DNA of 45,909 nucleotides from Acidobacteriota bacterium (GTDB lineage Bacteria; Acidobacteriota; Blastocatellia; Chloracidobacteriales; Chloracidobacteriaceae): the NCBI GenBank assembly GCA_016208495.1, contig JACQXX010000006.1, positions 1 through 45,909 of the forward strand. Reading direction: 5' to 3'. Below the pieces are notes generated by a model that ran no database searches, was not told the origin of the DNA, and saw only the letters and a list, made by a program, of their open reading frames with translations. The translations under genes were made by a program, and so were the position numbers. Shown here one piece after another: positions 1-45,909 of the stretch (the stretch's first letter is position 1; the number at the start of each line of letters is the position of its first letter).

Positions 1-1
1 C

Positions 2-202
2 GCGGAACAGAAGGCTGAAAATCAGGTCCTGGCCCGGCGTCGGGTTCGGATTGAGCATGTCAACAGCAGCGTGAAGCGATGTCGGATTGTCAAGGAACAG
101 ATTCGGTTACAGGGCGAGGGGGTTCGGGATCTGGTGATGGGAGTTTGTGCCGCCCTTCACAATTTTCGAGTTCGGATCACACCCTGGGTTCCTATGATTT
201 AA
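2..202 (+). pseudogene. IS5-type (DDE_Tnp_4) transposase, C-terminal end, cut by window edge
   Basis: Reading frame 2 is open from the first base to TAA at 200-202 and gives about 66 residues with no start codon needed, so the gene continues off the left edge. The residues include RRRVRIEHVNSSVKR, a run of basic residues and CAALHNFRVR. This matches the C-terminal end of DDE_Tnp_4 / IS5-group transposases, in which an arginine-rich segment with the last catalytic Glu (here in RIEHVN) is followed by a CxxLHNF-like helix. I cannot tell whether the full gene is intact or a remnant. No clear terminal inverted repeat was seen in the AT-rich 270 bp that follow. A plus-strand ORF starting at 79 is an out-of-frame shadow. 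Confidence 0.75.
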
Positions 203-475
203 TCGTAATAACCTTTACTCTAAAAAACAACTGGAAAAATTGTCTTCGTAAAGCTGGATCAAAGAGACTCAGTCTGATAATAATAAAAACATTCTGACCC
301 TTAACTTCAACCAAACAACCTTACTCAAGCTAATTCCTGTAATCAATAAATATTTCCGGTTTCTCAGTATTTACCTTTCAAACATCCACCATCATCCCAA
401 AGCTACTTGACGACAAATTCCCCCACCGGCTATGGATATCTCAGATTCCCCAACATAACAAACCCAGGGCCACTT

Positions 476-1453
476 ATGAAAAATCATCTTCAGCGTCTTT
501 TCTATAGCCTGTTATCAGCTCTATCAATTTTCCATCAACCAGCATTGAGCCAGCCTGTGATTGAACAAACGCCAGAGTCACCAGTCATCGCCATCACATT
601 TGACGATCTTCCTCTCAATGGACGACAAACCAGTTTGATACTCCAACACAAAATGACCCAGCGGTTAATTTACACCATCCGCACCAACCGGATTGCGGCG
701 GTGGGATTTGTGAATGAAGCCCAGCTTTTTGAATATGGGGAAATTGACCGTCGGGTGGACCTTTTAAAACTCTGGGTAGATGCTGAATTAGAGCTTGGAA
801 ACCATACGTATTCACATCCATCCCTGCATGAAACCCCGGTTGAAGTCTTTATGGAAGACATCATCCGTGGTGAAACCGTCACCAAAATGCTCTATAAGCC
901 AAAGAAACTCCCGCTCCGGTACTTCCGCCATCCATACCTGCGGGCTGGACTATCACCCGAAACCAGAGCCCAGATCGAATCTTTTCTCAGCCGGCGCGGG
1001 TACACAATTGCCCCAGTCACCATTGAAAACTCCGACTGGATGTTTAATGCCCTCTATACTCCGGCCAAACTGGCTGGAAAGAAACACGAAATGCAGGCGG
1101 TGGGTCAGGCGTATGTCACCTATACCGAAGAAATGTTTGCTTATTTTGAAGCACTCTCCGAAGCAGTTCTTGGTCGGCAGGTGCGTCACATTTTGTTACT
1201 GCATTCCAATGAACTCAATGCCGACTATTTTGACGAACTGGTCGGCTTGATGAAAAAACGCGGCTACCATTTTGTCTCACTTGAGGAGGCACTGGCTGAT
1301 CCAGCCTACCAGCAGCCCGACACCTATTTCGGGAAAGGGGGCATTTCCTGGCTTCAACGATGGGCAATTTCGAAAGAGATGACCCCCAGGTTCAGGAAAA
1401 AACCCGAACCTCCAGTTGATATCCAAAAATCATTTGGTCAGCTTGGATATTGA
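476..1453 (+). CDS. secreted polysaccharide deacetylase (NodB-type)
   Basis: The 325-residue product carries an N-terminal signal peptide (MKNHLQRLF then a hydrophobic stretch to ALSQ). That is why ATG 476 is preferred over the in-frame TTG at 407, which would put 23 extra residues in front of it. The NodB motifs of carbohydrate esterase family 4 are visible: ITFDD near the mature N-terminus (motif 1, catalytic base and metal Asp), LGNHTYSHPS (motif 2, the H-x3-H metal ligands) and RYFRHPYL (motif 3, R-x-x-P-Y). Such enzymes remove N-acetyl groups from chitin-like glycans or peptidoglycan, using a divalent metal. The signal peptide places this one outside the cytoplasm. The substrate cannot be read from the sequence. 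The gene stands alone on its strand. Confidence 0.85.
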   Translation: MKNHLQRLFYSLLSALSIFHQPALSQPVIEQTPESPVIAITFDDLPLNGRQTSLILQHKMTQRLIYTIRTNRIAAVGFVNEAQLFEYGEIDRRVDLLKLWVDAELELGNHTYSHPSLHETPVEVFMEDIIRGETVTKMLYKPKKLPLRYFRHPYLRAGLSPETRAQIESFLSRRGYTIAPVTIENSDWMFNALYTPAKLAGKKHEMQAVGQAYVTYTEEMFAYFEALSEAVLGRQVRHILLLHSNELNADYFDELVGLMKKRGYHFVSLEEALADPAYQQPDTYFGKGGISWLQRWAISKEMTPRFRKKPEPPVDIQKSFGQLGY

Positions 1454-1668
1454 TCAACACCCTGGATTTGACTGAATTTTTTGCCGGGTTGAAGTTGTCA
1501 ATGGCAAGAAATACCTGGGAGCCATTGAGCTCAAATTAATTCAAATTGCTGTATTTTCAGGAGATAGATGGAATCAGAGGAATACTGGATTTTTTCTGGA
1601 AAATTTTTCGACTGGCTGTAATTTTTTTACCTTTATTTCATCAGCCAATGAACCTGAGAAGTGTTAAC

Positions 1669-1746
1669 AATGAGAATTGGGTTGTGGCCTTTGGCGAGAA
1701 CATACAAATGCGGCGTGTTGCTCGTCTCCAAAATCCAATTCTCATT
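1669..1746. repeat. 12-bp perfect inverted repeat with 54-bp spacer
   Basis: AATGAGAATTGG at 1669-1680 is the exact reverse complement of CCAATTCTCATT at 1735-1746, and a T-run follows the right arm. It lies in the 310-bp gap between the deacetylase gene and the 3' end of the CDGSH gene. The long spacer argues against a simple terminator. It could be a small palindromic element or a remnant. The rest of the gap shows no convincing gene: a plus-strand ORF at 1546-1920 overlaps the CDGSH gene antisense and has no recognisable domain. Confidence 0.5.
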
Positions 1747-1763
1747 TTTTTTGATCAGACGGG

Positions 1764-1994
1764 CTATTTCTTGACCGGGGGAGGAAGTTCGCGGGCTTCA
1801 CAAACCGATTCAAATCCATTTCGGCCATGCGCCCCATCGCAAAACGGCTTGTTAACCGAATGTCCACACCGACATAACCCAATCACGGTGCGACCAGCCA
1901 GCCCAAACGGGCGTCCCTGAGCATCAAAAATTTCAAAATCGCCTTCAATCCTCAGCGATCCATTTGGGTTTATGGTAATTTTGGTAGCTGCCAT
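1764..1994 (-). CDS. CDGSH-type iron-sulfur protein
   Basis: This 77-residue protein has one zf-CDGSH motif, CRCGHSVNKPFCDGAH, following the family pattern C-x-C-x2-S-x3-P-x-C-D-G-A-H. The three Cys and one His bind a [2Fe-2S] cluster. Just before it is a segment (FEIFDAQGRPFGLAGR) common in bacterial small CDGSH proteins. The start at 1994 (MAATK) is chosen because AGGAGA lies about 8 bases upstream; an in-frame start at 2039 would add 15 residues with no such site. There is no signal peptide, so it is probably cytoplasmic. Its role is not established; electron transfer or redox sensing is typical for the family. It lies downstream of the M14 peptidase gene on the same strand. Confidence 0.85.
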   Translation of the reverse strand: MAATKITINPNGSLRIEGDFEIFDAQGRPFGLAGRTVIGLCRCGHSVNKPFCDGAHGRNGFESVCEARELPPPVKK

Positions 1995-2056
1995 AGTGAG
2001 TGTTCTCCTGATGAACTGAAGTTTGGGTTGAACTGCCATTCAACCTGAAGTACTGG

Positions 2057-3955
2057 TTATTTGAAAGCGTGCATCACCCGCACGACCGGGTACACATCTT
2101 TGTCGGTTTCGAAATAGGGTGAGCGTTGATAAAAAAAGTACAGGCGGGCCTGTGGGTCGGCGGCGAATTGTGCATCATTTTTGAGCCGCTGCTCAAACTC
2201 TTCGCGCAGTTTGGGGTTTAACTCCAACATTTTGCGGGCAATCGGCTCCATCACATAGTCGGAGTAATATTCTTTTTGCTCAAAAATCGAGTCAAACCGG
2301 CCCCATCGCAGTGCTGAATCGGGACCTTCCGGTTCCAGGATATTAAAGGCGACCCTGGCCACCCGCTGGTTCATGGGAACAAAGATGGTTCCGGCTGGAA
2401 ACGAAAGCGTCCGCTTTCGAGGGGTCATGGAAAAACTCGAAACCAGATGCCGCCCTTCAAATGGTCGGTCAGACCACTTCACCATCTGAAAAGTATACTC
2501 TTCAACTTCAGTCGAAAGGTTCTGTGACAATCGCTTAAGCTGGACCCCGTGTGCCTCCAGCAGGTCAATAATCTCAGTCCACTCGGCTGGAATGAAATAT
2601 CCATAGGGGACGACCGGTGAGGCAGTCGGAACGGTTTGATCATAAAACAGCGAATCAACCGTGACTGGCTGGCTGCCATAGCGGGGAATGGAACTTCCAG
2701 TGATCGCGCTTTGTTCAAACGTGGTGGTCACGCCTCGAAAAGCATAGGGTTCGTTCGCTGTTCCCAGTTTCCCAGCTAAATACAACTGGACACCCGGCGC
2801 CTGCTTTTGTGAAAGCGCGGCGATTTGTTCATCCGCCTGGGTTACGGCTTGTTTGAGAGCGGCGGGATTACCAGCAATGAGGTGGAGGGTTTGAACAATG
2901 ACGTCATAGTGGGACCAAACCTGGGTCCGATATGGTTTGAGGCTGTGTGTTTCCACCAGCAACCCTGGGCGATTGCAAATGGCGGCATACCCGGTCGAAA
3001 ATCGCGGCGTTGAGGGGCCGCCTTGAAACCCTTTTGTGACGTCCTGTTCGTCAATTGGTTCAATATAGGGGCCAACCACGTGGCCACCCTGTTCAAGTCC
3101 GGCTTGAAATTTTGGCACAAACGAATTTCGAACCCAGTTTCCAACCGTTGGCCAGACTTCTAACCCACTGGGAATACTGATGGTCACGTCATATTGGTAA
3201 TCCATGCCATCCGTCACATGGTTATCCATCAAAAAGTCTGGTTTCCAGCTTGTCCACATCTTGAGCCAGGCTCGCATCTCCGGGGTATCCGCTTTGAGAT
3301 AATCACGATTGAGGTTTTTGCGGTGCGCGGTGACGCGAAATCCCATTTCACGGGGACCGGCCTGGTTAATGCGGTTATAGGCTGACACGCGTTCGTGACC
3401 ATCAATATTAAAAACCGGCATCACCAGTAAAATAACGTGATCTAAAAGAGCCGCATACTTTTTGGAGACCACGACATCCCGCACAAACATAAACGAGGCG
3501 TCTTTGCCGCCAATTTCACCAGAGTGAATTCCATTTTGGATAAAGATGATCGGTTTGCCGGTTTTCGCGGCGGCTTCGGGGGTAAACGCCCGGTCCTTAG
3601 ACACAATCACCACCACCAGATCACGGCCTTGGGGCGTCCTGGCGAGGGGCTGGATTTTGATCAGGGACGAGCGTTTCTCAAGTTTTTGATAGAGTTCCAG
3701 GACCTCCGCATATCGCCCGGTCTCAACATACCTGGATTTCTCGAAGTGGGTCAGCAGGTCAGGCGGCGACGCTTTGGTACTGTCGGTAAGTGACCGTGCC
3801 GGCCCCGCTTCCGGAGGCTGCCAGCCGGTCAATGGCGGGGAAGGTGGAACTGGGTAAACGGATGGGTTCTGCCCCAATGCCGGGACCACAAACAGAACCG
3901 CCAGAAGTGAGGCCAGCAGAAATTGGAAGCTGGCAACATTTTTTTTACGTGACAT
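2057..3955 (-). CDS. secreted M14-family zinc carboxypeptidase
   Basis: The 632-residue protein begins with a signal peptide (MSRKKN, hydrophobic core, cleavage near ALGQ). A proline-rich linker follows, then an M14 peptidase domain at about residues 65-380. The zinc-binding H-x-x-E is in NGIHSGEIGG (H144, E147). A conserved N-x-D-G-H block (FNIDGHER), the NLNRDY substrate-binding segment and DNHVTDG (third zinc His) follow. The general-base Glu is probably E335 in LLVETHS. The C-terminal 250 residues are not recognisable by eye. The family cleaves C-terminal residues from peptides, and this member would act in the periplasm or outside the cell. Close homologues in Bacteroidetes and Acidobacteria are usually annotated simply as M14 family. 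Only a weak ribosome site precedes the ATG. Confidence 0.85.
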   Translation of the reverse strand: MSRKKNVASFQFLLASLLAVLFVVPALGQNPSVYPVPPSPPLTGWQPPEAGPARSLTDSTKASPPDLLTHFEKSRYVETGRYAEVLELYQKLEKRSSLIKIQPLARTPQGRDLVVVIVSKDRAFTPEAAAKTGKPIIFIQNGIHSGEIGGKDASFMFVRDVVVSKKYAALLDHVILLVMPVFNIDGHERVSAYNRINQAGPREMGFRVTAHRKNLNRDYLKADTPEMRAWLKMWTSWKPDFLMDNHVTDGMDYQYDVTISIPSGLEVWPTVGNWVRNSFVPKFQAGLEQGGHVVGPYIEPIDEQDVTKGFQGGPSTPRFSTGYAAICNRPGLLVETHSLKPYRTQVWSHYDVIVQTLHLIAGNPAALKQAVTQADEQIAALSQKQAPGVQLYLAGKLGTANEPYAFRGVTTTFEQSAITGSSIPRYGSQPVTVDSLFYDQTVPTASPVVPYGYFIPAEWTEIIDLLEAHGVQLKRLSQNLSTEVEEYTFQMVKWSDRPFEGRHLVSSFSMTPRKRTLSFPAGTIFVPMNQRVARVAFNILEPEGPDSALRWGRFDSIFEQKEYYSDYVMEPIARKMLELNPKLREEFEQRLKNDAQFAADPQARLYFFYQRSPYFETDKDVYPVVRVMHAFK

Positions 3956-4076
3956 AGGCTTTTCTAAAATGCTTGAATCAGGATGAAGGTCGTTGTGGAC
4001 GGCACATCCTAAAGAGAGTGCCGTTCAGAAGCAATTCCAGACCGCTGATGATGCGATTCAAGGCTGAGGAAAGAAA

Positions 4077-6680
4077 ATGATGAAGTTACAACGCCTCCCC
4101 AACACACTTCGCCCTTCATTCTTTTGCATAGGACCGTTGTTCCTGATGTGGATAAACACGTTTGGAGTGTTTGCCCAAAGCGAACTACCTTCATCTAAAT
4201 TTGACCAGCCGATTGAAATCCACACCTACAAATATCAAAAAGGGGACGATGCCCGATGGGCGGCGCCGGATTTTGATGATTCCGGCTGGTCTCAAACCAT
4301 CATTAAAAAAGAGTCGCCATCGGAACCACTGACTGACTGGCAGGGATATTTCTGGTTTCGGGCTGAGGTGACGATACCACCAGCCATGATCGGTCAGGAT
4401 ATTGCCTTTTCCTACCAAAAAAATTATGCCCATCAAGCCGTCGAGGTTTTTTTGAATGGAGTCAAGGTTGGAAGCTGTGGCCGATTTCCGCCGGCGATTG
4501 GCTTTGAAAACCAAACCACGATGGTTGTTCCCATCCCCGCGCATGCGGTCAACACACAGGGAAAGGTAAAGCTGGCCTTCCGCGCCTGGGCCCCCGATGA
4601 TCCGCTTTTTGGGACCGCGCGGCTCCAGTTCCCAGTCAAAATATGGTGGACCATGGCCCTGGAAACCCAGGTTTTATCCTGGAAACGTGGCTTGATGGTA
4701 CGTCACATCGTCCCATTTATCCTCTCCCTGATATTTGCGTTGGTTGGTATCTATCATTATGTTCTATACCGCCGGCGGCAGGAACTGACTGAATATTTCT
4801 GGTTTTCACTCACGGCCCTTGGATTTGCTGGCAACACGTTTATTACTTGCTTTTGGGCTGACTTTTGGGTGAATTCCCCTCGTTTGGAAATGCGATTGAT
4901 GACCTTAAGTCAAACTCTCACCGTCTTGATGGGGTTGCAATTTGTACTGGTCTTTTTTCAGTATCCCACATCCCAGTTGATTCGCTGGTATCAGGTTGCT
5001 TTAATTGGAGTTTCTGGTCTGGTGGTCATCGTTCCAGATAGGTGGTTTCATGCTAATTTCCAATTTCTATTTTATTTTTCAGTGATTGGCGTGGTCTTGA
5101 TTGGAAGCATTATTTATCAAAAAGTGATGCAGCGATACGTTGATTCGATTCCGTTGGGAATCGGGATTATGTTTGTGGTAATAAGTGAAATACTGGAAGT
5201 TGTAAAACAATCAAAGTTTTGGCATTACCTCCCTGAGATTGACAACTATGCCCAGTATGGGTTTGCGAGCTTTCTTTTTATGATGGCATTCTCGCTTTCA
5301 AATCGGTTCAGTCGGGTTTATTCCGAGCTGGATGCGTTGAATCAAGATCTGGAGCGGAAAGTCATTGAACGAACCGAACAAATTACCCGTCAGCGCGACG
5401 AAATCGCGAGCCAAAAAGAAGAACTGGAGCAGAGAAAAACCGAAGTTGAAGCCAAGAACCAGGAACTGGACGAAAAAGTGGCCGAACTCACCGCTGCCCA
5501 GAAACAGGCCAATCGAATTTTCTCAGCCTTGGCCCAAGCGCTTCCGGGAACAATCCTGGACGGGAAATACCAGCTTGCGGAAAAGATTGGGACCGGAGGC
5601 TTTGGCGCGGTCTTCCGGGCGACCCAGCTTAATCTCAACCGGTCTGTGGCGGTCAAAGTCTTCCGGCCAGCCGCGGGCAATGATTCCGAGGATGCGATTG
5701 AGCGATTTCGCCGCGAAGGGGTCTCGGCCTCACGTGTAAACCATCCCAATGCGATTTCGATTGTTGATTCCGGAGTTTCAAGCGATGGAATTGCCTATCT
5801 CGTCATGGAATTACTCAATGGGCATACCTTAACTGACGAACTTCGATCTGCTCCACGGCTTTCGGTGTCTCGGTCCTTGAAAATCCTGATTCCGGTGTGC
5901 GATGCGCTCAGTTATGCCCATTCCGTCGGGATCATCCATCGGGATATCAAACCTGACAATATCTTTATCAATCAATCGCCTGAAGGGGAAGTGGTCAAGG
6001 TACTTGATTTTGGCATTGCCAAGCTGATCGGGGCTGAATCGGGGGGCATTGCCGGCGAGCAACTGACGGGCACGGGGTTGATTGTCGGCACCCCGGCGTA
6101 TATGCCTCCGGAACGACTGAGTGGGAAACCGTATGATGGACGCGCTGATGTCTACAGCATTGGCATCATCATGTTCCAAATGATTGCCGGGCAACTTCCG
6201 TTTGCTGAAGCTCAAAACAGTCTCTGGGAGTTGATTCTGGCCCATACAACACGTGCCATCCCATCCCTGCGAGCCTATACCGAAAACATCCCGGAAGAAC
6301 TGGAAACGCTGGTTTATTCGGCTTTGGCGAAAGCCCCGGAAGCCCGTCCATCGGCTCGTGAACTGGCTCATCAACTCAGCATCATCCTGGCTAATTTGGA
6401 TGAGGTTCAGACCCATCAGGTTACGGCCCCCCGTGAACTCCGGCGTATTTCGACCTTCGAAACCACCCCATTGACAACGGGGCATCAAGGTGAACCCCGA
6501 CCAACCAGTTTCGAAGGAATGTCGGATGCAATCACCGTTCTGGCTGAAAAGCCTGATACCACCACCCTCACTCAACAGGCTGTGGTCGAACAAACCCAGG
6601 AGGTTGCGAGTCTGGAACCACGGCACGTCGCCAATATGGAAACAGTGGTCACTGAACGGCCAGCTCCAACCGACGAATAG
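4077..6680 (+). CDS. 7TM-type membrane receptor fused to Ser/Thr protein kinase
   Basis: This 867-residue protein combines a sensor half and a kinase half. Residues 1-34 look like a signal sequence. Residues 45-190 form a jelly-roll-like domain (DFDDSGW, GYFWFRAEV, VEVFLNGVKVG) as in 7TMR-DISM extracellular regions. Several hydrophobic helices occupy about 210-420. Residues 418-485 are a charged coiled coil. A Hanks-type kinase domain follows: glycine loop GTGGFG near 503, VAVKVF Lys near 527, HRDIKPDN near 621, DFG near 644 and GTPAYMPPERLSG activation-end motif. The last 85 residues are low-complexity. All core catalytic residues are present, so it should be active and phosphorylate Ser/Thr in the cytoplasm. 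DISM-7TM sensors are usually coupled to histidine kinases, cyclases or SpoIIE phosphatases. GAGGAAAG precedes ATG 4077. Confidence 0.88.
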   Translation: MMKLQRLPNTLRPSFFCIGPLFLMWINTFGVFAQSELPSSKFDQPIEIHTYKYQKGDDARWAAPDFDDSGWSQTIIKKESPSEPLTDWQGYFWFRAEVTIPPAMIGQDIAFSYQKNYAHQAVEVFLNGVKVGSCGRFPPAIGFENQTTMVVPIPAHAVNTQGKVKLAFRAWAPDDPLFGTARLQFPVKIWWTMALETQVLSWKRGLMVRHIVPFILSLIFALVGIYHYVLYRRRQELTEYFWFSLTALGFAGNTFITCFWADFWVNSPRLEMRLMTLSQTLTVLMGLQFVLVFFQYPTSQLIRWYQVALIGVSGLVVIVPDRWFHANFQFLFYFSVIGVVLIGSIIYQKVMQRYVDSIPLGIGIMFVVISEILEVVKQSKFWHYLPEIDNYAQYGFASFLFMMAFSLSNRFSRVYSELDALNQDLERKVIERTEQITRQRDEIASQKEELEQRKTEVEAKNQELDEKVAELTAAQKQANRIFSALAQALPGTILDGKYQLAEKIGTGGFGAVFRATQLNLNRSVAVKVFRPAAGNDSEDAIERFRREGVSASRVNHPNAISIVDSGVSSDGIAYLVMELLNGHTLTDELRSAPRLSVSRSLKILIPVCDALSYAHSVGIIHRDIKPDNIFINQSPEGEVVKVLDFGIAKLIGAESGGIAGEQLTGTGLIVGTPAYMPPERLSGKPYDGRADVYSIGIIMFQMIAGQLPFAEAQNSLWELILAHTTRAIPSLRAYTENIPEELETLVYSALAKAPEARPSARELAHQLSIILANLDEVQTHQVTAPRELRRISTFETTPLTTGHQGEPRPTSFEGMSDAITVLAEKPDTTTLTQQAVVEQTQEVASLEPRHVANMETVVTERPAPTDE

Positions 6681-6682
6681 TC

Positions 6683-6704
6683 TATGTTATTGAATAATAA
6701 CATA
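6683..6704 (+). terminator. AT-rich hairpin directly after the kinase stop codon
   Basis: TATGTTATT at 6683-6691 pairs perfectly with AATAACATA at 6696-6704 around a GAAT loop, starting three bases after the kinase TAG. It lacks a GC-rich stem and a clean T-tract, so it is a weak intrinsic terminator candidate or a 3'-end stabilising hairpin. Confidence 0.4.
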
Positions 6705-6712
6705 TTAACCTG

Positions 6713-6740
6713 TTCATACTTCATACTTCATACTTCATAC
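6713..6740. repeat. heptamer tandem array, TTCATAC x4
   Basis: Four perfect consecutive copies of the 7-bp unit TTCATAC lie just behind the kinase gene. It is one of several period-7 arrays in this window, each with a different unit. Confidence 0.9.
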
Positions 6741-7185
6741 TTCCAATAAATTGTGCTCGCATTGAGGGCTATTTCCGTGTATAACCAGGATGGTTGAGGG
6801 TGCCCCACGAAGATTGTTTCCTTTCATCCTCGTCATGGATCTTCTCCCGGCACCCCATTTAGTTCCTGGCACTGAAACACGATGTTTCTTTCGGGTAAAT
6901 TTTTTCGGGAGAAACTATTGCCAGTTTGGACTTCATGGCGTTTAATGACGTGTTGCGTCACCGCCCTTGACCAACGTGACGTAACTCGACCTTCCTCCTC
7001 GCCTTTCGGCAATCGAGTTTTCCCTGATAACAATACAATCGGTTTACCGTGATGGTCATTGTACCCGACGGGACGGTACTTGCTTATCCCCAGGCTGCCT
7101 GTACCAGCGTGTGATGGAAGGCACGGCGCTCCACAAGTAGCCACTCACCGACGTGTGCGCTTCATACCGCACAGGAGTTTCTCTT
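6741..7185. other. gap with no recognised gene
   Basis: Apart from the hairpin and TTCATAC array at its left end, the roughly 500 bp between the kinase and the PPC-like gene contain only ORFs without domain signals or ribosome sites. A minus-strand ORF at 6833-7144 has a composition unlike the neighbouring proteins. A short inverted pair, CGTCAC/GTGACG, lies near 6955-6982. An SD, AGGAG near 7171, belongs to the next gene. Confidence 0.5.
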
Positions 7186-7665
7186 ATGTACACTGTTTTT
7201 CTTGGATTGTTTTTGTTGAATCCTGGAACGATTAACCATCTGCCCACAACCAGCAATACCGCTGACAAGCTTCCATTAATTGGAAAACAAAACGATGGAG
7301 ACCTGCGACTGGTACTGGGCAACTCGCCGGATACGGCAGCGCGGGTTCAGTTAAATAAACTCTATCAAGGGGTTTTGTTTGCTGACGGTGACGAAGGTGA
7401 CTTTTTTCGGTTTTCTGTTTCCACCGGGTCACCACTGGCGTTGGAAGTAACTCATGGGAAATCAAACGGTTCGCCCATCAAGTTCGCCCTCAGACGAGCC
7501 GACAAAGGGTTGTTTGGCAACCGGGCGGAAGTCTTTGCTTATGTCAATCCAGGTGAAGCAAAAACAATATCATTAGCTGAAGCCCCAGCCTGTGACCTGA
7601 TTTTTTCAGTGACCAGTGATGGGGAAGACCACAGCTATTCCTTCAAAGTGATCGGAAACGCCTGA
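7186..7665 (+). CDS. secreted protein with PPC-like beta-sandwich domain
   Basis: The start at ATG 7186 is supported by AGGAG eight bases upstream and by the signal-peptide-like N-terminus MYTVFLGLFLLNPG. An upstream in-frame GTG at 7153 has neither. The 159-residue product contains the pattern ADGDEGDFFRFSVSTGSPLALEV. This resembles bacterial pre-peptidase C-terminal (PPC) domains, which are small calcium-binding or carbohydrate-binding-like beta sandwiches usually attached to secreted proteases. Here the domain stands alone. No catalytic residues are seen. It is probably an exported accessory or binding protein. The assignment to PPC rests on the D-x-D-x-x-D-F-x-F pattern only. Confidence 0.65.
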   Translation: MYTVFLGLFLLNPGTINHLPTTSNTADKLPLIGKQNDGDLRLVLGNSPDTAARVQLNKLYQGVLFADGDEGDFFRFSVSTGSPLALEVTHGKSNGSPIKFALRRADKGLFGNRAEVFAYVNPGEAKTISLAEAPACDLIFSVTSDGEDHSYSFKVIGNA

Positions 7666-7680
7666 ATTTGAGTTCCTGAA

Positions 7681-7735
7681 TTCTGGGGACCTGGTACCTG
7701 GGAATCAACATGTCCCAAGTACCAGTCACCAGGGA
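7681..7735. repeat. imperfect 23-bp hairpin downstream of PPC-like gene
   Basis: The arms at 7681-7703 and 7713-7735 are imperfectly complementary (about three quarters of positions by eye, strongest around CTGGTAC and TGGGA) and enclose a 9-base spacer. It starts 15 bases after the PPC-like stop codon. It may terminate transcription or be a palindromic intergenic element. It also covers the first codons of a plus-strand ORF at 7710-7907, which makes that start doubtful. Confidence 0.5.
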
Positions 7736-7854
7736 ACTGAACAGTTTTATGCCAGTTTGGAATCGTATCCTTGATTTATCAGAAAGCGAAACCATTGAAA
7801 TAATTGCTTTTCTGACCTCGATACCCCGAACCTTCAATGATATTACCTGCGTCT

Positions 7855-8238
7855 ATGACCTCAGATCCAACCAAAACAATTGGGTACATGGCCTATTTAC
7901 CGGATGAAACAGACTTTCAAATTGAAGGTGCGGTTGTCATTGCCCGCTCAAAGGATCTGATGGCCAGTTACCTGGCCGGACATCAACCCGAACCAAACAC
8001 CCTGTTTCACATTATCAAAGTCACCTTTTTTGAGATTACCGCCGTGAGCATTGCCAAAAAGGTCGCTTTTCTGTTTGATCAGCCAGCCTATGAACGCTTC
8101 CGAAAGGAAGCCCTCAAGGATGAAATTCTTTTTCCTCTGTGGCGTGACCTCCAAACACCTGAGGCCAGCGGGAAATGGGTCAAGGGAGTCGGATGGAAAT
8201 ATCATACCACCAGGGTTCAGGGTTTTCGGAAGGGATGA
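7855..8238 (+). CDS. hypothetical protein, uncertain start
   Basis: The frame gives about 127 residues (from MTSDPTKTIGYMAYLP). Its composition is protein-like: a mixed charged and hydrophobic centre with IARSKDLMASYLAGHQPEP and FDQPAYERFRKEALK. I recognise no domain, signal peptide or membrane helix. No ribosome site precedes ATG 7855 or the in-frame ATG 7837. An overlapping ORF in another frame (7710-7907) also looks partly protein-like, so a frameshift or a degraded 5' end is possible. The stop codon falls inside a GGGATGA heptamer array, so the last few residues are repeat-encoded. Function unknown. Confidence 0.4.
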   Translation: MTSDPTKTIGYMAYLPDETDFQIEGAVVIARSKDLMASYLAGHQPEPNTLFHIIKVTFFEITAVSIAKKVAFLFDQPAYERFRKEALKDEILFPLWRDLQTPEASGKWVKGVGWKYHTTRVQGFRKG

Positions 8239-8259
8239 GGGATGAAGGATAAGGGATGA
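8232..8259. repeat. heptamer tandem array, GGGATGA-type x4
   Basis: The units are GGGATGA, GGGATGA, AGGATAA, GGGATGA. The first unit contains the stop codon of the upstream ORF. A nearly identical array in reverse orientation, with its variant unit also in third place, lies at 37753-37780. Confidence 0.85.
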
Positions 8260-8276
8260 AAAAATCACCCTGTCAC

Positions 8277-8368
8277 TTTGTCAGTCGGTCATCTTGTCAG
8301 GGTTTGGGGTTCAGGGCCAGATTTTGTCAGTCGGTCATCTTGTCAGGGTTTGGGGTTCAGGGCCAGAT
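8277..8368. repeat. 46-bp direct tandem duplication
   Basis: Two identical 46-bp copies (8277-8322 and 8323-8368) each contain TTGTCAGTCGGTCATCTTG and GGGTTTGGGGTTCAGGG. They lie in the 395-bp gap between the hypothetical gene and mgtE. The rest of the gap (to 8633) holds a short ACCCTGA repeat near 8444-8460, the reverse complement of the GGGTTCA unit seen in the suf operon. It contains no convincing gene. Confidence 0.85.
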
Positions 8369-8633
8369 ACTCCACGTTGAGTGGTACCCGTCAGTTCCCC
8401 AGTCTTCATCTTGAGTGGGATCAGTCAACTCATCGCCGAAACCCTGAACCCTGAACCCGATTTCAGTGGGATTTTATTTTCTTCTGGGTCCCCAAGGTGC
8501 AGTTTTGGGGAAACTCGTATGAGCTTTCTCAAAAAACGAAATTCCAGGTCACTCCTGTTCTTTCACTGGGTTGAGGGCGGCATTTTTCTCACGGTGAGTA
8601 CCAGTGAGTCAGACCCGCTTCGAACCTAAATCC

Positions 8634-10031
8634 CTATAGTAGTTTTCCGCGAAGAATCAGCAAGGCCAGCGTGAAATACATCACCAGCCCTGCCACATCC
8701 ACAATGGTGGCCACAAACGGGGCCGACGAAGTCGCCGGGTCAGCTCCAATTCGTTTGAGTAAAAAGGGAAGCATTGACCCACAAAGCGTTCCCAGCATTA
8801 CCACACCCAGCAGTGACATTCCCACGGTCACTCCCACCAGCGCCCAATGCGGCCCATAAACGGGTGAAAATAGACTCCACACTGCAATTCGCAAAAAGCC
8901 AATCACACCTAAGATTCCACCAAGCAGCAAGCCCGAAATAAACTCGCGCCGCATCACGATCCACCAGTCATCAAGCCGGGCATCATTGAGCGCCAGGGCT
9001 CGAATGATCAACGTTGCCGCTTGAGATCCCGAGTTGCCTCCACTAGAAATAATCAATGGGACAAACAGCGCCAGCACCACCGCCTTTTGGATTTCGCCTT
9101 CGAAATAGGACATTGCGGTGGCCGTCAGCATTTCTCCAAACAACAAGACGACAAGCCAGCCGGCGCGCTTCTGGGCAAGTTGCCAGAGCGGAGTATTCAT
9201 ATACCCGTCTTCGAGCGCCTGCATTCCACCCAGTTTTTGGAGGTCTTCAGTTTGCTCTTCAACCATTACATCCAGGGCATCATCAACCGTCACAAACCCC
9301 AGTATCCGTTGCGAGTCGTCCACGACTGGGACGGCCAGCAAGTTGTATTTGGCCAGTTTTCGGGCCACAAGTTCCTGATCCTCTTTAAAATGAACACTAA
9401 TCGGGTATTTGCGCATGATGTGGGAAACTAACTGTTCCGGGTCGGAAACCACCAGGTCACGCAACGAAATGGCGCCGAGAAGACGATCCTCGGGATCTAA
9501 AACATAAGCTGAATACACGTGCAGTCGGTTTTTACTGATGGATCGAACAAACTCAAGCGCCTGGGCAACGGTCTGAGACGGTTCAAGGCGAACATATTCC
9601 GTAGACATGATCCCGCCAGCCGTCGCGGGGTCAAATTCAAGCAGGAGGTTGGTTTCCCGCTGGATTTTGTCGGGCAGATACGGCATTACCTGGGCCCGAA
9701 AGTCAGAGGGCAGCTTTTGAATAATATCCACGCGTTCATCTGACGAAAGACCAGTAATAATCTTGGCTGCCTGTTCAATATGCAGTAACTGAATCAGAGC
9801 GGGACGCCGTTCGAAGCTAGGCTCATTAAAAACCGCGATGATTTCCCCCAAATCAAGGGTCAAAATTGCCAGCAAGGCGTCGTCGAGTGAAAAATCATTT
9901 AAAACTTCAGCTACATCTGGAGCTTTGAGGCGATCAATAACCGCACTCACCGCCTGCGGATTTGCTCTCAATTCATCACGAAGTTTTGCCAGTCGCTCTG
10001 GGGTCATGGTGTTCTTGGTTTTGGTAGACAC
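8634..10031 (-). CDS. mgtE: MgtE-type magnesium channel/transporter
   Basis: The 465-residue protein has the full MgtE layout. An N-terminal alpha-solenoid domain covers about 1-130. Two CBS domains cover about 135-255 (DRLLGAISLRDL, RILGFVTVDDALDV). A connecting helix and five membrane segments follow to the end. The family signature PLIISSGGNSGSQAATL in the membrane part lines the ion pore. MgtE is a homodimeric inner-membrane Mg2+ channel whose cytoplasmic domains close the pore when Mg2+ is abundant. The start is GTG at 10031, because a strong GAGGAGGAGG ribosome site (10041-10050) lies about 9 bases upstream. An in-frame TTG at 10070 lacks a site. The gene is apparently monocistronic. 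Confidence 0.93.
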   Translation of the reverse strand: MSTKTKNTMTPERLAKLRDELRANPQAVSAVIDRLKAPDVAEVLNDFSLDDALLAILTLDLGEIIAVFNEPSFERRPALIQLLHIEQAAKIITGLSSDERVDIIQKLPSDFRAQVMPYLPDKIQRETNLLLEFDPATAGGIMSTEYVRLEPSQTVAQALEFVRSISKNRLHVYSAYVLDPEDRLLGAISLRDLVVSDPEQLVSHIMRKYPISVHFKEDQELVARKLAKYNLLAVPVVDDSQRILGFVTVDDALDVMVEEQTEDLQKLGGMQALEDGYMNTPLWQLAQKRAGWLVVLLFGEMLTATAMSYFEGEIQKAVVLALFVPLIISSGGNSGSQAATLIIRALALNDARLDDWWIVMRREFISGLLLGGILGVIGFLRIAVWSLFSPVYGPHWALVGVTVGMSLLGVVMLGTLCGSMLPFLLKRIGADPATSSAPFVATIVDVAGLVMYFTLALLILRGKLL

Positions 10032-10328
10032 AGGTCTGGCCTCCTCCTCAGGAAAAAGGGTTGGGGTCAATGAAGTCGGAAAATAGCTGAATCAGTGTGG
10101 GCGAGATGAACAAGGGGGAGCGATAGGTAACGGGACAGGGATGTGTGTTTGCTTTTACTCTTGATTGAGAATGGTGTCTACAGCAAGCAAGAAAAAAGTA
10201 TATTGGAACATAATCAATCTTATCAGACTCAATTTATTTTCTCAAATTGAACTTCACTCTGGCACACAGATTGCCCTTCCTGATTCTAAACTCAACTATA
10301 CCTGCACTTTCAGGAGGATTCACCCGTT

Positions 10329-10982
10329 ATGTCGCGCCGAATTTTTATTTACCTGTGCCTCTTCACTGCTGTTTTGGTCGGAACGCTTCGAGTCCTGGCC
10401 GCCCCGCAACAAGGGCGAGGTCTTGAACCATTACCCGTTCAATCAAAAGAGTTTGTCACTGTTTTGCTCAAACAAGGAACAACCTTTATTCCTGTTTCCC
10501 GGGACTATCCGTTTCGTCAGGGAGATCAAATTAAATTCAAAATTCAATCAAAATTGAATGGATTTGTATCTATTTTGAATATCACCCCGGCAGGCCAGGC
10601 TCGACTTTTATCGGATCAGAATCAACTCTCGATTCCTGTCTTTTCCGATCAAAGTTGTGAAATCCCGGCTGGCCAGCAGTCGTTTCGATTTGATGGGGAA
10701 CGTGGGATTGAATTGATCCGCTTTTATGTCAGCACCGAGCCAATCCCAAATCTGAACACCTGGATTGAGAACCTCAACCCGCTTCAGACAGATTCCCAGC
10801 CAATGATTGCCTATGGACCGACTTCGCGGAGTGTAACGTTTCAACCAAAACCAGCCAAAACACCGCCTCCGTCAACCAGTACCGTCACTTCAAATACCAG
10901 TCCGGCTCAACTTCGGATGGTCAACCGGGCCCAGCCTCAGGTTGAAGTTATTGAACTCCAGCTCAAGCACGTGAGTCGGTAA
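10329..10982 (+). CDS. secreted protein with DUF4384-like domain
   Basis: The 217-residue product starts with a signal peptide (MSRRIFIYLCLF to VLAAPQQG). The central part, with YPFRQGDQIKFKIQSKLNGFVSILNITPAG followed by FRFDGERGIELIRFYVST, follows the DUF4384 pattern: a beta-rich domain found in exported bacterial proteins and next to Ser/Thr kinases and caspases. The C-terminal 60 residues are rich in Thr, Ser and Pro. AGGAGG lies 11 bases before the ATG. It is followed after 54 bp by an FHA-domain gene on the same strand, probably in one transcript, which suggests a shared envelope or signalling role. No enzymatic motif is visible. The domain call is by pattern only. Confidence 0.65.
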   Translation: MSRRIFIYLCLFTAVLVGTLRVLAAPQQGRGLEPLPVQSKEFVTVLLKQGTTFIPVSRDYPFRQGDQIKFKIQSKLNGFVSILNITPAGQARLLSDQNQLSIPVFSDQSCEIPAGQQSFRFDGERGIELIRFYVSTEPIPNLNTWIENLNPLQTDSQPMIAYGPTSRSVTFQPKPAKTPPPSTSTVTSNTSPAQLRMVNRAQPQVEVIELQLKHVSR

Positions 10983-11036
10983 AGTTCAGATCTCAACAAT
11001 GAACCTGGTTTGTTCAAAAGTCTGCTTTTATCCACA

Positions 11037-12284
11037 ATGGCGAAACTCATTGTTTATGGAATTCAACCCCAGCCGATGGTGATCCCGATTCGGGGACATT
11101 TCACCATTGGCCGGGATCGTAGTTGCACCTTGCGGCTTGAAGATTCCTGCATTTCGCGATTTCAAGCCATCATTGAAACCAGGTGTGGTGAAACGGTGAT
11201 TCGAGATGGTGGGAGTCGGAATGGAACCCGGTTAAATGGTCAGCCCATTCAACTTGAACAGAGATTATCAGACGGAGACGAGATTATTTTTGGGGGTGGA
11301 ATTCGTGCCACGTTCACTCATTCGATACTACCTCACAATTCTCCGTCTCAACCGAAGCCAGTTCACTTGAAAACCGAGGCCACATCTTCGCTGGTTTCAA
11401 GGCCAAACCAAACAATGAGTCCGTCAGGGGTATCGGATTCCCCACCACCGGTTGCGAAAATCTGGCTGGCTGGATTTGTCATCCTGCTCTGCCTGACGAC
11501 CGTGCCTGTTCTCTGGTTTGTTTCCCAATTGCCACAAAATCCCCTCCACCTGGACGGCAATCAACCACCTCTTTCACCCAAATCACCAGCTCCCCCCGTG
11601 CTCCCAACCGCAGTGAAGGAGATTTCGCAGCCAGCGCTGCCTTCACCGACACCCTCTTCAGAATCAGCCGCTTATCCTGATTTGCAGCAGCAGCTTGAAT
11701 CGCTTTCAACGCTCGTCACCCGCTCTCACCAAACCACCTTTTCGCCTGAACTGATCGCACAGGTACAAACCTGTATCCCAGAAATGACAGCTTCTCCTTT
11801 CCAACCCAGAGAGGACGAAAAACAACTGGTCCGGACTGTGTTTTCAAATCGTGGAATTCAGCCGCTGGTAGGCGGTTTTCTGCTTGCCTCACTCCAAACC
11901 ACATCAGCCACTTCCGGTCAATCCCGATGGAATCTCCCTCAAGAACTCCTTCGGTCATACACGGCAGGGGCTTCACAAATTTCTGAAACAGAAATTGCAG
12001 CCCTTTATATTCGGGATGTGTGTGTCGTTTTTGATACCAGGGATATTTGGCTGGCTTTGGCCTGCTATGGTCAACCACTCCAACGCGTGGCCACTATCCG
12101 TGCGGTGTTAGAGGCGAAAGATCCTGACCATCGGCTTCGAACTGATTTATGGAAGTGTTATCAGACTGGTATTCTGGGCCAGCAGGAGTGGCATCAACTC
12201 TGCCGGATTCTGGCTGCCAGCGTCGTGGCCGAACATCCCGAGGCTTATGGCCTTGCTGGAACCCCCTTATCGGCTCAATTCTAG
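11037..12284 (+). CDS. FHA-domain membrane protein
   Basis: The 415-residue protein opens with a forkhead-associated domain at about residues 20-95: FTIGRDRSC, then SRFQAII and the strictly typical DGGSRNGTRLNG, with a C-terminal GDEIIFGG strand. FHA domains bind phosphothreonine peptides. A single hydrophobic helix (WLAGFVILLCLTTVPVLWFVS, about residues 143-163) follows. After it come a proline-rich linker and a roughly 200-residue helical C-terminal domain that I do not recognise. The topology is therefore a cytoplasmic FHA and a probable periplasmic C-terminus. ATG 11037 is chosen over TTG 11010 because MAKLIVYGI starts the domain; neither start has a clear ribosome site. A Ser/Thr kinase that could supply its ligand is encoded 4.4 kb upstream. 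Confidence 0.8.
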   Translation: MAKLIVYGIQPQPMVIPIRGHFTIGRDRSCTLRLEDSCISRFQAIIETRCGETVIRDGGSRNGTRLNGQPIQLEQRLSDGDEIIFGGGIRATFTHSILPHNSPSQPKPVHLKTEATSSLVSRPNQTMSPSGVSDSPPPVAKIWLAGFVILLCLTTVPVLWFVSQLPQNPLHLDGNQPPLSPKSPAPPVLPTAVKEISQPALPSPTPSSESAAYPDLQQQLESLSTLVTRSHQTTFSPELIAQVQTCIPEMTASPFQPREDEKQLVRTVFSNRGIQPLVGGFLLASLQTTSATSGQSRWNLPQELLRSYTAGASQISETEIAALYIRDVCVVFDTRDIWLALACYGQPLQRVATIRAVLEAKDPDHRLRTDLWKCYQTGILGQQEWHQLCRILAASVVAEHPEAYGLAGTPLSAQF

Positions 12285-12320
12285 GGCTGAAAAATCTCGG
12301 GCTGAGGTTTTTTCAGCCCC
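12284..12320. terminator. bidirectional terminator hairpin between convergent genes
   Basis: GGGCTGAAAAA (12284-12294) pairs with TTTTTCAGCCC (12309-12319) around a 14-base loop. It gives a GC-capped stem with A/T tracts on both sides, between the FHA gene stop and the convergent ankyrin gene stop. The first base overlaps the FHA gene's TAG. Confidence 0.65.
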
Positions 12321-12328
12321 AACCAGAC

Positions 12329-13465
12329 TCAGTACTTTCGCAGTAACCCCAACAGAACATCCCGAATGCGGTCATTGGGCGCCACATCAATTGGGGTTTT
12401 TCCTTCCTGGTTCTTGGCTGTCAATTCCGCCCCATTGACAAACAAATATTCGGCAATCTCAACCTGCCCGCTCATGGCGGCCCAATGAAGTGGAGTTTCT
12501 TCATCCTCATCATGGGCCATAACATCCGCACCATGGATAATGAGGAGTTCGACGACGTCCCGAAAACCGCATCCAGCCGCAAAAAAGAGCGGTGTGTTTC
12601 CATAGTTGTCAGGCTCATTCACCCGCGCCCCTCGATGCAGAAAAACACTGACCAGTGACCCACTTCGTCCAAATCTGGCGGCTTCGTGCAAGGGGATGCG
12701 ACCTTCCAGGTTGTGGGCATTCACATCAGCCCCCTGCGAAATCAACAAATCGGCAATATTCTTTCGTCTTCCGCGTGCCACCCAGTGCAATGGCGTATTT
12801 CCGTCCTTATTTTTGATGTTGACGTTGGCACCGCGTGAAACCAGATACTGGGCCACCGCATAATGCCCATTGTAGGAAACCAGGTGCAGCGGTGTGTCCC
12901 CATCATTATCCCGGACATTGGGATCGGCACCGCTGGTAATCAATAATTCGACCAGGTTGCGGTAATCCCAATAGGCAGCCGAATGCAATGGCGTGCTCCC
13001 CTTCAGATTGCGAACATTGACATCCGCCCCTTTCTTTATCAGTAACTCGGGGATTGTTTTTTGATCGTTCCAGTTGTCCCAGGCAGTGATATGAAGTGCG
13101 GTGTTTCCATCCCTATCCCGGGCATTGATATCAGCTCCATGGGTGATCAGCAGTTCAGCGATTTCACGTTTCCAGGCTGAATAATGAAGCGGTGTCTTTC
13201 CGAATTCATCACAGGCATTCACATCCGCTCCCATTTGAATCAGCAGGCTGGCGATTTCACGGTATTTGGTGGCCGCATCATCGTCATCGGACGTGAGCAC
13301 ATTTGATTTTGTCGTTTCTGAAATTTCACGATTCCAGGCCCAGTGAAGCGGTGTTTCGCCAAGCTCCCCTTTGGCATTGACAAGATTGGGATTGTTTTGC
13401 AGTAACTCACGAACTTTTGCTACATCACCTAACTGAGTCGCCTCTAAAATCACGCTTTCCAACAT
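12329..13465 (-). CDS. ankyrin-repeat protein (about ten repeats)
   Basis: The 378-residue protein is almost entirely ankyrin repeats. The G-x-TPLH-x-A motif recurs about ten times (GETPLHWAW, GKTPLHYSAW, GNTALHITAW, GSTPLHSAAY, GDTPLHLVSY, GNTPLHWVAR, GRIPLHEAAR, GNTPLFFAAG, EETPLHWAAM, GKTPIDVAP), with LLI-x-x-GADVN helices between them. The first repeat carries an insertion of about 25 residues rich in Asp and Thr. There is no signal peptide or membrane helix, so a cytoplasmic protein-binding scaffold is most likely. Its partner is unknown. It has no companion gene on the same strand. Confidence 0.9.
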   Translation of the reverse strand: MLESVILEATQLGDVAKVRELLQNNPNLVNAKGELGETPLHWAWNREISETTKSNVLTSDDDDAATKYREIASLLIQMGADVNACDEFGKTPLHYSAWKREIAELLITHGADINARDRDGNTALHITAWDNWNDQKTIPELLIKKGADVNVRNLKGSTPLHSAAYWDYRNLVELLITSGADPNVRDNDGDTPLHLVSYNGHYAVAQYLVSRGANVNIKNKDGNTPLHWVARGRRKNIADLLISQGADVNAHNLEGRIPLHEAARFGRSGSLVSVFLHRGARVNEPDNYGNTPLFFAAGCGFRDVVELLIIHGADVMAHDEDEETPLHWAAMSGQVEIAEYLFVNGAELTAKNQEGKTPIDVAPNDRIRDVLLGLLRKY

Positions 13466-13662
13466 TATGATAAACCCTTGCCTAACTTGAATTTATAAAG
13501 ATTCGCCGAACAATTGAGGAGAGTTGAAACGTACCAGCCTTTCACCTCTTCCAGGCAGTCCACAGATCGAACCAGTTGGAAAGAAGCGTCAGGCAAGAAG
13601 GATCGCTGAATTCGAAGTCTTGTCTCAGAATAGTTACAAATAATTTTCAGGATATTCAAGGC

Positions 13663-14616
13663 ATGAACGACAGTGTTTGGCTAGAAAATTTGCATAAATC
13701 ATTTGTTTTGGCAAAAGGGTGGGCTTTTCGCCGAACGTACACCGAGATCCTGGCCGTTGATCACATCAGCCTTGCCGTTCCGGAAGGCCAATCAGTGGCG
13801 TTTATCGGCCCGAATGGCGCTGGAAAATCAACCACCATCAAGATGTTGACCGGAATTTTGCGTCCCACTTCAGGAACCGCCCGGGTGTTGGGAGTTGTTC
13901 CCTGGGAACAGCGCCGAACGCTGGCCTTTCAGATTGGCGTGGTTTTTGGGCAGCGATCCCAGCTCTGGTATCACCTGCCCCCCTCGCACACGCTTGACCT
14001 GCTCGCCAAAATTTACAACCTGACGCCGACTGAGTATCAGGCCCGCCGAACCATGCTGATAGACCGGTTTGGACTGGGTCCATTTTTAGACACTCCGGTT
14101 CGAAAGCTGTCACTTGGCCAGCGGATGCGGGCCGAGGTCGCCGCCAGTTTATTGCATCAACCAAAAGTCCTGTTCCTTGACGAGCCTACGATTGGCCTCG
14201 ATGTCATTGCACGACAGGAGTTGCGGGATGTCATTCGCGAATGGAACCAAAAAGAAGGCGTCACCGTGTTTCTCACCAGTCACGATGCTGGAGATATCGA
14301 ACAGGTCGCCAAACGGGTCATTATCATCAACCATGGGCGGGTTGTGCTCGACGACAAAGTATCAAGCATGCGCCGTCAGTACCTGGGGGCCAAAATCCTC
14401 GATGTGAAATACCATGAGCCTCCACAACCTTTTTCATTGCCTGGGGTTACCAAGTTAAAGAGCAGCGGGTACGCGCTCAAACTGGAAATTGACACCCAAC
14501 TCATTTCGATTGAGCAGGTCATGAATGAAGTTCTCAAAGCCGGATCGGTGGCTGACATTGCCATTGAAGATCCCCCGCTTGAAGAGGTCATTGCCCATAT
14601 CTACAACCAGAAATGA
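13663..14616 (+). CDS. ABC-2 type exporter ATPase (COG4586-like)
   Basis: This 317-residue ABC ATPase has Walker A GPNGAGKST near residue 49, a Q-loop region, signature LSLGQRMRAE near 149, Walker B VLFLDEP near 170, a D-loop (TIGLD) and an H-loop His in TSHD. The C-terminal extension of about 80 residues fits the COG4586 group, which is encoded with two six-helix permeases. Both follow here on the same strand. ATG 13663 is preferred: CAGGA lies upstream, and MNDSVWLENLHKSF begins the domain; an in-frame ATG at 13576 adds 29 unrelated residues. It should energise export or flipping of an unidentified substrate across the inner membrane. Confidence 0.9.
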   Translation: MNDSVWLENLHKSFVLAKGWAFRRTYTEILAVDHISLAVPEGQSVAFIGPNGAGKSTTIKMLTGILRPTSGTARVLGVVPWEQRRTLAFQIGVVFGQRSQLWYHLPPSHTLDLLAKIYNLTPTEYQARRTMLIDRFGLGPFLDTPVRKLSLGQRMRAEVAASLLHQPKVLFLDEPTIGLDVIARQELRDVIREWNQKEGVTVFLTSHDAGDIEQVAKRVIIINHGRVVLDDKVSSMRRQYLGAKILDVKYHEPPQPFSLPGVTKLKSSGYALKLEIDTQLISIEQVMNEVLKAGSVADIAIEDPPLEEVIAHIYNQK

Positions 14617-14618
14617 CC

Positions 14619-14697
14619 GAATGAAGAAGGTCTTTAGTGGTTAGTGGTTAGTGGTTAGTGGTTAGTGGTTAGAAATCCCTACTTTCCAGGAAGACCT
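14619..14697. repeat. TTAGTGG element, half copy, after ABC ATPase stop
   Basis: It begins with GAATGAAGAA at 14619-14628, two bases after the stop codon. Five perfect TTAGTGG heptamers follow at 14634-14668, plus a partial unit. Next is TTAGAAATC...TACTTTCCAGGAAGACC, a reverse-complement-like match to the core GGTTCTTGGAAGGTATTGAT of the copies near 21305 and 22820. No matching right arm is seen, so this copy seems incomplete. Confidence 0.75.
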
Positions 14698-14833
14698 GAG
14701 AATCAACAACCAATCATTTGTGCGAGTTACCCGAATTTTGCCTAAAATAACCCAACGACCACCGTCAGCCAAATCGGGACACAAATTACAGGCGGCAATC
14801 TCCCAGGATATTGAGTAGAATTGACTTCCAGCC

Positions 14834-14869
14834 TGTCCTTTATGTCTTTTATGTCCTTGATGTCCTTTT
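14834..14869. repeat. nonamer tandem array, TGTCCTTTA-type x4
   Basis: Four 9-bp units follow each other: TGTCCTTTA, TGTCTTTTA, TGTCCTTGA, TGTCCTTTT. They lie in the 322-bp gap between the ABC ATPase and the first permease. The remaining gap sequence holds no gene that I can support. Confidence 0.8.
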
Positions 14870-14938
14870 CTTAGTCGGATCAACCACATCAGAGACCAAC
14901 CCAGGCAAGCGGTCAGTATTTTGAGCAAATTTGAGGGA

Positions 14939-15754
14939 ATGAAGAACTTTGAGACCCCGAACCCCAAAATGAAATACCTCTGGATTGCTTTTACCTCTAT
15001 CCGATCAAATCTGGCTTACCTCACTGAAGTGGCGGCTCGCGTCATTTTTTTAGGGGTGATTTTGTATATCTTTTTACAGCTCTGGAAACTGACATTCTCA
15101 GAAACCCGCGCCCAGCAACTTGGCGGCTTTACACTGGCCCAAATGCTCTGGTATCTGGCAATTACAGAATCAATTATTCTCTCCAGCCCACGTGTTTCGA
15201 CTGAGGTTGATGAGGATGTGCGGACCGGAGCGCTAGCCGTTCAGTTAATCCGCCCACTGTCGTATCCGCTGTACCGGCTGTTTTCAACGCTTGGGGAACG
15301 CACGGTTCGCTTTTTCCTCAATGCGACGGTCGCCACCCTGATTTCCTTGGTTTTTGTCGGACCGATTTCAATCAGCCTTTCAGGGTTGGCAATGTTTGCC
15401 GTTTCGATTCCCCTGGCATTTGTGCTCGATTTTTTGGGGATGTTTCTGATTGGCCTTGGTGCTTTCTGGCTGGAGGATACTGGCGGCCTGACACTGATTT
15501 ATTCGCGGATCACCATGATTTTAGGCGGGTTGTTGATCCCGATTGAACTCTTTCCAGATGCCATCCAGCCAATTGTTCGGATCTTACCCTTCGCGAGTAT
15601 GGTCTATGGCCCCGCACACATGTTTGTGGCACCAGGCTGGTCACAGTTGATTGACCTGATCATCAAACAATCACTTGGTATCGCGGTCCTGGGCACTATC
15701 GTCTCTTTTGTGTATCGGCTTGCCCTGAAACGGATTTCCGCCCACGGCGGGTAA
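14939..15754 (+). CDS. ABC-2 type permease (COG4587-like)
   Basis: About 271 residues, with six hydrophobic segments and little periplasmic material, as in COG4587 permeases that pair with COG4586 ATPases. The typical N-terminal helix is ARVIFLGVILYIFLQLWK. Later features include LAVQLIRPLSYPLYRLFSTLGER, the coupling-helix type region preceding the membrane core. The start is uncertain. TTG 14921, ATG 14939 and ATG 14969 are all in frame; 14969 (MKYLWIAF) best matches the usual family N-terminus, but none has a well-spaced ribosome site. The gene sits between the ATPase and the second permease, with which it should form a heterodimeric membrane channel. Substrate unknown. Confidence 0.85.
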   Translation: MKNFETPNPKMKYLWIAFTSIRSNLAYLTEVAARVIFLGVILYIFLQLWKLTFSETRAQQLGGFTLAQMLWYLAITESIILSSPRVSTEVDEDVRTGALAVQLIRPLSYPLYRLFSTLGERTVRFFLNATVATLISLVFVGPISISLSGLAMFAVSIPLAFVLDFLGMFLIGLGAFWLEDTGGLTLIYSRITMILGGLLIPIELFPDAIQPIVRILPFASMVYGPAHMFVAPGWSQLIDLIIKQSLGIAVLGTIVSFVYRLALKRISAHGG

Positions 15755-15820
15755 CGCCGGACAACAGTTAAACAACTGAAAAAGTTAGTTTTTTCTAATC
15801 CTTGAACCATCATTGGATTT

Positions 15821-16618
15821 ATGATTTCGTCACTTACTGGTTTTCTTTGGCTCGCAGTCGCCTACCTGAAGTTTAATCTCAGAGCCCAACTGGCCTACCG
15901 TGGCGCCTTTATCTCACAAGTCGTGGCTATGTTTTTGAACGACATTGTGTGGGTGACCTTCTGGTGGTTGTTCTTTACCCGATTTCCAGTCCTGCGGGGC
16001 TGGGATGTCAAAGACGTCATTACCGTCTGGGCGATTGCGGCTGCGGGGTTTGGAATTTCACATGGCATCTGTGGCAATGCGTTTTCGCTTTCATCGCTGA
16101 TTGTCCAGGGTCAACTTGATGTCTGGATGCTGTATCCGCGTGCGTTGCTCCCCCATCTCTTATTGGGACGCACCAATGCCACAGCCTGGGGCGATGCACT
16201 GTTTGGGTATGTCATTTATCTGGCGATAGTCCGACCAGATCCAGTTCATTTCCTGCTCTTCTTCCTGTTGAGTATTTCGGCGGCCATGGTTTTTCTCGGA
16301 TTTAACATTCTGGTTGGAAGCCTCGCCTTTTTCCTTGGAAACTCAGAAGGGTTGGCTGAACAGTTGCGCTTCTCGTTAATCACCTTCAGTACCTACCCGT
16401 CAGTTATTTTTGAAGGGCCGGTCAAAGTCATTTTGTTTACCGCCATTCCAGCCATGTTTATCAATAACCTGCCCATCACTGCCTTGCGGGAGCTTTCCCT
16501 TTTTCATGCGGCTCTTTCATTTTTGGGAGGCGTGCTGGCGGTGGGGATTGGTGGATCAGTTTTTTATTATGGCCTGCGCCGGTACGAATCAGGGAATTTG
16601 ATGAATATGCGTGGCTAA
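15821..16618 (+). CDS. ABC-2 type permease (COG3694-like)
   Basis: The 265-residue protein has six predicted membrane helices. It carries the conserved stretch VQGQLDVWMLYPRALLPHLLLGR, close to the GQLD-x-x-L-x-x-P block of COG3694 permeases. It completes a three-gene exporter with the ATPase at 13663 and the permease at 14939. The gene starts 66 bp after the first permease stop, with no clear ribosome site. The last residues (LRRYESGN) resemble the usual cytoplasmic tail. These systems are often called daunorubicin-type or uncharacterised exporters. No neighbouring gene here indicates the cargo. Confidence 0.87.
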   Translation: MISSLTGFLWLAVAYLKFNLRAQLAYRGAFISQVVAMFLNDIVWVTFWWLFFTRFPVLRGWDVKDVITVWAIAAAGFGISHGICGNAFSLSSLIVQGQLDVWMLYPRALLPHLLLGRTNATAWGDALFGYVIYLAIVRPDPVHFLLFFLLSISAAMVFLGFNILVGSLAFFLGNSEGLAEQLRFSLITFSTYPSVIFEGPVKVILFTAIPAMFINNLPITALRELSLFHAALSFLGGVLAVGIGGSVFYYGLRRYESGNLMNMRG

Positions 16619-16632
16619 CTGAGCTGAATGGA

Positions 16633-16749
16633 GAATGGAGAATGAAGAAACCAGTGAATGGTTAGTGGTTAGCTTTTGGTTCTTGGTTCTTGGTCGAAAG
16701 TCTTGATCTCTAATCACTAACCACTAACCACCTTCTTCATTCTCCATTC
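16633..16749. repeat. nested palindromic TTAGTGG element, after permease gene
   Basis: A perfect 17-bp outer inverted repeat starts with GAATGGAGAATGAAGAA (16633-16649) and ends with its complement (16733-16749). An inner perfect 13-bp repeat is GGTTAGTGGTTAG (16660-16672) with CTAACCACTAACC (16717-16729). The middle contains GGTTCTT repeats and a GATCTCTAA version of the shared core. It starts 14 bases after the permease stop codon. It could fold into a long hairpin and act as a 3'-end or terminator-like element. Confidence 0.85.
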
Positions 16750-16876
16750 TTCGTCATTCGCCCTTTGTATTCGGTCATTCAGCACGTCTTTGGTGCGTTT
16801 CTGAAAGATTCAAGGCTATAATTCGGCATCCACTCAACCACCGATTGAATTCCTTACCATTTCAGGAACGCCGTCT

Positions 16877-18430
16877 ATGCGAAAAGCTATTTTGCTGACT
16901 CTGTTGATCTTTGCTGGAACTTTATTTCTTATTTCCTATTCCAAACCCTGGCTGCAAAGAACGGTTGCTGCCCAATCAAAGCAAAAAGTCCCCACGTTTA
17001 ATAAAGAAATTGTTCGTATTTTTCAGAAAAACTGTCAGGTCTGTCATCACCCGAACTACATTGCTCCATTCTCACTGATGACCTATGACGAGGCAAAACC
17101 CTGGGCACAGGCAATCAAAGCCGAAACCCAGGCCAAACGCATGCCTCCCTGGAAAGCAGCATCTGGTTGTGGAAGTTTTAATGATGAGCGGGTTCTCTCA
17201 GCCGAAGATATTGACCTGATTGCGCGCTGGGCCGATGCTGGCGCCCCAGAGGGAAAAGCGAAACATCTTCCGCCACCAGTCAACTTTTCGTCCGACTGGT
17301 TACTCGGCAAACCGGAGCTTGAACTGGCTTCCCCAGAAGCTTTTTCGATTCCAGCTTCAGGCGATGATATTTATCAATGCTTTGTATTACCACACAAGTT
17401 TGATCAGGAAGCCTTCTTGACCGCCTCAGAAATCCTGCCGGATGCGGCTGAAGTCGTGCATCACGTGTTGCTGTTTGTTGATACTTCAGGAGAGGCTGAA
17501 CGCCTGGATGCTGACGACCCGGCCCCTGGATACACTTCATTTGGTGGTCCGGGATTCATCCCAGCGGCACTGCTGGGTGGGTGGGCACCAGGTAACTTTC
17601 CTCGATTTACACCCAAAGGAATCGGCGTCAAGATTCCGAAAAACTCGCGCATCGTGATGCAGGTGCATTACCACCCCAATGGTACCGCCTTTACCGACCG
17701 GACCCGGTTGGGGCTGCATTTTGCCAAAGAGCCGGTTGAAACTGAGCTTCAGGTACTGCCAGTCGTCAATCCATTCTTCAAGATTCCAGCCGGCGCCCCC
17801 AGCCACGAAGTCAAAGCCGTCATGACGGTTCCGTTTTTCTGGAACATCAAAGTTTTGGGAATTACGCCCCACATGCATTTGCTGGGAAAAAGCATTCAGG
17901 TCGAAGCCAGACTCCCTGGTGGTGAAAAAATTTGTCTGGTGAATATTCCCACCTGGGATTTCCGCTGGCAGGGCACTTATGCCTTCAAGGAACCAATCAC
18001 GCTTCCTGGCGGCACGATTATTACGGCAACCGCCATCTATGACAATTCAATGGCCAACCCGCTGAACCCAAACAATCCACCAAAGCAGGTTGAATGGGGC
18101 GAACAGACCACTGATGAAATGTGCCTCGTTTTTATGAATTATGTGTCTGCCTGGACAGACAAATCACCAAATCAGAAAGCCAGATACCAGGAAGTTGACC
18201 CGATTCAGGCCATGATTGCCGACCAGCCTCCAATCAAAATGGGCGGTGTGGACATTATGCAGCAGGCCAAATTGAAAATGGCATCCAGCCTTCTGTTTAG
18301 TTCACCGGTTGAAATGTACAACTGGGCTGATGCCTTCCGCCCAGAAGTGTCGAAGTCCAAAACCCTTCCCTGGCAGAAATATTTTGGGAAAGACGGTGCG
18401 GTTTCCAAAAAACCTGCCTGCTGTCATTGA
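16877..18430 (+). CDS. exported cytochrome c / type II copper monooxygenase (PHM-like) fusion
   Basis: This 517-residue protein has an N-terminal signal or anchor sequence. It is followed by a cytochrome c-type heme site CQVCH (C53, C56, H57) in a small domain to about residue 125. The rest matches copper type II ascorbate-dependent monooxygenases (dopamine beta-hydroxylase / PHM fold). Copper ligands are visible: VHHVLLFV (H195, H196), QVHYHPN (H264, H266) with neighbouring PHMHLLG (H332, H334), and the Met ligand candidate in DEMCLVF (M415). Such enzymes hydroxylate C-H bonds with O2. The fused heme could deliver the electrons that ascorbate supplies in animals; that is inference. CAGGAA lies 9 bases before ATG 16877. 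It is followed by a strong terminator. Confidence 0.85.
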   Translation: MRKAILLTLLIFAGTLFLISYSKPWLQRTVAAQSKQKVPTFNKEIVRIFQKNCQVCHHPNYIAPFSLMTYDEAKPWAQAIKAETQAKRMPPWKAASGCGSFNDERVLSAEDIDLIARWADAGAPEGKAKHLPPPVNFSSDWLLGKPELELASPEAFSIPASGDDIYQCFVLPHKFDQEAFLTASEILPDAAEVVHHVLLFVDTSGEAERLDADDPAPGYTSFGGPGFIPAALLGGWAPGNFPRFTPKGIGVKIPKNSRIVMQVHYHPNGTAFTDRTRLGLHFAKEPVETELQVLPVVNPFFKIPAGAPSHEVKAVMTVPFFWNIKVLGITPHMHLLGKSIQVEARLPGGEKICLVNIPTWDFRWQGTYAFKEPITLPGGTIITATAIYDNSMANPLNPNNPPKQVEWGEQTTDEMCLVFMNYVSAWTDKSPNQKARYQEVDPIQAMIADQPPIKMGGVDIMQQAKLKMASSLLFSSPVEMYNWADAFRPEVSKSKTLPWQKYFGKDGAVSKKPACCH

Positions 18431-18458
18431 TTATTTGAACAAAAAATCCCTGTAAGAA

Positions 18459-18500
18459 CCAAAAACGGCAGGTCAAATGACCTGCCGTTTTTTGGTTTTT
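18459..18500. terminator. strong bidirectional rho-independent terminator
   Basis: CCAAAAACGGCAGGTCA (18459-18475) pairs with TGACCTGCCGTTTTTTGG (18478-18495), with a tight loop and one bulged T. T-tracts follow on the plus strand and, as complements of the A-run, on the minus strand. It separates two convergent genes. Confidence 0.9.
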
Positions 18501-18520
18501 TCTTGATCTCAAATCTTTTA

Positions 18521-19000
18521 TTAATTGGTATTGCTCGCGTCTTCCTGCTGGCCTAAATATTCCAGATACAGGGATTTTGCAGATTCTTCATCGTTGATCG
18601 TTTCCGGACCATAAACGCGATATTCACGTCCTTCACCTGCTGCATTGACAATATACACCCAGCCATTGCCATTACGGAAATACATGGTTGTGTAATCTTC
18701 CCCATTGACTTTCTTGACATAATCAAGCCTGGACGTTGCAGAGGAACTGGTATCCACCAGCTTATGTTTCTCAATCACTCCATTCAGGGGAAAATCATCT
18801 CCACTGATTTTTACGAGAAATTCATTATTTTCTGGTGAACCGACCTGTACCGCAACAACCTGAATACCATTTTCACCATAAAACAATTTGATATTCTTCC
18901 CGTATTTTTGCCGATTCTGGCTCAACGCCACGGTCGTCGCACAGCACACAATTAACAACAACAGGGCGAAAGATTTAATTTTTGAAGAAACTTCGAACAT
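18521..19000 (-). CDS. small secreted protein, unknown function
   Basis: ATG 19000 is chosen because TTGGAGG lies 9 bases upstream and the N-terminus MFEVSSKIKSFALLLLIVCCATTVALSQ is a good signal peptide. An upstream in-frame start at 19048 adds 16 residues. The mature part (about 130 residues) has beta-rich segments (KLFYGENGIQVVAVQVG, YTTMYFRNGNGWVYIVNAAGEGREYRVYG) and an acidic tail. I recognise no family. The protein is presumably periplasmic or extracellular. It is convergent with the monooxygenase gene and shares the terminator at 18459-18500. Confidence 0.75.
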   Translation of the reverse strand: MFEVSSKIKSFALLLLIVCCATTVALSQNRQKYGKNIKLFYGENGIQVVAVQVGSPENNEFLVKISGDDFPLNGVIEKHKLVDTSSSATSRLDYVKKVNGEDYTTMYFRNGNGWVYIVNAAGEGREYRVYGPETINDEESAKSLYLEYLGQQEDASNTN

Positions 19001-19315
19001 TGAGACAAACCTCCAAGTGAAATGAGTAATGTTTATTGAACGATACACACTTCAGAACAACTCGCGTGCCAGAGTTCAAGTCAATTGTCCACTATAATCC
19101 AAAAAAACAATAACCCTTTTCAAATCAAGCTTTACCTCAATAAAAAAAGAGATTGCCTTCTTATTTTTCAGAATTTACACAGAAACGAATTTATCTTCCT
19201 TTGATATATCCTTCCAAATTAAATTAAATTGATTTTTTCTATTATTGGCACGCTTCATCTTCCTGAGGCGGATGACTTCCGGCGCTTGAATGGCCTCCCT
19301 ATGGGATAACCTCAC

Positions 19316-19358
19316 AAAAAAAGGCTGTATGGAATGTACCCAATCATTCCATACAGCC
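19316..19358 (-). terminator. rho-independent terminator of the suf operon
   Basis: On the minus strand, a 14-bp perfect stem (GGCTGTATGGAATG and its complement, at 19323-19358) with an 8-base loop is followed by seven T residues. It lies 64 bases beyond the sufU stop. Smaller inverted repeats lie between it and sufU (CTGGCTT/AAGCCAG near 19393-19410; TGCCTCA/TGAGGCA near 19419-19438, the latter spanning the sufU stop). The rest of the gap 19001-19422 shows no gene. Confidence 0.9.
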
Positions 19359-19422
19359 CACTTGCTTGTACGAGACGAACACCGTTGTAAAGGCTGGCTT
19401 CTGCAAGCCAGGCTCCAATGCC

Positions 19423-19875
19423 TCATTCGGTTGAGGCAGATCCTTTTTGCTCTAAAGCCGAGTGCATCGCGTGCCAGGGAAGGCTGGCACATTTGACCCG
19501 CACCGGAAAATGACTGACGTTTGAAAAAATCGCCAGCCGCCCCAGATGATGCGCTTCAGAATTCACATTCAGCTCGCCTTTGACCATTTTGTGAAATTCG
19601 TGAAACAGCACTTCGGCTTCGTCTTTGGGTTTTCCCTTAATAAAAGCCGTCATCATCGAGGCTGAGGCTTTGCAAATCGCACATCCCACGCCCGTGAAAG
19701 TAATTTCCTTGATCACCGGTCCATCCAGGTTGATAAAGACGGTTATCTGATCACCACAGAGCGGGTTGTGCCCTTCGCACATGCACGTCGGGTTTTCAAG
19801 CGTCTTAAAGTTTCTGGGATTCTTGTTGTGATCGAGAATGACCTGCTGGTACAACTCGCTGTTGTAACTCGACAT
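19423..19875 (-). CDS. sufU: SufU-type sulfur transfer protein
   Basis: The 150-residue protein matches SufU, the zinc-dependent sulfurtransferase that accepts persulfide sulfur from SufS. Zinc/active-site residues are present: C40 and D42 (NPLCGD), C65 (GVGCAICKASASMM) and C129 (RVKCASLPWHAM). The insertion between the second and third motifs that distinguishes SufU from IscU scaffolds is also present. Its ATG follows the sufS stop with no gap (TAAATG), so the two are likely translationally coupled and made in matched amounts, as expected for partners. It is the last gene of the operon, before the terminator at 19316-19358. Confidence 0.93.
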   Translation of the reverse strand: MSSYNSELYQQVILDHNKNPRNFKTLENPTCMCEGHNPLCGDQITVFINLDGPVIKEITFTGVGCAICKASASMMTAFIKGKPKDEAEVLFHEFHKMVKGELNVNSEAHHLGRLAIFSNVSHFPVRVKCASLPWHAMHSALEQKGSASTE

Positions 19876-21135
19876 TTAGCTAAATACCTCTATCGTTTTC
19901 AGAATCGCTTTGGCCAGTTCATCAATTTCCTCTCGGGTATTGTAGAAAGAAAACGAAGCCCGAGCCGTGGCGGGGACGCCAAACCGTTTCATCACCGGCT
20001 GGGCGCAATGGTGACCGGCACGAATGGCAACCCCTTCCTGATCAAGGAAATGGCCAATATCGTGTGGATGAACGCCATCTAAAATAAAGGAAATAATCGC
20101 CGCCTTGTGGGCCGCTGTCCCAATTATCTTCACCTGTGGAATCGCTGATAGCACCTGGGTGCCATATTCCAACAATTCGTGTTCATATGCCTGAATCCGA
20201 TCCAGGCCAATTCCAGTCAGATAGTCAATCGCTGTCCCCAGACCGATGACTTCGGCAATCGCAGGGGTGCCAGCTTCAAACTTATGTGGAATCGGAGCAT
20301 ACGTCGTTTTTTCAAACGTGACCGATTCGATCATATCGCCGCCACCCAGGAACGGATTCATCTTTTCGAGCAGGTCGGCCTTGCCATACAAAATCCCAAT
20401 GCCCGTCGGACCAACCGCTTTATGGCCTGAAAATGCATAAAAGTCACAGTCCAGGTCCTGAACATCAACCTTCATATGCGGCGCCGCCTGAGCGCCATCC
20501 ACCAGGAATGGAATATTTTTGGCGTGGGCCAGTTCGATCATGTGTTTGATCGGGTGAATCGTCCCAAGCGCATTGGAAACATGCCCGACACATACCATTC
20601 GGGTGCAGTCAGTCAGCAGTTTTTCATATTCTTCCAGGATCAAGTCACCCTGGTCATTGACCGGGATCACCCGCAGCGTCGCCCCTTTTTCAGCACAAAT
20701 CATTTGCCAGGGCACAATGTTGGCGTGGTGTTCGGTGGCCGAAACCAGAACTTCGTCACCGGCTGAAATAAATTTCGCCCCATATCCACGGGCCACCAGA
20801 TTGATCGCCTCGGTTGTGCCACGTGTGTAGATAATCTGCCGGGTTGCTGGAGCGTTTAAAAACCGGGCGGCCACTTCGCGCGTGTGTTCATAGGCAATAG
20901 TGGCTTTTTCAGAGAGTTTATGGATGCTGCGCCGCACAGTCGCATATTCTTCCGAATAATACCGGCTGATGCGGTCAATCACGACGTGCGGTTTCTGGCT
21001 CGTGGCGGCATTGTCCAGATAGACCAGCGGTTTCCCATTCACCTGCTGTCTGAGCATTGGAAAATCAGCCCGAATGTGTTCGACATTGAACGTAGGCGGT
21101 TCAGCCACCGCCAAAGAATTTTGTGCAACTGCCAT
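19876..21135 (-). CDS. sufS: SufS cysteine desulfurase
   Basis: This PLP-dependent enzyme takes sulfur from L-cysteine for Fe-S cluster assembly. The 419-residue product has the PLP lysine K239 in FSGHKAVGPTG, ATEHHANIVPW upstream (conserved His that stacks on PLP), and the persulfide-forming Cys C377 in RAGHHCAQP, typical of group II (SufS) enzymes. The start is ATG 21135 (MAVAQN), with GGAG 10 bases upstream. An in-frame start at 21201 would use codons from the repeat in the sufD-sufS gap. It is followed immediately by sufU. The sufD-sufS gap (260 bp) is unusually long for this operon and is filled by palindromic repeats. Confidence 0.95.
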   Translation of the reverse strand: MAVAQNSLAVAEPPTFNVEHIRADFPMLRQQVNGKPLVYLDNAATSQKPHVVIDRISRYYSEEYATVRRSIHKLSEKATIAYEHTREVAARFLNAPATRQIIYTRGTTEAINLVARGYGAKFISAGDEVLVSATEHHANIVPWQMICAEKGATLRVIPVNDQGDLILEEYEKLLTDCTRMVCVGHVSNALGTIHPIKHMIELAHAKNIPFLVDGAQAAPHMKVDVQDLDCDFYAFSGHKAVGPTGIGILYGKADLLEKMNPFLGGGDMIESVTFEKTTYAPIPHKFEAGTPAIAEVIGLGTAIDYLTGIGLDRIQAYEHELLEYGTQVLSAIPQVKIIGTAAHKAAIISFILDGVHPHDIGHFLDQEGVAIRAGHHCAQPVMKRFGVPATARASFSFYNTREEIDELAKAILKTIEVFS

Positions 21136-21164
21136 ATCACTTTTTCTCCAAAAGTCTTTCTGAG

Positions 21165-21381
21165 TTAGTGATGAGTGGCTAGTGGTTAGTGGTAATGACA
21201 ACTCACATTGTTTCAGTCGCCTCAGGTAATCCTTTGAAAAATCAGATGAAAGCTCAAAATCATCAAAACAACCTGAGTTGTCATTACAGCTAGTGGCTAG
21301 TGGCTGGTTCTTGGAAGGTATTGATTTCTAACCACTAATCACTAATCACTAATCACTAATCACTAGAGGGGTTCTTCATTC
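21165..21381. repeat. TTAGTGG-type palindromic element between sufD and sufS
   Basis: Seen from the minus strand, it starts with GAATGAAGAACC (complement of 21370-21381), 14 bases behind the sufD stop. CACTAATCACTAATC-type heptamer arrays (21331-21364) and CTAGTGG/TTAGTGG arrays (21172-21192 and 21289-21304) form the two arms. They surround the core GGTTCTTGGAAGGTATTGAT at 21306-21325. The left-hand arm is interrupted by a different palindrome at 21192-21287. The first codons of an apparent longer sufS reading frame come from this element. Confidence 0.8.
21192..21287. mobile_element. 96-bp palindromic element inserted in a TTAGTGG array (MITE-like)
   Basis: GTAATGACAACTCA (21192-21205) is the perfect reverse complement of TGAGTTGTCATTAC (21274-21287), and pairing partly continues inward. 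The element carries no ORF. Heptamers of the surrounding array (AGTGGTTAGTG before, CTAGTGGCTAGTGG after) continue on both sides, which looks like an insertion into the array. No target duplication can be defined inside a repeat. Confidence 0.6.
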
Positions 21382-21395
21382 TTCAGTAATGGTTC

Positions 21396-22739
21396 TTAAC
21401 CACGTCCGGCAATGCGGGTTGAAATGGCCCGGCCCAGTCCCGATTTGATGGATTCAATTTTGATTCGATCCACAACTTCCTGGGCAAAAGCAAAAGTCAG
21501 CATGGTTCGGGCCTGTTCCAGTGGAAGCCCGCGGCTGAGCAAATAGAAAATTTCGTCTTTGTTGAGCTGACCGACGGTGGCACCGTGGCTGCATTTGACG
21601 TCATCGGCAAAAATTTCAAGTTGCGGTTTGGTGTCAACGCGGGCGCTGGTTGAAAGCAGCAAATTCTTATTGGTCTGGTTGGCGTTTGTTCCCTGGGCAT
21701 CGGTTCGGACCCAAACTTTCCCATCAAACACGCCGCGTGCCTTATCGTCCAGCATTCCTTTGTAGAGAATCTGGCTGGTGCAGTTCGGATGGGCGTGATC
21801 AACCGATAAATGCACGTCTGCCAGTTGTTTCCCGCTCACGTAATACAACCCTTGCAAGGCACACTCACCACCAGGCGCCGTAAACGCGACATCAATCTGG
21901 TTGCGGGAAATCTGACCACCGAGCGCAAAAGAATACCCGTTCAACACCGCCGCCTGCTGGATGCGAACCCTGGTGTTGGCAATATGATAGGCGTTCAGGC
22001 TTTCTTTCTGGACTTTGTAATGCTCCAGGATGGCACCATCCTCAAGCACAATTTCGGTGACGGCATTGGTCAGGTATGGACGGTCGCCAAACCGGCCTGA
22101 TTCATCATCGAGCGCCAGGTAGTTTTCAACCACCGTCGCGATACTGGCTTGCTCAGCAACGATGAGCACCCGTGGGAACGTCGCCTGAAAATCAGCCGCG
22201 TGATCTGAGACAAAAAACAAATTGATTGGTGTCTCAACCACTTTGCCTCGGGGAATATAAATCACCACGGCCTCACCCATCAGGGCGGCATTGAGCGCGG
22301 TAAACCCATTCCGATCTGGAACAACCACCTGCCCGAAGTATTTTTGCACCACTTCCGGGTGTGTCTCACAGACGTCAGCCAGCAGCCCCACCACACATCC
22401 GGCTGGGAGAGATGGAAACGCCGAGAGTTCGTGGTTTAACCGGCCATTGAGAAATACCAGTCGGCTGGATTCAGCTTCAGGATAAAACGGGATGAGCTTT
22501 GAAACGGCTTCAACATGTCCGGCAACACCAGGAGTAAATGCCTGTTTGGTAACTGGTGCGATATTGGTGTATTTCCACTCTTCATCCCGAATGGTCGGAA
22601 ACCCAATCCGTTCAAAAGCCGCCACACCCGCCGCACGCAAATCAACCAGCCATTGTGGTGACGTGCCGGCTTCAGCTTTTGACACTGCTTCAAAAATGCT
22701 TTGATACAAATGTTTTTGTTTTGATGGTTCAGGAGTCAT
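21396..22739 (-). CDS. sufD: SufD Fe-S assembly scaffold component
   Basis: The 447-residue protein has the SufD/SufB-type beta-helix core. It shows the SufD pattern RDEEWKYTN near the N-terminus (residues 50-60), LVFLNGRL, and the C-terminal block DDVKCSHGATVGQLNKDEIFYLLSRGL with conserved Cys and His. SufD forms the SufBC2D complex that assembles [4Fe-4S] clusters. ATG 22739 (MTPEPSK) is chosen, with AAGGGA just upstream; an in-frame start at 22772 lies in repeat-derived sequence. Both flanks contain palindromic repeats, so this gene is separated by about 150 bp from sufC and 260 bp from sufS. Confidence 0.93.
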   Translation of the reverse strand: MTPEPSKQKHLYQSIFEAVSKAEAGTSPQWLVDLRAAGVAAFERIGFPTIRDEEWKYTNIAPVTKQAFTPGVAGHVEAVSKLIPFYPEAESSRLVFLNGRLNHELSAFPSLPAGCVVGLLADVCETHPEVVQKYFGQVVVPDRNGFTALNAALMGEAVVIYIPRGKVVETPINLFFVSDHAADFQATFPRVLIVAEQASIATVVENYLALDDESGRFGDRPYLTNAVTEIVLEDGAILEHYKVQKESLNAYHIANTRVRIQQAAVLNGYSFALGGQISRNQIDVAFTAPGGECALQGLYYVSGKQLADVHLSVDHAHPNCTSQILYKGMLDDKARGVFDGKVWVRTDAQGTNANQTNKNLLLSTSARVDTKPQLEIFADDVKCSHGATVGQLNKDEIFYLLSRGLPLEQARTMLTFAFAQEVVDRIKIESIKSGLGRAISTRIAGRG

Positions 22740-22756
22740 AAATCCCTTTTGAATCA

Positions 22757-22888
22757 AGAATGAAGAAACCAATTTTAGTGATTAGTGGTTAGTGGTTAGT
22801 GGTTAGTGGTTAGTTCTCGGTTCTTGGAAGGTATTGATTTCTAACCACTAACCACTAATCACTTTAATCACTCTCAATTCTTCATTCT
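22757..22888. repeat. nested palindromic TTAGTGG element between sufC and sufD
   Basis: Outer arms AGAATGAAGAA (22757-22767) and TTCTTCATTCT (22878-22888) are perfectly complementary; the right arm overlaps the sufC stop codon. Inside are TTAGTGG heptamers (about 22783-22813) facing CTAACCACTAACCACTAATC (22841-22860), around the core GGTTCTTGGAAGGTATTGAT. It fills almost the whole sufC-sufD gap. Confidence 0.88.
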
Positions 22889-23657
22889 ATTTCGCGGCCT
22901 GACGGAATTCTTTTTCTTCTTCCTTAATCCAGTCATAGCCTTTGGCTTCGAGTTCGAGCGCCAGTTCTTTTCCGCCGGATTTCACAATTCGGCCCTGGTA
23001 CAGCACGTGCACAAAATCAGGCGTGATGTAGTTGAGCAACCGCTGATAGTGCGTCACCAGGATAATACCGTTGTCATCTGTGTGGAGTTTGTTGACTCCA
23101 TTGGAGATAATCCGCAGGGCATCAATGTCGAGGCCAGAATCCGTTTCATCCAAAATGGCCAGTTTGGGTTCTAAAACCGCCATTTGCAGAATCTCGTTGC
23201 GTTTCTTTTCACCGCCGGAGAAGCCTTCGTTGACGGATCGGTTGATAAACGATTTGTCCATTTCAATGACTTTCAGCTTTTCCTGGAGCAAATCGTCAAA
23301 TTCCAACGGGTCAAGCTCTTCTTCGCCGTGGTGTTTGCGAATCTGGTTATAAGCCAGTCGCAGGAACGTGGCATTGCTCACACCTGGAAGTTCAATCGGG
23401 TACTGAAACGCCAGGAAGATGCCTTCGCGAGCCCGTTCATCAGGCGCCAGTTCGAGCAAATTTGTGCCTTTGAACACGATTTCGCCTTCGGTCACGACAT
23501 AACTTGGATGACCGGCCAGAACCTTGGACAACGTGCTTTTGCCTGAGCCGTTTGGGCCCATAATTGCGTGGATTTCACCAGGCTTCACCGTCAAATTGAT
23601 TCCACGCAGAATCTCGATGTCGTTGACGGTGGCATGCAGATTTCGAATTTCTAACAC
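22887..23657 (-). CDS. sufC: SufC ATPase of the Fe-S assembly complex
   Basis: The 256-residue cytosolic ABC-type ATPase has Walker A GPNGSGKS (34-41), ABC signature FSGGE with the SufC-typical [10 protein letters not shown] continuation (146-158), and Walker [13 protein letters not shown] near 167-178. It powers conformational change in SufBC2D; it is not a membrane exporter. The start is GTG 23657, with GAGGAAATT in front. A GGGTTCA heptamer array lies between it and sufB, about 20 bp upstream of its start. The stop codon is embedded in the arm of the next palindromic repeat. Confidence 0.95.
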
Positions 23658-23675
23658 AATTTCCTCACCTGTATA

Positions 23676-23703
23676 GGGTTCAGGGTTCAGGGTTCAGGGT
23701 TCA
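23676..23703. repeat. heptamer tandem array, GGGTTCA x4
   Basis: Four perfect 7-bp units with a partial fifth sit in the 202-bp sufB-sufC gap, upstream of the sufC ribosome site. Related ACCCTGA copies (reverse complement) are at about 8444-8460. The rest of the gap contains no gene. Confidence 0.9.
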
Positions 23704-23859
23704 GGGTTTGAAAAAACGACTTGTGCCTTGTTCCTGGCTTCCCGCCACCTGATTTGTACTTATTGAAATTGGTCACGCTCATCAGCCGGCAGTGAAGTCA
23801 TTCTAAGAAATCAAAGTATCGAACAACTGACCACTGACGACTGACGATTGACTCATTGA

Positions 23860-25293
23860 TTATCCCACTGAATTTTCCAGTTTCATTCCAAGTAACCGTG
23901 ACGCTTCGACGGCAAATTCCATTGGCAATTCACGGAAGACTTCTTTGCAAAAGCCGTTGATGATCATTGAAATCGCGTCTTCCTGTGAAATACCACGCTG
24001 CAGGAAATAAAAAATCTGCTCTTCGCTGATCTTTGACGTTGAAGCTTCGTGCTCAACCGTGGCGGAGTTGTTTTGAACTTCAATGTAGGGAAAGGTATTG
24101 GCCCCGCAGGCTTGCCCGATGAGCATTGAATCGCACTGGGTGTAATTGCGGGCATTGTCAGCCCCCGGCATGATTTTGACCAATCCACGGTAGGTATTGT
24201 TTGACCGGCCAGCGGAAATTCCCTTCGACACAATTGTGCTGGTCGTGTTTTTTCCGATGTGGATCATCTTCGTGCCGGTATCAGCCTGCTGAAGATGGTT
24301 GGTCAGGGCGACTGAATAAAACTCTCCAACTGAATTATCCCCAATCAACACACAGCTTGGGTATTTCCAGGTGATGGCCGACCCGGTTTCAACCTGTGTC
24401 CAGGAAATTTTTGAATTGTTGCCCAGGCACTTTCCGCGCTTGGTAACGAAATTATAAATCCCACCCTTCCCGTCTTTGTCGCCGGCATACCAGTTTTGCA
24501 CGGTTGAATATTTGATCGTGGCATTGTTGAGCGCAACCAGCTCAACCACGGCTGCATGGAGTTGATTTTTATCGAATTGGGGCGCTGTGCACCCCTCAAG
24601 ATATGACACGGAAGCACCTTCTTCCGCCACAATCAATGTTCGTTCAAACTGCCCGGTGTCCGGGTTATTGATTCGAAAATAGCTTGACAGCTCCATCGGG
24701 CAGGTTACGCCTTTGGGGATAAAGCAAAACGAACCGTCGGAAAACACAGCCGAATTGAGCGCCGCGTAAAAATTGTCGCTGATTGGCACGACTGAACCCA
24801 TGTATTTTTTGATGAGTTCTGGATAGTGCTGCAGGGCTTCGGAGAATGAGCAGAAGATCACACCGGCTTCAGCCAGTTTTTCTCGAAAGGTCGTTGCCAC
24901 CGAAACGCTGTCGAAAATGGCATCAACCGCCACATTGGCCAGCATTTTCTGTTCGTTGAGCGGAATGCCCAGCTTTTCAAAGGTGTCGAGCAATTCCGGA
25001 TCAACTTCATCCAGGCTATTGAGTTTGGCTTTGGGTTTCGGGGCCGAATAATAAATGATGTCCTGAAAATCAATGGCCGGATAGGTGACGTTTGACCAGG
25101 CCGGCGGCGTCATTTTCAGCCACTGGCGAAACGCCTTGAGTCGAAACTCAAGCATAAACGCCGGCTCGTTCTTTTTTTCGGAAATCAGGCGGACGGTATC
25201 TTCAGTCAGCCCGCGCGGAACGACCTCCGACTCAATTTCAGTGGTAAACCCGTACTTGTATTCCTGTTCTGCAAGTGCCGCAATTGTGCTCAT
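23860..25293 (-). CDS. sufB: SufB Fe-S assembly scaffold
   Basis: The 477-residue protein is a full-length SufB. It has the N-terminal [28 protein letters not shown] (the central Cys implicated in sulfur transfer), [21 protein letters not shown], and the C-terminal block with the [18 protein letters not shown] motif. SufB receives sulfur and forms the nascent cluster with SufD and SufC. AAGGAGAATT directly precedes the ATG. It begins 53 bp after the Rrf2 regulator gene, so the regulator and sufB are closely linked, in contrast to the widely spaced genes that follow. Confidence 0.96.
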
Positions 25294-25346
25294 AATTCTC
25301 CTTCAACCAACCCTAAAAATCGCTCCACTTTTTGTTCTTCTGGTTC

Positions 25347-25844
25347 CTACATTGATGACCGGAAGGCGGTGGCTTCGAGTTCTCCCGTTTTTGGAATGCG
25401 CCGAAGCTGAAACAACCGCTGGTTGACATCGCCTTCGGAATGAATCAGGTGCGCGAGGGTAATTTTTCCAAGCACCTGATGGACAGTCTGGTTCAGGGTA
25501 TGGAGTACCGGTCGGATGCCACAGTCATCGTGATGGACACAGACCTCCTGGGCACCGGAAAAACTCTTGCAATGATCGTCCATCGCTTCGGTATCCAAAA
25601 CGCCGATAATATCGCCAACCGAGATTTCGCTGGCCGCCCTGGCCAGCACATACCCCCCTTTGACACCTCGAACTGACCGAACAATGCCGGCATTGCTGAG
25701 GAGCCAGAGCACTTTTCCGGCATTGGCCGTCGAGATGCCCTCGCGTCTAGCAATTTCCTTGAGTGAAAGCGAGTCACCTTCGGGTTGGCGTGCAAGTTGC
25801 AGCAAACACCGGAGGCCGTACTCTTCAAGTGCGGTAATTCTCAT
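25347..25844 (-). CDS. Rrf2-family regulator, IscR/SufR-like
   Basis: The 165-residue protein has the Rrf2 winged helix-turn-helix (MRITALEEYGLRCLLQLA, LSLKEIARREGIS, GIVRSVRGVKGGYVLAR). It also has three cysteines, C92, C102 and C108, at the position where IscR and related proteins bind a [2Fe-2S] cluster (E. coli IscR uses C92, C98, C104). It is the first gene of the suf operon. A palindrome upstream fits an IscR-type operator. The obvious model is cluster-dependent feedback: the holo-protein represses, the apo-protein lets suf be expressed. It could equally be called SufR; the sequence alone does not separate these names. The last 30 residues are unique. Confidence 0.9.
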   Translation of the reverse strand: MRITALEEYGLRCLLQLARQPEGDSLSLKEIARREGISTANAGKVLWLLSNAGIVRSVRGVKGGYVLARAASEISVGDIIGVLDTEAMDDHCKSFSGAQEVCVHHDDCGIRPVLHTLNQTVHQVLGKITLAHLIHSEGDVNQRLFQLRRIPKTGELEATAFRSSM

Positions 25845-25911
25845 AAGTTGATTCGATGTGTGATGGTGTCACCTGGGGATTTTGGCTGTGCTCAGAAAGC
25901 GAGCAGGGTCA

Positions 25912-25944
25912 CTCTATTGAATACCTTACTTTTTTGTCAAGTAT
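25912..25944 (-). promoter_or_regulatory. candidate Rrf2/IscR-type operator over the suf promoter
   Basis: ATACCTTAC-N6-GTCAAGTAT at 25921-25944 is a near-palindrome (7 of 9 positions pair). It closely resembles the 25-bp IscR type 1 site, with a spacer one base shorter. On the minus strand the right half supplies TTGACA (25935-25940), a consensus -35 box. The -10 expected 17 bases on (ATAGAG or CAATAG) is weak. The site lies about 77 bp before the regulator's start codon, so the regulator may control its own operon. Confidence 0.6.
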
Positions 25945-26131
25945 TGTTCCCTTTCACACCGTGGGCCTTTCTGACACTTCGCAACACCGTTTGTCCCACG
26001 CTGCTCCACTTTATCCAGCATTTTCACCGACTTGAACCAGATCCATTGCCCAATCAAACCTATGGTGTAGAATCCTTTACCGCCTCTTACCCGGCCTGCT
26101 CCGCCGTAAACTCTCGCTTTTTTGAGGTAGT

Positions 26132-26614
26132 ATGAATTTTTTCCTCTCCGTCAGTGTATGTTTTGTTTTTTCAATGGTGAACTTTTGCTCTCTGCAAACA
26201 CCCAAACCGGAACTTCAATCACTTGGTTGGCTCGGCGGCTACTGGGAATTTAAAACTCAGGCTGTCCACCACCAGGAACAGTGGCTGGCGCCCTCAGGCG
26301 GGACAATGATCGGCATGGGTCGAATGGTCAAAAACGGGAAACTCGCCTTTTTTGAGTTTATGGAACTGCGCCAGGATGGACCAAATCTGGTTTTTACGGC
26401 TCACCCCTCAGGTCAAAAAACCGCCACGTTTCAGGTAACAGCGGCATCGGCGACAGAGGCCACCTTTGAAAACCCAGACCACGACTTTCCCCAAAAGATT
26501 GAGTACCGATTGACGAAACCTGATTTCCTCGAAGTGACAGTTTCAGGGCTGGTGAAAGGGAAAAATCGAGTTGAACGGTTTCAGTTTTCTCGTGTTTCCT
26601 GCCCGACACGCTGA
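26132..26614 (+). CDS. secreted DUF6265-family protein
   Basis: The 160-residue protein has a signal peptide (MNFFLSVSVCFVFSMVNFCSL). It also has the family pattern LGWLGGYWEF, EQWLAPSGGTMIGMGRMVKNGKLAFFEFM and FENPDHDFPQKIEYR, which is characteristic of DUF6265 (a small lipocalin-like beta-barrel fold). Function is unknown. The family is common in exported proteins of Bacteroidetes, Proteobacteria and Acidobacteria. GAGG lies close before the ATG. The next gene on the strand follows after 81 bp. It is transcribed divergently from the suf operon, so its promoter shares the 290-bp intergenic region with the operator at 25912-25944. Confidence 0.85.
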   Translation: MNFFLSVSVCFVFSMVNFCSLQTPKPELQSLGWLGGYWEFKTQAVHHQEQWLAPSGGTMIGMGRMVKNGKLAFFEFMELRQDGPNLVFTAHPSGQKTATFQVTAASATEATFENPDHDFPQKIEYRLTKPDFLEVTVSGLVKGKNRVERFQFSRVSCPTR

Positions 26615-26695
26615 AGAACTTGTTTTCCAACATCTGAATCTTTAGCTTATACCTCACTCCTCAAATTTCTTTCCAAGGACCGACTTCAAACTGCT

Positions 26696-28033
26696 ATGAG
26701 ACCTTTTCTCTCACGGCGTTCATTGCGCCGATTTTCCTTACTTATTGTGCTGCTGAGCCTTATCTTGACGACAGGTGCGTTTGCTTCAGCCCAAAATCAA
26801 CCGTCTGAAAACCCGGTTCAAAAATCCAGGGACCTGGCCCGCAAAGGAATCCAGGCATATCAAAAGCAAGACTTTGCCGCCTATCTGGAAAATGTGCGCG
26901 AAGCTGCAAGGCTCCGACCAAATTTCCCGCCTATCCTCTATCACCTGGCTCGCGCCAACTTTCTTACCGGGAATCAATCTGAAAGCCTGCGGTTGCTGAC
27001 CCAGCTTTCCCAGATGGGAAATTACATTGACCTCAACCAGGATGAAGATCTGAAACCCTTGCAGGCAAAATCCGAATTTACTCAAGCGGTTCAAACCTTT
27101 GAAGGGCTCAAAAAACCAGTCGCCGGGAGCCAGGTGGCCTTTGAACTGGCTGAAAAAGGGCTGATTACCGAAGGCATTGCCTATCTTCCATCTGAAAAAG
27201 CCTTTCTGGTCAGCAGTGTTCGCAAACGCAAAGTCTTTAAAATTACCCAGGATGGCAAGGTTTCCGACTTTCTCACGAGCGGCCAGGATGGGTTATGGGG
27301 CGTGTTTGGGATGAAAATTGATGTCAAACGCAACCGGCTCTGGCTGTGTACCTCGGTGGTGCGGGAAATTGAAGGCTTCAAAGCTGAGGAAGACGGTCAG
27401 GCTGGGATTTTTCAATATGATTTGAAGACCCATAAACTCGTAAAGAAATACATCTTGCCCAACTCTGAACAGGGTCACGTTTTCGGTGACCTGGAATTGC
27501 ATCCAAAGGGTGATGTGTATGTCACTGACAGCAAATCTGGCGGGCTCTATCGGATCTCAACCACCACGGATTCGCTCGAACGTTTTCTGGACACGTCTCC
27601 TTTTGTTTCGCCACAGGGTTTGGCGGTGACTCCAGATGGCAAACGGATGTTTGTGGCGGATTATTCAGTTGGAATCGGCGTCATTGATCTGACAACCAAA
27701 ACATTTTCACTGGTACCAGCCTCCCCAGAGATGCTGCTGCTTGGGATTGATGGGCTGTACCTGCACCAGAATTCACTGATTGGGATGCAAAACGGAATTC
27801 TGCCCAAGCGTGTGATTCGGCTTGAACTGGATGCCAAACTCACCCGGATTGAAAAATTGTCTGTAATCGAACGCGGAACCCAGCATTTGGAAGACCCAAC
27901 GCTGGGGGTGATCGTCAACCACTCAATTTACTTTATCGCCAACAGCCAGTGGGAGAGTTTTGACAAGGATGGAACGATGTTTCCACCTGATAAACTCAAC
28001 CAGCACATCATTTTAAAAGCTTCACTCAAATAA
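26696..28033 (+). CDS. exported TPR / SMP-30-like beta-propeller protein
   Basis: The 445-residue protein begins with a signal peptide (RRFSLLIVLLSLILTTGAFASAQ). A TPR-like helical part covers about residues 45-130 (ARKGIQAYQKQDFAAYLENVREAARLRP and repeats). A six-bladed propeller follows from about 150, with the recurring pattern TEGIAYLPSEKAFLVSS, GDLELHPKGDVYVTDS, GGLYRI and PQGLAVTPDGKRMFVADY. The blade motifs resemble SMP-30/gluconolactonase and NHL-type repeats. No metal ligands can be assigned by eye, so a lactonase activity is only a possibility. It is followed by a two-component system 12 bp later, perhaps in the same transcript; a sensory or binding role is conceivable. Confidence 0.75.
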   Translation: MRPFLSRRSLRRFSLLIVLLSLILTTGAFASAQNQPSENPVQKSRDLARKGIQAYQKQDFAAYLENVREAARLRPNFPPILYHLARANFLTGNQSESLRLLTQLSQMGNYIDLNQDEDLKPLQAKSEFTQAVQTFEGLKKPVAGSQVAFELAEKGLITEGIAYLPSEKAFLVSSVRKRKVFKITQDGKVSDFLTSGQDGLWGVFGMKIDVKRNRLWLCTSVVREIEGFKAEEDGQAGIFQYDLKTHKLVKKYILPNSEQGHVFGDLELHPKGDVYVTDSKSGGLYRISTTTDSLERFLDTSPFVSPQGLAVTPDGKRMFVADYSVGIGVIDLTTKTFSLVPASPEMLLLGIDGLYLHQNSLIGMQNGILPKRVIRLELDAKLTRIEKLSVIERGTQHLEDPTLGVIVNHSIYFIANSQWESFDKDGTMFPPDKLNQHIILKASLK

Positions 28034-28045
28034 CTGGCAGGTCTT

Positions 28046-29188
28046 GTGGTCGTAGACACGATTGAATTGTTAAAAACCAACCGATGGGCCAAAAGTCTGG
28101 CATTGCTGGGCATTTGGACCATCGTCGCCACCTTTTTTTCCTTACAAGGCGCCGCTTTTTACTGGCGCCGTGGCGAAACAATTGCCTTTTCAGAAATTTT
28201 CCTGCCGGAATTTACCTTTTGCCTCGTTGGCGCGATTGCCACTCCGGGCCTTATTTGGGTTTCGAGTCGGTTGCGGATCGAACGCCAGATTCTCATTTCA
28301 CGATTGCTGGCTCATCTGGTGTTCAGCATTGGGTTTGCGGTGGTCTGGATGACAATTCCCCGACTGGTGAACCAGACCGTATTGAGCGTACCGTTTAATG
28401 TTCAATCCTTGATCAATTCGGTTATTTGGGGGCTGGATCGAGGCGTGATGGTGTACTGGGTCATCATTTTGCTGCACCACTCTTATGTCTATCAGCGCCA
28501 GTACTTTGAGTCTCAGTTGCAAACGTCGCGACTTGAAACCCAACTGGTCAACGCTCAGCTCCAATCCCTCAAAATGCAGTTGCAGCCGCATTTTCTATTT
28601 AACACGCTCAATTCCATTTCGACGCTGGTGCTGGTTAACCCAAAAGCCGCCCACAAAATGGTGGCTCAACTGGGGGATTTCTTGCGGTTGACGCTTGAAA
28701 ACTCCAGCTCCCAGGAAGTCTCGTTTCAGCGTGAACTTGAGTTTTTGAAATGTTATCTGGCGATTGAACAAACTCGATTTCAGGACCGGTTGTCAGTTAT
28801 TTTTGACATTGACCCATCCATCCAGGATGCACTGGTTCCCAATTTACTGCTTCAGCCAATTGTTGAAAACGCCATCAAACATGGCATAGCCCCCCGCGCC
28901 ACACCCGGAACCATTTCGATCAGGGCCACCCAGGAATCGGGTCGTTTGCATATCGAAATCAATGATGATGGGCCTGGCCTCTCACGCGCTCCTCAATCCA
29001 ATCGAAAATCAAAAGGAATTGGCCTGCACAACACTCGTGATCGCCTGGAGCAACTCTATGGTAACCAGTATCGGCTTGAACTGATTGATATTCCTCAGGG
29101 CGGCCTTTCCGTGATAGTCGAATTTCCTCTTACTCCAGCATTGGTGCTCCAGGATGCAGGACCGGTTTATGAACGGAGTCTCATATGA
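28046..29188 (+). CDS. LytS/YehU-type sensor histidine kinase
   Basis: The 380-residue protein starts at GTG 28046. Its first 160 residues hold four hydrophobic helices. The kinase follows: the His_kinase domain with QLQPHFLFNTLNSI (phospho-acceptor His near residue 182), then an ATPase domain with an N-box (VENAIKHGI) and G-box (NDDGPGL, SKGIGLHNTRDRL). This is the family (PF06580) that works with LytTR response regulators. Its stop overlaps the next gene's start by four bases (ATGA), so the pair is translated together. The signal sensed is unknown; there is no large extracellular domain. Confidence 0.92.
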   Translation: MVVDTIELLKTNRWAKSLALLGIWTIVATFFSLQGAAFYWRRGETIAFSEIFLPEFTFCLVGAIATPGLIWVSSRLRIERQILISRLLAHLVFSIGFAVVWMTIPRLVNQTVLSVPFNVQSLINSVIWGLDRGVMVYWVIILLHHSYVYQRQYFESQLQTSRLETQLVNAQLQSLKMQLQPHFLFNTLNSISTLVLVNPKAAHKMVAQLGDFLRLTLENSSSQEVSFQRELEFLKCYLAIEQTRFQDRLSVIFDIDPSIQDALVPNLLLQPIVENAIKHGIAPRATPGTISIRATQESGRLHIEINDDGPGLSRAPQSNRKSKGIGLHNTRDRLEQLYGNQYRLELIDIPQGGLSVIVEFPLTPALVLQDAGPVYERSLI

Positions 29189-29937
29189 AAATCCAGGCGG
29201 TCATAGCTGACGATGAACCCTTAGCGCGGGCTGGAATTCGGGTGTTGTTGGAAGACGACCCTGACATTGAACTGATCGGTGAATGCGGGACCGGGCGTGG
29301 GTTGGTGGCCCTGGTCATTGACCAAACTCCGGATCTGATTTTTCTTGATGTCGAGATGCCCGAAATGGACGGCTTTGACACCCTGGAATCACTTCCCTCT
29401 GACGCCATCCCATCCGTTATTTTTGTGACGGCCTATGATCAATATGCCGTCAATGCCTTCGAAGTCCACGCCCTTGATTATGTCTTAAAGCCAATTGATC
29501 GCGAACGCTTTCGCAAAGCCCTGCAACGCGCCAAAGATCATATCAAACAGCAACGCGACCATTCATTGACGCGGCGGATCCTGGACTGCCTTGAAGACCT
29601 GAAAGCTCCGACCGACTTTCTCGACCGGGTTGTGATCAAAAACGGCGGCGATGTGATCTTTCTCAAAGTCGAAGAAATTGACTGGATCGAGGCTGAAGGC
29701 AACTATGTGCGGCTGCATGCCGGGAAAGACTCACACTTGTTACGTGAAACCCTAAGTAATCTGGAGAGTCAGTTAAATCCGGCAAAATTTATCCGCATCC
29801 ATCGCTCCACCATTGTCAACTCTGACCGCATCCGCAAACTCGAAGCGCTCTTCCACGGTGACTGCAATGTCATTCTCAATGATGGAACCCAGTTGATGCT
29901 CAGTCGAAACTATCGGAAGAATATTAAAGGGGTTTAA
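29185..29937 (+). CDS. LytTR-family response regulator
   Basis: The 250-residue protein has a receiver domain (residues 1-115): acidic pair DD near 9-10, phospho-acceptor D55 in LIFLDVEMPEMDGF, and the conserved Lys near 102 in LDYVLKPID. A LytTR DNA-binding domain covers about 148-250 (IDWIEAEGNYVRLH, FIRIHRSTIVN, LMLSRNYRKNI). It forms a two-component pair with the overlapping upstream kinase gene. LytTR proteins bind 9-bp direct repeats and often control envelope, competence or virulence genes; targets are unknown here. Its last codons overlap the 3' end of the convergent dehalogenase gene by 14 bp. Confidence 0.93.
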   Translation: MKIQAVIADDEPLARAGIRVLLEDDPDIELIGECGTGRGLVALVIDQTPDLIFLDVEMPEMDGFDTLESLPSDAIPSVIFVTAYDQYAVNAFEVHALDYVLKPIDRERFRKALQRAKDHIKQQRDHSLTRRILDCLEDLKAPTDFLDRVVIKNGGDVIFLKVEEIDWIEAEGNYVRLHAGKDSHLLRETLSNLESQLNPAKFIRIHRSTIVNSDRIRKLEALFHGDCNVILNDGTQLMLSRNYRKNIKGV

Positions 29938-30817
29938 CGATAAACTTCACCACCACCGCTGCCAGTTCCTCGCCTTTATCTTCCTGGAGAAAATGTCCGG
30001 CTTCGCAAATTGTTGTGTGCGGCTGGTTTTTGGCACCCGGAATCAACTTTTGAAAGACCACATCGGCCCCACGAGTGATGGGATCTTTGTCGCTGAAAGC
30101 TGTCAGGAACGGCTTGTCCCATTGCTTGAAAACTTCCCAGGCTTGTTGATTCTTGAGTCCTTCAGGATCGTCGGCGCGGGTGGGAACCAGACTTGGGAAC
30201 ACTCGGGCGCCGGCTTTGTAGGAATCATCCGGAAACGGTGCATCATAGGCCGCGATGACTTCGGGGGAAAGCTTGCTGACACAGCCCCGGCTAAGAATGG
30301 CCCCAATTGGAAAGACCGGTGTCGTTTGGGAGAAATGCTGCCATTGTAAAAAGGCTTCTGGCATTGGATGGTCACCTGTGGGAAGTGCTGTATTGGCCGC
30401 CACAATCCGGGCAAATCGGTCAGGCATTTCAGCCACCACGCGCAACCCAATCAATCCACCCCAATCCTGACAAAAAAGCGTGATCTCAGTCAGACCAAGT
30501 TGCTCAATGAATGATCTGAGAATTTCGATGTGAAACTGATAAGAATAGTCTTCGCGCCGAATGGGCTTGTCCGAACGCCCAAACCCGATCAAGTCCGGAG
30601 CGATGGCTCGCAACCCCGCCGCCGTAAAGACCGGGATCATTTTCCGATAGAGATAGCACCACGAAGGCTCTCCGTGAAGCAGAAGTACAATTTGCCCGTC
30701 ACGGGGTCCCTCATCAAGGTAGTGGACGCGCAACTCGTTGATATCCAAATAATTCGGTAAAAAATCAAAGCCAGATAAGTTTTGAAATCGGTCATTCGGC
30801 GTGCGAAGTATTTCCAT
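29924..30817 (-). CDS. haloalkane dehalogenase (HLD-I, DhlA/DhmA-like)
   Basis: The 297-residue alpha/beta hydrolase resembles DhlA/DhmA-type haloalkane dehalogenases. LLLHGEPSW (E50 at the oxyanion region) is the family signature. The nucleophile and halide-binding Trp are D118-W119 in FCQDWGGLIG. A second halide-binding Trp candidate is W159 in the cap (FLQWQHFS). The catalytic acid is probably D245 (SDKDPITRG) and the base H275 (CEAGHFLQED). Such enzymes hydrolyse C-halogen bonds in alkanes to alcohols. The N-terminus (LRTPNDRFQNLSGFDFLPNYL) is also typical. AGGAG lies 11 bases before the ATG. No other haloalkane-degrading genes are nearby, so the natural substrate is unknown. Confidence 0.9.
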   Translation of the reverse strand: MEILRTPNDRFQNLSGFDFLPNYLDINELRVHYLDEGPRDGQIVLLLHGEPSWCYLYRKMIPVFTAAGLRAIAPDLIGFGRSDKPIRREDYSYQFHIEILRSFIEQLGLTEITLFCQDWGGLIGLRVVAEMPDRFARIVAANTALPTGDHPMPEAFLQWQHFSQTTPVFPIGAILSRGCVSKLSPEVIAAYDAPFPDDSYKAGARVFPSLVPTRADDPEGLKNQQAWEVFKQWDKPFLTAFSDKDPITRGADVVFQKLIPGAKNQPHTTICEAGHFLQEDKGEELAAVVVKFIVKPL

Positions 30818-30914
30818 AAATAAAGGATCTCCTGGAATTTGAATGCGGGCTCAAGAAACAAGCCAGCACTGAACACCTGATGAAGAAGTTGGTACTGGCG
30901 AACTCAACCCCAAT

Positions 30915-32891
30915 TTAGAGCCCCATCAATTGAATTATTTTTTGGAATTGTGAGTGCTGACGGACTTTCCGAAAAGCTGGATCAATTTTCAGATTGATGA
31001 GAAGAAAACCGTGCTCTTCATACGCTCTTTCCAACCAGTGGATAGTTTGTTCCTGATCATCCAGATAAGCAAAATATTTGGCCAGATCGTAGGCCCGGCT
31101 GGCTGGAACTTGCTTCATTTGTTGGATCTGCATTTCTAAAAATCCTTGTATTCCAGACGTTTGATATACTTTATCAATTGACTGACCTTCCTTGAGCTGC
31201 TGACCGTCTTTCTTTTGAGCAGCAAGGTATTCCCGAACAGCATCATCATATCGCCTCATTTGGATATAGATTTCAAAAAGCAACTGATGCGCGGGGACAA
31301 AATCCGGAAAGAGTTCCAACGCTTTTTGACAGAATTCGATAGCCAGTTGAGTTCTATCCTGGGAGAAGTAAACCTGTGCCAAATCCGTCGCAATAGCAGG
31401 CGAGAGAGGATCAAGCTGGTATGCTTTTTTCAAGTGAACCGTCGCTTCGAAAAGTTGTCCACGGGTGGCCAGATACTGGGCGTACCATTGGTGCGCAATA
31501 GGGTGTTGCGGATTGAGGTGCAACGCCGTTTGAAATTCCAATTCGGCCTCATTCCAATTCCAGTGGTGGAACATCCGAATAAACGCCAGAGTGGAGTGAG
31601 GTTCAGCGAGCGTTGGATCTAACCCAATAGCTTTTTCAATCATCGGTTCAGCTTCAGGCCAACGCTCCAAATCAAAGGCATAGGCATCCCCAAGGGCGGC
31701 ATATGCTCTTGCAAACTGAGGATCCCGATCAATTGCCTGCTGCAAATAGGTTATGCTTCTCATCAGTCCATTGTGAGAGCGGTTGTTCCAGAAATATCGT
31801 CCCTTTTGGAAAGCTTCAGAAGCCTCTGGATTCGACGTGTATTCACGGGATGGCGGTACTGGTTTTGACGTGTTCAAAATTACCTGGAGTGCAAAAGCCA
31901 GTCGCGCGGCGATGTTTTCACGCATCTGGTCAGATGGAGCTGTCGGTTCATAATACAATTCAGACCAGATGACCGAACCGTCCTGGATACGGCTTAATTT
32001 CATACCAACTGCAATTCGATTCAGACCCGCTTCAATTGAGCCGGTAACTAAAATTTCTGGAGTTGGTGAGGTGTTCTCACCCCAGAAAACTGGTTGTTTA
32101 AGGGAGACATTTTGTTGTTGCGAAAGCCTTGGCTGTACAAAGGGACATTCCCTGAGTTTGGAAATCAGTAAATCGCAAATTCCATCAGCTAAATTCTCAC
32201 TTGTAGTTGCCTTCACAAGTTTAAATGGTTCAACAATAACCTGGATTTGAGGTGCTCCAACCGGGCGTTCTTTTTGTTTGGAAGTTGGTGTTACCAACGG
32301 GACCTGGATGAAGGCCAGGGTCAGAATGACGGTTACGGTGATCATCCCCATGAAAAAAGCCGTTTTGTGAAAGGTTGTCTTCGAAGCAACAGCTAACTGA
32401 GCAGTAGCAAATGACCTATCACCAGATTTGATTGTGAGCGGGGTAATTTGGGATATTTCGGAAATATTGCACGGCAGGCTATCTAAAAACGGACAAACGG
32501 GTCTTCCAGATTGTTCACCGCCAGGGTGGTCATCTTTCTGAATTTGATGACTTTCGAGCTCCTGGCAACGCCTGAGTACGGGAACAGTAAGCCGATACCC
32601 TCGTCTTGGGACCGTCTCAATGTATTTTTCGGGGTCAATTTCATCAAGCGCCTTTCTCAACATTGAAATACTTTGGGTTAGATTGCCTTTTTCCACAAAA
32701 GTATCGGGCCAAACCAGCCTCATTAACTCGTCCTTTTCAACCACCTGTCCTTGACGTTCGACCAGAACCAGGAGCACCTGGAATACTTTTGGAGTCAACG
32801 GAACAACTCGCTCCTCAAGCCAAAGAGATTGGTCACCACAATCTAACCAGTATGGCCCAAATTCATAGAAATACTTGATACACTTACTCAT
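30915..32891 (-). CDS. winged-helix / TPR membrane transcription regulator
   Basis: The 658-residue protein has an N-terminal OmpR/PhoB-type winged helix (residues 5-105). It shows PLTPKVFQVLLVLVERQGQVVEKDELMRLVWPD, the ASFVEKGNLTQSISMLRKAL-like recognition segment and the ETVPRRGYRL end motif seen in CadC-like regulators. One membrane helix follows near residues 178-200 (AFFMGMITVTVILTLAFIQV). Then comes a TolB-like domain (about 215-330), and TPR-type helices occupy 360-650 (YAALGDAYAF, HPIAHQWYAQYLATRG, ATDLAQVYFSQDR). This arrangement is abundant in Acidobacteria. It probably binds DNA while anchored and senses something through the extracytoplasmic part. It lies head to head with the VWA gene at 33032, a plausible target. 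Confidence 0.88.
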   Translation of the reverse strand: MSKCIKYFYEFGPYWLDCGDQSLWLEERVVPLTPKVFQVLLVLVERQGQVVEKDELMRLVWPDTFVEKGNLTQSISMLRKALDEIDPEKYIETVPRRGYRLTVPVLRRCQELESHQIQKDDHPGGEQSGRPVCPFLDSLPCNISEISQITPLTIKSGDRSFATAQLAVASKTTFHKTAFFMGMITVTVILTLAFIQVPLVTPTSKQKERPVGAPQIQVIVEPFKLVKATTSENLADGICDLLISKLRECPFVQPRLSQQQNVSLKQPVFWGENTSPTPEILVTGSIEAGLNRIAVGMKLSRIQDGSVIWSELYYEPTAPSDQMRENIAARLAFALQVILNTSKPVPPSREYTSNPEASEAFQKGRYFWNNRSHNGLMRSITYLQQAIDRDPQFARAYAALGDAYAFDLERWPEAEPMIEKAIGLDPTLAEPHSTLAFIRMFHHWNWNEAELEFQTALHLNPQHPIAHQWYAQYLATRGQLFEATVHLKKAYQLDPLSPAIATDLAQVYFSQDRTQLAIEFCQKALELFPDFVPAHQLLFEIYIQMRRYDDAVREYLAAQKKDGQQLKEGQSIDKVYQTSGIQGFLEMQIQQMKQVPASRAYDLAKYFAYLDDQEQTIHWLERAYEEHGFLLINLKIDPAFRKVRQHSQFQKIIQLMGL

Positions 32892-32899
32892 AGCAGACT

Positions 32900-32921
32900 T
32901 TGAGAACTTTTTGAGAACTTT
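32900..32921. repeat. 11-bp direct repeat in front of the winged-helix/TPR gene
   Basis: TTGAGAACTTT occurs twice in tandem (32900-32910, 32911-32921) in the 140-bp divergent region between the regulator and the VWA gene. Two in-phase copies, one helical turn apart, could be a protein-binding site, but nothing else supports this. Confidence 0.4.
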
Positions 32922-33031
32922 TTGATGACCAGTTTTTCTTCCCAGCCCATAGAATCGCCCTCGACTACTGTAGCTTACAGCTATTTTTTAGGCAAACTGA
33001 TTGAAGTGTCTGTATTCGAAAGGGGTTCGAT

Positions 33032-34738
33032 ATGGTTTGGGCTCAAAAACTGTTATGGCTTGTGATGCTGGTTGCGATTGGTGGAGGGGCTTGTTTTCAT
33101 AATCTGAGCCAATCGGCCCAACCCGGCGACCCGAAAATATATCAATTCTCTTCGGAGCAAAAAAATCCAGCGACGATTCAACCTCACTCCGTTTCTCCCG
33201 GACCCTCAGAAAAAACACCACCATCTTCAGCCGGCATTATTTATATAATTTTCGATGCTTCGGGCTCAATGGCGGCAAAATTACCCGATAAGAGGTCACG
33301 AATTGATGCTGCCAAAGAAGTCCTCCACGGTTTTGTATCAAAAGATTTTTCAGGACATGAACTGGCGCTACGGGTGTATGGTCATCGCAAAAAAGAAGAT
33401 TGTACGGATTCAGAATTGCTCATCCCGATTGGCCCCCCAGAAAAGGTGGTCCAATCTTTCAAAACAATGATCCAACGGATTGTGCCATTGGGCAGAACGC
33501 CTATAACGTTTAGTCTGATCGAAGCCCTGAAAGATATCGGCGAAAGACAGGCGGAAATCATTTTAATTACAGATGGAATTGAGTCTTGCGAAGCTGATCC
33601 TTGCGCGTTGGTTCAGGAATGGCGCGCCAAAAACATTCAGGTAAAAGTACATGTTGTTGGGTTTGGGGTAGATGAAAAAGCGAAAAAAACGCTGGGATGT
33701 ATTTCCACCGCTGCTGGAACCCAGTTTCACGATGCCACAACCGCCCCAGCTCTGGCAGAGGAACTGGCAAAAATTCACCAAAAAACGGTCAAGCAAGGGT
33801 TTATTCTTAAAGGCCAGGACACCTCTGGCGTTGAACTATTGGTGAATGGCACCCTCTCTCAAAATAATATTGTCCGCTATCAAGTCAACTCCGCTGCCAA
33901 AGCACTGGTTGACGCTGGAGAATATGTGTTATCCGCTGGTGTGAAGACGGCAAATGGAAATCTTTATCAGCCTGTCATCCAACGGATCAAAATACTGGAA
34001 AATGAGACCACCACGGTTACCGTCACGGTTCCACTACCTCCGTCTGTGAAAGCCAGGTTTGCCCAAGGCCAGGAGGTCCAGCCTCATAATTTAATAGCGG
34101 CTTATCAAAACGGAAAAGAGGTATTCAAATTTCGGGCCATTGACAAAACCTATTTAGATGAAGGTACTTACGAATTTCAATCAAAAATCCCAGGTCAGGA
34201 TCTACCTCCAGTCACTGAAACATTCGGCCCAGGCGATCACAAAGAGATTCTCTTTCAGCTTATTCAAACGGTGAAAGTCTTTTTCAAGATGGTTGCCGCT
34301 GGTTCTGAGGTTGTATTTCGAGACAATATGGAGTTATGGCAGGGAAATCAGAAAATCTATGAAGTACACTCCGTGAACGGTGCAACGGTGACACCAGGGA
34401 TTTATGAACTCCATCTCCTCAACAAATTAGTGCCCCATGTCTCGCCAGGGGTGACCATTTCCAACCAGGAATCCCAGCACCTCACCATTTCTGTTCCGGT
34501 CGGATATATCACGTTTGCCTACCAAAAAGCAGATGGAAGCCCTGATAAAAAAGACCGCTGTTTTGTCAGCACTGGATCGGGACAGGAGCGGATCCACAAA
34601 CTTTCAAACGAAAAACATCCGATTCTTCCTGGACGCTATCGGGTTGATGGCTGGAGCCATAAAGGAAGCTATGCTCCGGTATTCTTCGAAATCGCAACAG
34701 GTGAAGACAAGACTGTTTATTTACGGTCAACCAATTAA
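33032..34738 (+). CDS. exported von Willebrand factor A domain protein
   Basis: The 568-residue protein has a signal sequence (MVWAQKLLWLVMLVAIGGGAC, possibly a weak lipobox before C21). Its VWA domain covers about residues 68-245. The MIDAS metal site is visible: DASGSM (D75, S77, S79), the Thr in GRTPITFSLIEAL, and the Asp in ILITDGIESC. The rest repeats beta-sandwich-like modules (LAAGEYVLSAG-type, LDEGTYEFQSK, TPGIYELHL, LPGRYRVDG). Each ends in a Y-x-L/V pattern, suggesting about four Ig-like repeats. VWA proteins bind ligands through Mg2+. AAGGGG precedes the ATG. Function unknown; it is followed by a small secreted protein on the same strand. Confidence 0.87.
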   Translation: MVWAQKLLWLVMLVAIGGGACFHNLSQSAQPGDPKIYQFSSEQKNPATIQPHSVSPGPSEKTPPSSAGIIYIIFDASGSMAAKLPDKRSRIDAAKEVLHGFVSKDFSGHELALRVYGHRKKEDCTDSELLIPIGPPEKVVQSFKTMIQRIVPLGRTPITFSLIEALKDIGERQAEIILITDGIESCEADPCALVQEWRAKNIQVKVHVVGFGVDEKAKKTLGCISTAAGTQFHDATTAPALAEELAKIHQKTVKQGFILKGQDTSGVELLVNGTLSQNNIVRYQVNSAAKALVDAGEYVLSAGVKTANGNLYQPVIQRIKILENETTTVTVTVPLPPSVKARFAQGQEVQPHNLIAAYQNGKEVFKFRAIDKTYLDEGTYEFQSKIPGQDLPPVTETFGPGDHKEILFQLIQTVKVFFKMVAAGSEVVFRDNMELWQGNQKIYEVHSVNGATVTPGIYELHLLNKLVPHVSPGVTISNQESQHLTISVPVGYITFAYQKADGSPDKKDRCFVSTGSGQERIHKLSNEKHPILPGRYRVDGWSHKGSYAPVFFEIATGEDKTVYLRSTN

Positions 34739-34862
34739 TCCAAGTTCGGATTCAGAATTTACAGCCGTGGTAAACCCTGATTTATCAATTAGTTAAATCA
34801 TCACTCAACCAATTAACCGATTTGAGGGCCTTACAATCCCATTCTAGCAATTAAGGAGAAGT

Positions 34863-35231
34863 ATGAAAAATTCAAATGAACCGAATCGAACCCGACGGTC
34901 TTTGTTGAACTGCCTTTTTTGGGCTGTTCCTGTGAGTCTTATGTTTCCAGCTCTGGTACTGGCAGCATCAATAACACTGACAAAAGGCGCTAAAACAAAT
35001 GGGTATGAAGTCAAAGGGACATCAGGGGGCTGGTATTTGTATGCTAAAGGTACCCACCCCGAAAAAGGCGCTCATCTCAATGGCACTTATGAAATAACCG
35101 TTTGTTTAAAGGATGGAACTACGGTTACCGAAAAAGTTGAGTTTACTGATGGAAATTCAAAAGGTGTAAAAATTGGTGGTCGAAACTCAGCCGAGCCCGA
35201 AATTAAGGAAGTCACCGTTGACGTTCCCTAA
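34863..35231 (+). CDS. small secreted beta-rich protein, unknown
   Basis: The 122-residue protein has a signal peptide of about 35 residues (RRSLLNCLFWAVPVSLMFPALVLA). The mature part is Gly/Thr/Lys-rich and beta-like (GGWYLYAKGTHPEKGAHLNGTYEITVCLKDGTTV). A strong ribosome site, TAAGGAGAAG, lies directly upstream of the ATG. I recognise no family. It follows the VWA gene after 124 bp and may be co-transcribed. It ends 12 bp from the convergent DUF58 gene. Confidence 0.75.
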   Translation: MKNSNEPNRTRRSLLNCLFWAVPVSLMFPALVLAASITLTKGAKTNGYEVKGTSGGWYLYAKGTHPEKGAHLNGTYEITVCLKDGTTVTEKVEFTDGNSKGVKIGGRNSAEPEIKEVTVDVP

Positions 35232-35243
35232 ATCGTCACCGCA

Positions 35244-36500
35244 TCACAATCCACTCGATTGAAGATGAACAAATTCTTGAGTGTCAAACCCTCCTGGGGT
35301 TGGAAATGAGTCCTGATCTGACACCAAAATGACTCGAATGCCAACCCCAACCGCTTTCAACTGATTGATAAATGCCGCCCGTTGCTCATTCCAGGTCAAC
35401 AAGACCACAACAATGGCGGTCAGTTTGGCCGCTTCGGCCAGTAACTCATTCCACAAGGTTTTCCAGTCAACGTCAGGTGTTGGTTCAAGACAGGCCAGAA
35501 TTTCCAGAATGTTTTCAAAATGGGCAATCGCCCGGCCTGACTGGAAGTGATAAACCGTCGTGCCAACCGCGAAAATGTCAATGAGGTATTCCTGGCGGGA
35601 AAGAAATTCCGCGATGGCAGCCGTTTTGGAGACAGCAGCTTCAAAAACATGGTCTGAGAAACCCGAAGGGACTTCGGTATCCACAATCACAGCCAGACGC
35701 ACAAAATATTCTTCATGAAATTGTTTGACGACCGGTTTTCCCAACCGGGCCCAGGATGACCAGTGAATATGCCGCAAGTTGTCTCCGGTGCGATATTCCC
35801 GCGTGCCCATAAACTCAGGCGATTCACCAACATTGGAAGAAACCAGAAAACCGCCCGGCTGATACCGCCGCCCCTCGGGCACCTGAAATTCATCAAGCAA
35901 CTCAAATTTGGGATACACCAAAAACGTTGACTCCTGCCGACACCGAAGCAGACCCCGACAAATTCCAAAGGGATAGGCTGAACCACCACACAGATATTTC
36001 AGGGTATAACTTCCCCGTTTCTCACACTTCAGATGCACTTCAACTCGAACTGTTTCTCCCGGTTCAATTCGCTCAATCAGAACCGGAGCCGCTTCCGAAG
36101 GCGATTGAATGAATTCAGGAAGCACCAGTTCCATTACTTCAATTCCCAGAGCCGGTTTCGCAGACCGATTTTCGGCTTCGACCACGATCACCACGTCTTT
36201 GCCCGCAGTGGTTGGGACAATTGGCCGACGTCTGAAAAACACCTTTGATTTGTGAAAGTAAGCCACGACACAGGCAGTGGTGAAAAGGCCAATCAAAAAC
36301 GACGCCGCCGCATAAATCATTGGAATGAGTGTCAAATCCGCATCTCGCCCGGCAGCCAAACCGCCTCCGATCACAGTCACTAACCCCAGGACCCACCCTG
36401 TGGGCGTCAAATACCCTCGAACCACAAGCTCAGCCAGATTCACCAGTTTTGACCGGCGCAAGGTACGATTTTTGGTCGGGTTCGCTTTCGGTTTCCTCAT
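35244..36500 (-). CDS. DUF58 protein, partner of MoxR
   Basis: The 418-residue protein has two membrane helices in the first 90 residues (GWVLGLVTVIGGGLAAG, IPMIYAAASFLIGLFTTACVVAYF). A beta-sandwich follows at about 95-200. The DUF58 signature is FMGTREYRTGDNLRHIHWSSWARLGKPVVKQF, near residues 233-265. A VWA-like C-terminal part starts around 270 (LAVIVDTEVPS). DUF58 proteins are membrane partners of MoxR AAA ATPases. The start overlaps the moxR stop by four bases (ATGA), so they are translationally coupled. No third component such as a transglutaminase or further VWA protein follows on this strand, though a separate VWA gene lies just beyond in the opposite direction. Confidence 0.9.
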   Translation of the reverse strand: MRKPKANPTKNRTLRRSKLVNLAELVVRGYLTPTGWVLGLVTVIGGGLAAGRDADLTLIPMIYAAASFLIGLFTTACVVAYFHKSKVFFRRRPIVPTTAGKDVVIVVEAENRSAKPALGIEVMELVLPEFIQSPSEAAPVLIERIEPGETVRVEVHLKCEKRGSYTLKYLCGGSAYPFGICRGLLRCRQESTFLVYPKFELLDEFQVPEGRRYQPGGFLVSSNVGESPEFMGTREYRTGDNLRHIHWSSWARLGKPVVKQFHEEYFVRLAVIVDTEVPSGFSDHVFEAAVSKTAAIAEFLSRQEYLIDIFAVGTTVYHFQSGRAIAHFENILEILACLEPTPDVDWKTLWNELLAEAAKLTAIVVVLLTWNEQRAAFINQLKAVGVGIRVILVSDQDSFPTPGGFDTQEFVHLQSSGL

Positions 36501-37438
36501 CGTGGAACTCGCACGGTACTCAGAATTTCAGTGATGACCGTGTCTTTGTGGATGCCTGCATATTTTGACTTCATATCCAGCACCAGCCGGTGAGCCAGGA
36601 CTGGGACTGCCAGCTTTTTCAAATCATCAGGCAAAACGTAAAGACGACCGTTCATAAATGCCAGTGCCCGGACAGTCGCCAGGAAGGCAATGGCACCGCG
36701 TGGGGAAACTCCGAACTTGACCGCCTGATGCGACCGGGTGGCATCCACCAGGGCCAGCAAATAATCAGCGACGGAGTTTTCAATCTCGACCTTATTCGCA
36801 AGTGCTTGAATCAGGAGCAGTTCCTCAAGCGACATGGCCGGTGTCAATTCATCCAGTTTTGCCGTTCCGCCGTCTCCCAGCATGATGGATTTGAGTTCGC
36901 TGGTGGTTGGGTAGCCGAGCGACAATTGCATACAAAACCGGTCAAGCTGGGCTTCTGGAAGTGGATAGGTTCCATGCGAATCAACCGGATTTTGGGTGGC
37001 AATCACCACAAACGGGGGTTCTAATCGAATTGATTTTCCATCAATCGAAATTTGTTTTTCCCCCATGGCTTCAAGCAAGGCAGATTGGGTGCGTGGTGAA
37101 GCCCGGTTGATTTCGTCAGCCAGTATCACATTGGCAAATAACGGCCCCGGGTTGAAGTGAAACTGACCGTCTTTCTGGTTATAAATCGAACCGCCAACAA
37201 TGTCGGTCGGCAATAAATCTGGGGTAAATTGAATACGACTGACCTTGCCGCCGACGGAAGCCGCCAGTGCCTTGACCAGGGTGGTTTTCCCAACGCCAGG
37301 AATATCTTCCAACAGCAGATGCCCACCGCTGATTAAAGCCGCCAGCACATAATCAATCTGCTTTTGTTTTCCAATGATGACCCGGCATAGGTTCTCACGG
37401 ACTTTGGCAATTAACTCAACAGCGTGTGTGGTTTGCAA
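36497..37438 (-). CDS. MoxR-family AAA+ ATPase
   Basis: The 313-residue AAA+ ATPase has Walker A (GVGKTTLVKA near residue 46), Walker B (VILADEINRASPRTQSALLEAMGEKQ near 108, with the MoxR-type ALLEAM), sensor 1 (VVIATQNPVDSHGTYPLPEAQLDRF) and an arginine finger region. MoxR ATPases act as chaperones that help assemble metalloenzymes or complexes with VWA proteins. The start is TTG 37438, with AGGAG about 9 bases upstream, so an unusual start codon is well supported. It is followed by the overlapping DUF58 gene. Confidence 0.93.
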   Translation of the reverse strand: MQTTHAVELIAKVRENLCRVIIGKQKQIDYVLAALISGGHLLLEDIPGVGKTTLVKALAASVGGKVSRIQFTPDLLPTDIVGGSIYNQKDGQFHFNPGPLFANVILADEINRASPRTQSALLEAMGEKQISIDGKSIRLEPPFVVIATQNPVDSHGTYPLPEAQLDRFCMQLSLGYPTTSELKSIMLGDGGTAKLDELTPAMSLEELLLIQALANKVEIENSVADYLLALVDATRSHQAVKFGVSPRGAIAFLATVRALAFMNGRLYVLPDDLKKLAVPVLAHRLVLDMKSKYAGIHKDTVITEILSTVRVPR

Positions 37439-37472
37439 GCACTTTGCTCCTGCTTTTCATCATTAGGGCCTG

Positions 37473-37685
37473 GTACAAGTCCCCATAAAAGGGGGATGAA
37501 ATTCGACCACTCGATGAAAGAAAAATTGGTTTTCGCCCGGATGGGCGATGGAAAATAGCCGGTGGCAAGTGTCGCTTTGGACACGCAGCCACCGGACAGA
37601 GTCACCATCACGGGTTCGCGCCCGGATGGGCGAAAGCCAATTCGAAATCACCGAAATTCCATCCCCCATTTATGGGAACTTGTAC
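37473..37685. mobile_element. 213-bp palindromic MITE-like element
   Basis: The ends are long inverted repeats. The left starts GTACAAGTCCCCATAAAAGG at 37473; the right, read in reverse complement from 37685, starts GTACAAGTTCCCATAAATGG (about 24 of the first 27 bases agree by eye). Inside, the self-complementary CGCCCGGATGGGCGA occurs at 37534-37548 and 37619-37633. CCGGTGGC (37559-37566) pairs with GCCACCGG around a central GTGTC/GACAC hairpin. There is no gene. The structure could form a multi-stem cruciform or RNA. Confidence 0.75.
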
Positions 37686-37709
37686 TGAGGGCTTGGGGCT
37701 GAAGACAAC

Positions 37710-37780
37710 GGGCTCAGGGCTTGGGGCTCAGGGCTGAAGAACTGGTTTTATTTCATCCCTCATCCTTCATCCCTCATCCC
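37710..37780. repeat. heptamer arrays GGGCTCA/GGGCTTG x4 and TCATCCC x4
   Basis: GGGCTCA, GGGCTTG, GGGCTCA, GGGCTGA fill 37710-37737. TCATCCC, TCATCCT, TCATCCC, TCATCCC fill 37753-37780, the reverse complement of the GGGATGA array at 8232-8259 with its variant unit also third. A shorter GGGCTTG GGGCTGA pair lies at about 37689-37702, and TTCAGCCC recurs three times between 37805 and 37842. With the MITE-like element these fill the gap between moxR and the hopene cyclase. Confidence 0.85.
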
Positions 37781-37842
37781 TTTCTGTGCCCCGAGTCTTC
37801 GAGCCTTCAGCCCAACTTCTTCAGCCCGATGGTCTTTCAGCC

Positions 37843-39756
37843 CTACTTCGTCTTATGCAAATATCGCCCTAAAGCCATCAATGGGAAGAAGTTCCGGTAA
37901 AAGTGATAGTTGATGTAGAAGTGGCATGGAAAACCCGTGCCGGTAAATTCATCTTCCGACCAGTTCCCGGCTTCATTTTGGGTGCGAATCAGGTATTCAA
38001 TTCCCCGTTTGACCGCATCGGAGTGGCCTTCATCTCCAGCAATTAACCCCATCAAGGCCCAGGCAGTTTGCGACGCCGTGCTTTTGCCTTCGCCCATGAG
38101 ATTTCGATCTTTATAGGAATCACAGCTTTCGCCCCATCCGCCATCTTCATTTTGATGGGCATACAGCCATTGAATCCCACGCATGAGAAAGGTTTCACGT
38201 GGGTCAATTCCAATTTGGACGGCTCCGTTGATGACGCCGCTCGTGCCGTAGATGTAATTCACCCCCCAGCGACCAAACCAGCACCCTTCGGATTCCTGCT
38301 CCGATTTGAGGAATTGAATGGCTCGATCAATCACTCGTTGATCGGTTTTGTATTTGGTGCGTCCCAGCATTTCCAATACACGTCCGGTGAGATCGGAAGT
38401 GCATGGATCAATCATGGCCTTTAAGTCACCATAGGGAATCTGGTTCAACAAATCCAGGTCGTTATCAACGTCAAATGCCGCCCAACCGCCTTTTTTGCAT
38501 TGCATGCTGAGCACCCATTCCTGGGCACGCCGGATTGATTCCTGTTTGCGTTTTTCGTTCGGCAATTTGAGCCGGTCAAGCGCCATAATGATGACGGCGG
38601 TGTCGTCTACGTCAGGGTAAAAATCATTAAAAAACTCAAATGCCCAACCGCCGGGCTGCCCAGTTTTATTTTTGATGGCCCAATCGCCTTTGCGCAAAAT
38701 CTGTTTTGAAATTAACCATTCCCCAGCCTTGACCAGGGCCGGATGGTCAGCGGGCATTCCAGTATCGAGCAACCCAATCAGCATGAGCCCAGTATCCCAA
38801 ACTGGCGATACACAGGGCTGGATGTGGAATTCGTCGTCTGTTTCAATTCCAAACCGGTCAATCGCTTCCAGTCCTTTTCGCACCACATCGTGCGTTACCG
38901 GATAGCCCAATACGTGGAACGCCAGCAATGAATTCAACATCGCCGGAATGATTCCCGCCCAATCGCCAGGCTCATCCTGATGCTCCAGTACCCACTGTTC
39001 GGCGTGCTTGAGCGCCTTTTCCCGAAGTGGGACAAATCCTATCTTTTCAGCGAATTTAAACAACTTGTCGAGTTGGACAAAGGTGTTCCCAATCGAAAAG
39101 AACCCATCCTCACACGGCAGCGAAAGGTCGGCAGCTTCACGCCCACCAACATACAACTCATCAAGGAGGCCATTCGATGTGGGCCAAACTGGTTTCTTAT
39201 CACACACAATCAGTAACGGAACGGTACTGCTCCGCGCCCAGCTTGCCATTTCATAAATGGTGAACGGAAACCATTCCGGAAATTCCATAATCCAGGCTGG
39301 CAGCGTTGGAATCCCCTTCCAATCAAAGGCACCAAATAAGGCCAGATGGAGCTTGGTGAAAATCCGGGTTTTGGTAACCCCGCCCCGATCCAGGATAAAT
39401 GTTCGGGCACGCTGCATTCGAGGATCTTCGATTGATACTCCTAACAATTTCAAAGCAAAGTAAGCTTCGACTGTCGTGCTGAGCTCCCCACCGTCGCCAT
39501 AAAACAATTCCCAGCCACCGTGTTCCCTTTGGCGATTCAATAAATAAGGAATGACCTTCCGCAAAGGCCGATTGGCCCCGGTACCCAGAATGGTGTGCAA
39601 CATGACATATTCGGCGGTCAAGGTGACATTTGCTTCCAGTTCAGCCCACCAGTAACCTTCCGGGTATTGCTGACTGAGCGTGTACTGCTGTGCTTTTTCG
39701 ATTGCCTTCGCCAGGGCGGATGTTTCAACGGCAATGGCAGTTTTCGCAAAACTCAT
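37843..39756 (-). CDS. shc: squalene-hopene cyclase
   Basis: The 637-residue protein has the expected length. It has the catalytic acid motif DVDDTA (D382, D384, D385) that protonates squalene, and many QW repeats (for example QREHGGWELFYGDG, QPGGWAFEF, CKKGGWAAFD, ESEGCWFGRWGVNYIYGT, QNEDGGWGESC). The enzyme converts squalene to hopene at the inner membrane, the entry to hopanoid lipids. GAGAGG precedes the ATG, 11 bases away. No other squalene or hopanoid gene is in the window. It could act on other polyprenes, but the complete motif set favours squalene. Confidence 0.95.
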   Translation of the reverse strand: MSFAKTAIAVETSALAKAIEKAQQYTLSQQYPEGYWWAELEANVTLTAEYVMLHTILGTGANRPLRKVIPYLLNRQREHGGWELFYGDGGELSTTVEAYFALKLLGVSIEDPRMQRARTFILDRGGVTKTRIFTKLHLALFGAFDWKGIPTLPAWIMEFPEWFPFTIYEMASWARSSTVPLLIVCDKKPVWPTSNGLLDELYVGGREAADLSLPCEDGFFSIGNTFVQLDKLFKFAEKIGFVPLREKALKHAEQWVLEHQDEPGDWAGIIPAMLNSLLAFHVLGYPVTHDVVRKGLEAIDRFGIETDDEFHIQPCVSPVWDTGLMLIGLLDTGMPADHPALVKAGEWLISKQILRKGDWAIKNKTGQPGGWAFEFFNDFYPDVDDTAVIIMALDRLKLPNEKRKQESIRRAQEWVLSMQCKKGGWAAFDVDNDLDLLNQIPYGDLKAMIDPCTSDLTGRVLEMLGRTKYKTDQRVIDRAIQFLKSEQESEGCWFGRWGVNYIYGTSGVINGAVQIGIDPRETFLMRGIQWLYAHQNEDGGWGESCDSYKDRNLMGEGKSTASQTAWALMGLIAGDEGHSDAVKRGIEYLIRTQNEAGNWSEDEFTGTGFPCHFYINYHFYRNFFPLMALGRYLHKTK

Positions 39757-39982
39757 GGATATTCAACCTCTCATTACCAGTCGGCTGTCAGAAGTCAGTA
39801 GTTTGCTAAGTGATTTTCTTTGAGTTACTTAGCCAGCTACGAATAGAAAATGGCGAATTGAGACTGGCATGACACTTTCTTAAATGTTTCGGAATTGGGC
39901 GTCTGAATCAGACAAAAGATGCTGGATAATAGGCGAATGGGGAATTTATTCAAAGGTCTCGTGGCAATTGGCGGGTTAGATC

Positions 39983-40108
39983 ATGAAAAACAGTACCGAG
40001 TTCAAGCTTCAGCTTACCGATGTCTCAATTATCGAGCAACTCAAATCTCTTCAAAAACTTACCAGGAAGGAAGCATCCATTTTTCGCAAGCGAAAGCTTG
40101 TATTCTGA
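39983..40108 (+). CDS. possible 41-residue ORF, antitoxin-like
   Basis: The ORF reads MKNSTEFKLQLTDVSIIEQL followed by KSLQKLTRKEASIFRKRKLVF. It resembles the start of a ribbon-helix-helix-like or short helical protein (a KLQL strand, then a helix), but it is too short for a complete domain. GGCGGG lies about 7 bases upstream. A CAAGC-GAAA-GCTTG hairpin at 40087-40100 overlaps its end, 6 bases before the stop. It could be a real small protein or a gene remnant. The surrounding 358-bp gap (39757-40114) shows nothing else that I can support. Confidence 0.3.
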   Translation: MKNSTEFKLQLTDVSIIEQLKSLQKLTRKEASIFRKRKLVF

Positions 40109-40114
40109 ACAGTA

Positions 40115-40969
40115 TCAAAACTGGTTCAGGAATTTCTGGAGTGGTTGCAGGGTGGTTTCACCCCAAAAATCATTATGCCCCAGATGGTCCACATAAAATT
40201 CAGTCACGGGAGCCTGGGCTTTTTGGGCTAACTGGTGCGTCATCGTGAACGGAATCACATCATCCCGCTTCCCGTGTCCAAACAAAATCGGGCATTTGAC
40301 ATGCTGGATTTTCCCGATACTTTCAAACCGGTGCTTGAGCAGCATTGAGACCGGCACGACCGGATAGCTGGCCTTTCCCATCTCCACCATGCTGGTGTAG
40401 GCACTAAAAGTAATCAGCCCGGCGAGTGGTTTGCGGGCAGCCAGGTCAACCGCGACTCCAGACCCAAGTGACCGGCCAAGAGCAATAATTTTCGTTTGAT
40501 CAATATCCGTTCGCGAACGCAGATGGTCATAGACAGCATCCGCCGCAGTATAACAGCCTTGTTCTGAAGGAGTTCCGGAACTCAGGCCGTACCCGAGATA
40601 ATCCGGAACAATCATATTGACGCCCAACCGGCGGTACTCGCCAAATTCATATAAGGCATCCTGGAGACACATGCCATTGCCATAAAAATAGATCAAGGTT
40701 GGGCATTGCTTCGCGTCGGGGTGGATCTTGCCGTCCGGGGTTAGCGCTTTCCCAAACAGGGCAGCCACGGTATCCCTGGATGGCGTCTGAAGGGAGAGAA
40801 GTTCCTCACCTTCCCCAGGCTTCACTTGAGCATATGTCGTTCCCTGGTTGGTTTTTCCAGGAAACATCAGCCATTCTTGTCCAAGGTACAACAGGACTAA
40901 CAAACCGATATACCCGGCTGCGACGACAACCAGCGAGATTTTCAGTAAAACAAGCATTTTCTGTTTCAA
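40115..40969 (-). CDS. membrane-anchored alpha/beta hydrolase
   Basis: The 284-residue protein begins with a membrane helix or signal anchor (LLKISLVVVAAGYIGLLVLLYLG). The hydrolase fold has oxyanion-region YFYGNG, nucleophile Ser in GRSLGSGVAVDLA (near residue 168), acid Asp in GHGKRDDVIP (near 230) and His in VDHLGHNDFW (near 262). It resembles the BEM46/ABHD13-17-like group of serine hydrolases, which include thioesterases and lipases. Substrate unknown. The complete triad suggests an active enzyme on the inner membrane. Confidence 0.85.
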   Translation of the reverse strand: MKQKMLVLLKISLVVVAAGYIGLLVLLYLGQEWLMFPGKTNQGTTYAQVKPGEGEELLSLQTPSRDTVAALFGKALTPDGKIHPDAKQCPTLIYFYGNGMCLQDALYEFGEYRRLGVNMIVPDYLGYGLSSGTPSEQGCYTAADAVYDHLRSRTDIDQTKIIALGRSLGSGVAVDLAARKPLAGLITFSAYTSMVEMGKASYPVVPVSMLLKHRFESIGKIQHVKCPILFGHGKRDDVIPFTMTHQLAQKAQAPVTEFYVDHLGHNDFWGETTLQPLQKFLNQF

Positions 40970-41320
40970 GGCAAGCTATTGAGTGGACTATGAAAGAATT
41001 TGTTAAGTCTGGTGGCTAAGGGGGTTAGGTCTTGTTTTTTGTGTTACCTGAAAATTACTCCGTTTGACGAACAGAAATCAAGAAATGTCGGCCAAAGCCC
41101 TGCAAGAACAATGTAAAATGGTCACCACTCACAGGCTATTTTCCTATTTTGGCGCTTATGGAATGTTCCCATGGGTGGCGCTGACGCTGACCCACAGCTT
41201 TTTGGAGGTATCCTGTGCCGGGATGCACGGTTCAGATTGAATGTTCAGAAGCATCCCAAATTTGAGTGAATGGTAAGTCTTTTGTTTGCAAGGAATGATT
41301 TTGTCAATTCCTCTTTGCAA
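40970..41320. other. 351-bp gap with no gene recognised
   Basis: The gap separates the alpha/beta hydrolase start from the end of the next minus-strand gene. A short phrase around 41160-41200 (CCCATGGGTGGCGCTGACGC) is GC-rich compared with its surroundings, and no ORF, hairpin or array stands out. I see nothing annotatable. Confidence 0.5.
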
Positions 41321-41797
41321 TCATTTGGGCTGGGAAGGAAGTGGTTTTCGCTGGTAGACGGTTGCTGACTGACCCACGAGTGTGTGTTCGTCTTCGGTCA
41401 GAATCAGCAATCCACTCACGGTGTCAAAGGGTAAATTGACCAGGTTGACGCCACCCATCAATACCTTTCCCTGTTTCGGGTCTGGGTCCTCATCTAAAAT
41501 CACAGTATGACTTTCAGCCTCTTCGGCATACACTTTGCCGTTCTGGTCAACCCAGACTCCCAAAATGAACATTCGCCCGCCTGGAATTTGTTGAGCCTTG
41601 ATTGCATCAGCGATTTTATGGGCGGCAGCCTGGTATTCATTTGTCGAAATCACAGCGCCTGAGGCCGTAGTTATCATTTTCAAGCTCGCGTCGGGGTGGG
41701 TCAGAATGTAAATGCCTACCGATAAGGCAAGCAGGTCACCTACCACAAAATAAACTGCCAGCGAGATCAATTTCTTTTTTGAAACTTTGATTTGCAT
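41321..41797 (-). CDS. small membrane-anchored protein, unknown
   Basis: The 158-residue protein has one N-terminal hydrophobic helix (KKLISLAVYFVVGDLLALSVGIYIL) and a soluble part. The latter has an alpha-helical middle (YQAAAHKIADAIKAQQIPGG) and beta strands (RMFILGVWVDQNGKVYAEEAESHTVIL). No family is recognised. AAGGA lies about 9 bases before the ATG. It follows the beta-helix gene by 48 bp on the same strand, so it may belong to that run. Confidence 0.75.
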   Translation of the reverse strand: MQIKVSKKKLISLAVYFVVGDLLALSVGIYILTHPDASLKMITTASGAVISTNEYQAAAHKIADAIKAQQIPGGRMFILGVWVDQNGKVYAEEAESHTVILDEDPDPKQGKVLMGGVNLVNLPFDTVSGLLILTEDEHTLVGQSATVYQRKPLPSQPK

Positions 41798-41845
41798 GTT
41801 CTATCCTTTTTTTCCGGGGGAGCACGCAAAGCCGTGCGGGCGCCG

Positions 41846-44566
41846 CTACTTGACCACGAAAGTACCGCTGACAGCTTCGCCGGAATTGGAGGCCGCATCG
41901 CGGGCGATGACTTTGACGCGGGCTTTCTTGGTTTTGGCAAACGAAGCTGGAACCGTCCAGGCGAATTGTTGTTGATTCCCAGGCAATCCAGTCACCACCG
42001 TTGTCGAGAAGGTCGTGCCATCGGTGGCGTAGAGCACGTCGTGCGACGTCACCGCGATGTTGTCGGCTGAGGTCCAGGAAATGGTCACATTCGGGAAAAT
42101 GCCGGATTGGCCGTCTCCAACGTTGCCGGCGGCATCGGTGGCCGAAACCATGAGTTGTGCCTGGGAATAGGCATCGTTTTCAGTGATTTGGAGCGTGAAA
42201 CTGGTGGCGGTTCCAGGCAGCCCAGCCGCGAGGGTTTCCTCAAACGGAGTGCCGTTGCGGCTGCCGTCGAGTTTGATCCAATGACCAGTAACTCCAACAT
42301 TGTCAGAAGATTGCCAGATGACCTCAACCTGGGCATTGGGACGGGATTCGACCACCAGTCCTTGAGCCGGGGAAGTGACAGACACGGTTGGCTTGACTGT
42401 ATCTGGAGGCGGATCAACATCGGCGGGAGTCACCGCCACGGTTCGGGCAAACTCCGAGGTCTGGTTGTTGACGGTGAGGGTAGCCGTGATATCCGTCACC
42501 CCTGACGCCTTATCCACAGGAATCGTCACTTGAAACGCTCCCGTGCCAATTTGGGCGGACTGGATCAAATTTCCCAGTCCGTAAGCAAGCGGCTCGGTCG
42601 CCGGAGCATTTGGGAGTGCCGGTCGCTGCGACGCACACAGCTCCATCGTCCCCGACCCTGGCGAAGTCCCTGAAACAACGATACTTCCATCTTTTTGCTT
42701 CTTGGCCGAAGCCAGCATCACCGATGGCTGGTAATTATTCGGCCCGGTGGGTTGGAGTTCGGTCAATTGATTGGGCACCCAGCGGCGTTCAAACACGGTC
42801 CGAAAGAATTCAGTCAGGGCAATGCCTGGGCCTCCGACATTGATGAAGGTGTTGTTTGAGATGGTGATGTTGTTGGTAATATAGTTTCTAACTTCTTGAG
42901 TGGGGTAGTACAAATTGACTATATTAAATGGGTTAGAACAAAGGACAATTCCTCCTCGTGGACAATTTTCAAGTCGATTTTGGCGAATAGTAGTTTGAGA
43001 ACTTATATTTGAGATCTGGATTCCAACTGGTGTGTTTAATACTTGATTATTTTCCACAAGTGTTCTTTTTCTTGGATCAGGGTCACGTGTCAAATCTTGA
43101 ACGATAATCCCGCAGTAGGGGAAATTGGCGATTATGTTCCCTGTAACTTGATCACCTTCAGCAACCTGGATACCAATTGAAAAAGCACCAGTATCATTTT
43201 CGGGCAATGGGGGATTATCTGGAGTTCCATTTGGGGCAATATCTTCTCCGTTCACTCCAACCCCAATAAAGTTATTCCTGATAATATCGCCAGAGGATAA
43301 TCCTCCAAAATTGCTGGTTCTACCAATTGCACCTGCTTCGTTTCCCGCAAAGTAGTTACTTTCAATTATATTGCCAGTGCTTCCTTCCGCTACGTCAATG
43401 TAAGTTGATGGAAAAAAAAATGGACCTTGGAGAAATGCTTTGTATTCTAACCTTCTCGTTCCTGTTTTATTAGTACCAAAGTAATTTTGTCTTATAATAT
43501 TCCTTTGTATAGAAGTAAAGGTGGCTGATCCATCTAGTAAAACAGTAAGGCCATATGCACAAATCACGTTTCGCTCAATTAAATTATCACTAGCTCCTTG
43601 ATCAAACAAAATTCCGGGCGTCATTAAATTACTTTCGATTGCTTCTCCAGTTTGTGCTAACCCAAACCAGTTATCTGTAATTTTATTTCCTGAAGCAAAC
43701 GCACTTCCATCACTATTGAAATGGCATATCTCGGGTCCGCCCCAGGATCTCGTTGCAAGTGATTCGTCTGAGCCAAAATTAAAACCACGGATCCAATTTT
43801 GGCTCCCACTATAAATACAAATCATTGACTGTAGAAAAATACTGTTATTTTGACCGGGTAAAGTTTCAAACCCCCTTCGGATCCCATCATAAATTTGAAT
43901 TTCAGGACCATTGGGATTTGTTTCTCCGCCAAATTTGGCTTGCGAGAGTCCATCCAGGAAAACTTTATTTGTTTGGAGGATGATGGGATCTTTTAGCGTA
44001 ATCCGCCAGACCCCTGTTAGGCGATTATAACCTGGGTCAGATGTTGGTAGTCTAAAGACGATTCGTCGGCTTCCCCCTGTACGATTTGCCAGGGCAACAG
44101 CGTCACGCAACGTTCCAGCCCCTGAATCACCTGTGTTTGAAATTACAATTTCAGAAAAATTTGCATAATCTGATTCTTCCAGGAATCCAGCCGGTTGGGT
44201 AGGCTGCCTGGTTGCTGGTTCAGTCGCTCGGTACATTTTTATCAAAGTCCCAACGGTTTCCCTGAGGACCACATACCGCTCTATTGGGGAACCAAAAGCA
44301 TTGTTTGCTAGAGATAGTTCTTCAAATTCCCTGATTGGGTGTTGGTCATAGTACCCATTCCCCCCAATCTTTAATATTTTTCCCACGAGACTCAACATTC
44401 CATCTGCCCGTTTAACCTCTGCAGGTGAGAGGATATGGCCGATGAGTCTTGAGGACTCAGTACTCGAGTTGAGTTCACACGAGAATGAAAAGGCAAGTAC
44501 GGGTTGTTGAAAGGCAATGGTCCAGACAACCCAAAGGGGAAGAAAATAGATTTGTACTTTTCTCAT
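41846..44566 (-). CDS. exported beta-helix protein with C-terminal Ig-like domains
   Basis: The 906-residue protein has a signal peptide (LPLWVVWTIAFQQPVLAFS). It has a right-handed parallel beta-helix at about 135-600, with many NxxI-type turns (NIIESNYFAGN, GNKITDNWFG, IQRNIIRQNYFGT, NITISNNTFIN), and two Ig-like or Big-like domains at about 720-905 (DTVKPTVSVTSP, SQAQLMVSATDAAGN, ARVKVIARDAASN). Such proteins often bind or cleave polysaccharides. No catalytic residues can be named, so an adhesin role is equally possible. GAGG precedes the ATG, which follows the upstream stop without a gap (TAAATG). GC rises from about 40% in the beta-helix part to about 60% beyond residue 570, which suggests a mosaic origin. 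Confidence 0.8.
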   Translation of the reverse strand: MRKVQIYFLPLWVVWTIAFQQPVLAFSFSCELNSSTESSRLIGHILSPAEVKRADGMLSLVGKILKIGGNGYYDQHPIREFEELSLANNAFGSPIERYVVLRETVGTLIKMYRATEPATRQPTQPAGFLEESDYANFSEIVISNTGDSGAGTLRDAVALANRTGGSRRIVFRLPTSDPGYNRLTGVWRITLKDPIILQTNKVFLDGLSQAKFGGETNPNGPEIQIYDGIRRGFETLPGQNNSIFLQSMICIYSGSQNWIRGFNFGSDESLATRSWGGPEICHFNSDGSAFASGNKITDNWFGLAQTGEAIESNLMTPGILFDQGASDNLIERNVICAYGLTVLLDGSATFTSIQRNIIRQNYFGTNKTGTRRLEYKAFLQGPFFFPSTYIDVAEGSTGNIIESNYFAGNEAGAIGRTSNFGGLSSGDIIRNNFIGVGVNGEDIAPNGTPDNPPLPENDTGAFSIGIQVAEGDQVTGNIIANFPYCGIIVQDLTRDPDPRKRTLVENNQVLNTPVGIQISNISSQTTIRQNRLENCPRGGIVLCSNPFNIVNLYYPTQEVRNYITNNITISNNTFINVGGPGIALTEFFRTVFERRWVPNQLTELQPTGPNNYQPSVMLASAKKQKDGSIVVSGTSPGSGTMELCASQRPALPNAPATEPLAYGLGNLIQSAQIGTGAFQVTIPVDKASGVTDITATLTVNNQTSEFARTVAVTPADVDPPPDTVKPTVSVTSPAQGLVVESRPNAQVEVIWQSSDNVGVTGHWIKLDGSRNGTPFEETLAAGLPGTATSFTLQITENDAYSQAQLMVSATDAAGNVGDGQSGIFPNVTISWTSADNIAVTSHDVLYATDGTTFSTTVVTGLPGNQQQFAWTVPASFAKTKKARVKVIARDAASNSGEAVSGTFVVK

Positions 44567-45751
44567 TTAAAACCTCATCCGACGTGGAATTCCTCGAAAG
44601 AACCCTTCTTTGGGAAAGCGGACTTTGGCTTCACGAATGAGTGACCCAGGCGGAACCCCGAGGTTATCAACCGGTTTATCTCCATCGACTGTTTCGCCAT
44701 AATCCTCAAGATTGGTGTATTGTGAGGTATCAATTAGCACGGGTTGCTGACAGGCATCTAATCCCAGGCAAAAACTTTTAAAAGTTCCCTCATAGGCTGC
44801 AGTTTGCAATGCTTGCTGCCCTTGCCCTGGATTTTGGTTATAGGCATCAGCCACGTCTTGAGCCTCAGCACAATCGGTAAAGGTCCCTCCACCTGACACA
44901 TTATCCCCATTACAGTTCACCACATCACACGTTCCATCCGCATTCCGGGCGACCGATACTGGACAGGGGCCGGGTTTTCCAGGGCGTATCCCAGCCGGTG
45001 GATTCCAAACTGGTGGTTCAACTCCTGGTTTCTCCAGCACCAATACCAACTCTGCCCGGTACTGGATCGCATTGTCGAAGTTCGGCATCGTCAACGCGCT
45101 GATGTCATTTTTCTTATCCACCGTTTTGGCATCAAACAGCACTCCCGTCGGCGGATGCCAGATCGAGCCGTACACGTCCAAAAATGCCTGCGGCGACGGC
45201 GCTAAATCCCTCGATGCAAATGAGATCCGGTATGGAATCACCATCGTGAACGGGATCACGATCCGGTTTGGCCGCCCTCCGACTGTCCGCAACTCAATGG
45301 CGTCAACGTCCAGTTTGATCATCCCCTGTCCATACACCTTCCGAAATCCTTGCGCCACTTCTTCCGGCGCTCCCTGCACCAGCGTCGCGTAAAACATCTC
45401 TATCGGCTGGTAGTATGGAAACCGGTCGTCTATAAACTGCCGCACCTCCTGTGGTGTTGGCGGGGTCGCTTTCGCGAATTTCTGCTGCCATTCTTCTTCC
45501 AGCGCACAGGCCGTCCGCACGAAAAATGCTTCCGCCGCCACCTTCAAATCCGGCTGCATCGCGAACGACACCGATTCGGCCTGAATCCGATACCCTTCGT
45601 GCGCCGCCAGTCTGACATTCGCCGCGGTTTCCAGTCCCAGGACGAGCAGCCAGCTCAGGATGAAAAAACAGATCAGGAGCGTGCACGGCACGATGTAGCC
45701 TCGATACCGCCGGGTTCGCAAGACTGGTTGTCTGGTTGGTCGCTGTTTCAT
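44567..45751 (-). CDS. PilX-like N-terminal helix protein, secretion/pilus-associated
   Basis: The 394-residue protein has an N-terminal membrane helix RGYIVPCTLLICFFILSWLLVLGLETAANVRLAAHEGYRIQAE, close to the PilX/TadE-like pattern in which a single N-terminal helix is followed by an Ala-rich amphipathic helix. The mid part is about 200 residues of beta-rich sequence. Beyond about residue 255 it becomes Cys-rich and proline-rich (PCPVSVARNADGTCDVVNC, CAEAQDVAD, CLGLDACQQ). ATG 45751 (MKQRPT) is chosen because GGAGAG lies 9 bases upstream; ATG 45766 is also in frame. It overlaps no gene but is coupled to the beta-helix gene (TAAATG). The pilin-like upstream gene supports a type IV pilus or Tad-like context. 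Confidence 0.6.
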   Translation of the reverse strand: MKQRPTRQPVLRTRRYRGYIVPCTLLICFFILSWLLVLGLETAANVRLAAHEGYRIQAESVSFAMQPDLKVAAEAFFVRTACALEEEWQQKFAKATPPTPQEVRQFIDDRFPYYQPIEMFYATLVQGAPEEVAQGFRKVYGQGMIKLDVDAIELRTVGGRPNRIVIPFTMVIPYRISFASRDLAPSPQAFLDVYGSIWHPPTGVLFDAKTVDKKNDISALTMPNFDNAIQYRAELVLVLEKPGVEPPVWNPPAGIRPGKPGPCPVSVARNADGTCDVVNCNGDNVSGGGTFTDCAEAQDVADAYNQNPGQGQQALQTAAYEGTFKSFCLGLDACQQPVLIDTSQYTNLEDYGETVDGDKPVDNLGVPPGSLIREAKVRFPKEGFFRGIPRRMRF

Positions 45752-45799
45752 ACTCATTCTCTCCATTGGAATACAATCAAAGTGCTGGTCATTCGGTCG

Positions 45800-45909
45800 C
45801 TATTGTGTCTGGTAGGTGGCCGAGGCAAAGCGTTCCCGCCCTTTTTCGGCCACCAGCTTGACGGTGATGTGCGTCACGTTTCCTGAAATCGGTCTGACGG
45901 AGCCGACAT
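45800..45909 (-). CDS. C-terminal end of a pilin-like gene, cut by window edge
   Basis: One minus-strand frame is open from the window edge to TAG at 45800-45802 and encodes GSVRPISGNVTHITVKLVAE followed by KGRERFASATYQTQ. The terminal segment, a beta strand with R-F-A-S-A-T-Y, resembles the C-termini of prepilin-like PilW/PulJ-type minor pilins. The gene starts outside the window. It precedes the PilX-like gene by 48 bp on the same strand. The family call is tentative. Confidence 0.45.
   Translation of the reverse strand, partial: VGSVRPISGNVTHITVKLVAEKGRERFASATYQTQ

Follow-up and report, generated by a model that had tools for sequence, protein, structure and literature searches.

What are the elements built of TTAGTGG heptamers that lie close behind stop codons in this Acidobacteriota genome, and how do they come to lie there? 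A sequence-only reading of the window (the whole 45,909-nt stretch analysed) had described such elements at four sites, and we confirmed them at 14619, 16626, 21165 and 22758. On balance, we consider it probable that they belong to a class of intergenic heptanucleotide repeats that is dispersed as inverted pairs, kept up by 7-nt slippage and tolerated behind stops, with the TTAGTGG elements (~200 copies, 21-nt core) forming one family of a much larger class of intergenic heptamer arrays.

Element 1 (14619–14692, - strand) is a half copy. Its outer end GAATGAAGAA (14619–14628, read from the sequence) is followed by a TTAGTGG array of 5.6 units (14634–14672) and then, on the - strand, by a degenerate core (14672–14692, 4 mismatches to the consensus); the partner arm is absent. 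Element 2 (16626–16752, + strand; delimited from sequence, repeat listing and fold) consists of outer GAATGGA/GAATGAA (16626–16649), TTAGTGG units (16660–16672), a GGTTCTT array (16676–16694), a core (16690–16710), a right arm (16711–16731) and an outer end (16732–16752). Element 3 (21165–21385, + strand) lies between the sufD stop and the sufS start, with a left arm in two pieces (21165–21192 and 21289–21307), a core (21308–21328), a right arm (21329–21365) and an outer end at about 21371–21385. A separate inverted repeat, TAATGACAACTCA ... TGAGTTGTCATTA (21193–21286, strand not assigned), splits the left arm; its end motif had no second copy in a 1.05 Mb sample of the focal genome, and a stretch related to this repeat is present at locus L226. 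Element 4 (22758–22887, + strand; sequence, repeats, core alignment and fold) has an outer GAATGAAGAA (22758–22767), a TTAGTGG array (22775–22814), a core (22821–22841), a right arm (22842–22864) and an outer end TTCTTCATTC reaching to 22887. The four window cores are 2–4 bases off the genome-wide consensus.

That three of the four copies fold held when folds were compared with shuffled sequences: elements 2, 3 and 4 gave z-scores of -8.5, -5.6 and -11.1, and the half copy barely exceeded its shuffles (-0.9). The claim that each copy starts no more than about 15 nt from a stop codon, or overlaps one, was also borne out. Elements 1 and 2 start 2 and 7 nt 3' of stop codons ending at 14616 and 16618, element 3 is ~10 nt from the SufD stop (21396–21398, - strand), and the outer end of element 4 overlaps the SufC stop (22887–22889). 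Profile models placed SufB, SufC, SufD, SufS and SufU each above its own cut-off. The product of an ABC ATPase-like gene was above the cut-off of none of the 25 models listed for it, and the two genes that follow, with no model match at E ≤ 1e-10, were taken for putative permeases. Rfam gave nine matches at E ≤ 1 in window positions 14400–23100, all far under gathering scores. Three further heptamer arrays are present: AGGGTTC in the sufB-sufC gap (23675–23708, + strand) and AACCCTG (8440–8458, - strand), each another family of the same class, and TTCATAC (6713–6743, - strand).

Across the 8.4 Mb focal genome, the array motif TTAGTGGTTAGTGGTTAG matched 1,216 times (602 + 614, at most 2 mismatches), compared with 29 (12 + 17) for its reversed control. 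The sequence-only reading was right that the copies share a core; the sequence it gave, GGTTCTTGGAAGGTATTGAT, is a variant of the 21-nt genome-wide consensus TTCTTCGAAAGTATTGATTTC, which occurs at 196 places (103 + 93, at most 3 mismatches; control 0 + 0). No core match was found in nine genomes of the same family, and 6 of 38 relatives had chance matches. For copy alignments, 82 candidates were reduced to 78 core copies by a right-arm filter; since 40 extra loci were chosen among perfect core matches, the set leans to intact cores. A left TTAGTGG-type unit was present in 48/78 copies and right CCACTAA-type units in 72/78; the outer left end was found in 42/78, the outer right end in 52/78 and both in 31/78, as expected from the dispersed family with common core and ends that had been proposed. 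Arm tallies keep all 78 copies; for register, four tandem-cluster entries were removed, and 28 of the remaining 74 had no TTAGTGG-type unit within the left 98 nt. Relative to the core, a 7-nt register was kept by left TTAGTGG (40/46), outer AATGAAGAA (28/38) and right TTCTTCATTC (38/46). In these samples, length changes mostly by whole 7-nt units, with the register kept.

If the two arms were held together as a hairpin, they might be expected to covary. In 72 copies (six entries from two tandem clusters removed), the arms within one copy matched no better than between copies (double-centred z 0.25, a test of limited power because the arms vary little), and left and right arm numbers were uncorrelated (Spearman 0.06, p = 0.60). 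In 32 pairs from a second genome of the family, G001, the correlation was 0.21 (p = 0.24). Ten variant patterns tested singly gave nominal p = 0.03 each for TTGGTGG and AATGGAG, uncorrected. Two striking single cases, GTGGTGA/GTGGTTG alternation at C20:8175 and GAATGGA flanking element 2 on both sides, did not generalise as signs of a selected hairpin.

What the sequence-only reading missed is that TTAGTGG is one among many heptamer families with a single common polarity. The 1.05 Mb sample (stretches of contigs C1–C24, a non-random draw, with a 5,000-base N run excluded) contained 328 period-7 arrays, compared with none in one third-order Markov sequence. It also held 71 arrays of period 8, 16 of period 9 and 8 or fewer each of periods 5, 6, 10 and 11. 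About ten heptamer families are represented, TTAGTGG among them. In 155 kb of contigs without a listed TTAGTGG match, 36 arrays were counted (233 per Mb), none of the TTAGTGG family, and the remaining sampled contigs had 367 per Mb; neighbouring arrays on the former were ordered ++ in 6 cases, +- in 2, -- in 3 and -+ in 0. In some families, TTCGAA occurs at array ends (inner, 78/363; outer, 12).

Genes were called with a simple ORF caller, so that stops are exact and starts approximate. The placement set was limited to co-directional gaps of up to 1,500 nt, which hold 173 of the 247 array islands and 23 of the 36 core elements. Distances to stop codons, the check that the sequence-only reading had suggested, put 17/23 core elements within 40 nt of a stop (9.1 expected; reached in 0/5000 simulations), as were 85/173 of all islands (37.8 expected). 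On the start side, 34 islands lay within 40 nt (37.8 expected), which is no depletion. Among the other 13 core elements, six were convergent, four divergent (a single tandem cluster, C4:36914-37091), two called inside genes and one excluded by the gap limit. Only 4/247 islands were inside genes. Divergent gaps were occupied in 16/82 cases and the other gap types in 69/196, 69/174 and 29/75, the last being convergent gaps, which are not fuller than co-directional ones. Neighbouring arrays were ordered +- 69 times and -+ twice, and 43 to 2 when the neighbours belonged to different families. Taking the ten largest families one by one, the G-rich strand of each points on average away from the gene edge, into the gap, and lone arrays obey the same rule. 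Among co-directional gaps, arrays at most 50 nt from a stop had the G strand coding in 90 cases and non-coding in 8. The period-7 bias, the many families, their common polarity and the stop-codon placement are thus shown in the samples.

G001 repeats this pattern largely with other units. A 165 kb stretch had 358 period-7 arrays per Mb, with units mostly different from those of the focal genome, and the polarity rule was the same (arrays within 50 nt of a stop: G strand coding 38, non-coding 3). Convergent gaps were the fullest there (19/41, with 34/118 and 23/67 in other types and 8/51 in divergent gaps). In 17/26 gaps with one +- pair, arrays came to within 31 nt of the gene edge on both sides, and 23/33 pair centres were unique within the 0.52 Mb sample of this genome, so that arms, rather than the whole unit, recur. 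Convergent array pairs with mostly other units are therefore shown for this genome in the samples. The TTAGTGG motif is not private to the focal genome, as a third genome of the family, G002, had 23 + 37 array-motif matches (control 0 + 1). The samples yielded only ten gaps orthologous between the focal genome and G001, a number still small with the suf gaps included: two had arrays in both, two in the focal genome only, one in G001 only and five in neither. In a survey covering 32 of 80 loci, the SufC-SufD gap had a median of 14 nt in the 28 with a SufC-like neighbour (including SSF51, 125 nt). It is 147 nt in the focal genome, so the unit there probably represents added DNA; gaps exceeded 40 nt in 8/28 loci, so other routes to long gaps exist. 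In SSF51, convergent heptamer arrays occupy both the sufB-C and the sufC-D gap, and the sufD-S gap appears by eye to hold an inverted repeat of another type.

Under the explanation we favour, a unit of arms and core, or of arms and other DNA, would enter an intergenic gap. Its arrays would grow, shrink and homogenise through replication slippage in 7-nt steps, with the centre drifting meanwhile, and selection would purge copies from genes and divergent gaps and tolerate those right behind a stop. No single copy would need a function, and transcript-end effects would be side effects. Turnover is indicated by the core, with its 196 matches in the focal genome and none in nine relatives, and by the mostly different units of G001; the similar placement of heptamer repeats in Xanthomonas (Rehm et al., 2015, PMC4692102) also speaks for this explanation. 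Several points stand against it. Slippage alone accounts for neither hundreds of sites nor a polarity common to unrelated families, and a search with Y1 transposase and integron integrase models found no dispersal vehicle. The lack of start-side depletion runs counter to avoidance by selection. The mostly unmatched pair centres of G001, the array-motif matches in G002 and the long SufC-SufD gaps at other loci also weigh against it. Finally, according to the sections of Rehm et al. (2015, PMC4692102) used here, most Xanthomonas repeats have the same neighbouring genes on both sides in two species, which suggests greater stability than free spread implies.

An alternative that we judge unlikely is that the elements are BIME-like RNA hairpins under selection, in which a G-rich 5' arm folds on a C-rich 3' arm after the stop and would protect the upstream mRNA, lower downstream expression or end transcription. 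The strong folds of three window copies, the closeness to stops and the inverted repeats in all three SSF51 suf gaps (convergent arrays in two, the other type in sufD-S) fit this reading, as do the full convergent gaps of G001, expected of terminators; G-rich first and C/U-rich last would also suit a hairpin with a weak RNA-DNA hybrid behind it. Yet the two arms within a copy are no better matched than arms drawn from different copies, the left TTAGTGG-type unit is missing from 28/74 copies, and convergent gaps in the focal genome are not the fullest. Terminator-like hairpins, identified with a rough custom detector, showed no significant association of either sign with the arrays (Fisher p = 0.40, 0.78 and 0.55), and a role as stand-ins for intrinsic terminators found no support. 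Mobilisation as REP- or MITE-like elements by a Y1 (RAYT) or DDE transposase, which would explain ~200 matches to one core in many different gaps, seems decidedly unlikely. RAYT systems typically have copies of the element on either side of the Y1 transposase gene, and pairing is maintained between arms. Nine Y1_Tnp matches were found in the focal genome, but their loci (~28.5 kb) hold one array where sample density predicts ~10, and that lone array belongs to another family. The sequence-only reading had likened the elements to REP/BIME; membership through a Y1 transposase found no support. Direct repeats at array ends were not in excess: a match of at least 6 occurred in 0/31 pairs (0.6 expected) and in 2/33 in G001 (0.5 expected), a weak test that spans 8 nt, with the TTAGTGG outer ends lying beyond, and most G001 centres are unmatched. 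Inverted matches in array flanks were in excess (mean 4.6 vs. 3.3 in the focal genome, 4.1 vs. 3.4 in G001); on visual inspection, most of them are outer arms or remnants of arrays.

The identical polarity of unrelated families (+- 43, -+ 2), shared by single arrays, together with the independent lengths of the two sides in both genomes and the edge-hugging arrays and unmatched centres of G001, could point to a telomere-like process. Breaks near gene ends would have G-rich heptamers added to their 3' ends, and the capped ends would then be joined head-to-head. The arrays would be gene-edge caps, a lineage enzyme would fix unit length (7) and strand without fixing sequence, and the gaps would be fused caps around unique DNA. 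We regard this as very improbable: the TTAGTGG and CAGTAGT families have common cores, so those families spread as units, and single arrays could be worn palindromes. If it were true, gene-edge capping would be a cross-phylum process, given the similar rule in Xanthomonas and Nostoc. That the elements are integron-like attC sites behind cassette stop codons is extremely improbable. Inverted pairs, variable centres, nearness to stops and two integron integrase matches above the cut-off in G001 agree with it, but the focal genome has hundreds of elements and none above the cut-off (best 78.5 bits vs. 265), so integron membership was rejected there. Some elements also sit within a suf operon, and attC arms are not known to be tandem arrays.

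Unit length, polarity and gene-edge position are constant in the genome pair, and unit sequence varies between families and largely between genera. Telling fixed features from free ones in this way opens slippage, selection and end-addition models to tests by strain comparison. The cause of the frequent 7-nt unit in bacterial tandem repeats is unsettled in the literature cited here. REP/BIME and REPIN are dispersed intergenic palindromes, and so are the present elements, here near stops too; unlike those, they have period-7 arms of variable length and no association with Y1 loci. Cyanobacterial heptanucleotide repeats go by the name STRR. Several heptanucleotide families per genome are a further likeness to these repeats, as three heptanucleotides are mentioned for Calothrix in the part of Rehm et al. 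(2015, PMC4692102) consulted. Among the papers listed by searches of an open-access library, none dealt with heptamer repeats in Acidobacteriota, which is weak evidence of absence.

The closest likeness is to the intergenic GGGAATC and GGGGA(C/T)T repeats of Xanthomonas and Nostoc, as far as the consulted sections describe them (Rehm et al., 2015, PMC4692102). These have a 7-nt unit, over-represented here as well (328 arrays vs. 0 in the Markov sequence). Behind stops they lie at 0–50 nt and the G strand is the coding one, as here (90 vs. 8; 38 vs. 3 in G001); before starts it is the non-coding one. In Xanthomonas, the repeats are on average 28 nt away from the 5' ORF and 160 nt from the downstream one, and convergent inverted pairs number 70 and 75. 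These pairs, and the small number of repeats between divergent genes, are much like our +- 69 and -+ 2 and sparse divergent gaps (16/82; 8/51 in G001). In Nostoc, inverted pairs are few. Unlike the repeats in that account, about ten unit sequences coexist here, some families have a conserved core, and units differ between genera of one family. The TTAGTGG unit also has GG only (the CAGGGTT and CGGGGTT families have GGG) and so lacks the tract for three-tetrad G-quadruplexes, a trait of the Xanthomonas and Nostoc repeats and not of heptamer repeats at large. The TAACTGA intergenic heptamers of marine Beggiatoaceae, in the portion consulted (MacGregor, 2015, PMC4679880), include 13 sets overlapping an upstream stop, a likeness to ours, but they are a single unit mostly right upstream of start codons, in 169 direct-repeat sets with one indirect repeat. 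Bacillus tandem repeats of constant size and variable sequence, in the excerpt used (Subirana and Messeguer, 2021, PMC8161180), share fixed unit length with varying unit sequence; their units are 52 or 20–21 nt, unlike the 7-nt units and inverted pairs described here.

Four TTAGTGG palindromes lie in the window (elements 1 to 4, at 14619-14692, 16626-16752, 21165-21385 and 22758-22887), where a sequence-only reading had placed them, and both the sequence and the repeat listing confirm them. A full copy opens with a GAATGAAGAA-like end, passes through TTAGTGG heptamers (in some copies also GGTTCTT heptamers) to a core, and closes with complementary heptamers and the complementary end. The proposed folding of three copies was borne out by z-scores of -8.5, -5.6 and -11.1 for elements 2, 3 and 4 against dinucleotide shuffles, while element 1, rightly taken as half a copy, showed no real gain (z -0.9). 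Element 3 is interrupted by a separate inverted repeat. The elements also follow stop codons, as that reading had it. Two of these stops end an ABC ATPase-like gene and the gene two places behind it; the other two end sufD and sufC, members of a sufB-C-D-S-U operon. The two genes after the ABC ATPase-like gene had no match at E <= 1e-10. An array (a perfect tandem repeat of a short unit) of another family, AGGGTTC, occupies the sufB-sufC gap at 23675-23708. At 8277-8368, two copies of a perfect 46-nt tandem repeat contain TTTGTCAGTCGGTCATCTTGTCAGGGTT and adjoin an AGGGATG-type array.

The TTAGTGG elements belong to a dispersed family, as a genome search for the core revealed: TTCTTCGAAAGTATTGATTTC (<=3 mismatches) occurs at 103+93 places in the focal genome (8.38 Mb, 177 contigs, the window being contig 6). 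It had zero matches across nine same-family genomes. Outside the family, 6 relatives (of 38 searched in all) had one or two matches each, and the reversed core gave a single match in each of two relatives. The array motif TTAGTGGTTAGTGGTTAG (<=2 mismatches) was found 602+614 times in the focal genome, vs. 12+17 for the reversed pattern, and 23+37 times in one same-family genome, with none in the other eight. In a 1.05 Mb sample of the focal genome, 328 perfect tandem arrays had period 7, 71 period 8 and 16 period 9, while periods 5, 6, 10 and 11 gave <=8 each. A single Markov sequence of equal length held no period-7 array. The period-7 units form many families (CAGGGTT, TTAGTGG, CAGTAGT, CGGGGTT, GAATGAA, CCGGGTT, GGGATGA, AGCGAGT and others). 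The period-8 arrays, mostly AAGGTGAC and ACAGGGTG, and those of period 9, of AAAAGGACG type, make up additional families of smaller size. Many CAGGGTT, CGGGGTT, CCGGGTT, TTAGTGG and GGTTCTT arrays carry a TTCGAA palindrome at the inner end, 3' of the G strand (78 of 363 inner ends, 12 outer; examples at C3:81218, C4:34173 and the window core); it also follows some AGGGTT arrays in the relative G001, and is absent at the inner ends of CAGTAGT (0/40) and AAGCCCC (0/12) arrays. Another dispersed element, roughly 190-260 bp long and bounded by inverted GCCAGTTAAGAGTTGAA ends, looks MITE-like (C3:9527-9782, C15:4223-4475, C18:16267-16527, C19:156980-157231); its end motifs number 16 in the 1.05 Mb, and several elements lie directly against heptamer arrays.

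Placement behind stop codons extends beyond the window. Most core elements in co-directional gaps (17 of 23) are <=40 nt from the upstream stop, where random positions within the gap predict 9.1, a count reached in 0/5,000 simulations. Among all array clusters (islands) in these gaps, 85/173 are as near vs. 37.8 expected; close to the start, the count (34 vs. 37.8) shows no enrichment and no clear depletion. Only 4 of the 247 islands in the sample are inside called genes, and 12 arrays include the stop codons of 11 different called genes. Divergent gaps (16/82) are occupied about half as often as co-directional (69/196 and 69/174) or convergent ones (29/75).

We collected 78 TTAGTGG copies, whose length varies mostly in whole heptamers. 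Relative to the core, 40/46 left arms, 28/38 outer left ends and 38/46 outer right ends keep one 7-nt register. The two arms of a copy look independent: the local-alignment score of left arm vs. reverse complement of right arm is 20.7 within copies and 20.6 between them (double-centred z 0.25; 7,804/20,000 permutations reach the observed value), and arm numbers on one side are no guide to those on the other (Spearman 0.06, p 0.60). A match within copies, expected if pairing were under selection or arms were copied from each other, was not seen, in a test of limited power given how little the arms vary. Loss or replacement of the left arm is common: in 28/74 copies, the 98 nt on that side contain no TTAGTGG-type unit. 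One divergent gap (C4:36837-37140) holds four core units in tandem at a 59-nt period, and the unit is doubled at locus L254.

A common polarity runs through the larger of these families. Taking as G strand the strand with G > C (ties broken by A > T), successive arrays in one gap were G-then-C in 69 cases, C-then-G in 2 and of the same orientation in 77; between neighbours from different families the first two counts were 43 and 2. Arrays in co-directional gaps have the G strand as coding strand in 90/98 cases <=50 nt from a stop and as non-coding strand in 56/57 <=50 nt from a start, with 4 arrays near both entering both figures. Gaps with a single array obey the rule, G arrays lying at a mean relative position of 0.26 and C arrays at 0.69 (p 2e-7), and each of the ten largest families points the same way, some from few arrays and with tests pooled rather than made per family. 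The polarity also holds in convergent gaps (0.18 and 0.70, p 1e-5), which have no start codon, and so cannot stem from a need to avoid false ribosome-binding sites. Divergent gaps show it least clearly (0.45 and 0.70, 12 arrays each, p 0.02). When only single arrays are counted, neither convergent (p 0.09) nor divergent gaps (p 0.10) reach significance.

G001, of the same family and another genus, has 358 arrays per Mb (from 165 kb), mostly of other units (GGACTGA, GAATTGA), with CAGGGTT common to both genomes. Over 0.52 Mb, its G-then-C and C-then-G counts are 32 and 1 within families and 14 and 3 between them; the G strand is coding in 38/41 arrays near stops and non-coding in 27/28 near starts, and its single arrays fit the same rule (0.28 and 0.68, p 2e-4). 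Called genes contain 14/170 of its arrays, and where a gap holds one G-then-C pair, the arrays are <=31 nt from both gene edges in 17/26. Unlike in the focal genome, convergent gaps are most often occupied (19/41). With 47-100 kb sampled each, four other genomes of the class had 152, 60, 56 and 10 arrays per Mb, and G011 and the same-family G003 had no period-7 arrays.

Blastocatellia bacterium SSF51 (JAIBAN010000075, locus L145) is probably the same as G001 or near it: a 67-nt query around the centre of its sufC-sufD gap has one match in G001, at 100%, and no second. In this gap, GAATTGA heptamers overlap the sufC stop, a 56-nt centre follows, and CTCAATT heptamers stop 5 nt short of sufD. 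The SSF51 suf operon (L145:4939-7452) holds inverted elements in its gaps, AGGGTTC with CCCTAAA and GAATTGA with CTCAATT, and, by eye, one of an 11-nt CTCTGCGCCTA type. A SufC-like gene precedes sufD in 28 of the 32 loci compared, at a median distance of 14 nt (20/28 <=29 nt; 8/28, including SSF51, >40 nt), and the next most similar by SufD (L146-L148) have gaps of 4-5 nt; the 125-nt SSF51 stretch is thus probably added DNA. For pairs of arrays from one repeat family, 21/29 centres in the focal genome have a second match in its sample (control with outer flanks 6/29); in G001, 23/33 lack one (control 32/33), in a sample half as large and so less likely to yield it. Some families thus spread as whole units, and in others mainly the arms recur. 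In a small set of ten orthologous gaps, arrays were present in both genomes in 2, in the focal genome only in 2, in G001 only in 1 and in neither in 5.

A 7-nt step, arms without detectable covariation, position at gene edges, a common polarity and unit sequences that vary by lineage are what the analysis shows. The likeliest account has the units dispersing among gaps by some route, replication slippage of about 7 nt lengthening and homogenising the arms while the centres drift, and selection removing units from genes and from between divergent genes. Slippage as an idea for the origin of 7-nt units is reported by Rehm et al., 2015 (PMC4692102) and MacGregor, 2015 (PMC4679880). This scheme does not explain one polarity common to unrelated families. 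If the arrays acted in RNA, every transcript would have the G-rich arm first and the C/U-rich arm last, a reading we consider unlikely; telomere-like addition at ends, as a source of the polarity, seems very improbable.

RAYT-driven REPs and integrons fare poorly as sources. REP/BIME-like behaviour had been suggested, and REPs driven by RAYTs should cluster with their transposases, but the surroundings of the nine Y1_Tnp matches in the focal genome (L091-L099) are poor in heptamer arrays, holding 1 in about 28.5 kb where about 10 are expected. For an origin as MITEs, direct repeats at array ends showed no excess in what is a weak test. An integron origin finds no integrase over the cut-off in the focal genome; G001 has two such matches (C92:1514-2455 and C116:1576-2506, the second apparently continued in another frame). 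Heptamer arrays neither replace nor accompany terminator-like hairpins, but the frequent occupation of convergent gaps in G001 is what terminators would show.

The closest likeness is to the GGGAATC repeats of Xanthomonas and the GGGGA(C/T)T repeats of Nostoc (Rehm et al., 2015). As described there, these lie on the coding strand behind stops and the non-coding strand before starts, with few between divergent ORFs; in Xanthomonas the mean distance is 28 nt from the 5' ORF and 160 nt from the downstream one, and convergent pairs are present in that genus and few in Nostoc. Placement is nearly the same as in the focal arrays. The same source studied quadruplex formation, and reports that a role could not be identified. 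TTAGTGG lacks the GGG run that a three-tetrad quadruplex needs and is nonetheless placed in the same way, which weakens quadruplexes as a general reason for such placement. Relative to those repeats, the arrays here differ in that many families occur at once, some with conserved cores, and that unit length and polarity are fixed while the unit sequence is free to vary.
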